DNA of 64,000 bases from Ectopseudomonas khazarica (GTDB lineage Bacteria; Pseudomonadota; Gammaproteobacteria; Pseudomonadales; Pseudomonadaceae): contig NZ_SBHZ01000006.1 of the NCBI RefSeq assembly GCF_004521985.1, positions 1-64,000 of the forward strand, read 5' to 3'. Numbering within the stretch: position 1 is the first letter of the stretch; the number at the start of each line of letters is the position of its first letter. The notes below the pieces were generated by a model that saw only the letters and a list, made by a program, of their open reading frames with translations, made no database searches and was not told the origin of the DNA. Both the position numbers and the translations under genes were made by a program. Shown here piece after piece: positions 1 through 64,000 of the stretch.

Positions 1-125
1 CAGTAGAACAGGGTGTAGAAGTTGTTGAGGATCACGTAGACGAAGGTGATCAGGGTCATGGCAGCGAGAAGAAAGGCGATGAAGCCTTCCTCGAAGTGCT
101 CCCAGGCGCGCCGCAAGGCGTTCAT
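1..125 (-). CDS. dctQ: TRAP transporter small permease DctQ (N-terminal fragment)
   Basis: The gene is cut by the left edge of the window; only about the first 41 codons are visible. The fragment starts MNALRRAWEHFEEGFIAFLL and runs into a hydrophobic segment, as expected for the first membrane helix of DctQ, the small integral membrane subunit of tripartite (TRAP) dicarboxylate transporters. It lies directly downstream of dctP on the same strand, the usual dctP-dctQ-dctM order. DctQ pairs with the large permease DctM in the inner membrane to import C4-dicarboxylates delivered by DctP. Identification rests on context plus the short N-terminus. Confidence 0.8.
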   Translation of the reverse strand, partial: MNALRRAWEHFEEGFIAFLLAAMTLITFVYVILNNFYTLFY

Positions 126-150
126 GGTCGGGTCTCCCGAATGGAAAGGG

Positions 151-248
151 CGTAGGGTGGGGCGGTCGTGGCCGACCCACCATGTGCAGCATGTCGGCGT
201 ACAGGACGCCGAGGTGGGTCAGTATCTGGCGATACTGCCCACCCTACG
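151..248. repeat. GTAGGG-family palindromic repeat between dctP and dctQ
   Basis: An 11-base arm CGTAGGGTGGG (151-161) is mirrored exactly by CCCACCCTACG (238-248). The same outer arms, with a T/C variation, occur at 23282-23347 and 55321-55372, so this is a dispersed intergenic repeat family. Here it fills most of the 134-base gap between dctP and dctQ. Confidence 0.75.
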
Positions 249-259
249 GCTCTCCGGCC

Positions 260-1354
<1,095 letters not shown>

Positions 1355-1404
1355 TCAGCGAGGCCTGGACTTGTACTTGTGGGTTCGCTTGGGGCAAGTC
1401 TAGA

Positions 1405-1419
1405 GCAACCCTTGTGCCA
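1405..1419 (-). promoter_or_regulatory. sigma-54 (RpoN) -24/-12 promoter of dctP
   Basis: On the minus strand the sequence reads TGGCACAAGGGTTGC, an exact fit to the -24/-12 consensus TGGCAC-N5-TTGC. It points at dctP, with transcription expected to start near 1394 and leave a leader of about 140 bases. The neighbouring regulator DctD is a sigma-54 activator, which supports the assignment. I could not identify a convincing DctD enhancer site in the 140 bases upstream. Confidence 0.9.
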
Positions 1420-1540
1420 GGCCTCTGTGGCAGGCGCATGACAAGCGCGCAGAAGCCCATCGCTAGCGGCCTCGATGGCCTCTGGCCAAGCGTGGTCGGG
1501 GGCTTTCGAGGCGCTTGCGGCGCTGTCGGGACGGACGAAT

Positions 1541-1558
1541 CTGGCGGTTTGCCGCCAG
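1541..1558 (-). terminator. Hairpin directly after the dctD stop codon
   Basis: A perfect 7-bp stem CTGGCGG/CCGCCAG with a 4-base loop abuts the dctD stop codon (1559-1561). The tract after it is only weakly T-rich, so it may be a weak terminator or an mRNA-stabilising hairpin at the end of dctBD. Confidence 0.45.
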
Positions 1559-2944
1559 TCAGTCGAAATCCTCTGGCGAGCTTCCGCCAGCGCCGGAGAA
1601 ATTCAGGCCGTGCTTGCGCAGTTTGTCGTGCAGGGTCTTGCGCGGCACGCCCAGGGCTTCGGCCAGGCTGCGCAGCGAACCGTGCGGGCGGCTCAGCTCG
1701 GCGGCGATCAAGGCACGCTCGAAGGCTTCCACCTGTTCGCTGAGGCCGCCGTTGACCGGTGGCAGGTTCGGCGCGTTGCTGTCCAGCGCCAGCTCCAGGC
1801 CGAGGGCGAAGCGTTCGGCGGCATTCTGCAGTTCGCGCACGTTGCCCGGCCATGGATGCCTCAGCAGCAGCGCGCGCTGCCCGGGCTGCAGCTCGCGCGA
1901 GGCCAGGGCGTGGCGTGCGGCGGCGCCATCGGCGAAGTGCTGGAACAGCAGCAGGGCATCTTCGCCGCGCTCGCGCAGTGGCGGAATGGACAGCGGTGCG
2001 ACATTCAGGCGGTAGTAGAGGTCGGCCCGGAAACGCCCGGCATCGGCGGCCTGGCGCAGGTCTTCCTTGGTCGCGGCGATGACGCGGATATCCAGCGGGA
2101 TCAGCTGGTTGCCGCCGAGGCGTTCGACCACGCGTTCCTGCAGCAGGCGCAGCAACTTGACCTGCACGTCCAGGCTCATGCTCTCGATCTCGTCGAGGAA
2201 CAGGGTGCCGCCGTTGGCGAACTCGAACTTGCCGATACGGCGTTTCTGCGCCCCGGTGAAGGCCCCGGCCTCATGGCCGAACAGCTCGCTTTCGACCACC
2301 GATTCGGCCAGCGCCCCCGCGTTGATGGCGACGAAGGGGCCGTTGCGGCGGTTGGACAGGTCGTGCAGGGCGCGCGCCACCACCTCCTTGCCGGCACCCG
2401 TCTCGCCGAGGATCAGCACATCGGTGGCGATGCCGGCGAGGGCGCCGATCTGTTCACGCAGGCGGTGCATGGCCGCCGACTGGCCAACCAGGCGGCTGGC
2501 CAGCTGCTGGCGGTCGGTTAGCGCCATGCGCAGGCTGCGGTTGTCCAGGACCAGGCGGCGCAGCTCGAGTGCCCGGCGCACGCTGTCGAGCAGGTCATCG
2601 TTGGCGAATGGCTTCTCCAGGAAGTCATAGGCGCCCGCGCGCATCGCCTGCACGGCCAGCGGCACGTCGCCGTGGCCTGTAATCAGCAGCACCGGCAGTT
2701 CGGCATCGCGTTCACGCAGTTGCTGCAGCAGCTCCAGGCCATCGATGCCGGGCATGCGGATGTCGCTGACCACCACGCCTGGCCAGCCGGCCGGAATGCG
2801 CGCGGCCAGGCCCTGGGCATGGCCCAGGCTGAGGACCTTGAACCCGGCCAGATCCAGCGTCTGGCTGAGTGCCTGGCGCAGATGGGCGTCGTCGTCGATC
2901 AGCAATACCTGGATGCGGCTGTCGATGGCGCTGTCGCTGGTCAT
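1559..2944 (-). CDS. dctD: C4-dicarboxylate response regulator DctD, sigma-54 activator
   Basis: A 461-residue NtrC-family regulator. It has a receiver domain with phospho-acceptor Asp61 (SDIRMPGIDGLELL), an AAA+ domain with Walker A GETGAGKE (about 180-187), the sigma-54 contact motif GAFTGA (about 227-232) and Walker B LFLDEIE (about 248-253), and a C-terminal Fis-type helix-turn-helix. The ATG overlaps the dctB stop codon as ATGA, so the pair is translationally coupled; this fixes the start although the frame is open further upstream. When phosphorylated by DctB it activates RNA polymerase-sigma-54 at the dctP promoter. Confidence 0.95.
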   Translation of the reverse strand: MTSDSAIDSRIQVLLIDDDAHLRQALSQTLDLAGFKVLSLGHAQGLAARIPAGWPGVVVSDIRMPGIDGLELLQQLRERDAELPVLLITGHGDVPLAVQAMRAGAYDFLEKPFANDDLLDSVRRALELRRLVLDNRSLRMALTDRQQLASRLVGQSAAMHRLREQIGALAGIATDVLILGETGAGKEVVARALHDLSNRRNGPFVAINAGALAESVVESELFGHEAGAFTGAQKRRIGKFEFANGGTLFLDEIESMSLDVQVKLLRLLQERVVERLGGNQLIPLDIRVIAATKEDLRQAADAGRFRADLYYRLNVAPLSIPPLRERGEDALLLFQHFADGAAARHALASRELQPGQRALLLRHPWPGNVRELQNAAERFALGLELALDSNAPNLPPVNGGLSEQVEAFERALIAAELSRPHGSLRSLAEALGVPRKTLHDKLRKHGLNFSGAGGSSPEDFD

Positions 2945-4752
2945 GGCGAGGGGTCCTCTGAAGGTTGCAGGTTGACGCCTGGGCTGGCCAGGCGCAGGCG
3001 CAGGGTGATCAGCGCGCCGCCAGCCGGATGATTGGCCAGCAGCAGCTCGCCGTCCAGGGCGCGTACCAGGCTTTCGCAGATCGCCAGGCCGAGGCCCAGG
3101 CCCTGGGCGCTGGTCTTGGTGGTGAAGAAGGGTTCGCGGGCACGCGCCAGGGATTCGGCGGAGAACCCCGGGCCGTTGTCGCGCAGCAGCAGGTCGAGAT
3201 GATCGGCCTGCTGCTCGACGCTGATCCAGATCCGCCGTGGCGGCGCCTTGTCGACCAGGGCATCGAGGGCATTGCCCAGCAGGTTGCCGAGCACCTGGCG
3301 CAGCCGGGTCTCGCCGGCCTGGACCCACAGCGTGGCGTCCGGCAGGTCGCGTATCAGCTCGACATCCATGCTTCTGCGCCGCTTGGCCAGCAGCGATAAG
3401 GCATCGTCCAGCGCGGGCTGCAGGGCGACGCGCTCGGGCGCATGACGGTCGCGCCGGGCGAAGGCGCGCAGGTGGGCGATGATCGACGCCATGCGCTCGG
3501 TCAGTTCGCTGATCAGCCTGAGGTTGGCGCGGGCGTCGTCACTGCGCTGGTGGTCGAGCAGGGTGCTGGCGTTCTCGGCATAGCTGCGGATGGCGCCCAG
3601 CGGCTGATTGAGTTCGTGGCTGATGCTGGCGCTCATGGTGCCGAGCGCGGACAGCTTGCCGGCCTGCACCAGTTCGTCCTGGGCGCGTACCAGCTCCTGC
3701 TGGGCGTGCTCGCGCTCCAGCACTTCCTGCTTGAGGCGGCTGTTGAGCAGTTCCAGGTCCTGGGTGCGTTCGGTCACCCGTTGCTCCAGGTCCGCCTTGG
3801 TCTGGGTGTCGAAGGCGATGCGTTCGAGGTAGTGGCGACGGCGCTGCATCATCAGGCCGAGCAGCAGCAACAGGGCCAGCAGGGCGGCGGCGCCGACGGC
3901 CACGGCAGTACGCACCGGGCGGTCGAGCAGGATGTGCGGGGCGAGGATGCTCACTGTCCAGCCGGTCTCCTCGAGGGCACGGCTCTGCGTCAGCCAGGCG
4001 CCCGGGTCGAGGTCCAGCACCGGCGGCGCCTGCGTGGGGTAGGGCTGGTTGGCGGCGATCGCCAGTTGCTCGGCGCGGTCCAGCGGGCGGCTGGCGTGAA
4101 AGCGCCAGTCCGGGCGCGAGGTGAGGATCACCACGCCATTGATGTCGGTCACCATCAGCTGCTCCGGGGTGTTGCCCCACAGCGTTTCGGTGTGGTCCAG
4201 GTCGACCTTGACCACCAGTGCGCCGATGTTGCGCTCGCCATCGCGTACCGGGTAGGCGAAGTAGTAGCCGCGCTTGCCGGAGGTGGTGCCCAGGCCGAAG
4301 AAACGCCCCAGGCGCCCGGCCAGTGCCTCGCGAAAATAGGGGCGGAAGGCGAAGTTGCCCGCGACGAAGCTGTCGGACTGGTCCCAGTTGGAGGCTGCCA
4401 GGGTGATGCCGCGCGGATTCATCAGGTAGATCACGTCGGCCCCGGTCTGCTTGCGGATGCGCGCCAGCAGGCGGTTGGCGTCGTCCAGCGCGGCCGGGTC
4501 CTGCGGTGCATAGAGGGCGGCGCGCAGCCCCGGCAGGTCACCGAGGATCTGCGGCAGCACCTCGTAGCGGCGCAGGGTGCCGAGCAGGTTGGCCACGTAC
4601 AGGTCCAGCGTCTGGCGGTTCTGCTCGGTGAGCACGCCGCGGTAGTAGCGTTCGGCGAGAAAGTGCACCGGCCACAGCAGGGGCGCCAGCAGCAGGGCCA
4701 GCAGCAACAGGCTGCGCCAGCGGAGACGACGGGGATGGGGAGGCCTGGGCAT
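2941..4752 (-). CDS. dctB: C4-dicarboxylate sensor histidine kinase DctB
   Basis: A 603-residue inner-membrane kinase. A first transmembrane helix (about residues 13-32) precedes a periplasmic double-PAS (double Cache) sensor and a second helix near residues 280-300. A coiled-coil linker rich in Gln and Glu follows, then the dimerisation/phosphotransfer helix with His379 in SISHELNQPLG and a HATPase domain with the G-box GLGLGLAICESL. It senses dicarboxylates and phosphorylates DctD, encoded next and overlapping by 4 bases. It is transcribed divergently from the chemoreceptor gene at 4985. Confidence 0.95.
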   Translation of the reverse strand: MPRPPHPRRLRWRSLLLLALLLAPLLWPVHFLAERYYRGVLTEQNRQTLDLYVANLLGTLRRYEVLPQILGDLPGLRAALYAPQDPAALDDANRLLARIRKQTGADVIYLMNPRGITLAASNWDQSDSFVAGNFAFRPYFREALAGRLGRFFGLGTTSGKRGYYFAYPVRDGERNIGALVVKVDLDHTETLWGNTPEQLMVTDINGVVILTSRPDWRFHASRPLDRAEQLAIAANQPYPTQAPPVLDLDPGAWLTQSRALEETGWTVSILAPHILLDRPVRTAVAVGAAALLALLLLLGLMMQRRRHYLERIAFDTQTKADLEQRVTERTQDLELLNSRLKQEVLEREHAQQELVRAQDELVQAGKLSALGTMSASISHELNQPLGAIRSYAENASTLLDHQRSDDARANLRLISELTERMASIIAHLRAFARRDRHAPERVALQPALDDALSLLAKRRRSMDVELIRDLPDATLWVQAGETRLRQVLGNLLGNALDALVDKAPPRRIWISVEQQADHLDLLLRDNGPGFSAESLARAREPFFTTKTSAQGLGLGLAICESLVRALDGELLLANHPAGGALITLRLRLASPGVNLQPSEDPSP

Positions 4753-4984
4753 GGAAGATGACTGTTGAAGGTGGGCGGGCGATGGTCGGTGCAGAATTCA
4801 GGATATGGTCGATACTGTAACGTAGCGCCATCGGTAAGTGCGCGTGTTCGTGGCCCGGCGAGGTCGGGTCGCGTGCATCTGCTGCCGAGAGGATGCCTGT
4901 TGTCTGGTGGTGCCAGGGATCCATGGGCCACCCGTTGCGCTCCGCAGGGACGATACATGCGCGTTGTCCTGCAGGAGAACAGCC

Positions 4985-6610
4985 ATGCTGTCACGACTCA
5001 CCGTTCGTATGCGTTTGTTGTTCCTCGCGCTGCTGCCATTGGTGGTGCTGGTGTTGGTGATCGGCATGGCGGTGAACAACGCCAGCCGGCTGAACCAGAG
5101 CTTCGAGGAACTGTTCAAGGACCGGATGCAACCGGTCAGCCAGCTCAAGGTCTTCGCCGACGCCTACGCGGTGACCATCGTCGACTCCCTGCACAAATAC
5201 CGCGCCGAACTCTTCGACGAGGCCAAGCTGCGCGAGGCCCTGGCCTCGGCCCGCCAACGCGGCGACCAGGCCTGGAAGGCCTACCTGGCGACCAACATGA
5301 CCGCGGACGAAAAGGCCAGGGTCGAACGGGTGCGCGTCGACCTGCAGCAGGTGCAGCAACTGGTGGACCAGTACATGGGCAAACTTGATGGCGGCCAGCT
5401 GCGGGCGATCGAGCCGCGCAGCTTCAACCGCGAGCTGTACGGCACCTTCGATCCGCTCGGCAGCGAGCTGGAGCAACTGATCGCCCTGCAGCTCAGCGAG
5501 GGGGAAAAGCTCGGGATTCGTACCGGTGAGCTGTACCAGTCGATGCGCAATACCTTCATCGGCATCGGTGTGGTCGCGCTGCTGCTGGTGCTGCTGGTGG
5601 CCCTGGTGATCGGCCTGTCGATCATCCGTCCACTGTCGGCCCTGCGCGGTGTGATCAGCGAGGTGCAGGAGAACGCCAACCTGACCCTGCGGGCCAACGC
5701 CGATGGTCGCGACGAGGTCGCCGACACGGCGCGGGCCTTCAATACCCTGCTCGAACATCAGCAGGCGTTGATCCGCCACCTGACCGAGACCGCCACCCAG
5801 CTGGCTGCGGCTGCCGAGGAAATGAGCGCGATCAGTGCCCAGGCCAGCCAGGCCGCGACCAGCCAGGGCGACCAGACCAACATGGTGGCCACGGCGGTGC
5901 ACGAGATGAGCGTGGCGGTGCAGGAGGTGGCGCAGAATGCCCAGAGCATGGCTGGCGCAGCGGCGGGTGCCAACCGCGAGGCGCGCCAGGGGCGCGATCT
6001 GGTACAGGCCAACCTGAACGCCATTCGCGGCCTGTCCTCGTCGGTGGACGAGGCCGGCAAGGTGATCGACAGCCTGCACAGCCAGAGTGACGAGATCAGC
6101 AAGGTGCTGGGCGTGATCCAGAGCATTGCCGAGCAGACCAACCTGTTGGCGCTCAACGCCGCCATCGAAGCGGCGCGTGCGGGCGAGGCCGGGCGTGGCT
6201 TCGCCGTGGTGGCCGACGAGGTGCGGGCACTGGCCAGCAATACCCAGAAGGCCACCGAGTCGATCCGCAGCATGATCGAGGGCTTGCAGAGCGGCGCACG
6301 CAGTGCGGTCAGCGCCATGCAGCAGTCGCGCGAGCAGGCGCAGAACAGCGTCAGCCACGCCAAGGAGGCCGACGAGGTGCTCAATCACATCGCGCTCGCC
6401 ATCGAGGGCATTGCCGACGGCAACGTGCAGATATCGGCCGCCACCGAGGAGCAGACGGCGGTGGCCAGCGAGATCAGCCAGAACATCAACGGGCTCAACG
6501 ACAGCATCGGCGAGGTGGTCAACGGTGCCGAGCAGAGCTCACTGGCCAGCCGCGATCTCGCGCAACTGGCCAGTGGTCTGCAGCAGCAGATTCAGCGCTT
6601 CACCGCCTAG
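4985..6610 (+). CDS. Methyl-accepting chemotaxis protein
   Basis: A 541-residue transmembrane chemoreceptor. TM1 lies at about residues 8-30 and TM2 at about 189-211, enclosing a roughly 155-residue helical (four-helix-bundle type) periplasmic sensor. A HAMP domain and a long coiled-coil signalling domain follow, with the conserved hairpin tip around residues 377-410 ([20 protein letters not shown]). The start at 4985 follows CAGGAG and begins directly with the membrane anchor; the in-frame extension upstream is Cys/Arg-rich and unlikely to be translated. The ligand is unknown; divergence from dctB makes an organic acid plausible, but that is only inference from position. Confidence 0.9.
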
Positions 6611-6655
6611 GGCAGGGGTGACTGGGCCTGTGCTGGGTGGCCTTGCGCAGAAGGT

Positions 6656-7519
6656 CTAGGGCGTTTCACCCAGGCACTGTTGCAGTGCCTGGCGCCAGTC
6701 GGCCAGGCGCAGGTTCCAGTCGCGCGCCAGGCGCGTGCCGTCCAGGCACGAGTTGAGCGGGCGGCGGGCCGGGGTCGGGTAGTCGCTGCTGGGGATCGGC
6801 AGCAGCCTGGCGCAGGGCTTGCCGGCGGCGCGCAGGTGCTCGGCGATGGCCTGAGCGAAGCCGAACCAGCTGGTCTGGCCCTGGTTGGTCAGGTGATAGG
6901 TGCCCCAGTGGCGATTGCCCTGCTGCCAGGCCTGGATCAGCTCGGCGCTGGCTGCCGCGATGCTGCCGGCCCAGGTCGGGGCGCCGATCTGATCGTCGAC
7001 CACCTTCAACTCCTCGCGCTCCTGCAGCAGGCGCTGCATGGTCAGCAGGAAGTTGCGCCCGTGGCGCGAGTAGACCCAGCTGGTGCGCAGGATCAGGTGC
7101 TCGCAGCCGCTGGCGGCCACGGCCTGCTCGCCGGCCAGCTTGCTTGCGCCGTATACGCCGAGCGGATTGCTGGCATCGTCTTCCTGGTACGCGCCGTTCT
7201 TGCTGCCATCGAAGACGTAATCGGTAGAGTAGTGGATCAGCGGGATACCCAGCTCTGCGCAGGCCTTGGCCATGGCGCCGGGGGCTTCGGCGTTGACGGC
7301 GAAGGCGCGTTCGGGCTCCTGCTCGGCCAGATCCACGGCCGTGTAGGCGGCGGCATTGATCAGCAGTTGCGGGCGTTCACGCAGGATCGTCTCGCGCAGG
7401 CTGGCGGGTTGTTCCAGGTCGAATGCCTGGCGTCCCAGACTCAGCAGCTGGTGATCGGCGAGTGCGTGCTGCAGGGCTTGGGCAACCTGGCCGGTGTGGC
7501 CGCTGAGCAGAATCTTCAT
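6656..7519 (-). CDS. rmlD: dTDP-4-dehydrorhamnose reductase RmlD
   Basis: A 287-residue extended short-chain reductase that performs the last step of dTDP-L-rhamnose synthesis, NAD(P)H-dependent reduction of dTDP-4-dehydro-L-rhamnose. It has the N-terminal nucleotide loop LSGHTGQVAQAL, the DYVFDGSKNGAYQEDD segment typical of RmlD, and the catalytic YGASKLAGE (YxxxK). Its ATG overlaps the rmlC stop codon as ATGA. It is the last gene of the rml operon and converges on the chemoreceptor gene, with stops about 45 bases apart and no clear terminator between. Confidence 0.95.
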   Translation of the reverse strand: MKILLSGHTGQVAQALQHALADHQLLSLGRQAFDLEQPASLRETILRERPQLLINAAAYTAVDLAEQEPERAFAVNAEAPGAMAKACAELGIPLIHYSTDYVFDGSKNGAYQEDDASNPLGVYGASKLAGEQAVAASGCEHLILRTSWVYSRHGRNFLLTMQRLLQEREELKVVDDQIGAPTWAGSIAAASAELIQAWQQGNRHWGTYHLTNQGQTSWFGFAQAIAEHLRAAGKPCARLLPIPSSDYPTPARRPLNSCLDGTRLARDWNLRLADWRQALQQCLGETP

Positions 7520-8064
7520 GCGAAGGTCTCGGCCTCGCTCAGGCTCACGCCCTGCTGGTCCTTGAGCGACAGCTGTGGCGTCAGGCCGTCGAGCGGCCAG
7601 TCGATGGCCAGTTGCGCGTCATCCCAGTAGATGCAGCGTTCGTGGGCCGGTGCGTAGTAGTCAGTGGTCTTGTAGAGGAACTCGGCGTAGTCGCTCAGCA
7701 CCAGGAAACCGTGGGCGAAACCCTCGGGTACCCAGAGCTGGCGCTTGTTCTCGGCCGACAGGTGTACGCCGACCCATTTGCCGAAGTTCGCCGAGCTGCG
7801 GCGCACGTCCACGGCCACGTCGTAGACCTCGCCGGCGCTGACCCGCACCAGCTTGCCCTGGGCCTGCTGCAGTTGATAGTGCAGGCCGCGCAGCACACCG
7901 CGCGCCGAGCGCGAGTGATTGTCCTGCACGAAGTCGCGCTGCAGGCCGGTGGCCTCGGCGAAGCGCCTGGCATTGAAACTCTCGAAGAAGAAGCCGCGTT
8001 CGTCACCGAACACCTGGGGCTCCAGGATCAGCACTTCCGGCAGTGCGGTCTCGATCACCTTCAC
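7516..8064 (-). CDS. rmlC: dTDP-4-dehydrorhamnose 3,5-epimerase RmlC
   Basis: A 182-residue cupin epimerase. GTG at 8064 is chosen as the start: it follows a strong GGAGGA site, overlaps the rmlA stop codon as GTGA, and gives the family's usual length beginning [20 protein letters not shown]; the frame is open about 22 codons further. Catalytic landmarks include FVQDNHSRS and GVLRGLHYQ with the base His, and [10 protein letters not shown]. It epimerises C3 and C5 of dTDP-4-keto-6-deoxyglucose made by RmlB. Confidence 0.95.
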
Positions 8065-8933
8065 TGCGATTCCTCCGCCAGTTTGTACAGGTATTGGCCG
8101 TAGCCGGTCTTGCCCAGCGCCTTGGCGCACCTCAGCAGCTGGTCCCGGTCGATCCAGCCCTGCTGGTAGGCGATCTCCTCGAGGCAGGCGACTTTCAGAC
8201 CCTGGCGCTTTTCCACCGTCTGCACGTACTGCGAGGCGTCGATCAGGCTGTCGTGGGTGCCGGTGTCGAGCCAGGCGAAGCCACGGCCGAAACGCTCCAC
8301 GCGCAGATCGCCACGGGCCAGGTAGGCGTTGTTGACGTCGGTGATCTCCAGTTCGCCACGTGCCGAGGGTTTGACGGCCTTGGCGATGCGCACCACGTCG
8401 TTGTCATAGAAGTACAGGCCGGTCACGGCGAAGCTCGACTTCGGCTTGGCCGGTTTCTCCTCGATCGACAGGGCGTTGCCAGCGGCATCGAACTCCACCA
8501 CGCCGAAGCGCTCGGGGTCGCTGACCCAGTAGCCGAACACGGTGGCGCCGCTGTCGTGGCTGGCGGCACGCAGCAGCATCTCGGTGAAGTGCTGGCCGTG
8601 GAAGATGTTGTCGCCGAGGATCAGGCACACCGAGTCACTGCCGATGAACGACTCGCCGATCAGGAAGGCCTGAGCCAGGCCATCGGGCGAGGGTTGTTCG
8701 GCGTACTGCAAGGTGATGCCGAACTGGCTGCCGTCGCCGAGCATCTTGCTGAAGTTCGGCAGGTCCTCGGGGGTGGAGATGATCAGGATCTCGCGAATGC
8801 CGGCGAGCATCAGCACCGACAGCGGGTAGTAGATCATCGGCTTGTCGTAGATCGGCAGCAGCTGCTTGGACACGCCGAGGGTAATGGGGTGCAGACGCGT
8901 GCCGGAGCCGCCGGCGAGGATGATGCCTTTCAT
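8061..8933 (-). CDS. rmlA: Glucose-1-phosphate thymidylyltransferase RmlA
   Basis: A 290-residue nucleotidyltransferase that makes dTDP-glucose from dTTP and glucose-1-phosphate, the first step of rhamnose activation. The nucleotide-binding signature [11 protein letters not shown] is at the N-terminus, followed by [28 protein letters not shown] supplies the metal-binding Asp. TAAGGAGT lies just upstream and contains the rmlB stop codon, so translation is closely coupled within the operon. In this pathway RmlA is usually inhibited by the end product dTDP-rhamnose. Confidence 0.96.
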
Positions 8934-8942
8934 TGAGACTCC

Positions 8943-10004
8943 TTAAAGTGCGCCGAGCCGCTGGCCCTGATAGCTACCATCCTGCACGCGGCGGCACCAG
9001 TCGAGGTTGTCCAGGTACCACTGCACCGTCTTGCGCAGGCCGCTGGCGAAGGTTTCCTCTGGTACCCAACCCAGCTCGCGCTCGATCTTGCTGGCGTCGA
9101 TGGCGTAGCGCAGGTCATGACCGGGGCGATCTTGCACGTAGGTGATCAGCTCCTCGTAGCGGGCAATGCCGGCCGGTTTCTGCGGCGTCAGTTCTTCCAG
9201 CAGCGCGCAGATGGCATGCACCACGTCGAGATTCTTCTGCTCGTTGTGCCCGCCAATGTTGTAGGTCTCGCCCACCTGGCCCTCGCTGACCACCTTGAGC
9301 AGCGCGCGGGCGTGGTCTTCGACATAGAGCCAGTCGCGCACCTGCTGGCCATTCCCGTAGACCGGCAGTGGCTTGCCGGCCAGGGCGTTGAGGATCATCA
9401 GCGGGATGAGCTTCTCGGGGAAGTGGTACGGGCCGTAGTTGTTCGAGCAGTTGGTGATCAGCACCGGCAGGCCATAGGTGCGCAGCCAGGCGCGCACCAG
9501 GTGGTCGGACGCCGCCTTGCTGGCCGAGTACGGGGAGCTGGGTGCGTAGGGCGTGGTCTCGCTGAACAGGTCGTCGACGCCGTGCAGGTCGCCGTACACC
9601 TCGTCGGTGGAGATGTGGTGGAAGCGGAAGGCGGCCTGGCGTTCGGCATCGAGCCCGAGCCAGTAGCTGCGGACACTTTCCAGCAGGCTGTAGGTGCCGA
9701 CGATGTTGGTCTGGATGAATGCGGCCGGGCCGTCGATGGAGCGGTCGACATGCGATTCCGCGGCCAGGTGCATCACGGCATCCGGCTGGAACTCGGCCAG
9801 CGTCGCGGCGACCTGCTCACTATCGGCGATGTCCGCCTGCACGAAACGGTAGCGCGGGCTGTCGGCGACTGTCTCCAGCGACTCCAGGTTACCGGCATAG
9901 GTCAGCTTGTCGAGGTTGAGCACCTCGTGATCAGTCTGCCGGATCAGGTGGCGAATCAGGGCCGAACCGATGAAGCCGGCACCGCCGGTGATCAGGATGC
10001 GCAT
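8943..10004 (-). CDS. rmlB: dTDP-glucose 4,6-dehydratase RmlB
   Basis: A 353-residue NAD-dependent dehydratase, first gene of the rml operon. The start at 10004 follows CGAGGTAG and puts the Rossmann loop [15 protein letters not shown] immediately at the N-terminus. The catalytic [15 protein letters not shown] (YxxxK) and [12 protein letters not shown] segments are present. It converts dTDP-glucose to dTDP-4-keto-6-deoxyglucose. The gene lies downstream of the tRNA-Thr terminator; I see no convincing sigma-70 promoter in the 75 bases between them. Confidence 0.95.
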
Positions 10005-10081
10005 ACATCTACCTCGTGCTCTTGCGGCCGCTCCCGCCAGCTGCATGTGGAGCCGAAGCCGTTCTAGAAGACTGGTCGCTG

Positions 10082-10117
10082 TAAAAACAAAAAAGGCCTG
10101 CATGAGAGCAGGCCTTT
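10082..10117 (-). terminator. Rho-independent terminator of tRNA-Thr
   Basis: A 10-bp stem AAAGGCCTGC/GCAGGCCTTT (arms 10092-10101 and 10108-10117) with a 6-base loop is followed on the minus strand by TTTTTTGTTTTT. This strong intrinsic terminator sits between tRNA-Thr and rmlB. Confidence 0.93.
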
Positions 10118-10126
10118 GATACTAAA

Positions 10127-10202
<76 letters not shown>

Positions 10203-10216
10203 TTAGTGGGGGCGCC

Positions 10217-10245
10217 ATTATATCCATTCATCGGCACGAGTAAAG
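10217..10245 (-). promoter_or_regulatory. Promoter of tRNA-Thr
   Basis: On the minus strand a perfect TATAAT (10217-10222) lies 16-17 bases after TTTACT/CTTTAC (10239-10245). A GC-rich discriminator (GGCGCCCCC) separates it from the tRNA 5' end at 10202, as is usual for stringently controlled stable RNA genes. Confidence 0.8.
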
Positions 10246-10471
10246 CCACCTTCAAGCCGCATGTTTACGGGCCTGGCTATCAGCAGCGGTTCTTTTATGC
10301 ACAAAGAGAAGGCATCGCCGAGCAGTACGCACCGCTGCTGTGCGCTTCGTCACGGTTTTTCGCAAGTCTTTGTTTTTCTGCAACTTATTTTTGTGGTCGA
10401 AAAATAGCCAGATGTCCGCAGGGCAATTCCCTCGGGTGCTGGGTGCTTTTGCCCAGAAAGCATCAACAGAG

Positions 10472-10480
10472 TTATCCACA
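10472..10480 (+). other. Isolated DnaA box
   Basis: TTATCCACA is an exact DnaA-box sequence in the 293-base gap between tRNA-Thr and the methyltransferase gene. I found no second box next to it and no AT-rich unwinding region, so this is not an origin; a titration or regulatory site is possible. Apart from it and the tRNA promoter I see nothing in this gap. Confidence 0.4.
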
Positions 10481-10495
10481 GCTTCTGTGTGCAAC

Positions 10496-11710
10496 TCAGG
10501 CGTGCTCGGCGACCAGCAGCAGGTTGCGTGGAGTCAGCTGGTAGTCGCAGAAGCTGCCCAGCTTCACGTCATAGCCCTGCTCCTGCAGGTACAGGGCGCG
10601 ATCGAGCAGCAGCCAGAGCTCCAGCGGGCGACGGAACAGGTTGCGCAGCAGTTCGAGGTTGCGCACCTCGGCCAGGCGTTGCCAGCCGCGGGCCTCCAGC
10701 GCCTGCCAGTCCTGCTCGCCGGGAGCGGGCACCTCACGCAGTGCGGCCAGGTCCTGGCAGAAGCTGGCGAACGGCTTGCTGAACCACTCACTGGGCAGCG
10801 AGGGGGTCGGCAGGTACTCGTCGACGTCCCTGAGCTGGCGTTGCAGTAGGTCGAAGGCCAGGCGCCAGGCCATCGACTGATTGCGCTGGCGACGTACGCG
10901 GGCGCCCGCCGTTACGGTTTCGCTGAGCGGCAGGCCGAGGTCGTCACGTGACAGGCGCAGCGCCGATGCCTGCGCCAGCTGCGACAGGGCCTGGTAGTGC
11001 GAGGCGGCAATGCGGTTGTAGCAGCAGGGCGCGACCGCCAGCTGTGTACAGCCTTTCTGCCTGGCCAGTTGCAGCAGGCGTACGTGGAGGTCGCCGCAGG
11101 CATGCAGGGCGACGGGCGTCTGTCCGGCATCGAGTCGCTCGGCGACGTCGTCGCGGAGCACATCCTGATGCAGATGCGCCGCCTGCACGCCCAGGCGGCG
11201 GCTGAGCAGGTCACCGGCCTGCACCAGCGCCGGGTCGTACTCCAGGCACGTCAGTCGTTGCTCGTCCTGGGTCAGCCAGCGACCGAGATGGCCCTTGCCC
11301 GAGCACCAGTCGAGCCAGTGGCGCGGGCGCTGGTCGAACGACAGGTGGCTGGCGAAGGCCTGGATCTGCGCCATCTTGCGCCCGGGGACATCGACGCCGA
11401 ACGCGTGCGAGCGCTGTGTGCCGGCTGCGTTCGGCAGTTCGCCCAGGGCGCTCAGCTCGCGCGCCTGGCGCGCCAGCTCGGCGAAAGGCGCGGGTGCTGC
11501 GAGCTGATAGGGGGCATTGTCGGCGGCCTCTGCCTGCTCCAGCGAGCGGCCGCGCAACCAGTTGGCGAGCTCGGGGAGCTGGCTCTCCCAGGGCAGTTGC
11601 AGGTGATGAAACGGCCTGGGGCGCCACAGGTCCTGGTGCTGCAGGAGGAAGCCGTCCAGCGCCTGGAAGCGGATGAGCAGATCGCCGGAGGTGAGGAAGG
11701 GCTCTGACAT
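10496..11710 (-). CDS. Methyltransferase-domain protein (Methyltransf_32 type)
   Basis: A 404-residue protein with a central SAM-binding domain. The glycine-rich motif I is DWCSGKGHLGRWL, followed by an acidic motif ending LEYD; HACGDLH and the Cys pair in APCCYNRI are the other hallmarks of this methyltransferase group. The substrate is not known. The N-terminal about 110 residues show no recognisable domain. It follows hisM of the ABC transporter by 49 bases, which hold a GC-rich hairpin, so it may be cotranscribed at a reduced level. Confidence 0.75.
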   Translation of the reverse strand: MSEPFLTSGDLLIRFQALDGFLLQHQDLWRPRPFHHLQLPWESQLPELANWLRGRSLEQAEAADNAPYQLAAPAPFAELARQARELSALGELPNAAGTQRSHAFGVDVPGRKMAQIQAFASHLSFDQRPRHWLDWCSGKGHLGRWLTQDEQRLTCLEYDPALVQAGDLLSRRLGVQAAHLHQDVLRDDVAERLDAGQTPVALHACGDLHVRLLQLARQKGCTQLAVAPCCYNRIAASHYQALSQLAQASALRLSRDDLGLPLSETVTAGARVRRQRNQSMAWRLAFDLLQRQLRDVDEYLPTPSLPSEWFSKPFASFCQDLAALREVPAPGEQDWQALEARGWQRLAEVRNLELLRNLFRRPLELWLLLDRALYLQEQGYDVKLGSFCDYQLTPRNLLLVAEHA

Positions 11711-11729
11711 GATGCTCGTGACGGGCGAG

Positions 11730-11752
11730 GGGCCGTCCGCAAAGGACGGCCC
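11730..11752 (-). terminator. GC-rich hairpin between the hisM-like gene and the methyltransferase gene
   Basis: A perfect 9-bp stem GGGCCGTCC/GGACGGCCC with a 5-base loop occupies most of the 49-base gap. No T-tract follows, so it may attenuate or protect mRNA rather than terminate fully. Confidence 0.4.
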
Positions 11753-11759
11753 GAACGGC

Positions 11760-12449
11760 TCAGCGACCCTGGCAGGCGTCGACGCGCAGCCAGCGTTCCA
11801 GCAGGCGGAAGGCCCTTACCAGAACAAAGGCGATGGCCAGGTAGAACAGGCCGGCCGCGAAGAAGATCTCGACCGGCAGGTAGGTGCGGGCAATGATGGT
11901 GCGCGCCATGCCGGTCAGTTCCAGCAGGGTGACGGTGCTGGCCAGGGCGCTGGCCTTGAGCATCAGGATCACTTCGTTGCTGTAGGCCGGCAAGCCGATG
12001 CGCGCGGCGCGCGGCAGGATGATGTAGAACATCGCCTGCGTCCGTGACATGCCCAGTGCACGGGCGGCCTCGACCTCGCCCTGCGGCACGGCCTGGATGG
12101 CGCCGCGCAGGATCTCGGCAATGTAGGCTGCGGTATGCAGGGTCATGGTGATGATTGCGCACCAGTAGGGGTCACGCAGGTAGGGCCACAGCGGGCCATG
12201 GCGCACGGCATCGAACTGCGCCAGGCCGTAGTAGACCAGAAACAGCTGCACCAGCAGCGGCGTGCCACGGAAGAAGAAGATGTAGCCGTAGGGTAGGGCG
12301 CGTACATACCAGTGCTTGGACGCGCGGGCGATGCCCATGGGCAATGCGACGATCAGGCCGGCCACGACGGCAATGGCCACCAGTTCGAGTGTCAGCAGCG
12401 CGCCTTCGGACAGGCGCGGCAGCCATTTGATGATGACTTCCCAGTTCAT
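11760..12449 (-). CDS. Polar amino acid ABC transporter permease (HisM-like)
   Basis: A 229-residue inner-membrane permease of the His/Glu/Gln/Arg/opine family, with about five hydrophobic helices. The cytoplasmic EAA-type loop that docks on the ATPase is EVEAARALGMSRTQAMFYIILPRA. The ATG overlaps the stop codon of the partner permease (ATGA). With that permease it forms the heterodimeric channel for a basic or polar amino acid. Family membership is clear; the exact substrate cannot be read from sequence. Confidence 0.88.
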   Translation of the reverse strand: MNWEVIIKWLPRLSEGALLTLELVAIAVVAGLIVALPMGIARASKHWYVRALPYGYIFFFRGTPLLVQLFLVYYGLAQFDAVRHGPLWPYLRDPYWCAIITMTLHTAAYIAEILRGAIQAVPQGEVEAARALGMSRTQAMFYIILPRAARIGLPAYSNEVILMLKASALASTVTLLELTGMARTIIARTYLPVEIFFAAGLFYLAIAFVLVRAFRLLERWLRVDACQGR

Positions 12450-13141
12450 GAGGCGCTCCGGACGAAGCCACGGCTAGCGCGCTTCTCGAGGAAATGCAGG
12501 CCGATCATGGCGAGAACGGTCAGGCCCAGGTAGATGAAGGCGGCGACCATATAGAAGGTGAAGGGCTCCTTGCTCGCGGTCACGGCGATCTGCGAGCGGC
12601 GCATGATCTCTTCCAGGCCGATCACCGAGACCAGCGCGGTGTCCTTCATCAGGATCATGAACAGGTTGCCCAGGCCGGGCAGGGCGATGCGCCACATCTG
12701 CGGCAGGACCAGCTTCCAGAGAATCCGCCCGCTGGACATGCCCAGTGCCTGGCCCGCTTCGCGGTGGCCTTTGGGGATGGCGAGGATGGCGCCGCGGAAC
12801 ACTTCGGTGGCATAGGCACCAAAACACAGGCCGAGGGCGATGGTGCCCGCAGCGAAGGCGGAAAGCTCGAGGCTCTCGACGCCAAGCAGGTCGGCCAGGC
12901 TGCGCATCAGGCCGACGGTGCCGAAATAGATCAGCAGCACCCAGAGCAGCTCGGGCACGCCGCGCACGATGGTGGAATAGCTGCCGCCGAGCCACTGCAG
13001 TGGCTTGTACGGCGAAGTCTTGGCCAGCGCACCCAGCAGGCCCAGCACCAGACCGACCGACAGCGCGGACAGCGCCAGTTTGACGGTCATCAGGGTGCCG
13101 GCGGCCAGGGCGGGGCCGAATCCGTGGAGTTCGAAAATCAT
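12446..13141 (-). CDS. Polar amino acid ABC transporter permease (HisQ-like)
   Basis: A 231-residue permease paralogous to its downstream neighbour. It starts MIFELHGFGPALAAGTLMTV and carries the EAA-type loop HREAGQALGMSSGRILWKLVLPQ. It is predicted to span the inner membrane about five times and to pair with the HisM-like subunit. It lies 54 bases downstream of the binding-protein gene in the order ATPase, receptor, HisQ-like, HisM-like. Confidence 0.88.
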   Translation of the reverse strand: MIFELHGFGPALAAGTLMTVKLALSALSVGLVLGLLGALAKTSPYKPLQWLGGSYSTIVRGVPELLWVLLIYFGTVGLMRSLADLLGVESLELSAFAAGTIALGLCFGAYATEVFRGAILAIPKGHREAGQALGMSSGRILWKLVLPQMWRIALPGLGNLFMILMKDTALVSVIGLEEIMRRSQIAVTASKEPFTFYMVAAFIYLGLTVLAMIGLHFLEKRASRGFVRSAS

Positions 13142-13195
13142 CGGAGGGCTCGGGCAGTTGCGCCGCCGCGTGGGCGGCGCAATGCCTTCAGGTCA

Positions 13196-13948
13196 TCAAT
13201 AGATGCTGAATGGGAAGTACTTGTCGTTGATCTGCTTGTAGGTGCCGTCTTCGATGATGGCTTGCAGAGCGGTGTTCAGCTTCTCGCGCAGCGGGTCGCC
13301 CTTGCGCACGGCGATGCCGATCTTGTCGTTGTCGAATACCGGGTCGCCCTTGAACTCGAAGTCCTTGCCGGCATCGCTCTTGAGCCATTCCCAGTTGACG
13401 AAGGTGTCGGCCAGCACGCCATCGAGACGGCCGGAGGCCAGGTCGAGGTAGGCGTTTTCCTGGGTGTCATACAGCTTGATGTCGACGACCTTGCCGAGGT
13501 TGTCTTCCAGCCAGGTGCCGGCGATGGTGGCGCGCTGGGCACCAATCACCTTGCCCTTGAGGCTGGCTTCGTCGGTCTTGAAGTCGGCGGACTTGGGCGC
13601 GATGAACTGCAGCTTGTTGGTGTAGTACGCATCGGTGAAGTCGACGGCCTGCTTGCGTTCGTCGGTGATCGACATGGAGGCGATCAGGAAGTCGAACTTC
13701 TTGGCGTTCAGGGCCGGGATGATGCCGTCCCAGTCGGAGGTAACCACTTCGCACTCGGCTTTCATCTTGGCGCACAGTGCCTGGCCGATTTCCACGTCGA
13801 AGCCGGTGACCTTGCCGCTGGCGTCGATCAGGTTGAAGGGCGGGTAGGCGCCTTCGGTGCCGAGTTTCAGTTTGTCAGCGGCGACAGCGCTGGTGCCGAA
13901 GGCCAGAGTGGCGGCCGCGGCCAGCAGGATCTTCTTATAGTTCTGCAT
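13196..13948 (-). CDS. Polar amino acid ABC transporter periplasmic binding protein (HisJ/ArgT family)
   Basis: A 250-residue receptor with a signal peptide ending near residue 23 (TSAVA/ADKLKLG). The bilobal SBP_bac_3 fold shows in LGTEGAYPPFNLIDASGKVTGFD at the start, SDWDGIIPALNAKKFDFLIASM in the middle, and the closing hinge TQENAYLDLASGRLDGVLAD. It probably binds a cationic or polar amino acid such as Lys, Arg, Orn or His, judged by family. It follows the ATPase gene by only 15 bases. Confidence 0.9.
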   Translation of the reverse strand: MQNYKKILLAAAATLAFGTSAVAADKLKLGTEGAYPPFNLIDASGKVTGFDVEIGQALCAKMKAECEVVTSDWDGIIPALNAKKFDFLIASMSITDERKQAVDFTDAYYTNKLQFIAPKSADFKTDEASLKGKVIGAQRATIAGTWLEDNLGKVVDIKLYDTQENAYLDLASGRLDGVLADTFVNWEWLKSDAGKDFEFKGDPVFDNDKIGIAVRKGDPLREKLNTALQAIIEDGTYKQINDKYFPFSIY

Positions 13949-13963
13949 GCATGTTGCTCCGTG

Positions 13964-14737
13964 TTAGCGATTGCTGGACATGAATTGTTTACAGCGTGCC
14001 GATTGCGGGTTTTCGAACACCTGGGCGGGTGGCCCCTGCTCCTCGACCAGGCCCTGGTGGAGGAACACCACCTCGCTGGACACCTGGCGAGCGAAACTCA
14101 TTTCGTGGGTAACCAGCAGCATGGTGCGACCCTCGTCGGCAAGCGCGCGAATCACATTAAGCACTTCTTGTACCATCTCCGGGTCGAGGGCCGAAGTCGG
14201 TTCATCGAAGAGGATCACCTTCGGTTGCATGGCCAGGGTGCGGGCGATGGCTGCACGCTGCTGCTGGCCGCCGGAAAGCTGGTTGGGATAGACATGACGC
14301 TTGTCGGCGATGCCGACCTTGGCCAGCAGCGCCTCGGCCACCTCGGTGGCTTCGGCCTTGCTCTGGCCCAGTACGCGGCGCGGCGCCTCGATGATGTTGT
14401 CGAGCACGCTCATGTGCGGCCACAGATTGAAATTCTGGAAGACGAAGCCGATCTCGCTGCGCAGGCGGTTGATCTGCTTGTTGTCGGCGGCGATCAGGTC
14501 GCCGTTCTTCGCGGCCTTGAGCTTGAGCTCCTCGCCAGCGACGAAGATCTGACCCTCGTGCGGGTTTTCCAGCAGGTTGATGCAGCGCAGGAAGGTGGAC
14601 TTGCCGGAGCCGGAAGAACCGAGGATGGAGATGACGTCACCGTCCCTGGCCGTCAGGGAAATGCCCTTGAGCACTTCGAGATCGCCGTAGCGTTTGTGCA
14701 GGTTGCGGATTTCCAGCGCGGGCGTCGCCTCGGCCAT
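13964..14737 (-). CDS. Polar amino acid ABC transporter ATPase (HisP-like)
   Basis: A 257-residue ATPase, first gene of the four-gene transporter operon. Walker A is GSSGSGKST, the signature is LSGGQQQR, Walker B is VILFDEPTSALDPE, and the switch His is in LVTHEMSFA. The start at 14737 (MAEATPALEIRNLHKRYGD) follows AGAGGA; the frame continues about 80 codons upstream and would run toward the tRNA-Phe terminator, so the longer start is unlikely. It powers the HisQM-like permease pair. Confidence 0.92.
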   Translation of the reverse strand: MAEATPALEIRNLHKRYGDLEVLKGISLTARDGDVISILGSSGSGKSTFLRCINLLENPHEGQIFVAGEELKLKAAKNGDLIAADNKQINRLRSEIGFVFQNFNLWPHMSVLDNIIEAPRRVLGQSKAEATEVAEALLAKVGIADKRHVYPNQLSGGQQQRAAIARTLAMQPKVILFDEPTSALDPEMVQEVLNVIRALADEGRTMLLVTHEMSFARQVSSEVVFLHQGLVEEQGPPAQVFENPQSARCKQFMSSNR

Positions 14738-14937
14738 GGGGTGTGATCCTCTTCTTCTTCGAATGCGCTCCGGCGTACGGCGGGCCATCCTGGCTGGCGG
14801 CCAAGCTAGCATAGCGTTTCCGTGACCGCCAAGCCGTTTGCCGGGCGATAGCAGGTCGCCGGGTCGCAGGTGTCGCCTGGTTACAGTTGCTTGTCGCGCA
14901 GGCGAAACAATGGCACGAGAAATTTGCGGGAGGCAGA

Positions 14938-14971
14938 AAGCAAAAAGCCCCAGCACGTGGCTGAGGCTCTT
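14938..14971 (-). terminator. Rho-independent terminator of tRNA-Phe
   Basis: A 12-bp stem with two G-U pairs (arms 14943-14954 and 14960-14971) and a 5-base loop runs into a T-tract on the minus strand, just downstream of the tRNA-Phe CCA end. Confidence 0.88.
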
Positions 14972-14984
14972 TGTCATGTATCAG

Positions 14985-15060
14985 TGGTGCCCAGGGACGG
15001 AATCGAACCGCCGACACGGGGATTTTCAATCCCCTGCTCTACCAACTGAGCTACCTGGGC
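14985..15060 (-). tRNA. tRNA-Phe (anticodon GAA)
   Basis: A 76-base tRNA on the minus strand with encoded CCA. The acceptor GCCCAGG pairs with CCTGGGC, the anticodon arm GGGGATTGAAAATCCCC presents GAA, and the T-loop is GGTTCGATTCC. It is transcribed alone from a consensus-like promoter with an AT-rich upstream tract. Confidence 0.98.
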
Positions 15061-15072
15061 CAACGGGGCGCT

Positions 15073-15101
15073 ATTAGACGGATTTGCAGGATCAGTGTCA
15101 A
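15073..15101 (-). promoter_or_regulatory. Promoter of tRNA-Phe
   Basis: TTGACA (15096-15101) is separated by exactly 17 bases from TCTAAT (15073-15078) on the minus strand. The discriminator that follows is GC-rich (AGCGCCCCG), typical of stringently regulated stable RNA promoters. Confidence 0.92.
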
Positions 15102-15112
15102 GCGCGAGTTGG

Positions 15113-15130
15113 AAAAATATTTAAATATTT
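15113..15130 (-). promoter_or_regulatory. AT-rich tract, probable UP element of the tRNA-Phe promoter
   Basis: The palindrome AAATATTTAAATATTT (15115-15130) with two further A residues lies about 47-64 bases upstream of the expected start site. It is a striking AT island in GC-rich DNA and sits where the RNA polymerase alpha C-terminal domain binds. Confidence 0.6.
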
Positions 15131-15234
15131 CGGGCGCTTAGGTTCGTGAGCGAGAAAAGCGGGGAGGGCCGGCCGGGTCGCGCGTGGGCAACGTGCGAAG
15201 GTTGCCGTGGCCAAGGCCCCTCCCTCCAGCATGC

Positions 15235-15507
15235 TTATTCGCTGGGCGGCACGTAGCCTTCGGCTTGGGCGTATTCCTCGCCGGAGAGGAACTTGTCCAT
15301 CTCGGCCTGGAGGAACTTGCGATCCTCGGCGTTCATCATGTTCAGGCGACGCTCGTTGATCAGCATGGTCTGGTGCTTCTGCCACTCGTCCCAGGCCTGC
15401 CTGGAGACGTTGTTGAAGATGTCTTCGCCTTTGGCGCCGGGGTAGGGCGCGCGATCCAGGCCGGGCAGTTCCTGTTTGTATTTGCGGCACAGCACGGTGC
15501 GGGTCAT
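15235..15507 (-). CDS. yggX: Fe(II) trafficking / oxidative-damage protein YggX
   Basis: A 90-residue cytoplasmic protein matching the compact YggX family along its length, including the [18 protein letters not shown] start with the conserved Cys, and the W[13 protein letters not shown] core. In enteric bacteria YggX limits iron-mediated oxidative damage and helps iron-sulfur proteins. The ATG overlaps the mutY stop codon (ATGA), a conserved pairing that links DNA oxidation repair with iron handling. It is the last gene of asmA-mutY-yggX. Confidence 0.95.
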
Positions 15508-16571
15508 GTCGGTTCTCCAGCGGTAATGGCTTGCGCCGCGCGTTTCAGCAGCTTCTTCACCGGGGCAGCAAGGCCCAGGCGCGGCGGGGTGGCGAGGTTA
15601 TACCAGAGCCAGTCGTCCTCGGCCACGCGGCTCGGCTGCTCGGTCACCCGCACCAGCCAGGGTTCGATCGCCAGCTGGAAGTGGCTGAAGGTGTGGGTCA
15701 GGCCTTCCAGTTCACGGCGTGTGCCGAGGTCGAGCTGGCGCTGCTGGCCGAGCGCGCCGAGCTGCTCGAGGTCGTCCAGTTCCGGCAGGCTCCACAGCCC
15801 GCCCCACAGTCCCGTCGACGGCCGGCGATAGAGCAGGATGTCGCCGTCAGCGTTGACCAGCAGTGGCATCAGGGTGCGTTTCTGCGGCAGGGCCTTGCGC
15901 GGCTTGGCCACCGGGTAGCGGATTTCCAGGCCGAGCAGGTGCGCCTGGCAGCCGCTGCGCACCGGGCACAGCAGGCAGGTCGGCTTGCTGCGGGTGCACA
16001 GGGTGGCGCCGAGGTCCATCATCGCCTGGGTGTAATGGTTGACGCGCTCGTGCGGGGTCAGGCGCTCGGCCACGTCCCACAGCTGCCTGGCCACCTTCGG
16101 CTCACCGGGGTAGCCCTCCTGCGCCACGTAGCGTGCCAGTACCCGCTTGACGTTGCCGTCGAGGATCGGCGCGCGCAGGCCCATGCTCAGGCTGGCGATG
16201 GCACCGGCGGTGGAGCGGCCGATGCCGGGCAGTTCGCTGAGGGCGTCGACACTGCGCGGAAACTCGCCGCCGTGCTCGCGCATGATGATCTGCGCGGTCT
16301 TCTGCAGGTTGCGTGCGCGGGTGTAGTAGCCCAGGCCGGTCCACAGGTGCAGCACTTCGTCTTCCGCCGCCTCGGCCAGGTCCTTCACGGTCGGCAGGGC
16401 GGCCATGAAGCGGTCGAAGTAGCCGAGCACGGTGCTGACCTGGGTCTGCTGCAGCATGATTTCCGACACCCAGACACGGTAGGGCGTGATGCCCTGCTGC
16501 CAGGGCAGGTCCTTGCGTCCGTGCTGGTCGTACCAGGCCAGCACGGCGCCGTTGAACTGCTCGGGGCTCAT
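15504..16571 (-). CDS. mutY: A/G-specific adenine DNA glycosylase MutY
   Basis: A 355-residue base-excision repair enzyme removing adenine mispaired with 8-oxoguanine. The helix-hairpin-helix/GPD core contains [10 protein letters not shown] with the catalytic Glu and [12 protein letters not shown], with the catalytic Asp in [11 protein letters not shown]. The [4Fe-4S] cluster ligands follow the expected C-x6-C-x2-C-x5-C spacing in [17 protein letters not shown]. The C-terminal third is the Nudix-like domain that recognises 8-oxoG. Its start overlaps the asmA-like stop (ATGA), and its stop overlaps yggX. Confidence 0.96.
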
Positions 16572-18793
16572 CGGTTGAACAGGCCCTTGAGTGCGTCTTT
16601 CAGCTCCGGGCTGACCTTGTCGCCGAGTTTCTCTTCGAGTTTCTCGGTCAGCTTGTTGCCGGCCAGGCGCGCAGCGATCTTGCCGAGGCCGTCCTGGTCA
16701 AGGCGACAGGCCTTGGCGCCAAGCTCCAGCGGGCCACGGCAGCGCAGCGGCCATTCGATGCCGACATAGCGCTCGTTGACCTGGCAGGCCGGGTCGGGCA
16801 TCTCGCGTTGGTCGCCTTCGATGGTGATGCCGACCTGGTAGTCGATGCCGAGCACGCGCAGGTCGAGGTCGCCCTTGCCGCTTACCGCCAGGCCCGGGAT
16901 CTGCGCCTTCATGTCCGGGTTGTGCGCTACGCCGTTGCGCACGCTCAGGCTGCCCTTGAGCTCGCGGAAGGGGGTGTCCTTGCCGGTCGGCGGGTTGCTC
17001 ATGGCCTTGCGGTTGAGGGTGGCGATGCCACGGCAGAGCTGCTGCTCGAGGTTGGCATCGACCAGCACGCCATCGTTGAGCACGAAGCTGGCGGTGCCGT
17101 TGAGCGCTTCGACCCAGGCCTTCTGGCTGTTGCCACGGGTGTTGAACTTGGCGTCGAGGTCGAGCAGGCCACGGATCGGCGCGGGCTGGCCGTCCTTCTT
17201 CAGGAAGGGTTCGACGGGCATGCGGCTGAGGCGTTTCTCCACGCTGAGCATGGGCTCGGCCTGGCGCACGTCGATGCGGCCATTGCCGCTGAAGCTGCCG
17301 CCCTGCAGCTTGCCGCGAACCTCCTGCAGGGTGATCAGGCCGCCGCGACCGTTGGCTTTCAGGGTCACGTCGGTGAAGGGCTGCTGGTCGAAGGTCAGTT
17401 GCCCCAGGCTCAGGGCCAGCTGCAGGTCGAGCTTGCGCAGTTGATCGACCGGCAGGACCTTGTCGTCGCTCCAGGCCTGCTGGGTCGGCGCATTGGGCAG
17501 TGGTGTGCTGCCGTCCTTGCCGGCGCTGGAGATGCTGTCCTTGACCTCGGCCTGGCGCGCGGCTGCGGCCTTGTCCTTGGTCTCCGGCGGCAGGTAACCG
17601 TCCAGGTTGAGCGTGTCGCCCTTGAGGTCGGCGCGCAGCGCCTGACGGGCGAAGTCGGCCACGCCCAGGCTGCCGGTGAAGGTGCTGCCGTCGAGCTTGA
17701 GGGTGAGGTCTTCGAGCATCATGCCGTTGCTCGATCCATTCAGGCGGCTGACCAGTTCGAACTGGTTGAGGCTGTTGGCGTCACGGGTCTTCGGCAGCTC
17801 CACGCCGATGCCATCGAGGAACTCGCGCAGGTTGAGCGGCGCGATGGACAGGCCGCCGGACAGCTTGGCGTCCTTGTCCAGCTCGCGGGCCTTGAGTTCG
17901 CCCAGGGCGCGCAGCTGGTTGGCGGAGAGCTTCAGGCTGTTCCATTCGGCGATGTTGGCCGCCAGATCGACCAGCAGCTGGCCTTGTGCGGAGAAGTTCA
18001 GGGTCTTGCCCTTGAGCGGTTCGCCCGAGACTTCGCCGGCCAGCTTCAGGTCTTCGAACTGGTAGCGCTTGAGGGCCCGGTCGAAGCGCAGTTGGCCTTC
18101 CACTTCGCTGCGCGCACGCAGCACCGGTTGGTTGGTGCCGAAGAAGGCGCTGAGCGTGAGCGGAATGCTCGCGCCTTCGCGGATGGCGCCGGTCTTCAGT
18201 TCGATGTTCTCCAGGGTGAACTGCTGGCCTTTCTGTGCATCGCTGTAGTCGATGCGCGAATTGCTCAGGCTCAGGCTGTCGATGTCCAGCTTCAGCGGTT
18301 GGCCGGCGGGTTTTTCCCCCGGCTGCTCGGCGGGGGTGTCTTCGCTCGGGGCGGGTTCGCCAGGCGCTTGCTGCGCCACGGTGGTCTCGGCGGGGCGGCC
18401 AACGCCTTCCCAGTTGCCGTGGCCCTTGTCGTCACGCTGCAGGTTGAGGTTGAGGCCGTCGATGCGGATATCGCTCATCTGCACTTCCTTGCGCAGCAAC
18501 GGCATCACGCGCACGGAGAGCCCGATCAGGCGCAGGTCGGCGAAGGGTTTGTCCGGCGTATCGGCGCTGGCCAGGGTGGCGTCGGTCAGCTCCAGGCCCA
18601 GCCAGGGGAACAGGCTCCAGCCGATGTCACCCTTGAGTTGCAGGTCGAGGTTGGCCTTGTCGTGGGCGATCTGGCGAATCTCGTCCTTGTAGTCGTTGGG
18701 GTCGAACAGGTGGGTCAGGGCAAACAGCAGCGCCACTATGATCAGTAGCAAGCCGAGAAAGAAAAGGCCCAGGATCTTGCCTAGCGCTTTCAT
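16568..18793 (-). CDS. AsmA family protein
   Basis: A 741-residue protein anchored by one N-terminal membrane helix (residues about 7-27) with the AsmA-type start LTHLFDPNDYKDEI. The N-terminal AsmA domain is followed by a low-complexity Glu/Pro/Ala linker near residues 140-170 and a long beta-rich C-terminal region. AsmA-like proteins are now thought to form bridge-like lipid conduits between inner and outer membrane. First gene of the asmA-mutY-yggX operon. Confidence 0.88.
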   Translation of the reverse strand: MKALGKILGLFFLGLLLIIVALLFALTHLFDPNDYKDEIRQIAHDKANLDLQLKGDIGWSLFPWLGLELTDATLASADTPDKPFADLRLIGLSVRVMPLLRKEVQMSDIRIDGLNLNLQRDDKGHGNWEGVGRPAETTVAQQAPGEPAPSEDTPAEQPGEKPAGQPLKLDIDSLSLSNSRIDYSDAQKGQQFTLENIELKTGAIREGASIPLTLSAFFGTNQPVLRARSEVEGQLRFDRALKRYQFEDLKLAGEVSGEPLKGKTLNFSAQGQLLVDLAANIAEWNSLKLSANQLRALGELKARELDKDAKLSGGLSIAPLNLREFLDGIGVELPKTRDANSLNQFELVSRLNGSSNGMMLEDLTLKLDGSTFTGSLGVADFARQALRADLKGDTLNLDGYLPPETKDKAAAARQAEVKDSISSAGKDGSTPLPNAPTQQAWSDDKVLPVDQLRKLDLQLALSLGQLTFDQQPFTDVTLKANGRGGLITLQEVRGKLQGGSFSGNGRIDVRQAEPMLSVEKRLSRMPVEPFLKKDGQPAPIRGLLDLDAKFNTRGNSQKAWVEALNGTASFVLNDGVLVDANLEQQLCRGIATLNRKAMSNPPTGKDTPFRELKGSLSVRNGVAHNPDMKAQIPGLAVSGKGDLDLRVLGIDYQVGITIEGDQREMPDPACQVNERYVGIEWPLRCRGPLELGAKACRLDQDGLGKIAARLAGNKLTEKLEEKLGDKVSPELKDALKGLFNR

Positions 18794-19014
18794 GAGCGGG
18801 GTCCTTGGTTTCGATGGCTGGAATGGCGGGAAACAGACGGTCGCCGATTATAGCCTCATGTGCAGTCGCGAGGCGTTCGCAGTGGGCGGGTCGCGGTGCT
18901 CGGCTGGGTGTTGGATAGAAAACCCGGCAAGCGGTTCCCGCTGATCATGCGGGCCTGGTCGTCGTCGAGTGATCGGCCTGGCGTTCGTGGCGGAAACGGC
19001 AGGGGCATCGACGC

Positions 19015-19034
19015 CATCTATCGGTCGATAGATG
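19015..19034. promoter_or_regulatory. Perfect 9-bp palindrome upstream of the OFA transporter gene
   Basis: CATCTATCG and CGATAGATG form an exact inverted repeat with a 2-base centre. It lies in the 411-base gap between the divergent asmA-like gene (start 18793) and the MFS transporter (19205), about 170 bases before the latter. Size and symmetry fit a dimeric repressor site, but no regulator gene is adjacent. I see no other clear signal in this gap. Confidence 0.45.
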
Positions 19035-19204
19035 CGGCCTTTTGCTTTTTTGCTGAAATCACATGAAAAGTGCGTGAAACGCTAAAAAAACTTCAGCTGC
19101 GCGGCGATTTGTCGCGCCTGGGTGCTACTCTCTGCAAACTTTGGCTGCGGTGCATTGTCGCGCCTGCCTTGGTTCGCTTGCCAACATAAAAAGAGAAACT
19201 CCCT

Positions 19205-20863
19205 ATGACTGACGCCTTTGCATTGGACGGTGTTGCGGCAAAGCCTGCATTTCTGTCCAAGGAACGCATCATCGCGAAAACCGGTTTCAACCGCTGGCTG
19301 GTTCCGCCTGCTGCCCTCGCCATCCACCTCTGCATCGGGATGGCCTACGGCTTCTCCGTCTTCTGGCTGCCGCTGTCCAAGGCCGTGGGCATCACCGCTG
19401 CCACGGCCTGTGCGCCCGACATGGGCTTCTTCGAGCAGGTGTTCGCCAGCAACTGCGACTGGCAGATCTCCATGCTCGGCTGGGTCTACACCCTGTTCTT
19501 CGTCTTTCTCGGTTGCTCGGCTGCCATCTGGGGTGGCTGGCTGGAGCATGCCGGCCCGCGCAAGGCTGGCATCGTGTCCGCGCTGTGCTGGTGCGGTGGT
19601 CTGCTGATTTCCGCGCTGGGCATCTATACCCACCAGATCTGGCTGTTGTGGCTGGGCTCCGGGGTCATCGGCGGTATCGGCCTGGGACTGGGCTACATCT
19701 CTCCGGTGTCGACCCTGATCAAGTGGTTCCCGGACAAGCGCGGCATGGCCACCGGCATGGCGATCATGGGCTTCGGCGGTGGTGCGATGGTCGGTGCGCC
19801 GCTGGCGGCGATGCTGATGAACCACTTCGCCACGCCGGACAGCGTCGGTGTCTGGCAGAGCTTCGTGGTGATGGCGGCGATCTACTTCGTCTTCATGATG
19901 GGCGGCGCCCTGGCGTACCGCGTACCGCCGACCGGCTGGAAACCGGCTGGCTGGACCGCCCCGGCGGCCAAGGCCAACAACGCCATGATCACCAAGGGTC
20001 ACGTGCACGTTAATACCGCCTGGAAGACGCCGCAGTTCTGGCTGGTCTGGGCCGTTCTGTGCCTGAACGTTTCGGCGGGCATCGGCATCATCGGCATGGC
20101 TTCGCCGCTGCTGCAGGAAGTCTTCGCCGGCAGGCTGATCGGTGTCGACCTGGCCTTCAACGAACTCAGCGCTGCGCAACTGGCGGAGATCGCCGCCATC
20201 GCCGCCGGTTTCACCGGCCTGCTCAGCCTGTTCAACATCGGTGGGCGCTTCTTCTGGGCGTCCTGCTCGGACTTCATCGGGCGCAAGGGCACCTATTTCG
20301 TGTTCTTCGGCCTGGGGCTGGCGCTCTACGCCTCGGTGCCGATGCTCGGCCACCTGGGCAGCCTGGCGCTGTTCGTCCTGGCATTCTGCGTGATCCTGTC
20401 GATGTATGGCGGCGGCTTCGCCACCGTGCCGGCCTACCTGGCCGACCTGTTCGGCACGCAGAACGTCGGCGCCATCCATGGCCGCCTGCTGACCGCCTGG
20501 GCCGTGGCCGGCGTGCTGGGTCCGGTGCTGGTCAACTACCTGCGCGAGTACCAGCTGAGCATCGGTGTGGAGAAGGCCGCGGCCTACGACATCACCCTGT
20601 ACATCCTCTCCGGCCTGCTGGTGCTGGGCTTCATCTGCAACGCCCTGGTGCGTCCGGTGGCGCCGAAGTACTTCATGAACGAAGCCGAGCTGGCTGCCGA
20701 GCGCGCCCATGGCGAGAAGTCGGCGCCGGCGGCGAGCGAGCTGGAGTGGGCGGCTGATCCGTCGAGCAAGCCGGTGGCGGTGTTCGCCTGGCTGGTGGTC
20801 GGCGTGCCGCTGGCCTGGGGTGTATGGATCACCCTGCAGAAGACGGTCGTGCTGTTCCAGTAA
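19205..20863 (+). CDS. OFA-family MFS transporter (oxalate/formate antiporter type)
   Basis: A 552-residue major-facilitator protein with about 12 hydrophobic helices. It shows FNRWLVPPAALAIHLCIGMAY at helix 1 and the cytoplasmic loop WFPDKRGMATGMAIMGFGGG, typical of the oxalate:formate antiporter group. A long loop with inserted residues near 215-250 and a 40-residue Glu/Ala/Ser-rich segment before the last helix are present. Members move small mono- or dicarboxylates; the substrate here is unknown. It is a single-gene unit ending in a strong terminator. Confidence 0.85.
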   Translation: MTDAFALDGVAAKPAFLSKERIIAKTGFNRWLVPPAALAIHLCIGMAYGFSVFWLPLSKAVGITAATACAPDMGFFEQVFASNCDWQISMLGWVYTLFFVFLGCSAAIWGGWLEHAGPRKAGIVSALCWCGGLLISALGIYTHQIWLLWLGSGVIGGIGLGLGYISPVSTLIKWFPDKRGMATGMAIMGFGGGAMVGAPLAAMLMNHFATPDSVGVWQSFVVMAAIYFVFMMGGALAYRVPPTGWKPAGWTAPAAKANNAMITKGHVHVNTAWKTPQFWLVWAVLCLNVSAGIGIIGMASPLLQEVFAGRLIGVDLAFNELSAAQLAEIAAIAAGFTGLLSLFNIGGRFFWASCSDFIGRKGTYFVFFGLGLALYASVPMLGHLGSLALFVLAFCVILSMYGGGFATVPAYLADLFGTQNVGAIHGRLLTAWAVAGVLGPVLVNYLREYQLSIGVEKAAAYDITLYILSGLLVLGFICNALVRPVAPKYFMNEAELAAERAHGEKSAPAASELEWAADPSSKPVAVFAWLVVGVPLAWGVWITLQKTVVLFQ

Positions 20864-20874
20864 CCCGTCCTGGT

Positions 20875-20920
20875 AACGAAAAGCCCGCGCCGGTCTGCGA
20901 CCTGCGCGGGCTTTTTCGTT
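20875..20920. terminator. Strong terminator after the OFA transporter gene
   Basis: A stem of about 16 bp (arms 20875-20890 and 20904-20920) with core AAGCCCGCGC/GCGCGGGCTT is followed by TTTTCGTTT; the mirror A-tract means it could act on both strands. Confidence 0.93.
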
Positions 20921-20950
20921 TGCCGGTTGTACCCGCCCGACCATCGCCGG

Positions 20951-20980
20951 TAGCCGTTGCGCCCCCGGCACGCCTATAAT
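20951..20980 (+). promoter_or_regulatory. Probable promoter of the hisBHA operon
   Basis: A perfect TATAAT (20975-20980) lies 38 bases before the hisB start. The matching -35 (TAGCCG, 18-base spacing) is weak, so activation or a weak basal promoter is possible. No histidine leader peptide is visible between promoter and hisB. Confidence 0.6.
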
Positions 20981-21017
20981 ATCGGCCTTTTTCCGTTGGT
21001 AATTCGTGGAGCTGGTG

Positions 21018-21611
21018 ATGGCCGAACGTACGGCATTCGTCGAGCGCAACACCCTCGAGACCCAGGTCAAGGTCTCGATCAACCTGGATGGCACCGGCAA
21101 GGCGCGCTTCGACATCGGTGTGCCCTTTCTCGAGCACATGCTCGACCAGATCGCCCGTCATGGTCTGATCGACCTCGATATCGAGTGCAAGGGCGATCTG
21201 CACATCGACGATCACCACACCGTCGAGGACGTCGGCATCACCCTGGGCCAGGCCTTCACCAAGGCCATCGGCGACAAGAAGGGCATGACCCGCTATGGCC
21301 ATTCCTATGTGCCGCTGGACGAGGCGCTGTCGCGCGTGGTGATCGACTTCTCCGGTCGTCCCGGCCTGCAGATGCACGTGCCGTTCACCCGCGCGGTGGT
21401 CGGCAACTTCGATGTCGACCTGTTCCAGGAGTTCTTCCAGGGCTTCGTCAACCACGCGCTGGTGTCGCTGCACATCGACAACCTGCGTGGGCACAACACC
21501 CACCACCAGATCGAGACCGTATTCAAGGCCTTCGGCCGCGCGCTGCGCATGGCCGTCGAGCTGGACCCGCGCATGGCCGGGCAGATGCCGTCGACCAAGG
21601 GTTGCCTGTAA
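21018..21611 (+). CDS. hisB: Imidazoleglycerol-phosphate dehydratase HisB
   Basis: A 197-residue monofunctional dehydratase catalysing the sixth step of histidine synthesis. The duplicated metal-binding motifs are both present: HxxEDVGI in [14 protein letters not shown] and its C-terminal counterpart [19 protein letters not shown]. There is no fused phosphatase domain, unlike the enterobacterial HisB. The start at 21018 ([14 protein letters not shown]) follows GTGGAG; a GTG four codons upstream is possible but less likely. hisH begins immediately after the stop codon. Confidence 0.96.
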
Positions 21612-22250
21612 ATGCAGACGGTAGCCGTAATCGACTATGGCATGGGCAACCTGCACTCGGTGGCCAAGGCGCTCGAACACGTCGGCGCTGGCCGCGTACT
21701 GGTGACCAGCGATGCCAAGGTGATCCGCGAGGCGGATCGCGTGGTATTCCCCGGTGTGGGGGCGATCCGCGATTGCATGGGCGAGATCAGACGCCTGGGC
21801 TTCGATGCGCTGGTGCGTGAGGTCAGCGCCGACCGGCCGTTCCTGGGTATCTGCGTCGGCATGCAGGCGCTGCTCGAACGCAGCGAAGAGAACGACGGTG
21901 TGGATTGCATCGGCCTGTTCCCCGGTCAGGTGCGTTTCTTCGGCAAGGACCTGGCCGAGGACGGCGAGCGCCTGAAGGTGCCGCACATGGGCTGGAACGA
22001 AGTCAGCCAGGCGGTCAAGCACCCGCTGTGGCACGACATTCCCGACCAGGCGCGCTTCTACTTCGTGCACAGCTACTACATCGAGGCCGGTAAGCCACAG
22101 CAGGTGGTCGGCCGTGGCCACTATGGCAAGGACTTCGCCGCCGCGCTGGCCGAGGGTTCGCGCTTCGCCGTGCAGTTCCACCCGGAGAAGAGCCACACTC
22201 ATGGCCTGCAGTTGCTGCAGAACTTCATCGCCTGGGACGGTCGCTGGTAA
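21612..22250 (+). CDS. hisH: Imidazole glycerol phosphate synthase, glutaminase subunit HisH
   Basis: A 212-residue class I glutamine amidotransferase. The nucleophile Cys is in [12 protein letters not shown], and the His-Glu of the triad in VQFHPEKSH. It supplies ammonia through a tunnel to HisF, encoded 1.1 kb downstream. It starts directly after hisB and its TAA shares a base with the next ATG (TAATG), so hisB, hisH and the DUF2164 gene are translationally linked. Confidence 0.96.
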
Positions 22251-22504
22251 TGGCGCGGGCCAAGGTCCCCAGTCTGGCGCTCGAACCAGCCCAGGAGCAG
22301 GCGGCGCTGTTGCTGTTGCAGCGTTTTCTCGATGAACGTTTCGAGCTGCAGTTGGGCACCTTCGAGGTTCAGGAAGTGCTGGACCTGATCACCCGCGAGC
22401 TGGCACCGCACTACTACAACAAGGCCATTCTCGATGTGCAGGCGCACCTGAAAGACAGGTTCGAGAGCATCGAGAGCGACCTCTGGGCGCTCGAGAAGAA
22501 CTGA
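22250..22504 (+). CDS. DUF2164 family protein inside the his operon
   Basis: An 84-residue cytoplasmic protein of the uncharacterised DUF2164 family, predicted helical, with the motif [30 protein letters not shown]. Its start overlaps the hisH stop by one base and hisA follows after 37 bases. It is not a known histidine enzyme; its translational coupling to hisH suggests a conserved relation with the pathway or merely cotranscription. Confidence 0.82.
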
Positions 22505-22541
22505 GCGCCTTATCGAATTCAAACTTGAGCAGGTTCAACCG

Positions 22542-23279
22542 ATGCTGATTATCCCCGCTATCGATCTGAAGGACGGCGCCTGCGTGCGCCTGCGCCAGGG
22601 CCGCATGGAAGATTCCACGGTGTTCTCCGATGACCCGGTGAGCATGGCGGCCAAGTGGGTCGAGGGCGGCTGCCGCCGTCTGCACCTGGTCGACCTGAAC
22701 GGCGCCTTCGAAGGTCAGCCGGTCAATGGCGAAGTGGTCACCGCCATCGCCAAGCGCTACCCCAACCTGCCGATCCAGATCGGCGGCGGCATCCGTACCC
22801 TGGAAACCATCGAGCACTACGTGCGCGCCGGCGTCAGCTACGTGATCATCGGCACCAAGGCAGTCAAAGAGCCCGAGTTCGTCAGCGAAGCGTGCAAGGC
22901 CTTCCCGGGCAAGGTCATCGTCGGCCTGGATGCCAAGGACGGCTTCGTCGCCACCGACGGCTGGGCCGAGGTCTCCAGCGTGCAGGCCACCGACCTGGCC
23001 AGGCGTTTCGAGGCAGACGGCGTGTCCGCCATCGTTTATACCGACATCGCCAAAGACGGCATGATGCAGGGCTGCAACGTCGAAGCCACTGCCGCACTGG
23101 CTGCCGCCAGCAAGATCCCGGTGATCGCCTCCGGCGGCATCCACAACCTCGGCGATATCGAGAAACTGCTGCTGGCGCGTTCGCCAGGCATCATCGGCGC
23201 CATCACCGGGCGTGCCATCTATGAAGGCACCCTGGACGTGGCCGAGGCGCAGCGCTTCTGCGACGGCTTCAAGGGCTGA
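22542..23279 (+). CDS. hisA: Phosphoribosyl-formimino-AICAR-phosphate isomerase HisA
   Basis: A 245-residue (beta/alpha)8 barrel catalysing the ProFAR to PRFAR Amadori isomerisation. Catalytic aspartates are at the ends of strands 1 and 5: Asp8 in IPAIDLKDG and the Asp of VGLDAKDG. The two phosphate-binding loops are GGGIRT and ASGGI. It is paralogous to HisF downstream. A palindromic GTAGGG repeat separates it from hisF. Confidence 0.96.
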
Positions 23280-23281
23280 AC

Positions 23282-23347
23282 CGTAGGGCGGGGTGAAACC
23301 CGCCGCAACTGACGCAATCTTTATCGGTGGGTTGCACCCACCCTACG
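23282..23347. repeat. GTAGGG-family palindromic repeat between hisA and hisF
   Basis: Outer arms CGTAGGGCGGG (23282-23292) and CCCACCCTACG (23337-23347) enclose two smaller hairpins, GGGTGAAACCC and GGTGGGTTGCACCCACC. It has the same family and organisation as the elements at 151-248 and 55321-55372. It fills almost the whole 78-base hisA-hisF gap. Confidence 0.85.
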
Positions 23348-23357
23348 GGAGCACCGT

Positions 23358-24128
23358 ATGGCACTGGCTAAACGCATCATCCCCTGCCTCGACGTCGACA
23401 ACGGCCGCGTGGTCAAGGGCGTCAAGTTCGAGAACATCCGCGATGCCGGCGATCCGGTGGAGATCGCTCGCCGCTACGACGAGCAGGGCGCCGACGAGAT
23501 CACCTTTCTCGACATCACCGCCAGCGTCGACAACCGCGATACCACGCTGCATACCGTCGAGCGCATGGCCAGCCAGGTCTTCATTCCGCTGACCGTCGGC
23601 GGTGGCGTGCGTACCGTGCAGGACATCCGCAACCTGCTCAATGCCGGTGCCGACAAGGTCTCGATCAACACCGCCGCGGTGTTCAACCCCGAGTTCGTCG
23701 GTGAGGCAGCCGCGCGCTTCGGCTCGCAGTGCATCGTCGTCGCCATCGACGCCAAGCGCGTATCGGCGCCGGGCGAGCCGGGACGCTGGGAGATCTTCAC
23801 GCATGGCGGGCGCAAACCGACCGGCCTCGATGCCGTGGAGTGGGCGCGCAAGATGGAAGGGCTGGGCGCCGGGGAAATCCTCCTCACCAGCATGGACCAG
23901 GATGGCGTGAAGAGCGGCTACGACCTGGGCGTGACCCGTGCCATCAGCGAAGCGGTACGCGTGCCGGTGATCGCCTCCGGTGGTGTCGGCAACCTGCAGC
24001 ACCTGGCCGATGGCATCCTCGAAGGCAAGGCCGATGCCGTGCTCGCCGCGAGCATCTTCCATTTCGGCGAGTACACCGTGCCGGAAGCCAAGGCCTACCT
24101 GGCCAGCCGCGGTATCGTCGTACGCTGA
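23358..24128 (+). CDS. hisF: Imidazole glycerol phosphate synthase, cyclase subunit HisF
   Basis: A 256-residue (beta/alpha)8 barrel that converts PRFAR plus ammonia from HisH to imidazole glycerol phosphate and AICAR. Catalytic Asp11 is in [14 protein letters not shown] and the second Asp in VVAIDAKR. The phosphate-binding loops VGGGVRT and ASGGVG are present. Full-length and intact. hisG, hisD, hisC and hisIE are not in this window. Confidence 0.96.
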
Positions 24129-24286
24129 TTGCCGTCACTTCGACCTGCCCGCTGCGCAAAGCTGCGGGCGAGTCGACGGCAAAGTGCCAGCGATCCAGCT
24201 AGCATTAATCATCATCTCTAAAACCCTGACTCTCTGCCCTTGGTGGAGGGTTGCCCTTTGTCGAACATCTTCGACATGGAGTCTTC

Positions 24287-25021
24287 ATGTTCCTTCTTCG
24301 ATTCGTGACTATTTTCGTCCTGTCGTGTGGTCTCAGCATTGCGCGTGCCGAGCCGCTGGTGCTGCTCACGGAAAACATGCCGCCCTTCAACATGTCGGTC
24401 TCCGGCACCAACTACGCCCGTGACGACGGGATCACGGGTATCAGCTCCGACATCCTGCGCGCGGTATGCGAGCGTGCCGAGGTCGAGTGCCAGCAGATCC
24501 TGCGCTTCCCTTGGCAGCGCGTGTACCAGCAGACACTGGACGATGCGGGTTATGGAGTGTTTTCCACCGCGCGTACCGCCGAGCGTGAGGGGCTGTTCAA
24601 ATGGGTTGGGCCCATCGCCAGGTACGACTGGGTGCTGTTCGCCAAGGGCGATAGCCCGATCCAGCTGGCCAGCATCGAAGACGCGCGGCGTTATCGGATC
24701 GGGGGCTACAAGGGCGATGCCAAGACCCAGTTCCTGCTGGACAGGGGCCTGGAGGTAACGACCGCGCTGCGTGATGCGGAAAACGTCAGGAAGCTCGACA
24801 AAGGTCAGATCGATCTGTGGATTGCTTCCAGCCAGGCCGGGCCGCTTACCGCCCGTCAGGAAGGCGTCGAGAACCTCAAGGTGGTTCAGCACCTGAACTC
24901 GGTCGACCTCTACCTTGCGCTGAATCTGCAGACGTCGGACGAGCTGGTGCAGAAGTTGCAGAAGGCATTGGAGTCGCTGCGTGCGGAAGGTGCACTGAAG
25001 AGCATCGAAGCGCGCTATTGA
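24287..25021 (+). CDS. SBP_bac_3 periplasmic binding protein, tandem paralogue 1
   Basis: A 244-residue secreted receptor-like protein. The start at 24287 follows GGAG and gives a signal peptide (MFLLRFVTIFVLSCGLSIARA). The mature start PLVLLTENMPPFNMSVSG and FKWVGPIARYDWVLFAKGD are shared with the next two genes, showing triplication. It has an extra Cys pair (CERAEVEC) absent from the others. No permease or ATPase is adjacent, so it may feed a distant ABC transporter or act as a sensor-linked binding protein. Of the three it is the most diverged, lacking their common DDILNSYL/DDITNSYL ending. Confidence 0.85.
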   Translation: MFLLRFVTIFVLSCGLSIARAEPLVLLTENMPPFNMSVSGTNYARDDGITGISSDILRAVCERAEVECQQILRFPWQRVYQQTLDDAGYGVFSTARTAEREGLFKWVGPIARYDWVLFAKGDSPIQLASIEDARRYRIGGYKGDAKTQFLLDRGLEVTTALRDAENVRKLDKGQIDLWIASSQAGPLTARQEGVENLKVVQHLNSVDLYLALNLQTSDELVQKLQKALESLRAEGALKSIEARY

Positions 25022-25106
25022 GGCAATCGGCCAGTAATCGCTGGGCCGGGGAGGGCATGGCGGTTATCCTGATGCAGTCTGCCTTATTCACAGAAAGAGA
25101 AACGCC

Positions 25107-25862
25107 ATGCTCAAACGCCTGCTGATCGCAATGGCCGGCACCCTTGTGGTGCTGTCTGGCGCTGCGCGCGCCGAAGTGGACCCCGACTACAGCGTGGTTC
25201 TGCTGACCGAGAACTTCCCGCCCTACAACATGGCCATCAATGGCAAGAACTTCGCCCAGGAAGACAATATCGACGGTATCGCCGTGGATATCATCAAGGA
25301 GATGTTCAAGCGTGCGGGCGTCAAGTACAGCCTGACGCTGCGCTTCCCCTGGGATCGGATCTACAACCTGGCGCTGGAAAAACCGGGCTACGGTGTGTTC
25401 GTCGCCGCCCGCCTGCCCGAGCGCGAGGAGCTGTTCAAGTGGGTGGGGCCGATCGGCCCGGACGATTGGGTCCTGCTGGCCAAGGGCGACAACCCGATCA
25501 GCCTGACCAGCCTGGACCAGGCCAAGAAGTACCGCATCGGCGCGTACAAGGGCGATGCCATCTCCGAGTACCTGACCGAGAAGGGCGTCGAGCACAGCAC
25601 CTCGTTGCGTGACCAGGAAAATGCTCGCAAGCTGATGGCCGGGCAGATCGACCTCTGGGCCACGGGTGATCCCGCCGGGCGCTACCTGGCCAAGCAGGAA
25701 GGTATCTCCGGCCTGAGGACTGTCCTGCGTTTCGACAGTGCCGAGCTGTATCTGGCGCTGAACAAGGATATCCCCGACGAGATCGTCAGCAAGCTGCAGG
25801 CTGCGCTGGATCAGATGCGCGCCGAAGGCTTCGTCGACGACATTCTCAACAGTTACCTGTAA
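25107..25862 (+). CDS. SBP_bac_3 periplasmic binding protein, tandem paralogue 2
   Basis: A 251-residue protein with a signal peptide (MLKRLLIAMAGTLVVLSGAA then RA/EVDP). Shared blocks with paralogue 3 are VLLTENFPPYNMAINGKNFA, EMFKRAGVKYSLTLRFPWDRIYNLAL, LFKWVGPI, QIDLWATGDPAGRYLAKQEG and the C-terminal DDILNSYL. The amino-acid-binding fold is clear, the ligand unknown. It lies 85 bases after paralogue 1, with its own ribosome site (AAAGAGAAACGCC). Confidence 0.87.
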   Translation: MLKRLLIAMAGTLVVLSGAARAEVDPDYSVVLLTENFPPYNMAINGKNFAQEDNIDGIAVDIIKEMFKRAGVKYSLTLRFPWDRIYNLALEKPGYGVFVAARLPEREELFKWVGPIGPDDWVLLAKGDNPISLTSLDQAKKYRIGAYKGDAISEYLTEKGVEHSTSLRDQENARKLMAGQIDLWATGDPAGRYLAKQEGISGLRTVLRFDSAELYLALNKDIPDEIVSKLQAALDQMRAEGFVDDILNSYL

Positions 25863-25996
25863 GTACCGAACATGCGTCCGGCCATGAGCCGGGCGCTCGC
25901 CATGGATGGCAGAGCCACTGAGTGCCAATGACCGGGCTCGGTCCCATGCAAGGATGCCGCTAGCCATAACCAAAAATCATGCGAGCGGTACGTCTT

Positions 25997-26752
25997 ATGC
26001 TGAAAACTCTGAAGAAAAGCCTGTTTGTCGCCCTGTTTCTCGCTTGCGGTTCCGTGCACGCGGAACTCCCGCAGGATTACAAGGTGGTGCTGCTGACCGA
26101 GAATTTCCCGCCCTTCAACATGGCGGTGGACGACAAGAACTTCGCCCGTGACGACGGCATCGACGGCATCAGCGCCGACATCGTGCGTGAGATGTTCAAG
26201 CGCGCCGGCATCGAGTACACCCTGACCCTGCGCTTCCCCTGGGACCGCCTCTACCGCCTGACCCTGGACAAGCCCAACTACGGCCTGTTCTCCACCACCT
26301 ACACGGCCGAGCGTCAGCCGCTGTTCAAGTGGGTCGGCCCGATCGCCAAGACCGGCTGGGTACTGCTCGCCGCGCCGGGTAACGACATCAAGGTGTCGAG
26401 CCTCAAGGATGCCGCCAAGTACCGCGTCGGCGCGTACAAGAACGATGCGGTCAGCCAGCACCTGGAGAGCCAGGGCCTGCAGCCGATCAACGCCCTGCGT
26501 GATCAGGAGAACGTGAAGAAGCTGGTGCGCGGGCAGATCGACCTGTGGGCCACCACCGATCCGGTGGGCCGCTACCTGGCCAAGCAGGAAGATGTCAGCG
26601 GCCTCAACACCGTGCTGCGCTTCAACGATGCCGAGCTGTACCTGGCGCTGAACAAGGACACGCCCGACGAGGTCATCGAACGCTTGCAGAAGGCGCTCGA
26701 CGAACTGCGCAACGAAGGCTTCATCGACGATATCACCAACAGCTATCTGTAA
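25997..26752 (+). CDS. SBP_bac_3 periplasmic binding protein, tandem paralogue 3
   Basis: A 251-residue protein when started at 25997 (MLKTLKKSLFVALFLACGSV, a good signal peptide); an ATG six codons upstream is possible and neither start has a strong ribosome site. The mature sequence ELPQDYKVVLLTENFPPFN closely matches paralogue 2 along its length, including the QIDLWATTDPVGRYLAKQED block and ending DDITNSYL. It is the last of the tandem set and is followed by a hairpin terminator shared with ctpA. Confidence 0.86.
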   Translation: MLKTLKKSLFVALFLACGSVHAELPQDYKVVLLTENFPPFNMAVDDKNFARDDGIDGISADIVREMFKRAGIEYTLTLRFPWDRLYRLTLDKPNYGLFSTTYTAERQPLFKWVGPIAKTGWVLLAAPGNDIKVSSLKDAAKYRVGAYKNDAVSQHLESQGLQPINALRDQENVKKLVRGQIDLWATTDPVGRYLAKQEDVSGLNTVLRFNDAELYLALNKDTPDEVIERLQKALDELRNEGFIDDITNSYL

Positions 26753-26826
26753 GCCGGCCGGTTCGGGCGGTCGTTCGCACCGCCCGCCAGCTGCGCCTGG
26801 CGGCCGCTGTTTCTGGCAGCAATGAA

Positions 26827-26858
26827 AACGCCGCAGTTTCGCGAGAAGCTGCGGCGTT
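26827..26858. terminator. Bidirectional terminator between paralogue 3 and ctpA
   Basis: A stem AACGCCGCAG/CTGCGGCGTT (arms 26827-26836 and 26849-26858) with a partly paired interior separates two converging transcription units. Short T-tracts flank it on each strand. Confidence 0.75.
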
Positions 26859-26876
26859 CTTGCATCACGACCCGCT

Positions 26877-28193
26877 TCAGTCGCCGCGGGTGACGCTCAG
26901 CCCCTTGAGCAGGTTGAGTGCCTGGCTCAGCTGGTAGTCCTGATCCTGCGGGCGGTCCGTGCGTGCGGCCTGTGCGCCCCGGCTCGGGCGGTCCGCGCCG
27001 CCATTGCCGTTGCCCAGGTGGCCTTGCAGGTCGGCTTCCTTGACGCCTTCGTTGTCCTGCTCGCGGGTGAGCTTGGCGCGTGCCACCTCGATGTCCGGGA
27101 TGATGCCCTGAGCCTGGATCGAGCGGCCGTTCGGGGTGAAGTACAACGCGGTGGTGAGCTTCAGCGCGCGATCGTTGTTCAGCGGCAGCACCGTCTGTAC
27201 CGAGCCCTTGCCGAAGCTGTCGGTGCCCATCAGCACGGCGCGCTTGTGGTCCTGCAGGGCGCCGGCGACGATTTCCGATGCCGAGGCGCTGCCGCCGTTG
27301 ATCAGCACCACCAGCGGCACGCCCTCGCTGGCATCGGCCGGGTCGGCATTGAAGCGCAGTTCGGAGTTGGCCAGGCGGCCCTCGGTGTAGACGATCAGCC
27401 CGCTCTTGAGGAAGTGGTCGGCCACTTCCACGGCCGCCTGCAGCACGCCGCCGGGGTTGTTGCGCAGGTCCATGACCAGGCCGCGCAGCTTCTTGTTGCC
27501 GTTTTCCTTGCGCAGCTTGTTCAGGGCCTTGCCGACTTCCTCGCCGGTGTTGACCTGGAACTGCGAGATGCGCAGGTAGCCGTAGCCGTCCTCGAGCATC
27601 TGGCTCTTCACGCTGCGTACCTTGATCACGGCGCGGGTCAGGGTCAGCTCGAACGGCCGGCCGCCGTCGCGTACCAGGGTCAGCTCGATCTTGCTGCCGG
27701 CCTTGCCGCGCATCTTCTCTACCGCTTCCATCATCGACAGGCCCTTGGTCGGCTGGCCGTCGATCTTGACGATCAGGTCGCCGGCCTCGATGCCGGCCTT
27801 GGACGCCGGGGTGTCGTCGATGGGCGAGACCACCTTGACGAAGCCGTCCTCCATGCCGACCTCGATGCCCAGGCCGCCGAATTCGCCGCTGGTGCTTTCC
27901 TGCAGCTCGGCGAATGCCTCGGGCTCGAGGTAGGCCGAGTGCGGGTCGAGGTTGCTGAGCATGCCCTTGATGGCGTTCTCCAGCAGCGTCTTGTCGCTGA
28001 CCGGCTCGACGTAGGCGGCCTTGATGCGGTCCATCACCTCGGCGAAGGTGCGTAGCTCATCCAGGGGCAGGGGCGCCTTGCTGCTCGCCGCCGCTGCCGG
28101 CGCGGGGGCAGGCTCGGCAGCCTGCAGGGCTGGAGCGCCGAGCAGCAGCCCAAGGGCCAGGGCCAGGCAGGTGGGGCGAAAGCGATGAGACAT
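26877..28193 (-). CDS. ctpA: C-terminal processing periplasmic protease CtpA (S41 family)
   Basis: A 438-residue secreted serine protease. The start at 28193 gives a signal peptide MSHRFRPTCLALALGLLLGA ending near AA/EPAPAP; the frame continues into the preceding gene's terminal region, so a longer start is rejected. A PDZ domain (FGGLGIEVGMEDGFVKVVSPIDD) precedes the Ser-Lys dyad in NGGSASASEIVAGALQDHKRA. The C-terminal tail after residue about 370 is charged and low in complexity. CtpA degrades cell-wall cross-link hydrolases in P. aeruginosa. It follows the EnvC-like gene by 28 bases, pairing two cell-wall hydrolysis regulators. Confidence 0.93.
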   Translation of the reverse strand: MSHRFRPTCLALALGLLLGAPALQAAEPAPAPAAAASSKAPLPLDELRTFAEVMDRIKAAYVEPVSDKTLLENAIKGMLSNLDPHSAYLEPEAFAELQESTSGEFGGLGIEVGMEDGFVKVVSPIDDTPASKAGIEAGDLIVKIDGQPTKGLSMMEAVEKMRGKAGSKIELTLVRDGGRPFELTLTRAVIKVRSVKSQMLEDGYGYLRISQFQVNTGEEVGKALNKLRKENGNKKLRGLVMDLRNNPGGVLQAAVEVADHFLKSGLIVYTEGRLANSELRFNADPADASEGVPLVVLINGGSASASEIVAGALQDHKRAVLMGTDSFGKGSVQTVLPLNNDRALKLTTALYFTPNGRSIQAQGIIPDIEVARAKLTREQDNEGVKEADLQGHLGNGNGGADRPSRGAQAARTDRPQDQDYQLSQALNLLKGLSVTRGD

Positions 28194-28221
28194 TAAGACA
28201 ACTCCTAAATGGATGAAGCGC

Positions 28222-29451
28222 TTATCCCTGCGCGCGGCACCACTGTGCCGGATCACTCGGGCGACCGTTCTGGCGAATGGCGAAGTACAGCGCCGATGTT
28301 TCCTGGCCACCGCTCTTGCCAACGGTGGCGATGGGGTCGCCGGCCTTGACCACGTCACCTGCATTCCTGAGCAGGCTCTGATTATGGCCGTACAGGCTCA
28401 GATAACCATTGCCGTGATCGAGAATGACCAACAGGCCGGCGCCACGCAACCAGTCGGCGAACACCACGCGGCCACCATGCACGGCACGCACCTGGCTGCC
28501 GGCGGGTGCACCGATCAGCACGCCGTCCCACTTAGTACGAGCGTCGCCGCCGCGTGGGGTTCCGTAGCGTGCTACCAAACGGCCATCGACGGGCCATGGC
28601 AGTTTGCCGCGAGCGCTGGAAAAGGGGCCGCCGTAGGTGGCGCCGGACGTGACCACGGGGCCGCTGGCGGAGCTGTTCGGCCGGGTCTGCTGAGCGACCA
28701 GGGCGCGCTTGCGTGCCTCTTCCGCTTCGCGGGCCTGGCGCGCCAGAGTTTCCTCGATGGTCTTGAGCACGCGGCCAAGCTCCGCCTGCTCCTGCTGGCG
28801 GGCCTTGAGCCGCTGGTCGCGGTTGGCGAACTCGCTGTTGAGCTTGGCCAGCGCCTGCTGGCGCTGCTTGCGCACGTCGGCGAGCTTGGCGTGGCGCTCA
28901 TCCAGGCCGGCTTTCTGCGTCTGCAGCTGAGCCTGGTGGCTGGCGATTTCCTGTTCGACGTTGGCCAGCTGGCGCAGGGTTTCGTTGAATGCCGAGAGCT
29001 GTTCGAGGCGGGCGTGGCTGAGGTAGTCGTAATAGGTCAGGGTGCGCGAGAACTTTTCCGGGTTCTGCTGGTTGAGCAGCAGCTTGACGTACTCCTGGCG
29101 CCCGCTCTGGTAGGCGGCCCGCGCCTGGATGGCGATCAGTCGCTGCTGTTCAGTGCGCGCGCTCTGGAGTTTTTTTTTCTCCTGATCCAGACGCTGGATT
29201 TCCTGCTCGCTGTCCTTGAGCTCGTGCTGCAGGTCCTTGACCTGGCTTTCCAGATCGCCCATCTCGGTCTCGGTCTTCTTCAGCTGCTGCTGGACGCCGG
29301 ATTTCTCCTGCTGCAGTTTTTCCAGCATCTTCTTCAGTTCGGCGACATCCTGGCGCGCGGCTTCCAGCTGGCGCTGGGTATCGGCGCGCTGATCGGCGAA
29401 GGCGGGTGCGATCAGGCTGCTGAGCAGGATCAGGGCGAGAATGCGAAGCAT
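28222..29451 (-). CDS. EnvC-like murein hydrolase activator, degenerate LytM domain
   Basis: A 409-residue periplasmic protein: signal peptide (MLRILALILLSSLIAPAFA), long coiled coil of about 250 residues with Glu/Gln/Lys heptads, then a LytM (M23) domain at about 290-409. The zinc ligands of active M23 peptidases are missing: WDGVLIGAP replaces the H-x-x-x-D motif and LYFAIRQ replaces H-x-H. This is the pattern of EnvC/NlpD, which activate amidases during division rather than cut peptidoglycan. The start at 29451 is chosen for the signal peptide. Confidence 0.9.
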   Translation of the reverse strand: MLRILALILLSSLIAPAFADQRADTQRQLEAARQDVAELKKMLEKLQQEKSGVQQQLKKTETEMGDLESQVKDLQHELKDSEQEIQRLDQEKKKLQSARTEQQRLIAIQARAAYQSGRQEYVKLLLNQQNPEKFSRTLTYYDYLSHARLEQLSAFNETLRQLANVEQEIASHQAQLQTQKAGLDERHAKLADVRKQRQQALAKLNSEFANRDQRLKARQQEQAELGRVLKTIEETLARQAREAEEARKRALVAQQTRPNSSASGPVVTSGATYGGPFSSARGKLPWPVDGRLVARYGTPRGGDARTKWDGVLIGAPAGSQVRAVHGGRVVFADWLRGAGLLVILDHGNGYLSLYGHNQSLLRNAGDVVKAGDPIATVGKSGGQETSALYFAIRQNGRPSDPAQWCRAQG

Positions 29452-29516
29452 GGGCGGGGCGGCACCGGAAGGTGGATTGAGGCTGAGGCCTAGTATGCCC
29501 GCGCCGCCGGGCAAAA

Positions 29517-29549
29517 AAAACGCCCCAGGCCTCATGGCGCGGGGCGTTT
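29517..29549 (-). terminator. Terminator of gpmI
   Basis: A stem AAACGCCCC/GGGGCGTTT with a 14-base loop is followed on the minus strand by a run of eight T. It lies between gpmI and the EnvC-like gene, which therefore needs its own promoter or read-through. Confidence 0.88.
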
Positions 29550-29632
29550 CTTGTTTTCTGTCGATCAGCGCTGCTTCACGCCGTCTGCGCCTGGCCGACG
29601 AGCGTGACGTGCAGCGGCCCGCGACCTGCGTG

Positions 29633-31165
29633 CTAGTCGAGTTCGACGATGCTCTTGCCGGTCATCTCCGCCGGCTGCTCGAGGCCCATCAGCTTCAGCA
29701 GGGTGGGCGCCACGTCAGCCAGCACGCCGCCTTCGCGGATACGCGCCGGGCGCTTGCCGACGTAGATGAACGGCACGGGCTCGCAGGTGTGGGCCGTGTG
29801 CGCCTGGCCGGTGCACTCGTCTTCCATCTGCTCGACGTTGCCATGGTCGGCGGTGATCAGCGCTTCGCCGCCGACCTTCTCCAACGCCTCGGCAATGCGG
29901 CCGACGCAGCTGTCCAGGGTCTCCACGGCCTTGACCGCAGCCTCGAACACGCCGGTATGGCCGACCATGTCGCCGTTGGCGTAGTTGACGATGATCACGT
30001 CGAAGCGCTGGTTCTCGATGGCGTCGACGATCCTGTCGGTCACTTCCGGCGCGCTCATTTCCGGCTTGAGGTCGTAGGTGGCGACGTCCGGAGAGGGAAT
30101 GAGGATGCGCTCTTCGCCCTCGAACGGCTCTTCACGGCCGCCGGAGAAGAAGAAGGTGACGTGGGCGTATTTCTCGGTTTCGGCGATGCGCAGCTGGGTC
30201 TTGCCGTTCTTCGCCAGGTACTCGCCGAGCACGTTGGTCAATGCTTCCGGCGCGAATGCCGCAGGCGCCGGGATGCTCGCCGCGTACTGGGTGAGCATGA
30301 CGAAGCCGACCTGTGGCGCGCGCTTGCGCTCGAATTCCTTGAAGCCGGGCTCGACGAAGGCGCGGGTCAGCTCGCGTGCACGGTCGGCGCGGAAGTTCAT
30401 GAACACCACGGCGTCGCCGTCTTCGACCTGTATCGCGTCGCCGATGGTGGTGGCCTTGACGAATTCGTCGCTCTCGCCACGTGCGTAGGCGGCCTGCAGG
30501 CCTGCCACGGCATCGACGGCGTTGAACTGGCCGGCACCGTCGACGATCAGGTTGTAGGCCTGCTCCACGCGGTCCCAGCGGTTGTCGCGGTCCATGGCGA
30601 AGTAGCGGCCCGTGAGGCTGGCGATGCGGCCCTTGCCGAGGCGGGCGAAGGCGGCGTCGAGCAGCTCGATGGACGGCTGCGCGCTCTTCGGCGGGGTGTC
30701 GCGACCGTCGAGGAACGCGTGCAGGTAGATCTTCTCGGCGCCACGCTTGGCGGCCAGTTCGGCCATGGCGACGATGTGATCCTGATGGCTGTGCACGCCA
30801 CCATCGGAGAGCAGGCCGAGGATGTGCACGGCCTTGCCGGCGGCCACGGCCTTGTCCACGGCCTGGTTGATCGTGGCGTTGTCGAAGAACTCGCCGTCAC
30901 GGATGGCCTTGGTCACGCGGGTGAAGTCCTGATACACCACGCGCCCGGCGCCGAGGTTCATGTGGCCGACCTCGGAGTTGCCCATCTGCCCATCCGGCAG
31001 ACCGACGTCCATGCCGCTGCCCGAGATCAGGCCGTGCGGGAAGGTGGCGCGCAGGCGATCGTAGACCGGCGTGTTGGCGGCGTGGATGGCGTTGTACTCG
31101 GGGTTGTCGCTGTGACCGAAGCCGTCGAGGATGATCAGAACCAAGGGTTTGGGCGTGGCGCTCAT
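29633..31165 (-). CDS. gpmI: 2,3-bisphosphoglycerate-independent phosphoglycerate mutase GpmI
   Basis: A 510-residue manganese-dependent mutase interconverting 3- and 2-phosphoglycerate. The metal-binding Asp is in [13 protein letters not shown], the phospho-accepting Ser in [12 protein letters not shown], and further metal ligands in [11 protein letters not shown] and the nearby AHT. It is the alkaline-phosphatase-superfamily type, unrelated to cofactor-dependent GpmA. Divergent from the rhodanese-grxC-secB operon, a neighbourhood widely conserved in gammaproteobacteria. Confidence 0.97.
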
Positions 31166-31252
31166 TAAGCTGGCTCGCTCTGGGTCGATGGACGGGAAAC
31201 AAAGCCGGGCATTCTACGGCCAAGCGCCTGGCGCGTCACTGCCGGACGGGGT

Positions 31253-31280
31253 TTGGCCGACCTGTGGGGCTGTGTATACT
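31253..31280 (+). promoter_or_regulatory. Promoter of the rhodanese-grxC-secB operon
   Basis: TTGGCC (31253-31258) and TATACT (31275-31280) are spaced by 16 bases, with the first gene starting 31 bases further on. Confidence 0.7.
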
Positions 31281-31311
31281 GGCCGGCATTTTACCGTCCT
31301 GGGCCCTACAG

Positions 31312-31725
31312 ATGTTCGCCAACCTGATTGAATTCATCATTAACCACTATGTACTGAGTGGATTGTTCGCCGTTCTGCTGGTGCTGCTGATCGTCACCGA
31401 GATGCGCAAGGGCGGCCAGAGCCTGTCGAGCCGCGAGCTGACCGCGCTGGTCAACTCCGACAAGGGCGTGGTGCTCGATGTGCGGGGCCAGAAGGAATTC
31501 TCCGCCGGGCATATCGTCGACGCGCTGCACATCCCCTACGACAAGGTGACTGCACGCATCGCCGAGCTGGAAAAACACAAGGCCAGGACCATCGTCGTCG
31601 TCGACGCCGCTGGCCAGCACGCCGGCACCATCGCCCGCGAGCTGCAGAAGGCCGGCTACACCGCTGCCAAGCTGTCCGGCGGCATCGCGACCTGGCGCGC
31701 CGACAACCTGCCGCTGGTGAAGTGA
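31312..31725 (+). CDS. Membrane-anchored rhodanese-like protein (YibN type) lacking the catalytic Cys
   Basis: A 137-residue protein with one N-terminal membrane helix (about residues 12-29) and a rhodanese domain on the cytoplasmic side. The domain keeps VVLDVRGQKEFSAGHIVDALHIP, but the active-site loop reads VVVDAAGQHAG, with Asp98 where sulfurtransferases have Cys, so it should not transfer sulfur. The order with grxC and secB matches E. coli yibN-grxC-secB. The start at 31312 is preferred over a longer one because the promoter lies just upstream of it. Confidence 0.88.
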   Translation: MFANLIEFIINHYVLSGLFAVLLVLLIVTEMRKGGQSLSSRELTALVNSDKGVVLDVRGQKEFSAGHIVDALHIPYDKVTARIAELEKHKARTIVVVDAAGQHAGTIARELQKAGYTAAKLSGGIATWRADNLPLVK

Positions 31726-31726
31726 C

Positions 31727-31987
31727 ATGAGCACGGTGGTCATCTACTCCAGCGACTGGTGCCCCTACTGCATGCGGGCCAAGCAACTGCTGGCCAGCAA
31801 AGGGGTGGATTTCGACGAGATTCGTGTCGACGGCCAGCCGGCCGTGCGCGCGGAGATGACCCGCAAGGCCGGACGCACCTCGGTGCCGCAAATCTGGATC
31901 GGCAGCACCCATGTCGGTGGCTGTGACGATCTCTATGCCCTGGAGCGCGCCGGCAAGCTCGACGCCCTGCTGCAGAGCCCCGCTTGA
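31727..31987 (+). CDS. grxC: Glutaredoxin GrxC
   Basis: An 86-residue class I glutaredoxin with the dithiol active site CPYC at the end of the first strand ([16 protein letters not shown]) and the cis-Pro/GSH-binding [19 protein letters not shown]. It reduces protein disulfides and glutathione mixed disulfides in the cytoplasm. It starts 1 base after the rhodanese stop codon, so the two are probably translationally coupled. Confidence 0.96.
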
Positions 31988-32015
31988 AACCGCAACGTTA
32001 AGGAAGGCAAACGCC

Positions 32016-32507
32016 ATGACCGAGCAAGCCAACAGCGGCGCCGCCGCTGCCGAGTCGCAAAACCCGCAATTCTCTCTGCAGCGTATCTACGTCAAGGATC
32101 TGTCCTTCGAAGCGCCGAAGAGCCCGGAAATCTTCCGCCAGGAGTGGACGCCGAGCGTCGGTCTGGACCTGAACACGCGCCAGAAGGCCCTGGAAGGTGA
32201 CTTCCACGAAGTGGTGCTGACCCTGTCGGTGACCGTCAAGAACGGTGAAGAAGTGGCCTTCATCGCCGAAGTGCAGCAGGCCGGCATCTTCCTGATCAAG
32301 GGCCTGGACGCCGCGTCCATGAGCCACACCCTCGGCGCCTTCTGCCCGAACATCCTGTTCCCTTACGCTCGTGAAGCGCTGGACAGCCTGGTGACCCGTG
32401 GTTCGTTCCCGGCACTGATGCTCTCTCCGGTCAACTTCGATGCCCTGTACGCCCAGGAACTGCAGCGCATGCAGCAGGAAGGCCAGGCCGAGACCACTGC
32501 CCACTGA
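32016..32507 (+). CDS. secB: Protein-export chaperone SecB
   Basis: A 163-residue tetrameric chaperone that keeps preproteins unfolded and delivers them to SecA. The family blocks [40 protein letters not shown] and [36 protein letters not shown] are intact. The start at 32016 follows AAGGAAGG; upstream in-frame codons belong to grxC in another frame. Last gene of the operon, followed by a strong terminator. Confidence 0.97.
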
Positions 32508-32527
32508 GGCGAGCGGCTCGGATGAAA

Positions 32528-32551
32528 AAAAGCGCCCTCAGGGGCGCTTTT
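32528..32551. terminator. Bidirectional terminator between secB and trmL
   Basis: A stem AAAAGCGCCC/GGGCGCTTTT with a 4-base loop, A-tract before and T-tract after, separates the converging secB and trmL genes. Confidence 0.92.
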
Positions 32552-32563
32552 TCTTTATCGGCT

Positions 32564-33028
32564 TCATTCGCTGTCGGCGAAGCCGTTCTGGCGCCAGGCC
32601 TCGTAGACGGTCACCGCCACGGTGTTGGACAGGTTCAGGCTGCGGCAGCCGGCGCGCATCGGCAGGCGCACGCGTCGCTCCACCGGCAGAGCGTTACGCA
32701 CCTCTTCCGGCAGGCCCCGGCTTTCCGGGCCGAACAGGAAGGCGTCGCCGGGCTGGTAGGCGACCTCGTGGAACGGCTGCGAGCCCTTGGTGGTGAAGGC
32801 GAACACGCGCGGCTGGCCGATGCTGTCCAGGCAGCTCTGCAGATCGGCGTGGCGTTCGAGCGTGGCATATTCGTGGTAATCCAGCCCGGCGCGACGCAGG
32901 CGCTTGTCGTCCAGCTCGAAACCCAGTGGTTCGATCAGGTGCAACCGACAGCCGCTGTTGGCGCACAGCCTGATAATGTTGCCGGTATTGGGCGGGATTT
33001 CCGGTTGAAAGAGGATGACGTGGAACAT
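32564..33028 (-). CDS. trmL: tRNA (cytidine/uridine-2'-O)-methyltransferase TrmL
   Basis: A 154-residue minimal SPOUT methyltransferase modifying the wobble position 34 of certain Leu tRNAs. It begins MFHVILFQPEIPPNTGNIIR with the NTGNIIR motif and ends with the knot sequence LPMRAGCRSLNLSNTVAVTVYEA. The start at 33028 gives the family length; its ATG overlaps the ATG of the divergent gene at 33027, so the two genes run apart from overlapping start codons. Confidence 0.94.
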   Translation of the reverse strand: MFHVILFQPEIPPNTGNIIRLCANSGCRLHLIEPLGFELDDKRLRRAGLDYHEYATLERHADLQSCLDSIGQPRVFAFTTKGSQPFHEVAYQPGDAFLFGPESRGLPEEVRNALPVERRVRLPMRAGCRSLNLSNTVAVTVYEAWRQNGFADSE

Positions 33029-33470
33029 GCAGCACTCCGAGCACTGGGATGAGCGCCATTCTACGCCGCCTGAGGATCCACGGCCGCGTTTGCGCTGGCG
33101 TTTCATGGCCTCGGTGATGCTCATCGCCTTTCTCGTCGGCAGCATGATCGGCCGCGCGTTCGACCCGCCCCGCTTGCGTATCGAGCAGGTCGAGCCCTGG
33201 GAGCAGGGGGTACAGCTCTGGTTCAACCGCGAGCCGCAGGCGCTGGCCGAGCACGCCGACGGCGCGCTGAGGTATCGCTTCGAGGATGCCTATGGACGTG
33301 TCCGCGAGGGGCGCCTGAGCTTGCCGCTGGGCTTGGTGAACTGGCGGGTGGAGCGCGACGGGCGGGACCTGCTGCTGGTACTGGTGTCGCCCCGTCCGCT
33401 GGACGGGGAGTGGCGCGGTGCGCAGGAGGATGGACGCTGGCGCGTGCAGCTGGCGCTGCGTCCCAGATAA
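33027..33470 (+). CDS. Small membrane-anchored protein of unknown function
   Basis: A 147-residue protein if started at 33027 (MQHSEHWDERH); an ATG four codons upstream (33015) is also possible. After a charged N-terminus there is a single membrane helix (about residues 27-45, FMASVMLIAFLVGSMIGRAF), then a roughly 100-residue soluble domain with basic and Trp residues, probably periplasmic. No family is recognised. Its TAA stop (33468-33470) lies inside the first unit of the tandem repeat that follows, so the repeat forms the gene end. Confidence 0.7.
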   Translation: MQHSEHWDERHSTPPEDPRPRLRWRFMASVMLIAFLVGSMIGRAFDPPRLRIEQVEPWEQGVQLWFNREPQALAEHADGALRYRFEDAYGRVREGRLSLPLGLVNWRVERDGRDLLLVLVSPRPLDGEWRGAQEDGRWRVQLALRPR

Positions 33471-33727
33471 AGAAGGGGATTCCCCGGCCTGCCTGTACCA
33501 AGGTCCCCGAAACGGGTAACGCCGTGCCCATGGATGAGCGGCGGCGGACTGCCATGACGCGGCGTTCGCGTCGAATAAAGAGGGGATTCCCCGGCCTGCC
33601 TGTACCAAGGTCCCCGAAACGGGTGACGCCGTGCCCGTGGATCAGCGGCGGCGTACTGCGGTGACGCGGCGTCCGCGTCGAATAAAGAAGGGGATTCCCC
33701 GGCCTGCCTGTACCAAGGCCCCCAAAA
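33467..33727. repeat. 107-108 bp tandem repeat, about 2.4 copies
   Basis: Unit 1 is at 33467-33574, unit 2 at 33575-33681, and a partial unit 3 at 33682 to about 33727. Each starts ATAAAGA, contains the palindrome GGGGATTCCCC, CCTGCCTGTACCAAGG and CCCCGAAACGGGT, and ends with a hairpin near GACGCGGCGT. Units differ at scattered bases. The 495-base gap to the acylase gene holds only this repeat; 33728-33965 shows no gene or signal I can support. Confidence 0.9.
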
Positions 33728-33965
33728 CCTGGATTGCCTTAGCCTATGCAGGGCGTGTGCCAGTTTTCTTACATGGGCGTGAAGCCCTTGTTTCCTGGGG
33801 TTTGCGGCGCACTGGGGAGCGCAGAAGGGCGGTCTTTGCGGGTGCTGTGCACCAGCGTGCAGCGTGATGCACCGGTGGCGCACCACGCTGTGAGTGGGGC
33901 AGGCAGGCCCGGCTGCGCGGGGGAGGCTGGTCGTTGCGACGCAGCAGGCGCAGGCCGGGCGGTGC

Positions 33966-36344
33966 TCAGCGGGGCAGCAGCCTGAGCGTGCCCTGGCTGT
34001 TGGCCGTCACGTCCGCTTCGCTCAGGTGCTGCGGCCGGTAGACGCCCAGTACATGGCCGGCGGCCTGGTCGGCGTAATGCGGGTCGAACGGCACGCCGCT
34101 CTGGCCCACGGGGTTGCTGCCGAGTGCCGTGCTGGCATCGGCCAGGTCGACCAGACGGCGGGTCGAGGGGCCGTAGACCACTTGCCAGGGGGCCGGACCG
34201 ATCTTGTGCGAGAGGTTGTTCGGCACCTCGTGGCTGCCCGGGGCGGCATACGGGCCGGCATTCAGCAGCCAGGCCAGCGGCTGCTGCTGGCCCAGCGGGT
34301 GCGTGTGGGTCAGGGTATGGGCGCGTCCCCATTGCCAGGCGGCAGGATCATCACCGAACTGCTCGCGCAGATGTGCCAGGCTGGCGCGCCAGGCGTCGGC
34401 GACGATCTGCGCACGGGTTTCCTCGCCGCTGCCACCCTGGCGATGCCACCAGGGCGACGTCGCATCGGCGGTCAGGCGCGGCAGGGCGACGTCGAGCACG
34501 CGGCTTTGCAGCAGGCTGTCGAAGAAGGCGTCGCCCAGCTCATCGGCCATGGCCTCGTGAGCCAGCTGATAGAGCAGCTGGTTGAACAGGGTGGCGCTCA
34601 CCGAGTCCAGCGGATGTTCACCGTTCCAGTCGGCGAGGGCCTGCACCATGGCCTGCTCCTGCTCGCCCTGGGTGGCGGCGCGCAGCTCGTCGAGGATCGG
34701 CGTGAGCACGCGCATGGGGTAATCGGTGCCGGTATCGAGCTGCAGGGCCTGGCTGTTGTGCAGGTCCCACTTCACCGAGGCGTCGCTCAGGCGCTGATTG
34801 AGGCGCTGGCCACGGTCGGGCAGGTTGTAGTAACCGGGAATCTCGATGCCGCTGGCCGGCACCGGCTGGTAGTTGGCCGAGACGATATAGCCGCGTGCCG
34901 GGTTCTCTTCCTGCGGGTTGGCGCTGAAGGGGTGGTAGCCGAGCTTGTCCGCCTCGGCGCTGGCACCGTCGAGAATGAAGGTCGGGTTGACCCCGGCCGG
35001 GCGCAGCGGCAGCTTGGCGGCCGCCCACCAGCCGATGTCACCGGCGGCATTGGCCCAGACCACGTTGAGGCCGGGCGCTTCGATCTTCTCGGCGGCGGCG
35101 CGGGCCTTGTCCAGGGTATTGGCACGGTTCAACTGGTAGAAGGCGTCGAGGATCGGGTTGTCGGTCTCCAGGAAGGCCCACCACATGGCGATTGGCGTAC
35201 TGCCGCTGGTCTGGCCCAGGGCGTCGTTGATGATCGGTCCGTGCGGCGAGCGGCGCAGGGTGAGCTGCACGGGCGCAGCATTCTTGACCTGAATGGTCTC
35301 CGTGCGCTGCTCCAGGTCGACCCAGCGGCCCTGGTACCAGACCTGGTTGGGGTTGTCCGGGTTGACGCGCTCGGCGATCAGGTCGAGGTCGTCGTTCTGG
35401 AACATGGTCAGGCTCCAGGCGAAGTCCCGGTTGTGACCGAGCATGGCACTGGGGATCAGTGCGTGGTGGTAACCGTAGAGTTCGTAGCCGGGCGCCTGCA
35501 GATGCGCCTCGTACCACACCGCCGGCAGCGAGAAGCGAATGTGCGGATCGCCGGCCAGCAGGGGTTTGCCGCTGGCGGTGCGGCTGCCGGACACGGCCCA
35601 GGCGTTGCTGCCTTCGAACTGCGGCAGGCCGCTGTCGGCCAGGGCCGTGTCGCTGAGCTGGGCGAGGGCGGAGAGGTCCTTCCAGTCGCCGGCGCTCAGG
35701 GCACTGCCGACTACACCGTCCGGGTGCCAGTCGAGATCGAAGACCTTGAGGTAATCCGCGCCCAGGCTGTCGCGCACGTGGCTCATCAACGGCTCGGTGC
35801 GCAGCGCAGCGGCGAAGCTGTAGGCCATGTAGCCAGCGACACTCAGGGTGTCGGCGACGGTGAAGGGGCGCGGCTCGATGCCCAGCAGGTCGAATTCGAC
35901 CGGTAGTGGGCGGCTGGCCTGGTACTGGTTGATGCCATTGAGGTAGTTCTGCAGGGCCTGCACGGACGGGCTGTCGGCATCCAGGCGGGTGGCATAGGTA
36001 TCGGCGTGGCGACCCAGCTCCAGGGTGCGGAACAGGCGGTCGGTAGGCACAAGCTTCTCGCCCAGCACTTCGGCCAGTTCGCCACGGGCCAGACGCCGCA
36101 GCAGCTCCATCTGGAACAGGCGGTCCTGGGCGTGCACGTAGCCCAGGGCGCGATACAGGTCGGCCTCGTTCTCGGCACGGATGTGCGGGACGCCCAGTTC
36201 GTCGTAGTTGACCGTGACCGGGGCGTGCAGCTCGCTGAGCACCAACTCGCCATCGCGCTGCGGTTGCTTGTCGTGCAGATACCAGGTCAGGCCGCCCGCT
36301 GCGGCGGCAACGAGCAGGGCAAGGGCGGTCAGGGAGCGTTTCAT
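33966..36344 (-). CDS. Penicillin-acylase family Ntn hydrolase, HacB-like acyl-homoserine lactone acylase
   Basis: A 792-residue periplasmic Ntn hydrolase precursor. A signal segment (MKRSLTALALLVAAAAGGLT) is followed by the alpha-chain region and a spacer. The autoprocessing site is before Ser246 in FEGSNAWAVSG, the N-terminal nucleophile of the beta chain, with the downstream Asn of the oxyanion region in VVWANAAGDIGWW. P. aeruginosa has three such acylases (PvdQ, QuiP, HacB); length and, from memory, the AraC and hydrolase neighbours resemble the PA0305 (HacB) region. Substrate specificity (AHL signals or other amides) is inferred only. Confidence 0.85.
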   Translation of the reverse strand: MKRSLTALALLVAAAAGGLTWYLHDKQPQRDGELVLSELHAPVTVNYDELGVPHIRAENEADLYRALGYVHAQDRLFQMELLRRLARGELAEVLGEKLVPTDRLFRTLELGRHADTYATRLDADSPSVQALQNYLNGINQYQASRPLPVEFDLLGIEPRPFTVADTLSVAGYMAYSFAAALRTEPLMSHVRDSLGADYLKVFDLDWHPDGVVGSALSAGDWKDLSALAQLSDTALADSGLPQFEGSNAWAVSGSRTASGKPLLAGDPHIRFSLPAVWYEAHLQAPGYELYGYHHALIPSAMLGHNRDFAWSLTMFQNDDLDLIAERVNPDNPNQVWYQGRWVDLEQRTETIQVKNAAPVQLTLRRSPHGPIINDALGQTSGSTPIAMWWAFLETDNPILDAFYQLNRANTLDKARAAAEKIEAPGLNVVWANAAGDIGWWAAAKLPLRPAGVNPTFILDGASAEADKLGYHPFSANPQEENPARGYIVSANYQPVPASGIEIPGYYNLPDRGQRLNQRLSDASVKWDLHNSQALQLDTGTDYPMRVLTPILDELRAATQGEQEQAMVQALADWNGEHPLDSVSATLFNQLLYQLAHEAMADELGDAFFDSLLQSRVLDVALPRLTADATSPWWHRQGGSGEETRAQIVADAWRASLAHLREQFGDDPAAWQWGRAHTLTHTHPLGQQQPLAWLLNAGPYAAPGSHEVPNNLSHKIGPAPWQVVYGPSTRRLVDLADASTALGSNPVGQSGVPFDPHYADQAAGHVLGVYRPQHLSEADVTANSQGTLRLLPR

Positions 36345-36411
36345 CGAGCGGTCCTTGTTGTTATGGGAGATGCGTCGGGCTGCATTCTGCGCAGAAGCCG
36401 TGGCGACAACA

Positions 36412-36448
36412 TTGACCAGATGCTGCAGTGGTGAAAGTCTATGGTCAA
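36412..36448. promoter_or_regulatory. Inverted repeat TTGACCA...TGGTCAA in the acylase/AraC divergent region
   Basis: Two exact 7-base arms (36412-36418 and 36442-36448) face each other across 23 bases, giving a centre spacing of 30, about three DNA turns. They lie just upstream of the AraC-type regulator (start 36468) and 68 bases from the acylase start. This could be the regulator's own site; the left arm also resembles a -35 element. Confidence 0.45.
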
Positions 36449-36467
36449 TTCATGCCGAGGAGCCAGC

Positions 36468-37472
36468 ATGGCCACCCACGAGTTCGTCGCCCTGACCCAT
36501 TCGTCGACGTTGCGCCGCCTGCTCTACGAGACCCTGACGGCACTCGGGCTCGACCCGACCCACACCTATCGGCAGGCATATGCCGGTGTGGCCCTGGCCG
36601 CGCCGCTGCTGGAAGCGCGTGAGGACCACGACAACGCGCCGCGCTTCTGGCAGGCGCTGGAGGGTATCACCGGCGATGCCGACATCGGCCTGCACCTGGG
36701 GGAAATGATGCAGCCACGGCCGATGGACGTGGTCGGCTACCTGCTCCTGGCCGCCCGTGATCTGCGCCAGGGGCTGCAGGCCTTCGTGCGCTTCCAGCAC
36801 ATCCTCTCCGGTGGTTTCGCCGCGCGGCTGGAGGAGGAGGGCGAGCAGGTGCGCCTGGTGATCGACCTCAACTACCGCGAGGTCGGCTCGTTGCGTCAGC
36901 AGATGGAATGCCTGGCGGTGCTGCTGATGAAGATGCTCGCCGCTGCCAGCGGTGAACTGCCGCTGCTCGGCGTCGACTTTCGTCACCGCGCGCCACGCAG
37001 GCTGGGCGAGCATCGGCGCCTGCTCGGCGTCGAACCGCGCTTCGCGCAGGTGCACGATGCGCTGATTTTGCCCCGTGCGCTGCTGGCGCGACCGTCGCGC
37101 AGCGCCAGCCCACGCTTGTTCGAGGTGCTCAGCGAGGAAGCCGAGAAGCAGCTGGCCGGGTTGGTGGAGAACCAGCTGCTGGCACGGGTGCGCTACTGGC
37201 TGGAGCTCAATATCGGCGCCACGACCTGCACGCTGCAGGCGTGCGCGCAGGCCCTGGGCAGCAACCGCAGTGCCTTGCAGCGAGCGCTGAGCGAGCAGGG
37301 CAGCAGCTTTCGGCTGCTGCACGATGAAGTGCGGCGGTTGTGTGCGTTGCGCCTGCTGGATCAGGGCCTGAGCGTGCGAGAGGTCGCACGGGCCTGCGGC
37401 TTCGCCGAACTGTCACCGTTCTACCGGGCCTTCCGCCGCTGGCAGGGCGGCACGCCACGTGGTCGAGGCTGA
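36468..37472 (+). CDS. AraC-family transcriptional regulator
   Basis: A 334-residue regulator with an N-terminal Arabinose_bd-type domain (about 1-200) and a C-terminal double helix-turn-helix; the second HTH contains VREVARACGFAELSPFYRAFRRWQGGTP. The start at 36468 follows GAGGAG. It is divergent from the acylase gene with 123 bases between, so control of that gene is the simplest hypothesis. The ligand is unknown. Confidence 0.87.
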   Translation: MATHEFVALTHSSTLRRLLYETLTALGLDPTHTYRQAYAGVALAAPLLEAREDHDNAPRFWQALEGITGDADIGLHLGEMMQPRPMDVVGYLLLAARDLRQGLQAFVRFQHILSGGFAARLEEEGEQVRLVIDLNYREVGSLRQQMECLAVLLMKMLAAASGELPLLGVDFRHRAPRRLGEHRRLLGVEPRFAQVHDALILPRALLARPSRSASPRLFEVLSEEAEKQLAGLVENQLLARVRYWLELNIGATTCTLQACAQALGSNRSALQRALSEQGSSFRLLHDEVRRLCALRLLDQGLSVREVARACGFAELSPFYRAFRRWQGGTPRGRG

Positions 37473-37548
37473 TGACGGGCAGTCGAGGCGCTGATGCAAG
37501 GTGGCTTGGCGGTCGACGTTCTGGTGGTGGCGTAACCCAGCCTGCGGG

Positions 37549-38130
37549 TCAGTCGTTGCTTGCTTCGGCCCATTCGCAGAAGCACCCGACCGCCAGTGTG
37601 TTGCTGGCGTCGACCTTGCGCCCGGCCTCCAGGGCTTCGAGTATGGGCTCGATGAAGCTGTTGCTGGAGTTGCACACCAGCCCTTCGCTGTAGGGGCCGA
37701 AGTAGGCCAGCTGGCCCTCGCGGTCCCAGATCGCCACCGCCGGGCTGGCGGGCAGCTCGGCGCTGCCAGGCATCTCGTCGATCGGTTGCAGCGCCGCCAG
37801 TTCGGCGGGCAGGCGACCCCGGCTGCCGGGCTTCTGTACCACGTGGAACTGTACGCCTCTGGGGGCGTAGTGCTCGATCAGCTCGGCCAGGTGCTGCTGG
37901 TTGCCGACGTTGCAGGGGCAGGCCGGGTCCCAGAAGTGCACCAGGCGAATCTCGCCAGGGCCGGACAGCGCTGCGGGCAGTTGCAGTGCGGCGCCGGAGA
38001 ACACCGCCGCGCGCTCGTCGAAGGTGCGCAGGTAGCGGGTCTCGAACCAGCGATAGGCCAGCAGCAGGCCGACCAGGCAGGCCAGGACGAACAGGGCGAC
38101 GAGCAGGTTCTTGCGTGACAGGCGAGGCAT
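37549..38130 (-). CDS. Membrane-anchored thioredoxin-like protein (DUF6436 type)
   Basis: A 193-residue protein with an N-terminal membrane helix (about 8-26) and a periplasmic thioredoxin-like fold. The strand-loop IRLVHFWDPACPCNVGNQQHL holds a C-x-C in place of the classical CxxC, and SPAVAIWDREGQLAYFGPY matches the cis-Pro region. Two further Cys lie in CNSS and CFCEW near the C-terminus. A role in thiol or disulfide chemistry is plausible but unproven. Divergent from the hydrolase gene. Confidence 0.7.
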   Translation of the reverse strand: MPRLSRKNLLVALFVLACLVGLLLAYRWFETRYLRTFDERAAVFSGAALQLPAALSGPGEIRLVHFWDPACPCNVGNQQHLAELIEHYAPRGVQFHVVQKPGSRGRLPAELAALQPIDEMPGSAELPASPAVAIWDREGQLAYFGPYSEGLVCNSSNSFIEPILEALEAGRKVDASNTLAVGCFCEWAEASND

Positions 38131-38255
38131 GGTGCGGATCGCGACGAAAAAAGGGCGTGTAGCTTGCCACGATGCGCCGGGCAGCTGAATATCGCAGCAT
38201 TCGAGGAGATGTCGACGGGATCGCCCCTGGCAACCTGCAACTTACGGAAAGCCTC

Positions 38256-39197
38256 ATGTCTGAGCCGTTTCAACCCGAACAACTGCGCCCCCTGCTGCGA
38301 CCCTTGGCCGCAGCGCGCCTGGACCTGCCGGCGCTGCAGGCCTACCGCAGCTTCTATGGCCTGGATCTGGGCGGTCGCTACGCCGGGCTGGACAGCCGAC
38401 TCGGCAGCTTCAATGCCGCCGGCTATCAGATTGCCGTGCAACTCTGGGCACCGGCCGAGCCCCGCGCGACCGTACTGCTGTTGCATGGCTACTACGACCA
38501 CATGGGGCTCTATCGCCATGTGATCGATTGGGCGCTGGCCATGAATTTCGCCGTGCTGGCCTGTGACCTGCCCGGTCATGGCCTGTCCAGCGGGGCGCGG
38601 GCCAGCATCGGTGACTTCGCCGAGTACCAGCAGGTGCTCGCCGGTCTGTTCGAGCAGGCCGCCGAACTGGACCTGCCGCAGCCCTGGCACCTGTGTGGGC
38701 AGAGCACGGGTGGGGCGATTGCGCTGGATTACCTGTTGGCCGACGGCAAGCGGCCGGAACTGGGCCAGAGCATTCTGCTCGCGCCGCTGGTGCGGCCGCG
38801 TGCCTGGGGCTGGTCGAAGCTCAGCTACCGTCTGCTCAGCCCGTTCGTACGCGAGATTCCGCGGCGCTTCAGCGACAACTCCAGCGACGCGACCTTCATC
38901 GACTTCGTGCACAACCTCGACCCCTTGCAGCCGCGCAGCCTGCCGACCTCCTGGGTCGGCGCGCTCACCCAGTGGGTGCCGCGCATCGAGGCTGCCGGGC
39001 GCAGCCAGCACAGCCCGCTGATCGTGCAGGGCGAGCAGGACATGACGGTGGACTGGCACTACAACCTCGGGATTCTGCAGGACAAGTTCCAGCAGCCGAG
39101 CATCCTGCGCCTGCCCGAAGCGCGTCATCACCTGGCCAACGAGAGCGAGGCGTTGCGGAAACGCTACTTCGACTTTCTCCGTGAGCGCCTGGCCTAG
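38256..39197 (+). CDS. Alpha/beta hydrolase (lysophospholipase / monoacylglycerol lipase type)
   Basis: A 313-residue cytoplasmic hydrolase. The oxyanion region is LLLHGYYDHMGLYRHV, the nucleophile Ser sits in CGQSTGG, and the acid and base are likely the Asp of QGEQDMTVD and the His of EARHHLANES. This pattern fits the Hydrolase_4 (lysophospholipase-like) group. The start at 38256 (MSEPFQPEQL) follows GGAAAG. Its TAG stop overlaps the stop codon of the converging DUF2059 gene (CTAG). Confidence 0.85.
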   Translation: MSEPFQPEQLRPLLRPLAAARLDLPALQAYRSFYGLDLGGRYAGLDSRLGSFNAAGYQIAVQLWAPAEPRATVLLLHGYYDHMGLYRHVIDWALAMNFAVLACDLPGHGLSSGARASIGDFAEYQQVLAGLFEQAAELDLPQPWHLCGQSTGGAIALDYLLADGKRPELGQSILLAPLVRPRAWGWSKLSYRLLSPFVREIPRRFSDNSSDATFIDFVHNLDPLQPRSLPTSWVGALTQWVPRIEAAGRSQHSPLIVQGEQDMTVDWHYNLGILQDKFQQPSILRLPEARHHLANESEALRKRYFDFLRERLA

Positions 39198-39961
39198 ATG
39201 CCCTGTGGCGCCGGCTCCAGGTCGGCGCTGCTCATGCCCACGGCAAGGCCGGCGCGCAGGGCCTTGAGGGCGGCCTGGTAGTAGGCCTTGCCCGCTGCCG
39301 ACTGGGCGAACTCGACGAACTGCTCCAGTTCGGGATCGCTCAGGTCGCGATAGACGTGCAGCAGGGTGTTGTCCAGGTCCTGCTCGATCTGCCCCATCAG
39401 CCGTTCCCGCTGGCCGTTGAGCAGGCCTTGCGCCTGAGCGCCGCCGAGCAGGCCGGGGATCATCTGGCTGAGACTGTCGGCCGCCACGCCGGCGAGCGCC
39501 AGGCTGACCTCGGCTCCGGCTTCCTTGGCCGGCAGTGCCTGGGCCAGGTGGCGGATCAGCAGGCGGCGGGTGGCGTCGGCCTCGGTGCGCGGCAGGCCGT
39601 TGGCGTACTTGGCCAGCTGATCGCTGCGCGTGGCCAGTTGTTCGGCGGCGACGATCTTGCGCCCCAGTTCGCCCTGGAAGAAGGTCAGCGCCGGTTGCGG
39701 GTCGGCCAGCTCCATGCGCAGGGCATGCTGGGCGCGCTGATCGATGGCGGTGGCGGCGAAGCGGCGGTTGCTGTTGTCCACCAGCGCCTGATAGACCGCT
39801 GGCGGCAGGGTGCTGCGGTAGCGTTGCTGGGCGGCATCGAGGGCCTGGTTGAAGTGCTCACGCTGTTGCGGCCAGCCGGCGGCCTGGTACAGGCGCAGAT
39901 GTTCATCGGCCAGGGCCGGCAGAGCCAGGCCGATCAGCAACAGGGCAAACAAAACGCGCAT
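39194..39961 (-). CDS. DUF2059 periplasmic protein
   Basis: A 255-residue protein; the start at 39961 follows CCAAGGAG and gives a signal peptide MRVLFALLLIGLALPALA. The remainder is alpha-helical. The C-terminal DUF2059 region (HVYRDLSDPELEQFVEFAQSAAGKAYYQAALKAL) is recognisable; the function of this family is unknown. Six residues of possible upstream coding are rejected because they would disrupt the signal peptide. The stop overlaps that of the hydrolase gene on the other strand. Confidence 0.8.
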   Translation of the reverse strand: MRVLFALLLIGLALPALADEHLRLYQAAGWPQQREHFNQALDAAQQRYRSTLPPAVYQALVDNSNRRFAATAIDQRAQHALRMELADPQPALTFFQGELGRKIVAAEQLATRSDQLAKYANGLPRTEADATRRLLIRHLAQALPAKEAGAEVSLALAGVAADSLSQMIPGLLGGAQAQGLLNGQRERLMGQIEQDLDNTLLHVYRDLSDPELEQFVEFAQSAAGKAYYQAALKALRAGLAVGMSSADLEPAPQGI

Positions 39962-40085
39962 CGAGAAACTCCTTGGCAAACTATCCTGGCCGGCTGCATG
40001 GCCCTGCGGCCGGCTATTTTCGGTGGCTGGCGGAGGCTTGTCGAGCTATGTCTGGCGGGCTATCCGGCGCTGTACAATCGCCGCC

Positions 40086-40709
40086 ATGAACGACATCGAC
40101 CTGCAACACCGCTTTGCCAACCTCATCGACGACCTCGCCAGCCAGGGCTGGTCGTTGCGGGAGCTTTTCGCCCCTGAGGTTCTGACCCGCGAACTGGCCG
40201 CAGAGTGCCGTAAGCGTGAGCGCCGTGGTGAGCTGAGTGCTGCCAGCGTCGGTCGTGGTGACGCCCAGCAGGTGCAGGAAGGCATCCGCGGGGATCGCAT
40301 CCAGTGGCTGGAGCCGGGGCAGAGCGCCGCGTGCGACCAGTATCTGCAACTGATGGACGAGCTGCGCCTGACCCTCAACCGGGAGTTGTTCCTCGGGCTC
40401 GAGGACTTCGAGTGCCACTTCGCCTGTTATGAACCGGGGGCTTTCTACCTGCGCCATCTCGACCGCTTCCGTGACGACGATCGGCGCACGGTGTCGGCGG
40501 CGTTCTACCTCAATGACGACTGGCAGGTCGAGCAGGGTGGCGCGCTGCGCCTGTACCTGCATGACGGCCGTGAGCATGACGTCATGCCGCAGGCTGGCAC
40601 CCTGGCGCTGTTCCTGTCCGGTGACATGCCCCATGAGGTGCTGCCGGCCAGCCGTGAACGCCTGTCGCTGACCGGCTGGTTCAGGCGCCGCAGCACCGAC
40701 GTGCTCTGA
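40086..40709 (+). CDS. 2-oxoglutarate/Fe(II) prolyl hydroxylase (PPHD-like)
   Basis: A 207-residue oxygenase with the Fe(II) facial triad His124, Asp126 (RHLDRF) and His183 (PHEVLP), and Arg192 (RLSLTGWF) to bind 2-oxoglutarate. DDRRTVSAAFYLNDDW and GGALRLYL are typical of the P4H/EGLN-like group. The closest characterised relative I know is the Pseudomonas prolyl hydroxylase PPHD, which hydroxylates a proline in the switch I loop of EF-Tu and depends on oxygen. The equivalent P. aeruginosa gene is, from memory, PA0310. It is likely to have the same role here. Confidence 0.88.
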   Translation: MNDIDLQHRFANLIDDLASQGWSLRELFAPEVLTRELAAECRKRERRGELSAASVGRGDAQQVQEGIRGDRIQWLEPGQSAACDQYLQLMDELRLTLNRELFLGLEDFECHFACYEPGAFYLRHLDRFRDDDRRTVSAAFYLNDDWQVEQGGALRLYLHDGREHDVMPQAGTLALFLSGDMPHEVLPASRERLSLTGWFRRRSTDVL

Positions 40710-40821
40710 GTCGACGGGCCGCCTGGCGAGTCCCCTGGCGGGGTGCAGCGGCTTGCCGGGACGTTCAAATGCCTATCTCTCTATACTGAGATGCTATGAC
40801 TTTGGATGTTTGTGCGCGATC

Positions 40822-41103
40822 TCATTGGTTGAGTTCCTGCGGGAGTGTTTCTTGTGGTATTTGCCATTGTGTGTCTATCTGTTCTTGGAGCTCGCCTCTG
40901 CTTCGCTGGTCTAAATTGTTTTTGTTTAACTCGCCTTGAATCGGTTCTGTTGTCTGACTACTGCTTCCACAATCTGAGTTTGTGCCACATAGTATCTCGT
41001 GGCATGTTACCTCTCCGTTCTCATAGTCGCATTTGAGTGCCGCATTGGTGGCGATCGGGAGGGCTGTGGATAATGCAATTAATGTTCTTGCTATTGTTTT
41101 CAT
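40822..41103 (-). CDS. Small secreted Cys-containing protein of the AT-rich insert
   Basis: A 93-residue protein with a signal peptide (MKTIARTLIALSTALPIATNA), then a short region with four Cys (KCDYENGEVTCHEILCGTNSDCG) likely to form disulfides, and a Gln/Asn-rich hydrophilic tail. It begins immediately after the upstream gene's stop codon (TAA then ATG). Codon use is AT-rich, unlike the neighbours. No family recognised; it may be an exported partner of the membrane protein encoded just before it. Confidence 0.6.
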   Translation of the reverse strand: MKTIARTLIALSTALPIATNAALKCDYENGEVTCHEILCGTNSDCGSSSQTTEPIQGELNKNNLDQRSRGELQEQIDTQWQIPQETLPQELNQ

Positions 41104-41718
41104 TTATATATCCGTATGGATTTGTTTAAACATGGCAAGAAAGCACTCTTCTGTTTTTACGTCTTTTTGTAGTCTGCAATCTTCAAGGTAGCCTTTTAGC
41201 CTTTCTAAGGCTGCAGTGTCGTTGGGGAAGTGGTATTTCGGGATGGGGACTGTTCCATAGTCGTTCTTTAAAACTCCTCCTAAAGTAGCCATGGTTGTGC
41301 CTGCAACGAAGACAACCACTCCTGTGGAGGCGGTTTTGAAGTTAATTTTTACCCCAGCTATGTCGGAGGTGCCTTCCGCGCCGCCAGCATCTATCCCAAG
41401 AACGATAAACATCATGCCTATGCTGATAACGGCGAAACCAATCTGCATTATGGAAACCTTCATGGTTTGCTTATTTACCATTGTATTCTGATTGGCGTGC
41501 TCGGTGTAGATCAAGGAAAACAGGTAGTAATCATTGCCTTCTTTAATTATTTCTTTTGCCTCTTTGAGTAACTCTACCGTGCTTTTGGGGTCGGAAGTGA
41601 AGGAGATGCTGGTAGATAGAGTTGAAATATTCTGAAAGGCTAAGCTCAGTGCGATAAGCGGCACTATGATCCCTAGTAATAATATTGAGAGCTGTCTTGC
41701 GTAGAGTTTGATTGACAT
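41104..41718 (-). CDS. Three-helix membrane protein of the AT-rich insert
   Basis: A 204-residue protein of unknown family, starting after a strong GGAGG site. Predicted helices lie at about 8-30, 90-110 and 127-147; the loop between the first two (residues 40-85) is Lys/Glu-rich and helical, and IDAGGAEGTSDIAGVKINFKTAS links helices 2 and 3. The C-terminus (KGYLEDCRLQKDVKTEECFLAMF) has two Cys. Base composition is far more AT-rich than the flanking genes, suggesting recent acquisition. The small secreted protein gene follows without a gap. Confidence 0.65.
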   Translation of the reverse strand: MSIKLYARQLSILLLGIIVPLIALSLAFQNISTLSTSISFTSDPKSTVELLKEAKEIIKEGNDYYLFSLIYTEHANQNTMVNKQTMKVSIMQIGFAVISIGMMFIVLGIDAGGAEGTSDIAGVKINFKTASTGVVVFVAGTTMATLGGVLKNDYGTVPIPKYHFPNDTAALERLKGYLEDCRLQKDVKTEECFLAMFKQIHTDI

Positions 41719-41788
41719 TCAAACCTCCCTGTTGGCAAATCCAATTTTCGCGATCCTGCAGCAGTGGCTGGCACACTGCCATCCTGTG

Positions 41789-41816
41789 ATAGTAGCCTTG
41801 CTGTAGAATCTGTCGA
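41789..41816 (-). promoter_or_regulatory. Possible promoter of the AT-rich gene pair
   Basis: On the minus strand TCGACA (41811-41816) and TACTAT (41789-41794) are spaced by 16 bases, about 70 bases before the membrane-protein start. Confidence 0.45.
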
Positions 41817-41939
41817 GCTAGAGAGGTGTTCAGAAAGTGTCGAAAGCACTGATCCGGATAGCTACGAAATGGGCGGGTGAGTCGGCGGGAAACCTTGTCT
41901 TGAGAGTATTTGCGACGTATTGGAACGACAAAATAGGGT

Positions 41940-42476
41940 TCAGTGCCCCCAGACCTTGATGGTGCCGTTGATGTCGCGCAGGTCGCGCACGGCGACGTTG
42001 CCGATGCTGTTGTCGCCGATGTACAGGTCGCTGGCCACGCGGGCGCGGATCACCAGTTTGCCCAGCGGGCCGAGTTGCTGGTTGATCGCGGTCAGGTTGG
42101 GCAGCTTCAGCTGTAGCTGGCTCTGGCCGCCGCTGCCCTTGACCACATCCACTTCCAGGGTCGGCACCTCGATGCCCAGGGCCGGAATGCTGGCGCCAAG
42201 CTGGGCCGGGCCGAGGATGTAGCCGTCGCAATCGACAGGGGTGAGGCAGCCGTTGTCGATCTTCACGTTGCGCAGCGACAGGCTGCCGCCGTCGTCCTGC
42301 CAGCGTACTTCGTCGATGCGCGCCATCAGGTCGAGGCGAATGGTGATGCCGGCCTGGCCGCTGATCTGGCTCAGGCTCTCGTCCTCCAGTGCGCGCAGGT
42401 CGGCCTGGGCGAAAGGGGCAAACAATGCCGCGTGACACAGCAGCGGCAGGACAAGCGTACGAAGTGCGATGGACAT
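41940..42476 (-). CDS. FilA/DUF6160-like secreted protein
   Basis: A 178-residue exported protein. The start at 42476 follows GGGAGG and gives the signal peptide MSIALRTLVLPLLCHAALFA ending near AQA. The mature N-terminus LRALEDESLSQISGQAGITIRLD is the signature of proteins annotated as FilA-like pilus subunits or DUF6160 in Pseudomonas and Acinetobacter. The rest is beta-rich with VDCDGYILGP. A surface or filament-associated role is possible but not shown. Confidence 0.7.
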   Translation of the reverse strand: MSIALRTLVLPLLCHAALFAPFAQADLRALEDESLSQISGQAGITIRLDLMARIDEVRWQDDGGSLSLRNVKIDNGCLTPVDCDGYILGPAQLGASIPALGIEVPTLEVDVVKGSGGQSQLQLKLPNLTAINQQLGPLGKLVIRARVASDLYIGDNSIGNVAVRDLRDINGTIKVWGH

Positions 42477-42675
42477 GAACGGGAACCTCCCTGGTTGGCC
42501 GCGCAAGTCTGGTGTGGCGCCGCCTGCCGCGCCATGGGCGAACGCCGTTTCCCGCCGAAGGATAGGTCCGTGCGTCGCGTGAACAGCGGCCAGCAGGCCC
42601 TTTGCCGAACCCCTCGGCCTGGGCTGACAAGGGTGTTACCGCTGGTTACTCTGGTGGCAGCAAAGGAGAGAGTCG

Positions 42676-43170
42676 ATGCAGAAGATCCTGGTCAGTCGCT
42701 GCCTGCTCGGGCATCGCGTGCGCTATGACGGAGGTGCCCATGGCCCCTTCGATCAGTTGCAGCGATGGCTGGACGAGGGGCGGGTCGTGGCATTGTGTCC
42801 GGAGGTGGCGGGTGGTCTGCCGACCCCGCGCGCACCGGCGGAAATCCGTGGCGGTCGTGGCGGTGCGGTGCTGGACGGTGAGCTGGCGGTGCTGACCGTC
42901 GAGGGCGAGGATGTCACCGCCGCGTTCGTCGACGGGGCCGAGCAGGCGCTGGCGCTGGTGCGTGAGCATGGCATCCGCCTGGCCCTGCTCAAGGCGCGGA
43001 GCCCGTCGTGCGGCAACCTGGAGAACTATGACGGCAGCTTCAGCGGCGTGCGGGTGGCGGGGGAAGGCGTCACGGCGGCCTTGCTGAAACGCGCCGGGGT
43101 GAAGGTATTCAATGAAACGCAGCTGGACGAGGCGAGGGCCGAGCTGGTGCGGCTGGAGGCGTCCCGCTAG
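42676..43170 (+). CDS. DUF523 family protein
   Basis: A 164-residue cytoplasmic protein covering the DUF523 family. The conserved Cys motifs are SRCLLGHRVRYDG near the N-terminus, ALCPEVAGGLPTPR, and ARSPSCG. The spacing suggests metal or iron-sulfur binding, but the function is unknown. It starts after GGAGAG and is followed by a terminator shared with serA. Confidence 0.85.
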   Translation: MQKILVSRCLLGHRVRYDGGAHGPFDQLQRWLDEGRVVALCPEVAGGLPTPRAPAEIRGGRGGAVLDGELAVLTVEGEDVTAAFVDGAEQALALVREHGIRLALLKARSPSCGNLENYDGSFSGVRVAGEGVTAALLKRAGVKVFNETQLDEARAELVRLEASR

Positions 43171-43201
43171 CCCGGGCCGGCGTGGCGTGCGCGCAATGAA
43201 A

Positions 43202-43223
43202 AAGGGAGGCCGAGGCCTCCCTT
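43202..43223. terminator. Bidirectional terminator between DUF523 gene and serA
   Basis: A perfect 10-bp stem AAGGGAGGCC/GGCCTCCCTT with a 2-base centre, A-tract before and TTCTT after, separates the converging genes. Confidence 0.85.
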
Positions 43224-43242
43224 CTTGCTGGCTGCGGCGTGC

Positions 43243-44472
43243 TTAGAACAGTACGCGGCTGCGGATGGTGCCGTTGACGTGCTGCAGTTTTTCCAGCGCC
43301 AGGTCGGAGTACTCGGCGTCGACGTCGATCACCACGTAGCCGACCTTCTCGTTGGTCTGCAGGAACTGGCCGGAGATGTTGATACCGTTGTCGGCGAACA
43401 CCTTGTTGATTTCGCTCATAACGCCCGGAACGTTCTCGTGGATGTGCAGCAGACGGTGCTTGCCCGGGTGTGCCGGCAGGGCCACCTCAGGGAAGTTGAC
43501 CGAGGACACCGAGGTGCCGTTGTCGCTGTACTTGACCAGCTTCTCGGCGACTTCCAGGCCGATGTTGGCCTGCGCCTCGGCGGTGGAACCACCGATGTGC
43601 GGGGTCAGGATCACGCGGTCCAGGCCACGCAGCGGGCTGGCGAACTCCTCGTCGTTGGACTTGGGCTCGACCGGGAACACGTCGATGGCGGCGCCGATCA
43701 GGTGCTCGTCCTTGATGGCATTGGCCAGATGGTCCAGCTCGACCACGGTGCCGCGTGCCGCGTTGATCAGGATGCCGCCCTTCTTCATGGCGCGGATTTC
43801 CTTCTCGCCGATCATCCACTGGGTGGAGGGCAGTTCCGGCACGTGCAGCGAGACGATGTCGCACAGGCCCAGCAGCTCGTACAGATCGCCGATCTGCGTG
43901 GCGTTGCCCAGCGGCAGCTTGGTCACGGTGTCGTAGAAGAACACCTGCATGCCCAGTGCCTCGGCGAGGACCGAGAGCTGGGTGCCGATGGAGCCGTAGC
44001 CGACGATCCCCAGCTTCTTGCCACGGATTTCGAAGGAGTTGGCCGCCGACTTGATCCAGCCACCGCGATGGCAGGAGGCATTCTTCTCGGGGATGCCGCG
44101 CAGCAGCAGGATGGCCTCGGCCAGCACCAGTTCGGCGACCGAGCGGGTGTTGGAATAGGGGGCGTTGAACACGGCGATACCGCGCTCGCGGGCCGCGTCC
44201 AGGTCGACCTGGTTGGTGCCGATGCAGAAGCAGCCGACGGCGACCAGTTTCTTCGCACAGTCGAAGACCTCGGCGGTCAGCTGGGTGCGTGAACGGATCC
44301 CGATGAAGTGGGCGTCGGCGATCTTCTCTTTCAGCTCCTCACCCGACAGGGCCGTCTTGAGGTACTCGATGTTGGTGTAGCCGGCGGCCTTCAACGTGTC
44401 CACGGCGTTCTGGTGAACGCCTTCGAGAAGAAGGAACTTGATCTTGCTCTTGTCGAGAGAGGTCTTGCTCAT
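43243..44472 (-). CDS. serA: D-3-phosphoglycerate dehydrogenase SerA
   Basis: A 409-residue NAD-dependent dehydrogenase starting serine synthesis. It has the dinucleotide loop LGIVGYGSIGTQLSVLAEALG, the catalytic Arg, Glu and His (the last in LTPHIGGSTAEAQ), and a C-terminal ACT domain for serine feedback (RLLHIHENVPGVMSEINKVF). The start at 44472 (MSKTSLDKSKIKFLLLEG) matches the family. It is divergent from a D-2-hydroxyglutarate dehydrogenase gene, which removes the by-product SerA makes from 2-oxoglutarate. Confidence 0.97.
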   Translation of the reverse strand: MSKTSLDKSKIKFLLLEGVHQNAVDTLKAAGYTNIEYLKTALSGEELKEKIADAHFIGIRSRTQLTAEVFDCAKKLVAVGCFCIGTNQVDLDAARERGIAVFNAPYSNTRSVAELVLAEAILLLRGIPEKNASCHRGGWIKSAANSFEIRGKKLGIVGYGSIGTQLSVLAEALGMQVFFYDTVTKLPLGNATQIGDLYELLGLCDIVSLHVPELPSTQWMIGEKEIRAMKKGGILINAARGTVVELDHLANAIKDEHLIGAAIDVFPVEPKSNDEEFASPLRGLDRVILTPHIGGSTAEAQANIGLEVAEKLVKYSDNGTSVSSVNFPEVALPAHPGKHRLLHIHENVPGVMSEINKVFADNGINISGQFLQTNEKVGYVVIDVDAEYSDLALEKLQHVNGTIRSRVLF

Positions 44473-44654
44473 CGGAGTACCTGTTGTCCCACGGGATGTT
44501 TTCAGGGAAGGGCTGAGAGGCTCAGCCAACGCCCGCGGATCGCTGCGTCGCTCGATTCACGGGGGGCGTATGCTAGCATGTTCGCCATTTTCAATGCTCG
44601 GTTGCGACCTGAATGGTTCTCAGGGCGACCATGAATCCTTTGCGAGTTCACGTG

Positions 44655-46046
44655 ATGACTACCGCGGCCCAGATCGAAGAACTGAAGACGCTGGTCGAGT
44701 CCGGCAAGGTGCTGACCGATGCCGACGCGCTGCAGACCTACGGCAAGGACTGGACCAAGCAGTACACTCCAGCCCCTTCGGCCATCGTGTTTCCCAAGAC
44801 CACTGAGCAGGTCCAGGCCATCGTGCGCTGGGCCAATCAGCACAGGATTGCCCTGGTCCCGTCCGGTGGCCGTACCGGCCTGTCCGCCGCTGCCGTGGCC
44901 GCCCATGGCGAAGTGGTGGTGTCCTTCGACTACATGAACCGCATCGTCGAATTCAACGAGTACGATCGCACCGTGGTCTGCCAGCCGGGCGTGGTGACCA
45001 AGCAACTGCAGCTGTTCGCCGAGGAACAGGGCCTGTACTACCCGGTGGACTTCGCCTCCTCGGGTTCCAGCCAGATTGGCGGCAACATCGGCACCAATGC
45101 CGGCGGTATCAAGGTGATTCGCTACGGCATGACGCGCAACTGGGTCGCCGGCCTGAAGGTCGTCACCGGCAGCGGCGAGCTGCTCGAACTCAACCGTGAC
45201 CTGATCAAGAACGCCACCGGTTACGACCTGCGCCAGCTGTTCATCGGTGCCGAGGGCACCCTGGGCTTCGTCGTCGAAGCCACCATGCGCCTGGAGCGCG
45301 CGCCGAAGAACCTCACCGCGATGGTCCTCGGCACACCCGACTTCGACTCGATCATGCCGGTGCTGCATGCCTTCCAGGGCAAGCTCGACCTGACCGCGTT
45401 CGAGTTCTTCTCCGACAAGTGTCTGGACAAGATTCTCGCCCGTGGCGACGTGCCGGCGCCGTTCGAGAGCCGCACGCCGTTCTATGCCCTGCTGGAGTTC
45501 GAGGCGCTCAACGAGGACGTGGCCAACGGGGCCCTGGCCACCTTCGAGCATTGCGTCGAGCAGGGCTGGGTCCTCGACGGCGTGATGAGCCAGAGCCAGC
45601 AGCAGCTGGAAAACCTGTGGAAGCTGCGCGAGTACATCTCCGAGACCATCAGCCACTTCACGCCGTACAAGAACGACATTTCCGTCACGGTCGGCCAGGT
45701 GCCGTCGTTCCTCAGGGACATCGACGACATCGTCTCGGCCAACTACCCGGACTTCGACGTGCTCTGGTACGGCCATATCGGCGACGGCAACCTGCACCTG
45801 AACATCCTCAAGCCCGAGGCGCTGGGCAAGGAAGACTTCTTCGCCAGGTGCGCGGTGGTCAACAAGTGGGTGTTCGAGATCGTCGAGAAGTACAACGGCT
45901 CGATCAGCGCCGAGCACGGCGTCGGCATGACCAAGCGCGATTACCTGCAGTACAGCCGTTCCGAGGCGGAAATCGCCTGCATGAAGGCGATCAAGGCGGT
46001 GTTCGATCCCAACGGGATCATGAACCCCGGCAAGATCTTCGCCTGA
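44655..46046 (+). CDS. D-2-hydroxyglutarate dehydrogenase (FAD-linked, GlcD family)
   Basis: A 463-residue flavoenzyme with an N-terminal FAD_binding_4 domain (VPSGGRTGLSAAAVA, SGSSQIGGNIGTNAGGIKVIRYG) and a C-terminal FAD-oxidase domain ending with WYGHIGDGNLHLN and SISAEHGVGMTKRDYL, whose His residues bind metal and substrate. In P. stutzeri the protein encoded beside serA oxidises D-2-hydroxyglutarate back to 2-oxoglutarate, pulling the otherwise unfavourable SerA reaction. The same divergent arrangement is seen here. The start at 44655 (MTTAAQIEELKTLVE) is preferred; two ATG/GTG-type starts lie upstream. Confidence 0.92.
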   Translation: MTTAAQIEELKTLVESGKVLTDADALQTYGKDWTKQYTPAPSAIVFPKTTEQVQAIVRWANQHRIALVPSGGRTGLSAAAVAAHGEVVVSFDYMNRIVEFNEYDRTVVCQPGVVTKQLQLFAEEQGLYYPVDFASSGSSQIGGNIGTNAGGIKVIRYGMTRNWVAGLKVVTGSGELLELNRDLIKNATGYDLRQLFIGAEGTLGFVVEATMRLERAPKNLTAMVLGTPDFDSIMPVLHAFQGKLDLTAFEFFSDKCLDKILARGDVPAPFESRTPFYALLEFEALNEDVANGALATFEHCVEQGWVLDGVMSQSQQQLENLWKLREYISETISHFTPYKNDISVTVGQVPSFLRDIDDIVSANYPDFDVLWYGHIGDGNLHLNILKPEALGKEDFFARCAVVNKWVFEIVEKYNGSISAEHGVGMTKRDYLQYSRSEAEIACMKAIKAVFDPNGIMNPGKIFA

Positions 46047-46050
46047 CCCG

Positions 46051-46075
46051 AACGCCCATCCACACGATGGGCGTT
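46051..46075 (+). terminator. Terminator after the D-2-hydroxyglutarate dehydrogenase gene
   Basis: A stem AACGCCCAT/ATGGGCGTT with a 7-base loop is followed by TTTCGT, 4 bases after the stop codon. Confidence 0.85.
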
Positions 46076-46169
46076 TTCGTATGCCGTGCAGGCCGCCCCG
46101 AGCTTGGTTAATGTACGACCTCTGGCCACAAGCCAGGCATCCACGAACAACAACACACAGGAGTCGGTG

Positions 46170-46835
46170 ATGAGCTATCAGCACCAGTACGTCGACGGAA
46201 CCACCGTCCACTTTCCCCTTGGCAAGGTCGTCTGCATCGGCCGCAACTACGCGGAGCACGCCAGGGAGCTGAACAACCCGGTACCCAGCGAACCGCTGCT
46301 GTTCATCAAGCCGGGCTCCTGCGTGGTTCCTCTCGACGATGGCTTCAGCATCCCCGAGGAACGTGGTTCGGTGCACTATGAGGCGGAGATCGCCGTGCTG
46401 ATCGGCAAGCCTCTGTCGAAGAAGCCGGATGCCGAGGAAGTGCGCGATGCGATCAGCGGTTTCGCCCCGGCATTGGACCTGACCCTGCGTGACGTCCAGG
46501 CCAAGCTCAAGGAGAAAGGCTACCCCTGGGAAATCGCCAAGAGCTTCGACGGTGCCTGCGTGCTGGCGCCGTTCGTGCCGGGCGACGCCATCGAGGACCT
46601 GGCCGACATCGGCATTCGCCTGGAGATCAACGGCGAGACCCGTCAGGACGGCAACAGCCGTGACATGCTCAACCCCATCCTGTCGATGATCCAGCACATG
46701 GCCGGGCACTTCTCCCTGCAGCCGGGCGATGTGATCCTGACCGGTACGCCGGTTGGCGTCGGCGCGCTGAACAAGGGTGACGAGCTGGTGCTGGAGCTGG
46801 TCGGTCACAGTCGTTTCACCAGCCGCGTGCTATAA
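46170..46835 (+). CDS. Fumarylacetoacetate hydrolase (FAH) family protein
   Basis: A 221-residue single-domain FAH protein. Metal ligands appear in VHYEAEIAVLIGK and in PALDLTLRDVQ, and the C-terminal LQPGDVILTGTPVGVG is diagnostic. Small FAH proteins act on fumarylpyruvate, acylpyruvates or oxaloacetate (FAHD1-like). The start at 46170 follows CAGGAG. Which substrate it uses here cannot be judged; the neighbouring genes do not form a catabolic cluster. Confidence 0.87.
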   Translation: MSYQHQYVDGTTVHFPLGKVVCIGRNYAEHARELNNPVPSEPLLFIKPGSCVVPLDDGFSIPEERGSVHYEAEIAVLIGKPLSKKPDAEEVRDAISGFAPALDLTLRDVQAKLKEKGYPWEIAKSFDGACVLAPFVPGDAIEDLADIGIRLEINGETRQDGNSRDMLNPILSMIQHMAGHFSLQPGDVILTGTPVGVGALNKGDELVLELVGHSRFTSRVL

Positions 46836-46969
46836 GGCTTCGGCACGCACTGTCGCGCCGGGTCCCGCTGCGGCCCGCTCGCCAGTGCGTGAGCAGGTTG
46901 CGCCCTGGCCGGTGCAACTTCTGGCGACAGTGGACGTCGTATCGTTCCCATGCAGTCGAGTAGTCGCCG

Positions 46970-47896
46970 ATGTCCTCATCCTTCCCGCGTATTCGCCGCC
47001 AGGGCCTTTGCCTGGCGGCCCTGGCGTTCGTGGCGCTAGGCGCTCTGGTACTCACCCAGCATTGGGATGATCGTGCCCGGCTCTGGCTGCAGGAGCGCTC
47101 CACGCCCCTGGTCGATCGCCTGGCCAGCGTGTGGCTGCCGGGCTACCGCGCGGTGATCCAGGCCAAGGCCCTGAGCGGCCTGGACAAGGATGAGACCTCC
47201 GGGCTGACCTACAACCCGGTGACCAGGACCCTGTTCACCGTCACGGGCAAGCATCCCCTGCTGGTGGAGCTGTCGCTCCAGGGCGAGATTCTGCGGCGCA
47301 TCGAGCTGAAAGGCTTCGCCAACCCGGAAGGCGTCGAGGTGATGGACAACGGCCTGATGGGCATCGTCGACGAACGTCGCCGCCAGCTCACCACCTTCAC
47401 CCTGAAGGACGATGATCTGGCGCTCGATGCCGCCGGTCTTGCCGGCTTCGACCTGGGCTTCGCCGATGCCGGCAACAAGGGCTTCGAAGGGCTGGGCTGG
47501 GATTCGCGCAGCCACAGCGTGATCCTGGGCAAGGAGCGTGGGCCGCTGGGCCTGTTCAGCCTGCCGTTCCCGGGCGAGGACGGCAGCGTCGGGGCGCTGC
47601 AGCCCCTGGCGGCGCAACATCTCGGGTTGCGCGACATCTCCTCGCTGAGCGTCGACGGGCGTACCGGCCACCTGCTGGTGCTGTCCGACGAGTCGCGCAT
47701 GCTGCTGGAAGTGGATCGTGCCGGCAGGCCGGTCAGCTTTCTCAGCCTCAATGGCGGTCTCAACGGGCTGGAGGACGGGATCGAGCAGGCCGAGGGCGTG
47801 GCCATGGACGAGGACGGCAACATCTATATCGTCGCCGAACCCAACCTGTTCTACGTGTTCAGCAAGCCCGTCGCGAAGGTTGGCCGAGCGGGGTGA
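46970..47896 (+). CDS. SdiA-regulated (CarP-like) beta-propeller protein 1
   Basis: A 308-residue protein with an N-terminal membrane anchor (about residues 11-30) and an extracytoplasmic SdiA-regulated domain predicted to be a beta-propeller, shown by repeated blades such as ETSGLTYNPVTRTLFTVTGK, GNKGFEGLGWD and GIEQAEGVAMDEDGNIYIVAEPNLFYVF. The related P. aeruginosa protein CarP (PA0327) takes part in calcium homeostasis. It is paralogous to the gene at 48407, and the two flank the carO-like gene. Confidence 0.82.
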   Translation: MSSSFPRIRRQGLCLAALAFVALGALVLTQHWDDRARLWLQERSTPLVDRLASVWLPGYRAVIQAKALSGLDKDETSGLTYNPVTRTLFTVTGKHPLLVELSLQGEILRRIELKGFANPEGVEVMDNGLMGIVDERRRQLTTFTLKDDDLALDAAGLAGFDLGFADAGNKGFEGLGWDSRSHSVILGKERGPLGLFSLPFPGEDGSVGALQPLAAQHLGLRDISSLSVDGRTGHLLVLSDESRMLLEVDRAGRPVSFLSLNGGLNGLEDGIEQAEGVAMDEDGNIYIVAEPNLFYVFSKPVAKVGRAG

Positions 47897-47900
47897 CGGA

Positions 47901-47938
47901 TTAAGCTTGGCTTAAGCGCCGATTCAGTCTGGCTTCAG
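47901..47938 (+). promoter_or_regulatory. Four phased TTAAG/TTCAG repeats upstream of carO (BqsR/CarR-type box)
   Basis: TTAAG occurs at 47901 and 47912, and TTCAG at 47923 and 47934; every pair is separated by exactly 6 bases, an 11-base period. The first pair matches the TTAAG-N6-TTAAG motif described for the P. aeruginosa response regulator BqsR (CarR). The last repeat ends 10 bases before a possible -10 TAATCT (47949-47954), the usual position of an activating OmpR-family dimer. Confidence 0.8.
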
Positions 47939-47988
47939 CTAGCGGCACTAATCTGACCCCGTCACTTACGAACAACGAGGTTCACGCC

Positions 47989-48336
47989 ATGAAACGTACC
48001 GCTCTCGCCCTGCTGGTCCTGCCGCTGCTCAGCACTGCCGCTTTCGCCACCGGCTACACCGGCCCCGGCGCCACGCCGCAGGTCACCACCGTATCCGCCG
48101 CGCTGCAGGCTGCCGACGATACCCAGGTGGTGCTGGAAGGGCAGATCGTCAAGCGCCTGCAGGACGAACTCTATGAATTCAAGGACGCCACCGGCACCAT
48201 TCAGGTCGAGATCGACGACGAAGACTGGCCGGCCCAGAAGGTCTCGGAAACCGCCAAGGTGCGCCTGACCGGTGAAGTCGACAAGGACTTCAACAGCCGT
48301 GAGATCGACGTCGACCGGGTCGAGCTGATCAACTGA
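47989..48336 (+). CDS. carO: CarO-like periplasmic OB-fold (BOF) protein
   Basis: A 115-residue exported protein: signal peptide MKRTALALLVLPLLSTAAFA, then a single OB-fold of the YgiW/YdeI (BOF) stress-protein family, with VSAALQAADDTQVVLEGQIVKRL, GTIQVEIDDEDWPAQ and VRLTGEVDKDFNSREIDVDRVEL. P. aeruginosa CarO (PA0320) belongs to this family and is induced by calcium through CarSR/BqsSR; the phased TTMAG repeats just upstream here fit such control. A terminator follows it closely, so it is mainly a single-gene unit. Confidence 0.78.
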   Translation: MKRTALALLVLPLLSTAAFATGYTGPGATPQVTTVSAALQAADDTQVVLEGQIVKRLQDELYEFKDATGTIQVEIDDEDWPAQKVSETAKVRLTGEVDKDFNSREIDVDRVELIN

Positions 48337-48352
48337 TCGTGATGTTATGCAT

Positions 48353-48383
48353 GCCCGCCGCAGCAACGCTGTGGCGGGCTTTT
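48353..48383 (+). terminator. Terminator after carO
   Basis: A 12-bp stem with one G-U pair (arms 48353-48364 and 48368-48379), a 3-base loop and four T residues. It lies upstream of the next gene's chosen start at 48407. Confidence 0.85.
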
Positions 48384-48406
48384 CCGTGGTCGTAAGAGAA
48401 ACCGCC

Positions 48407-49321
48407 ATGCGCCGTCTGCTTTCCATCAACCCCTGGCTCTACCTGCTGCTGTTCGTCCTGCTGGGCGGTGCCGTGCTGGCCCAGCAGTACCGGCTGTTCG
48501 AGCGCGCCTGGTTCTCGGTGCAGGAATGGCAGCATGGCGCGCAGTGGCGCGAGCAGTCGTTGTGGCTCGGCGACTACCGGGTGGTGATCGAGGCCAGGCC
48601 CATCGCCGATATCCGCGACGTTTCGGCACTGACCTACGATCCGGACCGGCGCAGTCTGTTCAGCGTCACCAACAAGCCGGCCAGGGTGATCGAGCTGAAC
48701 CTGCAGGGCGAGCTCCTGCGCACGATCGATCTGCAGGGGTTCGGCGATCCCGAGGCCATCGAGTACGTGGGACCTGGCACCTACGTGATCGCCGACGAGC
48801 GCGAGCAGCGTCTGGTCAAGGTGCGGATCGACGATGACACCGCGGTGCTCGACGCCGCCGACTTCCAGCAGCTGTCACTGGGCATCGGGCGCAACGGCAA
48901 CAAGGGCTTCGAGGGACTGGCCTACGACGCGCAGGGCCAGCGTTTGCTGGTGGCCAAGGAGCGTGACCCGGTGCGGATCTTCGAAGTGCTGGGTTTCCCG
49001 CACATCGACGAGAGCAAGCCGCTGGCGTTGCAGGTCAACACCGACCCGAAACGCGACGCGCGCCTGTTCGTCCGTGACCTGTCGAGCCTGGATTTCGATT
49101 CGGCCACCGGCCACCTGCTGGCCTTGTCCGACGAATCGCGGCTGGTGATCGAACTGAATGCGGCAGGTGAGCCGGTCAGCACCCTGTCGCTGCTGCGCGG
49201 CCAGCATGGCCTGCAGCACGGCGTACCGCAGGCCGAGGGCATCGCTTCGGACCAGGCGGGCAATCTCTACCTGATCAGCGAGCCCAATCTCTTCTACCTG
49301 TTCAGGAAACCGGCAGACTAG
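48407..49321 (+). CDS. SdiA-regulated (CarP-like) beta-propeller protein 2
   Basis: A 304-residue paralogue of the protein at 46970, with a membrane anchor (MRRLLSINPWLYLLLFVLLG) and propeller blades including DVSALTYDPDRRSLFSVTNK, GNKGFEGLAYDAQGQRLLVAKERDP and PQAEGIASDQAGNLYLISEPNLFYLF. The start at 48407 is preferred because an upstream in-frame ATG lies before the carO terminator. Its TAG overlaps the stop codon of the converging YegP-like gene (CTAG). Confidence 0.83.
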   Translation: MRRLLSINPWLYLLLFVLLGGAVLAQQYRLFERAWFSVQEWQHGAQWREQSLWLGDYRVVIEARPIADIRDVSALTYDPDRRSLFSVTNKPARVIELNLQGELLRTIDLQGFGDPEAIEYVGPGTYVIADEREQRLVKVRIDDDTAVLDAADFQQLSLGIGRNGNKGFEGLAYDAQGQRLLVAKERDPVRIFEVLGFPHIDESKPLALQVNTDPKRDARLFVRDLSSLDFDSATGHLLALSDESRLVIELNAAGEPVSTLSLLRGQHGLQHGVPQAEGIASDQAGNLYLISEPNLFYLFRKPAD

Positions 49322-49653
49322 GCGCTCTGGTCGTCCGTCTCGGCGCCGGGTGCGTTGTTCTGCACGGACTCGATGCCGCCTTTGCAGGCCGAGGCGCTGC
49401 TGTACATCTGGCTTTGCCCGACGACCTGGCCGTTGGTGGCCTTGAGCACGAAATAGTGTTTGTCGTTACTCGAGATCTTGGTCTCGAACGCCCCTTCGCG
49501 CTGGGCATTCTTCTTGACCGAGTCGATGCCGTTGAGTGCCGAGTCCTTGGCCTTGTACATCTCGCTGCTGAGAATGACCTGGCCATTGCCGGCCAGCAGA
49601 TTGAAATAGAACTGGCCGTCTTTGGCCTTCTTCAGTTCGAACTTTCCAGACAT
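49318..49653 (-). CDS. YegP family protein, tandem DUF1508 repeats
   Basis: A 111-residue protein made of two DUF1508 units of about 48 residues: FELKKAKDGQFYFNLLAGNGQVILSSEMY and FETKISSNDKHYFVLKATNGQVVGQSQMY, each followed by a Gly-Ile-(Asp/Glu)-Ser-Val helix. YegP-type proteins are small and cytoplasmic with unclear function. The start at 49653 follows AGAGGAAG. Its stop overlaps the preceding convergent gene. Confidence 0.9.
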   Translation of the reverse strand: MSGKFELKKAKDGQFYFNLLAGNGQVILSSEMYKAKDSALNGIDSVKKNAQREGAFETKISSNDKHYFVLKATNGQVVGQSQMYSSASACKGGIESVQNNAPGAETDDQSA

Positions 49654-49759
49654 GCGTATCTTCCTCTGGGAACCGGTGACATACCGTGGGTGTTGCGCTG
49701 TGCAGAGCAAGCCTAGCCCAGTTCCCGCGATATGCGCGGATCGCTCGTGGTCGACAGGC

Positions 49760-50212
49760 TCAGTGCGAGTGGCTCTTGCCTACGTGGGTGTGGCCGTCAT
49801 CCGGCAGCGGCTGCACGCCGCCGCTGGCGTTGAGCTGGCGCAGGATGCCGCAGTCCTCGGCCTCCTGCGGGCCGTTGCAGCGGTCACGCAGCTCGCTCAA
49901 CTGGTCGCGCAACGCGAGCAGGCTGTTGATGCGCGCTTCCACGTGCTCGATGTGTTCGTCCACCAGGCTGTTGATGCCGGCGCAGCTCTCGTGGGGCAGG
50001 TCGCGCAGGGACAGCAGGCGCTGGATCTCGTCCAGCGTCATGTCCAGCGTACGGCAGTTGCGGATGAACACCAGGCGCTCGAGGTGCTCGCTGCCGTACA
50101 GGCGATAGTTGCCTTCGCTCCGCGCGGGTGCCGGCAACAGGCCCTCGCGCTCGTAGTAGCGGACCGTCTCGACCTGGCAGCCAGCCTTCTTCGCCAATTC
50201 GCCAATCTTCAT
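49760..50212 (-). CDS. cadR: MerR-family Cd(II)/Pb(II)-responsive regulator CadR
   Basis: A 150-residue MerR-type regulator with an N-terminal winged helix-turn-helix (KIGELAKKAGCQVETVRYYEREGLLP) and a dimerisation helix. Metal-binding Cys77 (HESCAG) and Cys112 (RCNGP), with Cys121 (EDCG), correspond to the CadR/PbrR thiolate site. A His-rich tail (DGHTHVGKSHSH) resembles the second site of P. putida CadR. It is divergent from the cadA gene, whose promoter has the over-long spacer this family untwists. Confidence 0.93.
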   Translation of the reverse strand: MKIGELAKKAGCQVETVRYYEREGLLPAPARSEGNYRLYGSEHLERLVFIRNCRTLDMTLDEIQRLLSLRDLPHESCAGINSLVDEHIEHVEARINSLLALRDQLSELRDRCNGPQEAEDCGILRQLNASGGVQPLPDDGHTHVGKSHSH

Positions 50213-50232
50213 GCGCAAGCCTCCTTTGGGGG

Positions 50233-50263
50233 TTGACCCTATAGTGACTACAGGGTGTGTACT
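50233..50263 (+). promoter_or_regulatory. cadA promoter with 19-bp spacer and CadR operator
   Basis: TTGACC (50233-50238) and TGTACT (50258-50263) are separated by 19 bases. Within the spacer, ACCCTATAGT and ACTACAGGGT (50236-50245, 50247-50256) form an inverted repeat with one mismatch, the classical MerR-family operator. Confidence 0.93.
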
Positions 50264-50292
50264 CGGCAACACTCACTTGAAGGAGAGTTGCC

Positions 50293-52521
50293 ATGAGTCG
50301 TTGTTGCGACCATTCGCCCGAACCGTCACCCGTTCGTCATGAGCACGGCCACGATCACGATCATGCCGGGCATGAGCACGGCGCCGCGCAGTCGTCGTTC
50401 GCCGACGAGCCGCTGACCGGGGCGGTCAATACGCGTATCCGCATCGAGCAGATGGATTGCCCCACGGAAGAACGCCTGATCCGCGATGCGCTGGGGCGTC
50501 TGCCCGGTGTGGCGGGGCTGCAGTTCAACCTGCTGCAGCGGGTGCTGACCGTCAGCCATGACGACGGTGCGCTGGCCCAGGTGTTGCCGGCCATTCGCGG
50601 CCTGGGCTTCACCCCGCAGCTGGAACAGGACGATGCCGCGCAGGCAGCGGCCGCCGAGCCCGTGAAGAAGTCCGCCTGGCCGCTGCTGCTGGCTGCTGTC
50701 GCGGCGACCGCCTCGGAGGGGGTGCACTTCGCGACGCTGGGGCCTGACTGGCTGGTGGCGCTGCTGGCCATCACCGCCATCGGCCTGTGTGGCCTGACCA
50801 CCTACAAGAAGGGCTGGATCGCCCTGAAGAACCGCAACCTCAACATCAATGCGCTGATGAGCATCGCCGTGACCGGTGCGGTGCTCATCGGTCAGTGGCC
50901 CGAGGCGGCGATGGTGATGGTGCTGTTCACCCTGGCCGAGCTGATCGAGGCGCGCTCGCTGGACCGGGCGCGCAATGCCATTCGCGGGCTGATGGACCTG
51001 GCCCCGCCGCGCGCCACGGTCAGGCAGGCCGACGGCAGCTGGCAGGAGGTGGACGTGCAGGGCATCACCGTGGATGCGCTGGTGCGCGTGCGCCCCGGCG
51101 AGCGCATCAGCCTCGACGGCGAGGTCGTTGGCGGCAGCTCGACGGTCAACCAGGCGCCGATCACCGGAGAAAGCCTGCCGGTTGAGAAGCGCGTGGGCGA
51201 TCCGCTGTTCGCTGGCACCATCAACGAAGCCGGTTCGCTGGAGTTCCGCGTAACGGCGGCGGCGCGCGATACCACGCTGGCGCGCATCATCCATGCGGTG
51301 GAGGAGGCACAAGGCTCGCGTGCACCGACCCAGCGCTTCGTCGACCAGTTCTCGCGCATCTACACCCCGGCGGTCTTCGCCTTCGCCCTGGCGGTCGCGG
51401 TGCTGCCGCCGCTGGTCATCGGCGGCGCCTGGCTCGACTGGATCTACCGCGCCCTGGTGTTGCTGGTGGTGGCTTGCCCCTGTGCACTGGTGATCTCCAC
51501 TCCGGTGACCATCGTCAGTGGCCTGGCCGCCGCCGCGCGCAAGGGCATCCTGGTCAAGGGTGGCGTGTACCTGGAGAACGGCCGTCATCTGGCCATGCTG
51601 GCGCTGGACAAGACCGGCACCCTGACCCACGGCAAGCCGGTGCAGACCGACAGCCTCCACTTGCTGGAGGCGGAGCAGCCGCTGCACGCCGTGTGGGCGG
51701 CGAGCCTGGCCGCACGTTCCGATCACCCGGTGTCACGGGCGCTGGCCCTGCATGCCGAGGAGCAGGGGCGGGTGCTGCGCGAGGTCGAGGCGTTCGCGGC
51801 ACTGCCGGGGCGGGGCACCCAGGGGGTGGTCGACGGTACCCTGCTGTACCTGGGCAATCACCGTCTGGTCGAAGACCTCGGGCTCTGCTCGGCGCAGCTG
51901 GAAGAGCGCCTGGAAACCCTGGAACGGCAGGGCAAGAGCGTGGTGGTGCTGTGCGACGAGCAGCGCGCGCTGATGCTCTTCGCCGTGGCCGATACGGTGC
52001 GCCAGAGCAGCCGCGAGGCGGTCGGTGAATTGCACGAACTGGGCGTGCGTACCTGCATGCTCACCGGCGACAACGCCCACACGGCCGCCGCCATCGCCGA
52101 GCAGGTCGGTGTCGATGAGGCGCGTGGCGACCTGCTGCCGGCGGACAAGCTGGCCTGGGTCGAGGCGCGGCAGGCGCAGGGCAAGGTGGTCGGCATGGTC
52201 GGCGACGGCATCAACGACGCACCGGCGCTGGCCAGGGCGGAGATTGGCTTCGCCATGGGCGCCGCCGGAACCGATACCGCCATCGAGACGGCGGATGTCG
52301 CCCTGATGGACGACGATCTGCGCAAGATTCCCGCATTCGTCCGCCTGTCGCGGCAGACTCACGCGATCCTGCTGCAGAACATCGTGCTGGCGCTGGGGAT
52401 CAAGGCGGTCTTCCTGGGCATGACCTTGGCGGGCGAGGCGACCATGTGGATGGCGGTGTTCGCCGACATGGGGGTGAGCCTGATGGTGGTGTTCAACGGC
52501 CTGCGCCTGCTGCGCAAATGA
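50293..52521 (+). CDS. cadA: Cd(II)/Zn(II)/Pb(II)-exporting P1B-type ATPase CadA
   Basis: A 742-residue heavy-metal ATPase in the inner membrane. A His-rich N-terminus (HEHGHDHDHAGHEHG) precedes an HMA domain in which the usual CxxC is replaced by MDCPTEE. The membrane metal site is CPC (395-397), the phosphorylated Asp is 439 in DKTGT, and the hinge is MVGDGINDAPALA. The CPC motif and CadR regulation point to export of Cd, Zn or Pb from the cytoplasm. The DUF3703 gene follows after 11 bases. Confidence 0.95.
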   Translation: MSRCCDHSPEPSPVRHEHGHDHDHAGHEHGAAQSSFADEPLTGAVNTRIRIEQMDCPTEERLIRDALGRLPGVAGLQFNLLQRVLTVSHDDGALAQVLPAIRGLGFTPQLEQDDAAQAAAAEPVKKSAWPLLLAAVAATASEGVHFATLGPDWLVALLAITAIGLCGLTTYKKGWIALKNRNLNINALMSIAVTGAVLIGQWPEAAMVMVLFTLAELIEARSLDRARNAIRGLMDLAPPRATVRQADGSWQEVDVQGITVDALVRVRPGERISLDGEVVGGSSTVNQAPITGESLPVEKRVGDPLFAGTINEAGSLEFRVTAAARDTTLARIIHAVEEAQGSRAPTQRFVDQFSRIYTPAVFAFALAVAVLPPLVIGGAWLDWIYRALVLLVVACPCALVISTPVTIVSGLAAAARKGILVKGGVYLENGRHLAMLALDKTGTLTHGKPVQTDSLHLLEAEQPLHAVWAASLAARSDHPVSRALALHAEEQGRVLREVEAFAALPGRGTQGVVDGTLLYLGNHRLVEDLGLCSAQLEERLETLERQGKSVVVLCDEQRALMLFAVADTVRQSSREAVGELHELGVRTCMLTGDNAHTAAAIAEQVGVDEARGDLLPADKLAWVEARQAQGKVVGMVGDGINDAPALARAEIGFAMGAAGTDTAIETADVALMDDDLRKIPAFVRLSRQTHAILLQNIVLALGIKAVFLGMTLAGEATMWMAVFADMGVSLMVVFNGLRLLRK

Positions 52522-52532
52522 GGGCATCGAGG

Positions 52533-52880
52533 ATGAACGAGAACTGGCAACTGGCCGTCGACGAGGCCTTCGCCCAGGCCCTGGCCGCCCTGGCCGGCGC
52601 GCGGGCTGCCGAGGCACTGCCCTGGCTGGAGCGTGCGCATGTCCTGACCCAGCGTTGTCCCTGGCTGCATGCCCGTGCGCACTGGCTGATGCTGCGCGCC
52701 GGTTGGCAGCTGGGTGATGTGCGCGAGGTGCTGGGGCAGCTGCCGCGTATCCTGGCGGCGTTGCTGTTCTCGCGCCTCTGGGTGCCGCTGGGCAACAGCG
52801 GGCGGGCGCGGGTCAGTGCCTTCAAGCCGATGCCTCTCAGCGAAGAGCTGCGCCGCCTGCTCGATCAGGCGACGCCGTAG
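52533..52880 (+). CDS. DUF3703 family protein
   Basis: A 115-residue helical cytoplasmic protein of the DUF3703 family, with the conserved core ALPWLERAHVLTQRCPWLHARAHWLMLRAGWQLGDVREVLGQLPRI and RVSAFKPMPLSEEL. It lies 11 bases after cadA, so it is probably in the same metal-induced operon. The function is unknown. Its TAG stop codon is formed by the start of a dispersed palindromic repeat (52877 on). Confidence 0.8.
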   Translation: MNENWQLAVDEAFAQALAALAGARAAEALPWLERAHVLTQRCPWLHARAHWLMLRAGWQLGDVREVLGQLPRILAALLFSRLWVPLGNSGRARVSAFKPMPLSEELRRLLDQATP

Positions 52881-52931
52881 CCCGGATGCAATCCGGGGGT
52901 GTCCGATGCGCTTGCCCCGGATGTCATCCGG
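52877..52931. repeat. GTAGCCCGGATGCAATCCGGG-family repeat and companion hairpin
   Basis: The 21-base element at 52877-52897 recurs exactly, in the opposite orientation, at 55840-55860 and 59712-59732. A second palindrome, CCGGATG-T-CATCCGG (52917-52931), lies next to it. Together they fill the gap between the DUF3703 gene and rpiA and may act as a terminator. Confidence 0.85.
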
Positions 52932-52958
52932 AGCACGATCGAAGCACCTGCTGGCGCC

Positions 52959-53630
52959 TCAGGGCTTGAGCGTCTTCACGCCTTCGGCGGTGCCGAGCAG
53001 CAGCAGGTCGGCCGGGCGGGCGGCGAACAGGCCATTGGTGACCACGCCGACGATGGCGTTGATATCGGCTTCCAGCTTCACCGGATCGGTGATCGACATG
53101 TTGTGCACGTCGAGGATGATGTTGCCGTTGTCGGTCAGCACGCCCTCGCGGTACACCGGGTCGCCGCCCAGCTTGACCAGCTCGCGGGCCACGTGGCTGC
53201 GCGCCATGGGGATGACTTCCACCGGCAGCGGGAAGGCGCCCAGCACCGGCACCAGCTTGCTGGCGTCGGCGATGCAGATGAAGGTCTTGGCCACGGCAGC
53301 GACGATCTTCTCGCGGGTCAGGGCGGCGCCACCGCCCTTGATCAGATTGAGGTGCTCGTCGCTCTCGTCGGCGCCGTCGACGTAGAACTCCAGGTCACTG
53401 ACGGCGTTGAGGTCGTAGACCGGGATGCCGTGACCCTTCAGGCGGGCAGCGGTGGCCTCCGAGCTGGCCACTGCGCCGTCGAAGTCCATCTTGTGCTTGG
53501 CCAGGGCGTCGATGAAGAAGTTGGCGGTGGAGCCGGTGCCGACGCCGACGATGCTCTTGCTGTCGAGGCGGGGAAGAATGTGGTCGACGGCGGCCTGGGC
53601 CACGGCCTGTTTCAGCTGATCCTGGTTCAT
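52959..53630 (-). CDS. rpiA: Ribose-5-phosphate isomerase A RpiA
   Basis: A 223-residue isomerase of the non-oxidative pentose phosphate pathway. Substrate-binding loops [20 protein letters not shown] and [12 protein letters not shown] are intact, including the catalytic Asp and Glu region. Divergent from ilvA; a TATAAT (53672-53677 on the minus strand) suggests its promoter, though the -35 is weak. Confidence 0.97.
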
Positions 53631-53792
53631 CGCGGGTCTGTGCCTGGGAGTGAGGGAGACTTGAGGCGCGAATTATAGCCGCAAGTGCTGCGCCGACGGG
53701 GGCAAAACCCGCGTGTTTCGTATGGTCGCCCGGCGCGGCGCTGGGGTAGACTCGGCAGTCCCTTCCCAAGCCCGAACGCCTGCGAAATCGCC

Positions 53793-55307
53793 ATGCTCGA
53801 ACAGTACGTGAAGAAGACCCTCACCTCGCGCGTCTATGACGTCGCGGTGGAAACCCCGCTGCAACCCGCCCGTCAGCTCAGCGAGCGACTGGGCAGCCAG
53901 ATTCTGCTCAAGCGCGAGGATCTGCAGCCGGTGTACTCGTTCAAGATTCGTGGCGCCTACAACAAGCTGGCGCAGCTGTCGCCGGAGGAGCTGGCACGCG
54001 GCGTGGTCACCGCCTCGGCAGGCAACCACGCGCAGGGCCTGGCCCTGGCCGCCAAGCACCTGGGCGTCAAGGCCACCATCGTCATGCCGCGCACCACGCC
54101 GGAGCTGAAGGTGCAGGGCGTGCGCTCGCGGGGCGGCAAGGTGGTGCTGCACGGCGACGCCTTCCCCGAGGCGCTGGCCCATTCGCTGAAGCTGGTGGAG
54201 GAGAAGGGCTACACCTACATCCATCCCTACGACGACCCGCTGGTGATCGCCGGGCAGGGCACCGTGGCCATGGAGGTGCTGCGTCAGCACCAGGGGCATA
54301 TCGATGCCATCTTCGTGCCGGTCGGCGGCGGCGGCCTGATCGCCGGTATCGCGGCCTACGTGAAGTACCTGCGCCCGGAGATCAAGGTGATCGGCGTCGA
54401 GCCGGACGACTCCAACTGCCTGCAGGCGGCTCTGGCCGCCGGCGAGCGCGTGGTGCTGCCGACGGTCGGGCTGTTCGCCGATGGTGTGGCGGTGGCGCAG
54501 ATCGGCCAGCACACCTTCGACATCTGCAAGGATCACGTCGACGAGGTGATCACCGTCAGCACCGACGAGATCTGTGCGGCGATCAAGGACATCTACGACG
54601 ATACTCGCTCGATCACCGAACCTGCCGGTGCGCTGGCCGTGGCCGGGATCAAGAAGTACGTCGAGCGCGAGGGCGCCAAGGGGGCGGTGCTGGTGGGCAT
54701 CGACTCCGGCGCCAACGTCAACTTCGACCGCCTGCGCCACGTCGCCGAGCGCGCCGAGCTGGGCGAGAAGCGCGAGGCGATCATCGCCGTGACCATTCCC
54801 GAGCAGCCGGGCAGCTTCAAGGCCTTCTGCGAGGCGGTGGGCAAGCGCCAGATCACCGAGTTCAACTACCGCTATCACACCGACCGCGAGGCGCACATCT
54901 TCGTCGGCGTGCAGACCCATCCGGAGAACGATCCGCGCCAGGCGCTGGTCGAGGGCCTGCGTGCGCAGGGCTTCCCGGTGCTGGACCTGACCGACAACGA
55001 ACTGGCCAAGCTGCACATCCGCCACATGGTCGGCGGTCATTCGGCCGGGGTGAGCAACGAGATGGTGCTGCGCTTCGAGTTCCCCGAGCGGCCGGGCGCG
55101 CTGTTCAACTTCCTGCAGAAGCTGGGTGGGCGCTGGAACATCTCGATGTTCCACTATCGCAACCATGGCGCCGCCGACGGTCGCGTGGTGGCTGGCCTGC
55201 AGGTGCCTGACGATGAGCGGCACCTGGTTCCGGCAGCCCTGGACGCCATCGGCTATCCCTACTGGGACGAGAGCGAAAACCCCGCTTATCGCCTGTTTCT
55301 CGGCTGA
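53793..55307 (+). CDS. ilvA: Biosynthetic threonine dehydratase IlvA
   Basis: A 504-residue PLP enzyme converting threonine to 2-oxobutyrate for isoleucine synthesis. The PLP Lys is in YSFKIRGAYNK; SAGNHAQGLAL and VPVGGGGLIAGIA bind cofactor phosphate. Two C-terminal ACT-like regulatory repeats begin near residues 330 and 425 (EQPGSFKAFCEAVG; ERPGALFNFLQKLG), marking it as the feedback-regulated biosynthetic form. The start at 53793 (MLEQYVKKTLTSRVYDVA) matches the family. Confidence 0.96.
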   Translation: MLEQYVKKTLTSRVYDVAVETPLQPARQLSERLGSQILLKREDLQPVYSFKIRGAYNKLAQLSPEELARGVVTASAGNHAQGLALAAKHLGVKATIVMPRTTPELKVQGVRSRGGKVVLHGDAFPEALAHSLKLVEEKGYTYIHPYDDPLVIAGQGTVAMEVLRQHQGHIDAIFVPVGGGGLIAGIAAYVKYLRPEIKVIGVEPDDSNCLQAALAAGERVVLPTVGLFADGVAVAQIGQHTFDICKDHVDEVITVSTDEICAAIKDIYDDTRSITEPAGALAVAGIKKYVEREGAKGAVLVGIDSGANVNFDRLRHVAERAELGEKREAIIAVTIPEQPGSFKAFCEAVGKRQITEFNYRYHTDREAHIFVGVQTHPENDPRQALVEGLRAQGFPVLDLTDNELAKLHIRHMVGGHSAGVSNEMVLRFEFPERPGALFNFLQKLGGRWNISMFHYRNHGAADGRVVAGLQVPDDERHLVPAALDAIGYPYWDESENPAYRLFLG

Positions 55308-55320
55308 TACTTTCGAACCC

Positions 55321-55372
55321 GTAGGGCGGGGGTAACCCGCCGGAGCGCGTTGGTGGGTTGCACCCGCCCTAC
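55321..55372. repeat. GTAGGG-family palindromic repeat after ilvA
   Basis: GTAGGGCGGG (55321-55330) and CCCGCCCTAC (55363-55372) enclose GGGTAACCC and GTGGGTTGCACCC hairpins. It is the third member of the family seen at 151 and 23282, placed between ilvA and the next gene. Confidence 0.87.
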
Positions 55373-55389
55373 CTAAAAAGGAAGCCTCG

Positions 55390-55830
55390 ATGGAGCACTA
55401 TCTGCTGGTTCGTATTCTTCACAGCGCCCCTGGCGTGTTGCTGCTGCTCGGCCTGATCGCGCACGCGTTCATGCTGTTCAAGGCGCAGCGCGGCGCTGAT
55501 GCCGCCGTGCTGGCACGCAAGCTGCGCGTGACCCTGCTGTTCAGCCTGCCTGCCTTTGCCGTGCTGGCGCTGAGCCTGCCGCTCAGTGGCTACTGGCTGG
55601 TGGACACCGCCGGCTGGCCGCTGGGGCAGACCTGGCTGCTGCTGGGCAGCATCCTCTATGGCGTGATGATGCTGCTCGGCTTGCTGCTGGCCGGGCGCCT
55701 GGCCGCCTGGCGCGCGCTGGGCGATGCGCCGGCGCCCACTTCGCTGAAGCGCCTGTGCCTGATCTATGCCGGGCTGATTCTCGTGCTGCTGATCGCCATC
55801 ATGGCGCTGATGGGCGCCAAGCCCGTCTGA
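55390..55830 (+). CDS. Four-helix integral membrane protein (DUF2269-like)
   Basis: A 146-residue protein almost entirely of membrane helices, about four, starting MEHYLLVRILHSAPGVLLLLGLIAHAFMLF. His11 in RILHSAPG and His25 in IAHAFML recall heme-anchoring positions in DUF2269/CopD-like proteins, but that is only a resemblance. It starts after AAAAAGGAAG and is followed by repeats. Function unknown. Confidence 0.7.
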   Translation: MEHYLLVRILHSAPGVLLLLGLIAHAFMLFKAQRGADAAVLARKLRVTLLFSLPAFAVLALSLPLSGYWLVDTAGWPLGQTWLLLGSILYGVMMLLGLLLAGRLAAWRALGDAPAPTSLKRLCLIYAGLILVLLIAIMALMGAKPV

Positions 55831-55839
55831 GCAGAGTGG

Positions 55840-55860
55840 CCCGGATTGCATCCGGGCTAC
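55840..55860. repeat. CCCGGATTGCATCCGGG-family repeat
   Basis: A 21-base element identical to 59712-59732 and the exact reverse complement of 52877-52897. The core CCCGGAT-TGC-ATCCGGG is a perfect hairpin. It lies 10 bases after the membrane-protein stop codon. Confidence 0.85.
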
Positions 55861-55885
55861 ACGACAGCGGCTGGCGATGGCCTGC

Positions 55886-55909
55886 GTAGGAGCGGCTGCA
55901 GCCGCGAAG
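55886..55909. repeat. GTAGGAGCGGCTGCAGCCGCGA REP element
   Basis: The palindrome GCGGCTGCAGCCGC within a GTAGGAG...GAAG frame is the common Pseudomonas REP sequence type. It lies between converging genes, just downstream of the HAD hydrolase stop, and may aid termination. Confidence 0.75.
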
Positions 55910-55926
55910 CCAGCTTCAGCCCGTAC

Positions 55927-56580
55927 TCAGCGCAGCGAGATCACCGGCCAGCCACGCTCGCTGGCGGTGGCGCGCAGCACGTCGTCCGGGTCCACGGCTA
56001 CCGGGTTGGCCACGGCCTCCAGCAGCGGCAGGTCGTTGCGCGAGTCACTGTAGAAATAGGCGCCGTCCAGGTTGTGGCCCGTCTCGCTCAGCCAGGCGTT
56101 CAAGCGGGTCACCTTGCCGCCCTGGTAGCAGGGAATGCCGGTGATCTGGCCGGTGTAGCGACCGTCCTGCATGCCGCACTCGGTGGCGATCAGGGTGTCC
56201 ACGCCCAGGCGCTCGGCGATGGGCGCGGTAACGAAGCGGTTGGTGGCGGTGATGATCACCAGCTTGTCACCGGCGGCGCGGTGTTCGGCCAGCAATGCCT
56301 CGCCCTTGGCCAGGATGATCGGTTCGATCACTTCGGCCATGAACTCGCGGTGCCACTGCGCCAGTTGTGCCATGTCGCTGCGCCCGAGAATCGCCTGGCT
56401 GAAGTTCTGGTAGGCCACCACGTCCAGCTTGCCGGCACAGTAGTCGGCATAGAACGCGTCGTTGCGTGCCAGGTACTCGGCTGCATCGACCAGGCCGCGC
56501 TGGCAGACGAATTCGCCCCAGCTATGGTCGCTGTCACCGGCCAGCAGGGTGTTGTCGAGATCGAAAAGGGCCAAACGCAC
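55927..56580 (-). CDS. HAD-superfamily IB hydrolase (SerB-like)
   Basis: A 217-residue phosphatase-type HAD protein. GTG at 56580 is taken as start because the catalytic motif [13 protein letters not shown] then lies at the usual N-terminal position. Motif II is VIITATNRF (Thr), the Lys is in YQGGKVTRL, and the acidic motif III is [14 protein letters not shown]. It resembles the phosphoserine-phosphatase-like IB group with a helical cap. The substrate is unknown. The equivalent gene lies before rppH in other Pseudomonas. Confidence 0.87.
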
Positions 56581-56805
56581 GATTCTGTACCTGTTCTGCA
56601 AAGGGATTGGGGAGTATCTGCAGCCTGCTGCGCTCGTCCCGGTCGGCTCGGAACCTGGCGAAAAATGTGCATGTACCGCTGGTACACAGCCTCTTTTCGA
56701 CGGGTTTCGCCATGCCTGACGGCGCTCGCGGCCTCGTGAACACCCGCGTGGGGCGCGCCAGAATAGCCGCTTTGGCCGGGCTTTCCCACTGCCGCCAAAC
56801 CCGCG

Positions 56806-56835
56806 TTGCTGCTGGACTCGGCTTTGTGGAACAAT
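56806..56835 (+). promoter_or_regulatory. Possible promoter of rppH-ptsP
   Basis: TTGCTG (56806-56811) and AACAAT (56830-56835) are spaced by 18 bases, 31 bases before the rppH start. The 286-base gap upstream of rppH otherwise shows only GC-rich sequence with no gene I can support. Confidence 0.4.
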
Positions 56836-56866
56836 GCCGGAACTTGCGTGTACGAGGTTGCTTGCC

Positions 56867-57346
56867 GTGATCGACTCTGATGGTTTTCGCCCGAATGTCG
56901 GCATCATCCTGACCAATGATGTCGGCCAGGTGCTCTGGGCCAGGCGCATCAATCAGGATGCCTGGCAGTTTCCGCAAGGCGGCATCAATGATCGCGAATC
57001 GCCCGAAGAGGCGTTGTACCGCGAACTCAATGAAGAAGTCGGGCTCGAAGAGCAGGATGTGAAGATCCTCGCCTGCACCCGAGGCTGGTTGCGTTATCGT
57101 CTACCGCAGCGCCTGGTGCGCACGCACAGCCAGCCTCTGTGCATCGGGCAGAAGCAGAAGTGGTTCCTGCTGCGCCTGACCGGTGCCGAGGAGCGCGTAC
57201 GCATGGACCTGACCGGCAAGCCCGAATTCGATGGCTGGCGCTGGGTCAGCTACTGGTACCCGCTGGGCCAGGTGGTCACATTCAAGCGCGAGGTCTATCG
57301 CCGCGCGCTCAAGGAACTCGCCCCGCGCCTGATCGTGCGCGACTGA
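56867..57346 (+). CDS. rppH: RNA pyrophosphohydrolase RppH
   Basis: A 159-residue Nudix hydrolase that removes pyrophosphate from mRNA 5' ends and so triggers decay. The Nudix box [23 protein letters not shown] fits G-x5-E-x7-REUxEExGU exactly. The RppH features [11 protein letters not shown] at the start and WFLLRLTG are present. GTG at 56867 is the start ([12 protein letters not shown]), consistent with the family length. ptsP follows after 18 bases, a conserved pair. Confidence 0.95.
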
Positions 57347-57364
57347 TACGGACCCCAATCGAGC

Positions 57365-59644
57365 ATGCTCAATACGCTGCGCAAGATCGTCCAGGAAGTG
57401 AACGCCGCCAAGGATCTCAAGGCGGCGTTGTCGATCATCGTGCAGCGGGTCAAGGAAGCGATGGGCAGCCAGGTCTGCTCGGTCTATCTGCTCGACCCGG
57501 AAAGCAATCGCTTCGTCCTGATGTCCACCGAGGGCCTCAACAAGCGCTCCATCGGCAAGGTCAGCATGGCGCCCAACGAAGGCCTGGTCGGCCTCGTCGG
57601 GACCCGTGAGGAGCCGCTGAACCTCGAAGACGCCGCCAGCCACCCGCGTTATCGCTACTTCGCCGAAACCGGCGAGGAACGCTTCGCCTCCTTCCTCGGT
57701 GCGCCGATCATCCACCATCGCCGGGTCATGGGCGTACTGGTGGTGCAGCAGAAGGAGCGTCGCCAGTTCGACGAAGGCGAGGAAGCCTTCCTGGTGACCA
57801 TGAGCGCCCAGCTCGCCGGCGTGATCGCCCACGCCGAGGCCACCGGTTCGATTCGCGGCCTGGGGCGCCAGGGCAAGGGCGTGCAGGAGGCCAAGTTCGT
57901 CGGCGTGCCGGGTGCGCCGGGGGCAGCGGTGGGGACCGCTGTCGTGGTGCTGCCCCCGGCCGATCTGAATGTGGTACCGGACCGCAACGTCGATGACATC
58001 GACGCCGAGCTGGCCTTGTTCGACAAGGCGCTGGGCTGGGTGCGCGAGGACATGCAGGAGCTGTCCGAGAAGCTCGCGACCCAGTTGCGCAAGGAAGAAC
58101 GCGCGCTGTTCGATGTCTACCTGATGATGCTCGATGACGCCGCCCTGGGTAACGAGGTGCGCAAGGTCATCAAGAGTGGCCAGTGGGCGCAGGGCGCCCT
58201 GCGCCAGGTGGTGCTCGACCACGTCAAGCGCTTCGAGCTGATGGACGACGCCTACCTGCGTGAGCGCGCCTCCGACGTGCGCGACCTGGGCCGGCGTCTG
58301 CTCGCCTACCTGCAGGAAGAGCGCAAGACCTCGCTGGTCTACCCCGACAACACCATTCTGGTCAGCGAGGAGTTGTCGCCGGCGATGCTCGGCGAAGTGC
58401 CGGAAGGCAAGCTGGCCGGCCTGATCTCGGTGACCGGCTCGGGCAACTCCCATGTCGCCATCTTCGCTCGCGCCATGGGCATTCCCACGGTCATGGGCGT
58501 GGTCGACCTGCCGTATTCGAAGATCGACGGCATCAAGCTGATCGTCGATGGCTACCACGGTGAAGTCTTCACCAACCCCAGCGAGCTGCTGAGCAAGCAG
58601 TACGCCGATGTGGTCGAGGAGGAGCGTCAGCTCACCGAAGGGCTCGATGCCCTGCGCGCGCTGCCCTGCGAAACCCTCGACGGCCAGCGCATGCCGCTGT
58701 GGGTCAACACCGGCCTGCTCGCCGACGTCGCCCGCGCCCAGCAGCGCGGGGCCGAGGGTGTGGGCCTGTATCGCACCGAAGTGCCGTTCATGATCAACGA
58801 GCGCTTCCCTAGCGAGAAGGAGCAGCTGGCCACTTACCGTGAGCAGCTGCAGGCCTTCCACCCGCTGCCGGTGACCATGCGCACCCTGGATATCGGCGGG
58901 GACAAGGCGCTTTCCTATTTCCCGATCAAGGAAGAGAACCCCTTCCTTGGCTGGCGTGGCATCCGCGTGACCCTCGATCACCCGGAAATCTTCCTGGTGC
59001 AGACGCGTGCCATGCTCAAGGCCAGCGAGGGCCTGAACAACCTGCGCATCCTGCTGCCGATGATCTCCGGCACGCAGGAGCTGGAAGAGGCCCTGCACCT
59101 GATCCACCGTGCCTGGGGCGAGGTCCGTGACGAGGGCACCGACGTGCCGTTGCCGCCCATCGGCCTGATGATCGAGATTCCCGCCGCCGTCTACCAGACG
59201 CGCGAGCTGGCGCGCCAGGTGGACTTCCTCTCGGTCGGCTCCAACGACCTGACCCAGTACCTGCTGGCGGTCGACCGCAACAACCCGCGGGTGGCCGATC
59301 TCTACGACTTCCTCCACCCGGCGGTGCTGCAGGCCCTGCAGAAGGTGGTCAACGATGCGCATACCGAGGGCAAGCCGGTGAGCATCTGCGGCGAGATGGC
59401 CGGTGACCCGGCGGCGGCGGTGCTACTGCTGGCCATGGGCTTCGACTCGCTGTCGATGAACGCCACCAACCTGCCCAAGGTGAAATGGCTGCTGCGCCAG
59501 ATCACCCAGAGCAAGGCCAGGGAACTGCTGGGCCAGGTGATGAGCATGGACAACCCGCACCTGATCTACAGCACCCTGCATCTGGCGCTGCGCAACCTCG
59601 GTCTGGGTCGGGTGATCAACCCGGCGTCCAACATCCAGGCGTGA
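57365..59644 (+). CDS. ptsP: Phosphoenolpyruvate-protein phosphotransferase PtsP (EI-Ntr)
   Basis: A 759-residue nitrogen-type enzyme I. The N-terminal GAF domain (about 1-160) senses nitrogen status (glutamine/2-oxoglutarate) in characterised homologues. The phosphohistidine domain carries His363 in TGSGNSHVAIFARAMGIPTVMG, and the C-terminal PEP-binding barrel has RTEVPFMI, RTLDIGGDKALSYFP and SVGSNDLTQYLLAVDR with the Cys-containing ICGEMAGDP. It phosphorylates NPr (PtsO) and through it PtsN. It ends 68 bases before a dispersed repeat. Confidence 0.96.
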   Translation: MLNTLRKIVQEVNAAKDLKAALSIIVQRVKEAMGSQVCSVYLLDPESNRFVLMSTEGLNKRSIGKVSMAPNEGLVGLVGTREEPLNLEDAASHPRYRYFAETGEERFASFLGAPIIHHRRVMGVLVVQQKERRQFDEGEEAFLVTMSAQLAGVIAHAEATGSIRGLGRQGKGVQEAKFVGVPGAPGAAVGTAVVVLPPADLNVVPDRNVDDIDAELALFDKALGWVREDMQELSEKLATQLRKEERALFDVYLMMLDDAALGNEVRKVIKSGQWAQGALRQVVLDHVKRFELMDDAYLRERASDVRDLGRRLLAYLQEERKTSLVYPDNTILVSEELSPAMLGEVPEGKLAGLISVTGSGNSHVAIFARAMGIPTVMGVVDLPYSKIDGIKLIVDGYHGEVFTNPSELLSKQYADVVEEERQLTEGLDALRALPCETLDGQRMPLWVNTGLLADVARAQQRGAEGVGLYRTEVPFMINERFPSEKEQLATYREQLQAFHPLPVTMRTLDIGGDKALSYFPIKEENPFLGWRGIRVTLDHPEIFLVQTRAMLKASEGLNNLRILLPMISGTQELEEALHLIHRAWGEVRDEGTDVPLPPIGLMIEIPAAVYQTRELARQVDFLSVGSNDLTQYLLAVDRNNPRVADLYDFLHPAVLQALQKVVNDAHTEGKPVSICGEMAGDPAAAVLLLAMGFDSLSMNATNLPKVKWLLRQITQSKARELLGQVMSMDNPHLIYSTLHLALRNLGLGRVINPASNIQA

Positions 59645-59711
59645 ACGGCGCGCCTGCGGGCGCGTCATCCCTGGGCCTGATGCAACCTGGGGCCACTGCG
59701 CACGGAAGCTC

Positions 59712-59732
59712 CCCGGATTGCATCCGGGCTAC
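59712..59732. repeat. CCCGGATTGCATCCGGG-family repeat forming the NRDE gene stop
   Basis: Identical to 55840-55860. The minus-strand GTAG at its end supplies the TAG stop codon (59729-59731) of the NRDE-family gene, just as the copy at 52877 supplies the DUF3703 stop. Confidence 0.85.
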
Positions 59733-60472
59733 CTGCTTACCCTGACTTCGCCCAACACGGCGCCGTGCGGCCCGAAACTGCGTTCGACGATGTTCCAGTG
59801 CCCATCCTGACCAAGGTTCAGCACGGTGCTGGCGCGCGTGCCGTAGGCGGCGCTGGCGATGAACACGCTCGACAGCAGGCGCTCCGTGGCCAGGCCGATG
59901 CCGGTGTCCGGTAGCAGGTGCTCCGCTGGCTGGCTGTGGTCGGCCAGCAGTGCCAGCAGCTCCTCGTCAGCGCCATCGAGGCGCTCCTGCAGGGTGCTTC
60001 TGGCCAGCAGCAGTTTGGGCCAGGGGGTGTCCAGCCCGGCGTTGGACAGGCCGTAGACGCCGGCTTGCAGGCGATGCGCCTGCCTTTCCTGGGAGTTGAA
60101 GTACCAGAGCTGAGTCGCATCCCCGAGCAGCAGGTTGAAGCCGGCATAGTCGGCTGCCCGCGCCATCAGGGTTTCCAGGTAGGCCTGCGGTGCAGCCTGG
60201 CCGCGCAGGTAGTCGGCGGTCAGTTCGCCGCGCGAGCGCGGGCCGATCTTCTGGCCCGGGTCGCGGATATTGGTCAGGGCGGCGAAGCGGCCCTCGGCGG
60301 TGACGCCCAGCCAGGTTCCACCGGCCTGCAGATCGCGCCCGGCGAATACGCCCGGGGCCTCCTGCCATTCACTCAGCGCGGCGCTGGGGCGCGCGTAGAA
60401 TTCGTCGCGATTGGCTGCCAGGCGCAAGGGCATGGCGCCCTGCGGCTGCCAGGCGAAGACGATCAGGCACAT
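59729..60472 (-). CDS. NRDE (TANGO2) family protein
   Basis: A 247-residue protein starting MCLIVFAWQ, with the eponymous NRDE in LAANRDEFYARP. Cys2 could be an N-terminal nucleophile as in other Ntn-type hydrolases. GGTWLGVTAEGRFAALTNIRDP and SSVFIASAAYGTRASTVL are conserved in the family. Human TANGO2 relatives have been linked to heme or lipid handling, but bacterial function is not settled. The start at 60472 is fixed by the N-terminal motif. The C-terminus ends in a repeat-derived stop codon. Confidence 0.85.
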   Translation of the reverse strand: MCLIVFAWQPQGAMPLRLAANRDEFYARPSAALSEWQEAPGVFAGRDLQAGGTWLGVTAEGRFAALTNIRDPGQKIGPRSRGELTADYLRGQAAPQAYLETLMARAADYAGFNLLLGDATQLWYFNSQERQAHRLQAGVYGLSNAGLDTPWPKLLLARSTLQERLDGADEELLALLADHSQPAEHLLPDTGIGLATERLLSSVFIASAAYGTRASTVLNLGQDGHWNIVERSFGPHGAVLGEVRVSR

Positions 60473-60600
60473 GAGAGTTCCTCTGATGGCAGAGCCTGGC
60501 AGGCTAGCGAGCCGTGGGGAAAGCGGCAACCGTTCCGTCGATCCGTATGCCGCTGAGTGGGCATTTCCGCTACCATGCCGCTTTGTTTTCGGGGGTGTCG

Positions 60601-61383
60601 ATGGAACTGCTGCTCTACCTGGTGCTCGGTGCGGCCGCCGGTGTGCTGGCCGGCCTGTTCGGCGTGGGCGGCGGCCTGATCATCGTGCCGGTACTGGTGT
60701 TCAGCTTCAGTTCGCAGGGCATGGCGCCGGAGATCCTCACCCACCTGGCGGTCGGCACGTCCCTGGCGACCATCGTCTTCACCTCGATCAACTCGCTGCT
60801 GGCGCATCACCGCATGGGGGCCGTGCGCTGGCCGCTGTTTCGCTGGCTGACCGGCGGCATTCTGCTGGGGGCGGCGCTGGGGGCCATGACCGCCGCGCTG
60901 ATCCAGGGGCCGCTGCTGCAGAAGATCATCGGAACCTTCGCCATCGTCATCGCCGTGCAGATGGTGCTGGACCTGAAACCCAAGGCCAGCGGCGGTGTCC
61001 CAGGCAAGCCCACGTTGACGCTGGCGGGCGGGGTGATCGGCTGGGCTTCGGCGATCTTCGGTATCGGCGGTGGTTCGCTGACCGTGCCGTTCCTGGTCTG
61101 GCGCAGCGTGCCGATGCAGCAGGCCGTGGCGACTTCGGCGGCCTGTGGCCTGCCGATCGCCATCGCCGGGGCGCTGAGCTTCGTCTACACCGGCTGGAAC
61201 GAAGCGGATCTGCCGCAGTGGAGCCTGGGCTTCGTCTATCTCCCGGCCTTGCTGGGGATCGCCGTGACCAGCATGTTCTTTGCCCGTATCGGCGCGCGCC
61301 TGGCTCATCGCCTGTCGCCGCGTCTGCTCAAGCGACTGTTTGCCCTGCTGCTGTTCAGCGTGGGCCTGAGTTTTCTCATCTAA
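60601..61383 (+). CDS. TSUP (TauE/SafE) family membrane permease
   Basis: A 260-residue integral membrane protein with about eight helices arranged as two repeats. Each repeat has the glycine signature: [16 protein letters not shown] near the start and [18 protein letters not shown] in the second half. TSUP proteins export or import sulfur-containing anions such as sulfite or sulfonates; the substrate here is unknown. The start at 60601 ([14 protein letters not shown]) is chosen so that helix 1 is N-terminal. lgt follows after 10 bases. Confidence 0.88.
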
Positions 61384-61393
61384 GGAGTCCTGG

Positions 61394-62194
61394 ATGCTGC
61401 CTTATCCGCAGATCGACCCGGTGGCCATCGCCCTCGGTCCCCTGAAAATCCACTGGTACGGCCTGATGTACCTGATCGGCATCGGTGGCGCCTGGTGGCT
61501 GGCCTCGCGTCGTCTGGCACGCTTCGACGCGAGCTGGAACAAGGACAAGCTGTCCGACCTGGTGTTCTGGGTGGCCATGGGGGTGATCCTCGGCGGACGC
61601 CTCGGCTACGTGCTGTTCTACGACCTGTCGGCCTACCTCGCCGAGCCGGCGAAGATCCTGCGGGTCTGGGAGGGTGGCATGTCCTTCCATGGCGGCCTGA
61701 TCGGGGTGATGCTGGCGACCTGGTGGTTCGGCAAGCGCAACGGCAAGAGTTTCTTCGAGCTGATGGACTTCATCGCACCGCTGGTGCCGATCGGCCTCGG
61801 TGCCGGGCGTATCGGCAACTTCATCAACGCCGAGCTGTGGGGCAAGGCCAGTGACGTGCCCTGGGCGATGATCTTCCCCACCGATCCGCAACAGTTGGCG
61901 CGCCACCCGTCGCAGCTGTACCAGTTCGCCCTGGAAGGCGTGGCGCTGTTCGTCATCCTCTGGTTCTACTCGCGCAAACCGCGTCCTACCATGGCCGTAT
62001 CCGGGATGTTCGCCGCCTGCTACGGGGTGTTCCGCTTCATCGTCGAGTTCGTCCGCGTGCCGGATGCCCAGCTCGGCTACCTGGCCTGGGGCTGGCTGAC
62101 CATGGGTCAGATCCTCTGCCTGCCGATGATCCTCGGTGGCATCGGCCTGATCGCCTACGCCTACAAGCGCCAGCCCGTACAAGGAGCCGCCTGA
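61394..62194 (+). CDS. lgt: Phosphatidylglycerol-prolipoprotein diacylglyceryl transferase Lgt
   Basis: A 266-residue inner-membrane enzyme that attaches diacylglycerol to the lipobox Cys of prolipoproteins, the first step of lipoprotein maturation. The catalytic His is in [11 protein letters not shown], and the Lgt signature [19 protein letters not shown] follows. Seven membrane helices are predicted. Its TGA shares a base with the thyA ATG (TGATG); lgt-thyA is a widely conserved coupled pair. Confidence 0.96.
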
Positions 62195-62988
62195 TGAAAC
62201 AGTACCTCGACCTGATGCGCCACGTGCGTGAGCACGGCACCTTCAAGGAAGACCGTACCGGCACGGGCACCTACAGCGTGTTCGGCTACCAGATGCGTTT
62301 CGACCTGGCCGACGGCTTTCCCATCGTCACCACCAAGAAGTGTCACCTGCGCTCGATCATCCACGAGCTGCTGTGGTTCCTCCAGGGCGACACCAACATC
62401 AAGTACCTCAAGGACAACGGCGTCAGCATCTGGGACGAGTGGGCCGACGAGAACGGCAACCTCGGCCCGGTCTACGGCTACCAGTGGCGCAGCTGGCCGG
62501 CGCCCAATGGCGAGTCCATCGACCAGATCAGCAAGCTGGTCGAGATGATCCGCAGCAACCCGGACTCGCGCCGCCTGATCGTCTCGGCCTGGAACCCGGC
62601 GCTGGTCGAGCAGATGGCGCTGCCGCCCTGCCACGCGCTGTTCCAGTTCTACGTCGCCGACGGCAAGCTGTCCTGCCAGCTCTACCAGCGCTCGGCGGAC
62701 ATCTTCCTCGGCGTGCCCTTCAACATCGCCAGCTACGCCCTGCTGACGCTGATGGTGGCGCAGGTCTGCGGCCTGCAGCCGGGCGAGTTCATCTGGACCG
62801 GCGGTGACTGCCACCTGTACGCCAACCACATCGAGCAGACCGACCTGCAGCTGACCCGTCAGCCGCTGCCGCTGCCGAGCATGAAGCTGAACCCCGAGGT
62901 CAGGGACCTGCTGGCGTTCAGGTTCGAGGACTTCGAACTGGTCGGTTATGAGGCCCATCCGCACATCAAGGCGCCGGTCGCGGTCTGA
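62194..62988 (+). CDS. thyA: Thymidylate synthase ThyA
   Basis: A 264-residue synthase making dTMP from dUMP with methylene-tetrahydrofolate. The catalytic Cys is in [13 protein letters not shown]; the dUMP-phosphate Arg loop [12 protein letters not shown] and [20 protein letters not shown] are intact. It has the 264-residue E. coli-type length, ending KAPVAV. Overlap with lgt implies coupled translation. Confidence 0.97.
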
Positions 62989-63052
62989 GGCAGGCCCGCA
63001 GGCGGGGGCAATTTGCTACCCTTTTCCCTCAACGAGTGAAAAGGGAGTCCTC

Positions 63053-64000
63053 CGTGAGCCGCATCGCACTGGCCCTGCTGCTGATCTGCAGTTGTTTGAC
63101 GAGTCACGCCGAGACCACGCCGCTGCGGGTCGGCATCACCGAAGTGCCACCGTTCGTGATCAAGCACGAAGACGGCAGCTGGAGCGGCATCAGCATCGAC
63201 CTGTGGAATGCCATCGCCGAAAAGAACGGCTATGCCTTCCAGTACGAGGCGATGCCCTTCGATCGCCTGCTCGACAGCCTGGAGCAGAGCAAGGTCGATG
63301 TCGTGGTCGGGGCGATGACCATGACCCCCGAGCGCGAGGCGCGCTTCGACTTCACCCATCCGTTCTACTTCACCGGCCTCGCCATCGCGGTGCCGGCCAC
63401 CGCCTCGGCGGGCTGGTGGACGACCTTCAAGCGCCTGTTCTCCTGGCGGTTCATCAGCGTGGTGCTGGGCCTGGCTGCCGTGCTGATGCTGGTGGGGGCG
63501 TTGATCTGGTTCTTCGAGCGCCGGCGCAACCGCGAGCAGTTCCCCGAGGAGCCGGTGCGCGGCCTGGGCGATGGCTTCTGGTGGGCTGCCGTGACCATGA
63601 CCACCGTCGGCTATGGCGACAAGTCGCCAGTGACGCTAGGCGGCCGGCTGGTCGCGGTGGTGTGGATGTTCGCCGCATTGATCATGGTCTCGACCTTCAC
63701 CGCGGCGATGACCACGGCCCTGACCGTGAGCAATCTGCAGGGCGCCATCCAGGGCCCCGGCGACCTGCAAGGCGCGCATGTCGCCAGCGTGCAGCGCACG
63801 GCCAGCTCGCACTGGCTGCAGGAGCAGCGTATCCGCCAGAGCGACTACCCGAGCCTGGGCAAGGCGCTGCTGGCTGTGCAGCAGGGCGAGGCCGACGCCA
63901 TCGTCTACGACAAACCCATCCTGCAATACCGCAACCGCGAGCTGGTCGGTGCGCGCCTGCAAGTGCTGCCCGGCACCTTCGAGAACCAGAGCTACGGCTT
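63053..64000 (+). CDS. GluR0-like ionotropic receptor: ligand-binding domain with inserted K+ channel pore (3' end cut)
   Basis: GTG at 63053 follows GGGAG and opens a frame that runs uninterrupted to the window edge (316 codons). A signal peptide (MSRIALALLLICSCLTSHA) is followed by SBP_bac_3 lobe 1 (LRVGITEVPPFVIKHEDGSWSG...). The sequence then enters a channel module: helix FISVVLGLAAVLMLVGALIWFFE, pore loop with selectivity filter TVGYGD, and helix LVAVVWMFAALIMVSTFTAAM. Lobe 2 of the binding domain then resumes (HVASVQRTASSHWL). This is the S1-pore-S2 layout of prokaryotic ionotropic glutamate receptors such as Synechocystis GluR0. Confidence 0.9.

Follow-up and report, generated by a model that had tools for sequence, protein, structure and literature searches.

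Four TTMAG pentamers lie directly upstream of carO in the window, the 64,000-nucleotide stretch of Ectopseudomonas khazarica DNA analyzed here, and they very likely constitute a double operator for CarR (also called BqsR), a metal-responsive regulator of the OmpR family, and form an activator-dependent carO promoter. We observed the array, its geometry, its conservation, the gene for the regulator, and a site of the same kind upstream of the operon that encodes it. Novelty does not lie in the array, since a quadruple array before carO has already been published for P. aeruginosa; what this analysis adds is a spacer pattern with two 22-bp operators and, in the sensor CarS, D, Q, and G at residues 45, 48, and 49.

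The array and promoter upstream of carO

As seen in Table 1, the array spans 38 bp with a pentamer period of exactly 11 bp, and it ends 10 nt before a −10-like hexamer, confirming the four repeats described in an earlier note on this DNA. The spacers are, in order, CTTGGC, CGCCGA, and TCTGGC, and the bases preceding pentamers 1 to 4 are A, C, A, and C. That note had also identified the first pair as a BqsR/CarR motif, and the pair is indeed a perfect match to the published motif, TTAAG-N6-TTAAG (PMC4682146); pentamers 3 and 4, both TTCAG, carry one mismatch each, a point that weighs against CarR.

Table 1. Features of the carO region, in window coordinates
Feature	Position	Strand	Basis
Upstream gene, SdiA-regulated domain	46970..47896	+	PF06977; stop codon 4 bp before array
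Pentamer 1, TTAAG	47901-47905	+	Window sequence
Pentamer 2, TTAAG	47912-47916	+	Window sequence
Pentamer 3, TTCAG	47923-47927	+	Window sequence
Pentamer 4, TTCAG	47934-47938	+	Window sequence
Predicted distal CarR operator, pentamers 1+2 (TTAAG-CTTGGC-TTAAG), predicted auxiliary	47901..47916	+	Sequence; 35/63 carO loci; additive in PA14 (PMC4682146)
Predicted proximal CarR operator, pentamers 3+4 (TTCAG-TCTGGC-TTCAG), predicted essential	47923..47938	+	Sequence; perfect in 62/63 loci; critical in PA14
Predicted −10 element TAATCT, 10 nt past pentamer 4	47949..47954	+	TAnnnT at exactly 10 nt in 63/63 loci
carO, 115-aa BOF/OB-fold periplasmic protein	47989..48336	+	PF04076, E 1.2e-31; NF033674; YgiW structure 1nnx
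Terminator-like hairpin 3' of carO	48353..48379	+	1 found vs 1.5 expected in shuffles, weak by itself
Downstream paralogous gene, SdiA-regulated domain	48407..49321	+	PF06977 (query from 48404); ATG read from sequence

The window contains three TTMAG-N6-TTMAG pairs, all in the carO array, against 0.09 expected, and none of 100 dinucleotide shuffles of the window reached this number. A search of the whole genome for the repeats, which had been proposed earlier, singled out carO by the exact TTMAG triple, found only in this array (two overlapping matches; control, 0). It did not do so by single pairs, of which there were 18 (3 in the array) versus 10 for the reversed control pattern, indicating that these are largely noise. 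A consensus sigma-70 promoter was also sought across positions 46900 to 49600, and none was found. The carO promoter has a −10-like TAnnnT and no good −35, an arrangement suggestive of an activator-dependent promoter.

The carO reading frame, starting with the ATG at 47989, lies between two genes for SdiA-regulated-domain proteins, all on the same strand, and its product matches NF033674, a stress-tolerance OB-fold family. We use the name carO on the basis of the protein family and the published orthologue, not of an alignment to the P. aeruginosa protein. That orthologue, PA14_04180, is an OB-fold protein under CarSR/BqsSR regulation (PMC8120321) and is listed as carO (PMC7179292). Farther downstream, at 49760-52521, the ORF translations, inspected by eye, show a gene for a MerR-type regulator that diverges from one for a heavy-metal P-type ATPase.

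Conservation of the array and its apparent 22-bp unit

To the 18 loci examined we added 47 loci of 46 genomes, leaving out G051, whose CarO match has 28% identity. Two of these 65 loci (L055 and L056), from Gastranaerophilales, have no array, and the carO counts refer to the other 63, all from Pseudomonas. Many of these represent closely related species, and some of the genomes may be duplicates of one another; the distinct sequences number 26 with four sites and 22 with the proximal pair alone. Four perfect TTMAG pentamers occur in 33 loci, and another 2 have four pentamers of which the distal pair carries one or two mismatches; 27 loci have the proximal pair only, and the last one lacks the distal pair and has an imperfect proximal pair. 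The proximal pair is thus perfect in 62/63 loci, and the distal pair is present in 35 and absent in 28, while TAnnnT stands exactly 10 nt past the proximal pair in all 63. The repeats are therefore conserved before carO orthologues, as the proposal in the earlier note called for, and a multi-site CarR promoter appears to be an architecture conserved across the genus sample. On the CarO tree, from which L087 to L103 are missing (upstream stretches only), the presence of the distal pair is explained by one change, in either direction (46 rows; support, 99).

Of the 48 distinct sequences, 47 have TTCAG as pentamer 4. Pentamer 1 is TTCAG in all 11 loci with a CarO identity of at least 87% (L039 to L043 and L058 to L063) and TTAAG in the window; the window's first pentamer, which makes its first pair perfect, appears to be unusual in the group of this species. 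We also observed that one genome (G027) carries two carO copies (L070 and L087), both four-site, one of them with TTAAG at all four sites. In several relatives, the longest open frame upstream of carO terminates at the TAA within pentamer 1 (e.g., L050, L053, and L067 to L069; position +4) or reads through the distal operator and terminates within pentamer 3 (e.g., L048, L049, and L064; position +26).

Next, the spacers of the 26 distinct four-site arrays were compared with each other. Spacer 1-2 (consensus YTTGGC) and spacer 3-4 (CCTGGC) have a mean identity of 64%, versus 24% and 36% in the comparisons with the middle spacer, values that are descriptive because the sequences are related and not independent. 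The bases before pentamers 1 to 4 are mostly A/G, C, A/T, and C in the same arrays. Since spacer 1-2 is like spacer 3-4 and unlike the middle one, the array appears to repeat as an operator of 22 bp, a unit that would fit dimers on pentamers 1+2 and 3+4.

Comparison with the published promoter and proposed mechanism

The published PA14_04180 promoter has four pentamers, of which 3 and 4 are critical and 1 and 2 additive, and pentamer 4 overlaps the −35 (PMC4682146). According to the same source, spacers of 5 or 7 bp in the BqsR motif reduce expression to less than 10%, and PA14 arrays have up to five pentamers, when at most two pentamer mutations per operator are allowed. In addition, carO is under positive, Ca2+-dependent control by CarSR (PMC11559002). 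The window anatomy corresponds to the orthologue of this promoter, matched by its published description and not base by base, and the pentamer requirement and additivity are taken from the work of others in P. aeruginosa. The two promoters precede genes that are orthologous as judged from the published name and the family, and they share four pentamers, 6-bp spacers, and CarR/BqsR as the regulator. They differ in the species, in pentamers 3 and 4, both TTCAG in the window, and in CarS residues 45, 48, and 49.

In the mechanism that we propose, pentamers 3+4 would be occupied head-to-tail by a CarR dimer, which, at 10 nt from the −10 element, would stand in for the missing −35 and recruit RNA polymerase, and a second dimer on pentamers 1+2 would add to the output. 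We infer from the features described here that CarR binds the array and activates carO in this species. The earlier note had envisaged cooperative binding of two dimers, a strong distal and a weaker proximal site, and possibly threshold induction. Two operators are in agreement with the spacer pattern, which fits pentamers 1+2 and 3+4; cooperativity and a threshold are not supported, the published effect being additive (PMC4682146). The suggested order of strength is contradicted both by the PA14 results and by conservation, as it is the proximal pair that is nearly always perfect and the distal pair that is often absent.

The CarR regulator and its own operon

The genome has 20 Trans_reg_C matches. 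One of these regulators, encoded on contig C66, matches the CarR receiver domain in the PDB (8gc6; E 2.8e-69), with 12 differences in 122 residues, or about 90% identity as counted from the alignment, and also the structure of the DNA-binding domain of CarR (9yfa; E 1.2e-47). By sequence, this gene encodes the CarR/BqsR orthologue of the genome, the homologue whose presence the earlier note had presupposed. Two PepSY genes precede CarR in its operon and a sensor kinase gene follows; the bqsPQRS operon of P. aeruginosa is PA2656-PA2659 (PMC12666569). The site before the CarR operon in this genome reads TTCAG-CTTGAA-TTAAG, 10 nt, TAGAGT, and a TTMAG pair followed after 10 nt by TAnnnT was found before the operon in 30/30 loci, the 30 most similar to this CarR.

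Only 3 of the 18 TTMAG pairs of the genome fit the CarR geometry, namely, those of carO, the CarR operon, and L007. The last (TTCAGCTTCACTTAAG, 10 nt, TATCGT; G000:C22:142752-142767; L007:1501-1516) precedes a SulP-like transporter gene and was dropped from the CarR regulon, being found in 1 of 16 orthologous loci, that of this genome only. As this site is unconserved, the geometry rule is no proof of function. Full-length CarR (at least 77% identity) is present in 144/149 genus genomes; it is partial in G076, and G060, G093, G123, and G138 have only weaker regulators. CarO matches were obtained in 47/149 genus genomes, none of them among the latter four, and all 47 have CarR (46 full-length and one partial). 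Given that CarR is present in 144 of the 149 genomes, this co-occurrence carries little weight.

Other regulators with similar repeats

PhoP and probably PmrA recognize similar repeats, which counts against the CarR reading. The TTMAG triple pattern occurs in 117/149 genus genomes, and among 30 loci with this pattern, an all-TTCAG array with a PhoP-like regulator nearby accounts for 26, carO for 2, and other genes for 2; the labels PhoP and oprH are our own assignments, made in part from the sequences. Arrays before oprH-phoP-like Pseudomonas operons resemble that of carO in having four pentamers, an 11-bp period, and an OmpR-family regulator. This genome encodes a PhoP-like regulator (82% identity) whose gene has its own array, TTCAG/TTCAA/TTCAG/TTCAG in 11-bp units (L001, about 1467-1516; G000:C11), and oprH is among the BqsR-linked promoters (PMC4682146), so cross-regulation exists. 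However, the PhoP arrays are all TTCAG, G precedes 92 of the 98 PhoP-type pentamers of the 26 loci (a rule derived from these same loci), and TAnnnT stands 11 nt downstream in 26/26, as opposed to 10 nt in all 63 carO arrays. The window array, with A, C, A, and C before its pentamers and 10 nt to TAnnnT, is of the carO type in both respects; the genome's own phoP array, without TAnnnT at 11 nt, is an exception to the spacing rule. It is thus very unlikely that the carO array is bound mainly by PhoP or by PhoP and CarR both. The tandem pho boxes of PhoB, with direct half-sites, an 11-bp period, and a box end about 10 bp above the −10, also have a related layout and differ from the carO array in half-site sequence and regulator.

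Another PmrA/QseB-type regulator as the main activator of carO is likewise improbable, although the repeat TTAAG-N6-TTAAG also resembles the PmrA box, and a PmrA/QseB box and a CarR site at carO are inseparable by sequence alone. The E. coli ygiW promoter (TTAAG-AAGTTG-TTAAG, 10 nt, TTAAAT) is similar to that of carO in its BOF gene, its repeat, and the 10 nt to a −10-like hexamer, and differs in having a single pair and QseB/PreA as the regulator. PreA/QseB activates ygiW in Salmonella, where the mapped start lies 161 bp ahead of the start codon (PMC2653508), a misfit with the TTAAAT hexamer, and the V. cholerae homologue is controlled by the two-component system VC1638-39 (PMC5636140). This genome also has a regulator gene (L010) with its own TTAAG-N6-TTAAG upstream, but TAnnnT is absent at 10 nt from it. 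Against such an activator, carO is a published CarR/BqsR target (PMC4682146; PMC11559002), and the exact carO layout is repeated before the CarR operon. We also considered, and rejected, the idea that TTMAG pairs and BOF genes share a deep link. BOF genes were found in 9/274 class genomes, and among the 8 other than that of the window there was one near-match, with a relaxed pattern (L170, TTAAG-N6-TTAAT); the TTMAG pair was absent from the remaining 7 and from E. coli ydeI. Outside ygiW-like genes, such a link is therefore not a general one.

The repeats could also have arisen by chance or be nonregulatory, given that single TTMAG pairs occur in the genome at a frequency that makes them largely noise. 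Nevertheless, about 1e-7 four-site arrays are expected per window (from the window TTMAG frequency, with pentamers treated as independent), and the pentamers and the 10-nt spacing are conserved in 63 loci, leaving this explanation with almost no probability. The carO array is real and conserved, and it is probably a functional CarR double operator.

The signal read by CarS

In the periplasmic segment of P. aeruginosa BqsS, the E48A substitution abolishes Fe2+ binding, and E45A, E48A, and N49A each abolish Fe2+ stimulation; stimulation by Ca2+ was reported not to occur (PMC12666569). The wild-type stretch, taken from the primers printed there, is L-R44-E-E-A-E48-N. The CarS of this genome (L104, G000:C66) reads L-R-D-E-A-Q-G, that is, D45, Q48, and G49 versus E45, E48, and N49, in a numbering in which a TTG start sets the Arg as residue 44; two later start codons are possible and would remove most of the membrane segment. 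We examined 48 kinases, from 28 of the 30 CarR loci (no kinase was found in two) plus 20 that were chosen. Residue 48 is Glu in 32 and Gln in 16, E48 occurs together with N49 in 21, and the combination of E45, E48, and N49 was found in none of the 48. The distribution of Q48 does not cleanly track the four-site/two-site division.

Since the Fe(II)-site residues differ, Fe(II) sensing by this CarS is doubtful, and so is, for this species, the ferrous-iron responsiveness assumed in the earlier note. The Gln or neighboring acids might still bind Fe(II); nevertheless, we infer that the signal read by this CarS need not be Fe(II). One tentative possibility is that the output of CarSR, meaning the geometry of the operators before carO and before its own operon, was kept across Pseudomonas while the input drifted, the CarS of the window's group having no Fe(II) ligand Glu48 and no coupling Asn49. 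The same operators would then report another signal, such as Ca2+ or envelope stress via another component, or Fe(II) would be sensed by other residues.

Implications

Motif scans would confuse CarR and PhoP sites, and the base before the pentamer, the distance of 10 versus 11 nt to the −10, and the spacer pattern are candidate rules that may separate them. The multi-site CarR promoter, known from one species, extends across the genus sample. The residue change in CarS bears on the unsettled roles of Fe(II) and Ca2+ in CarSR and poses a testable question, namely, whether Fe(II) is a signal for CarSR in those species in which the reported Fe(II) ligand is missing from CarS.
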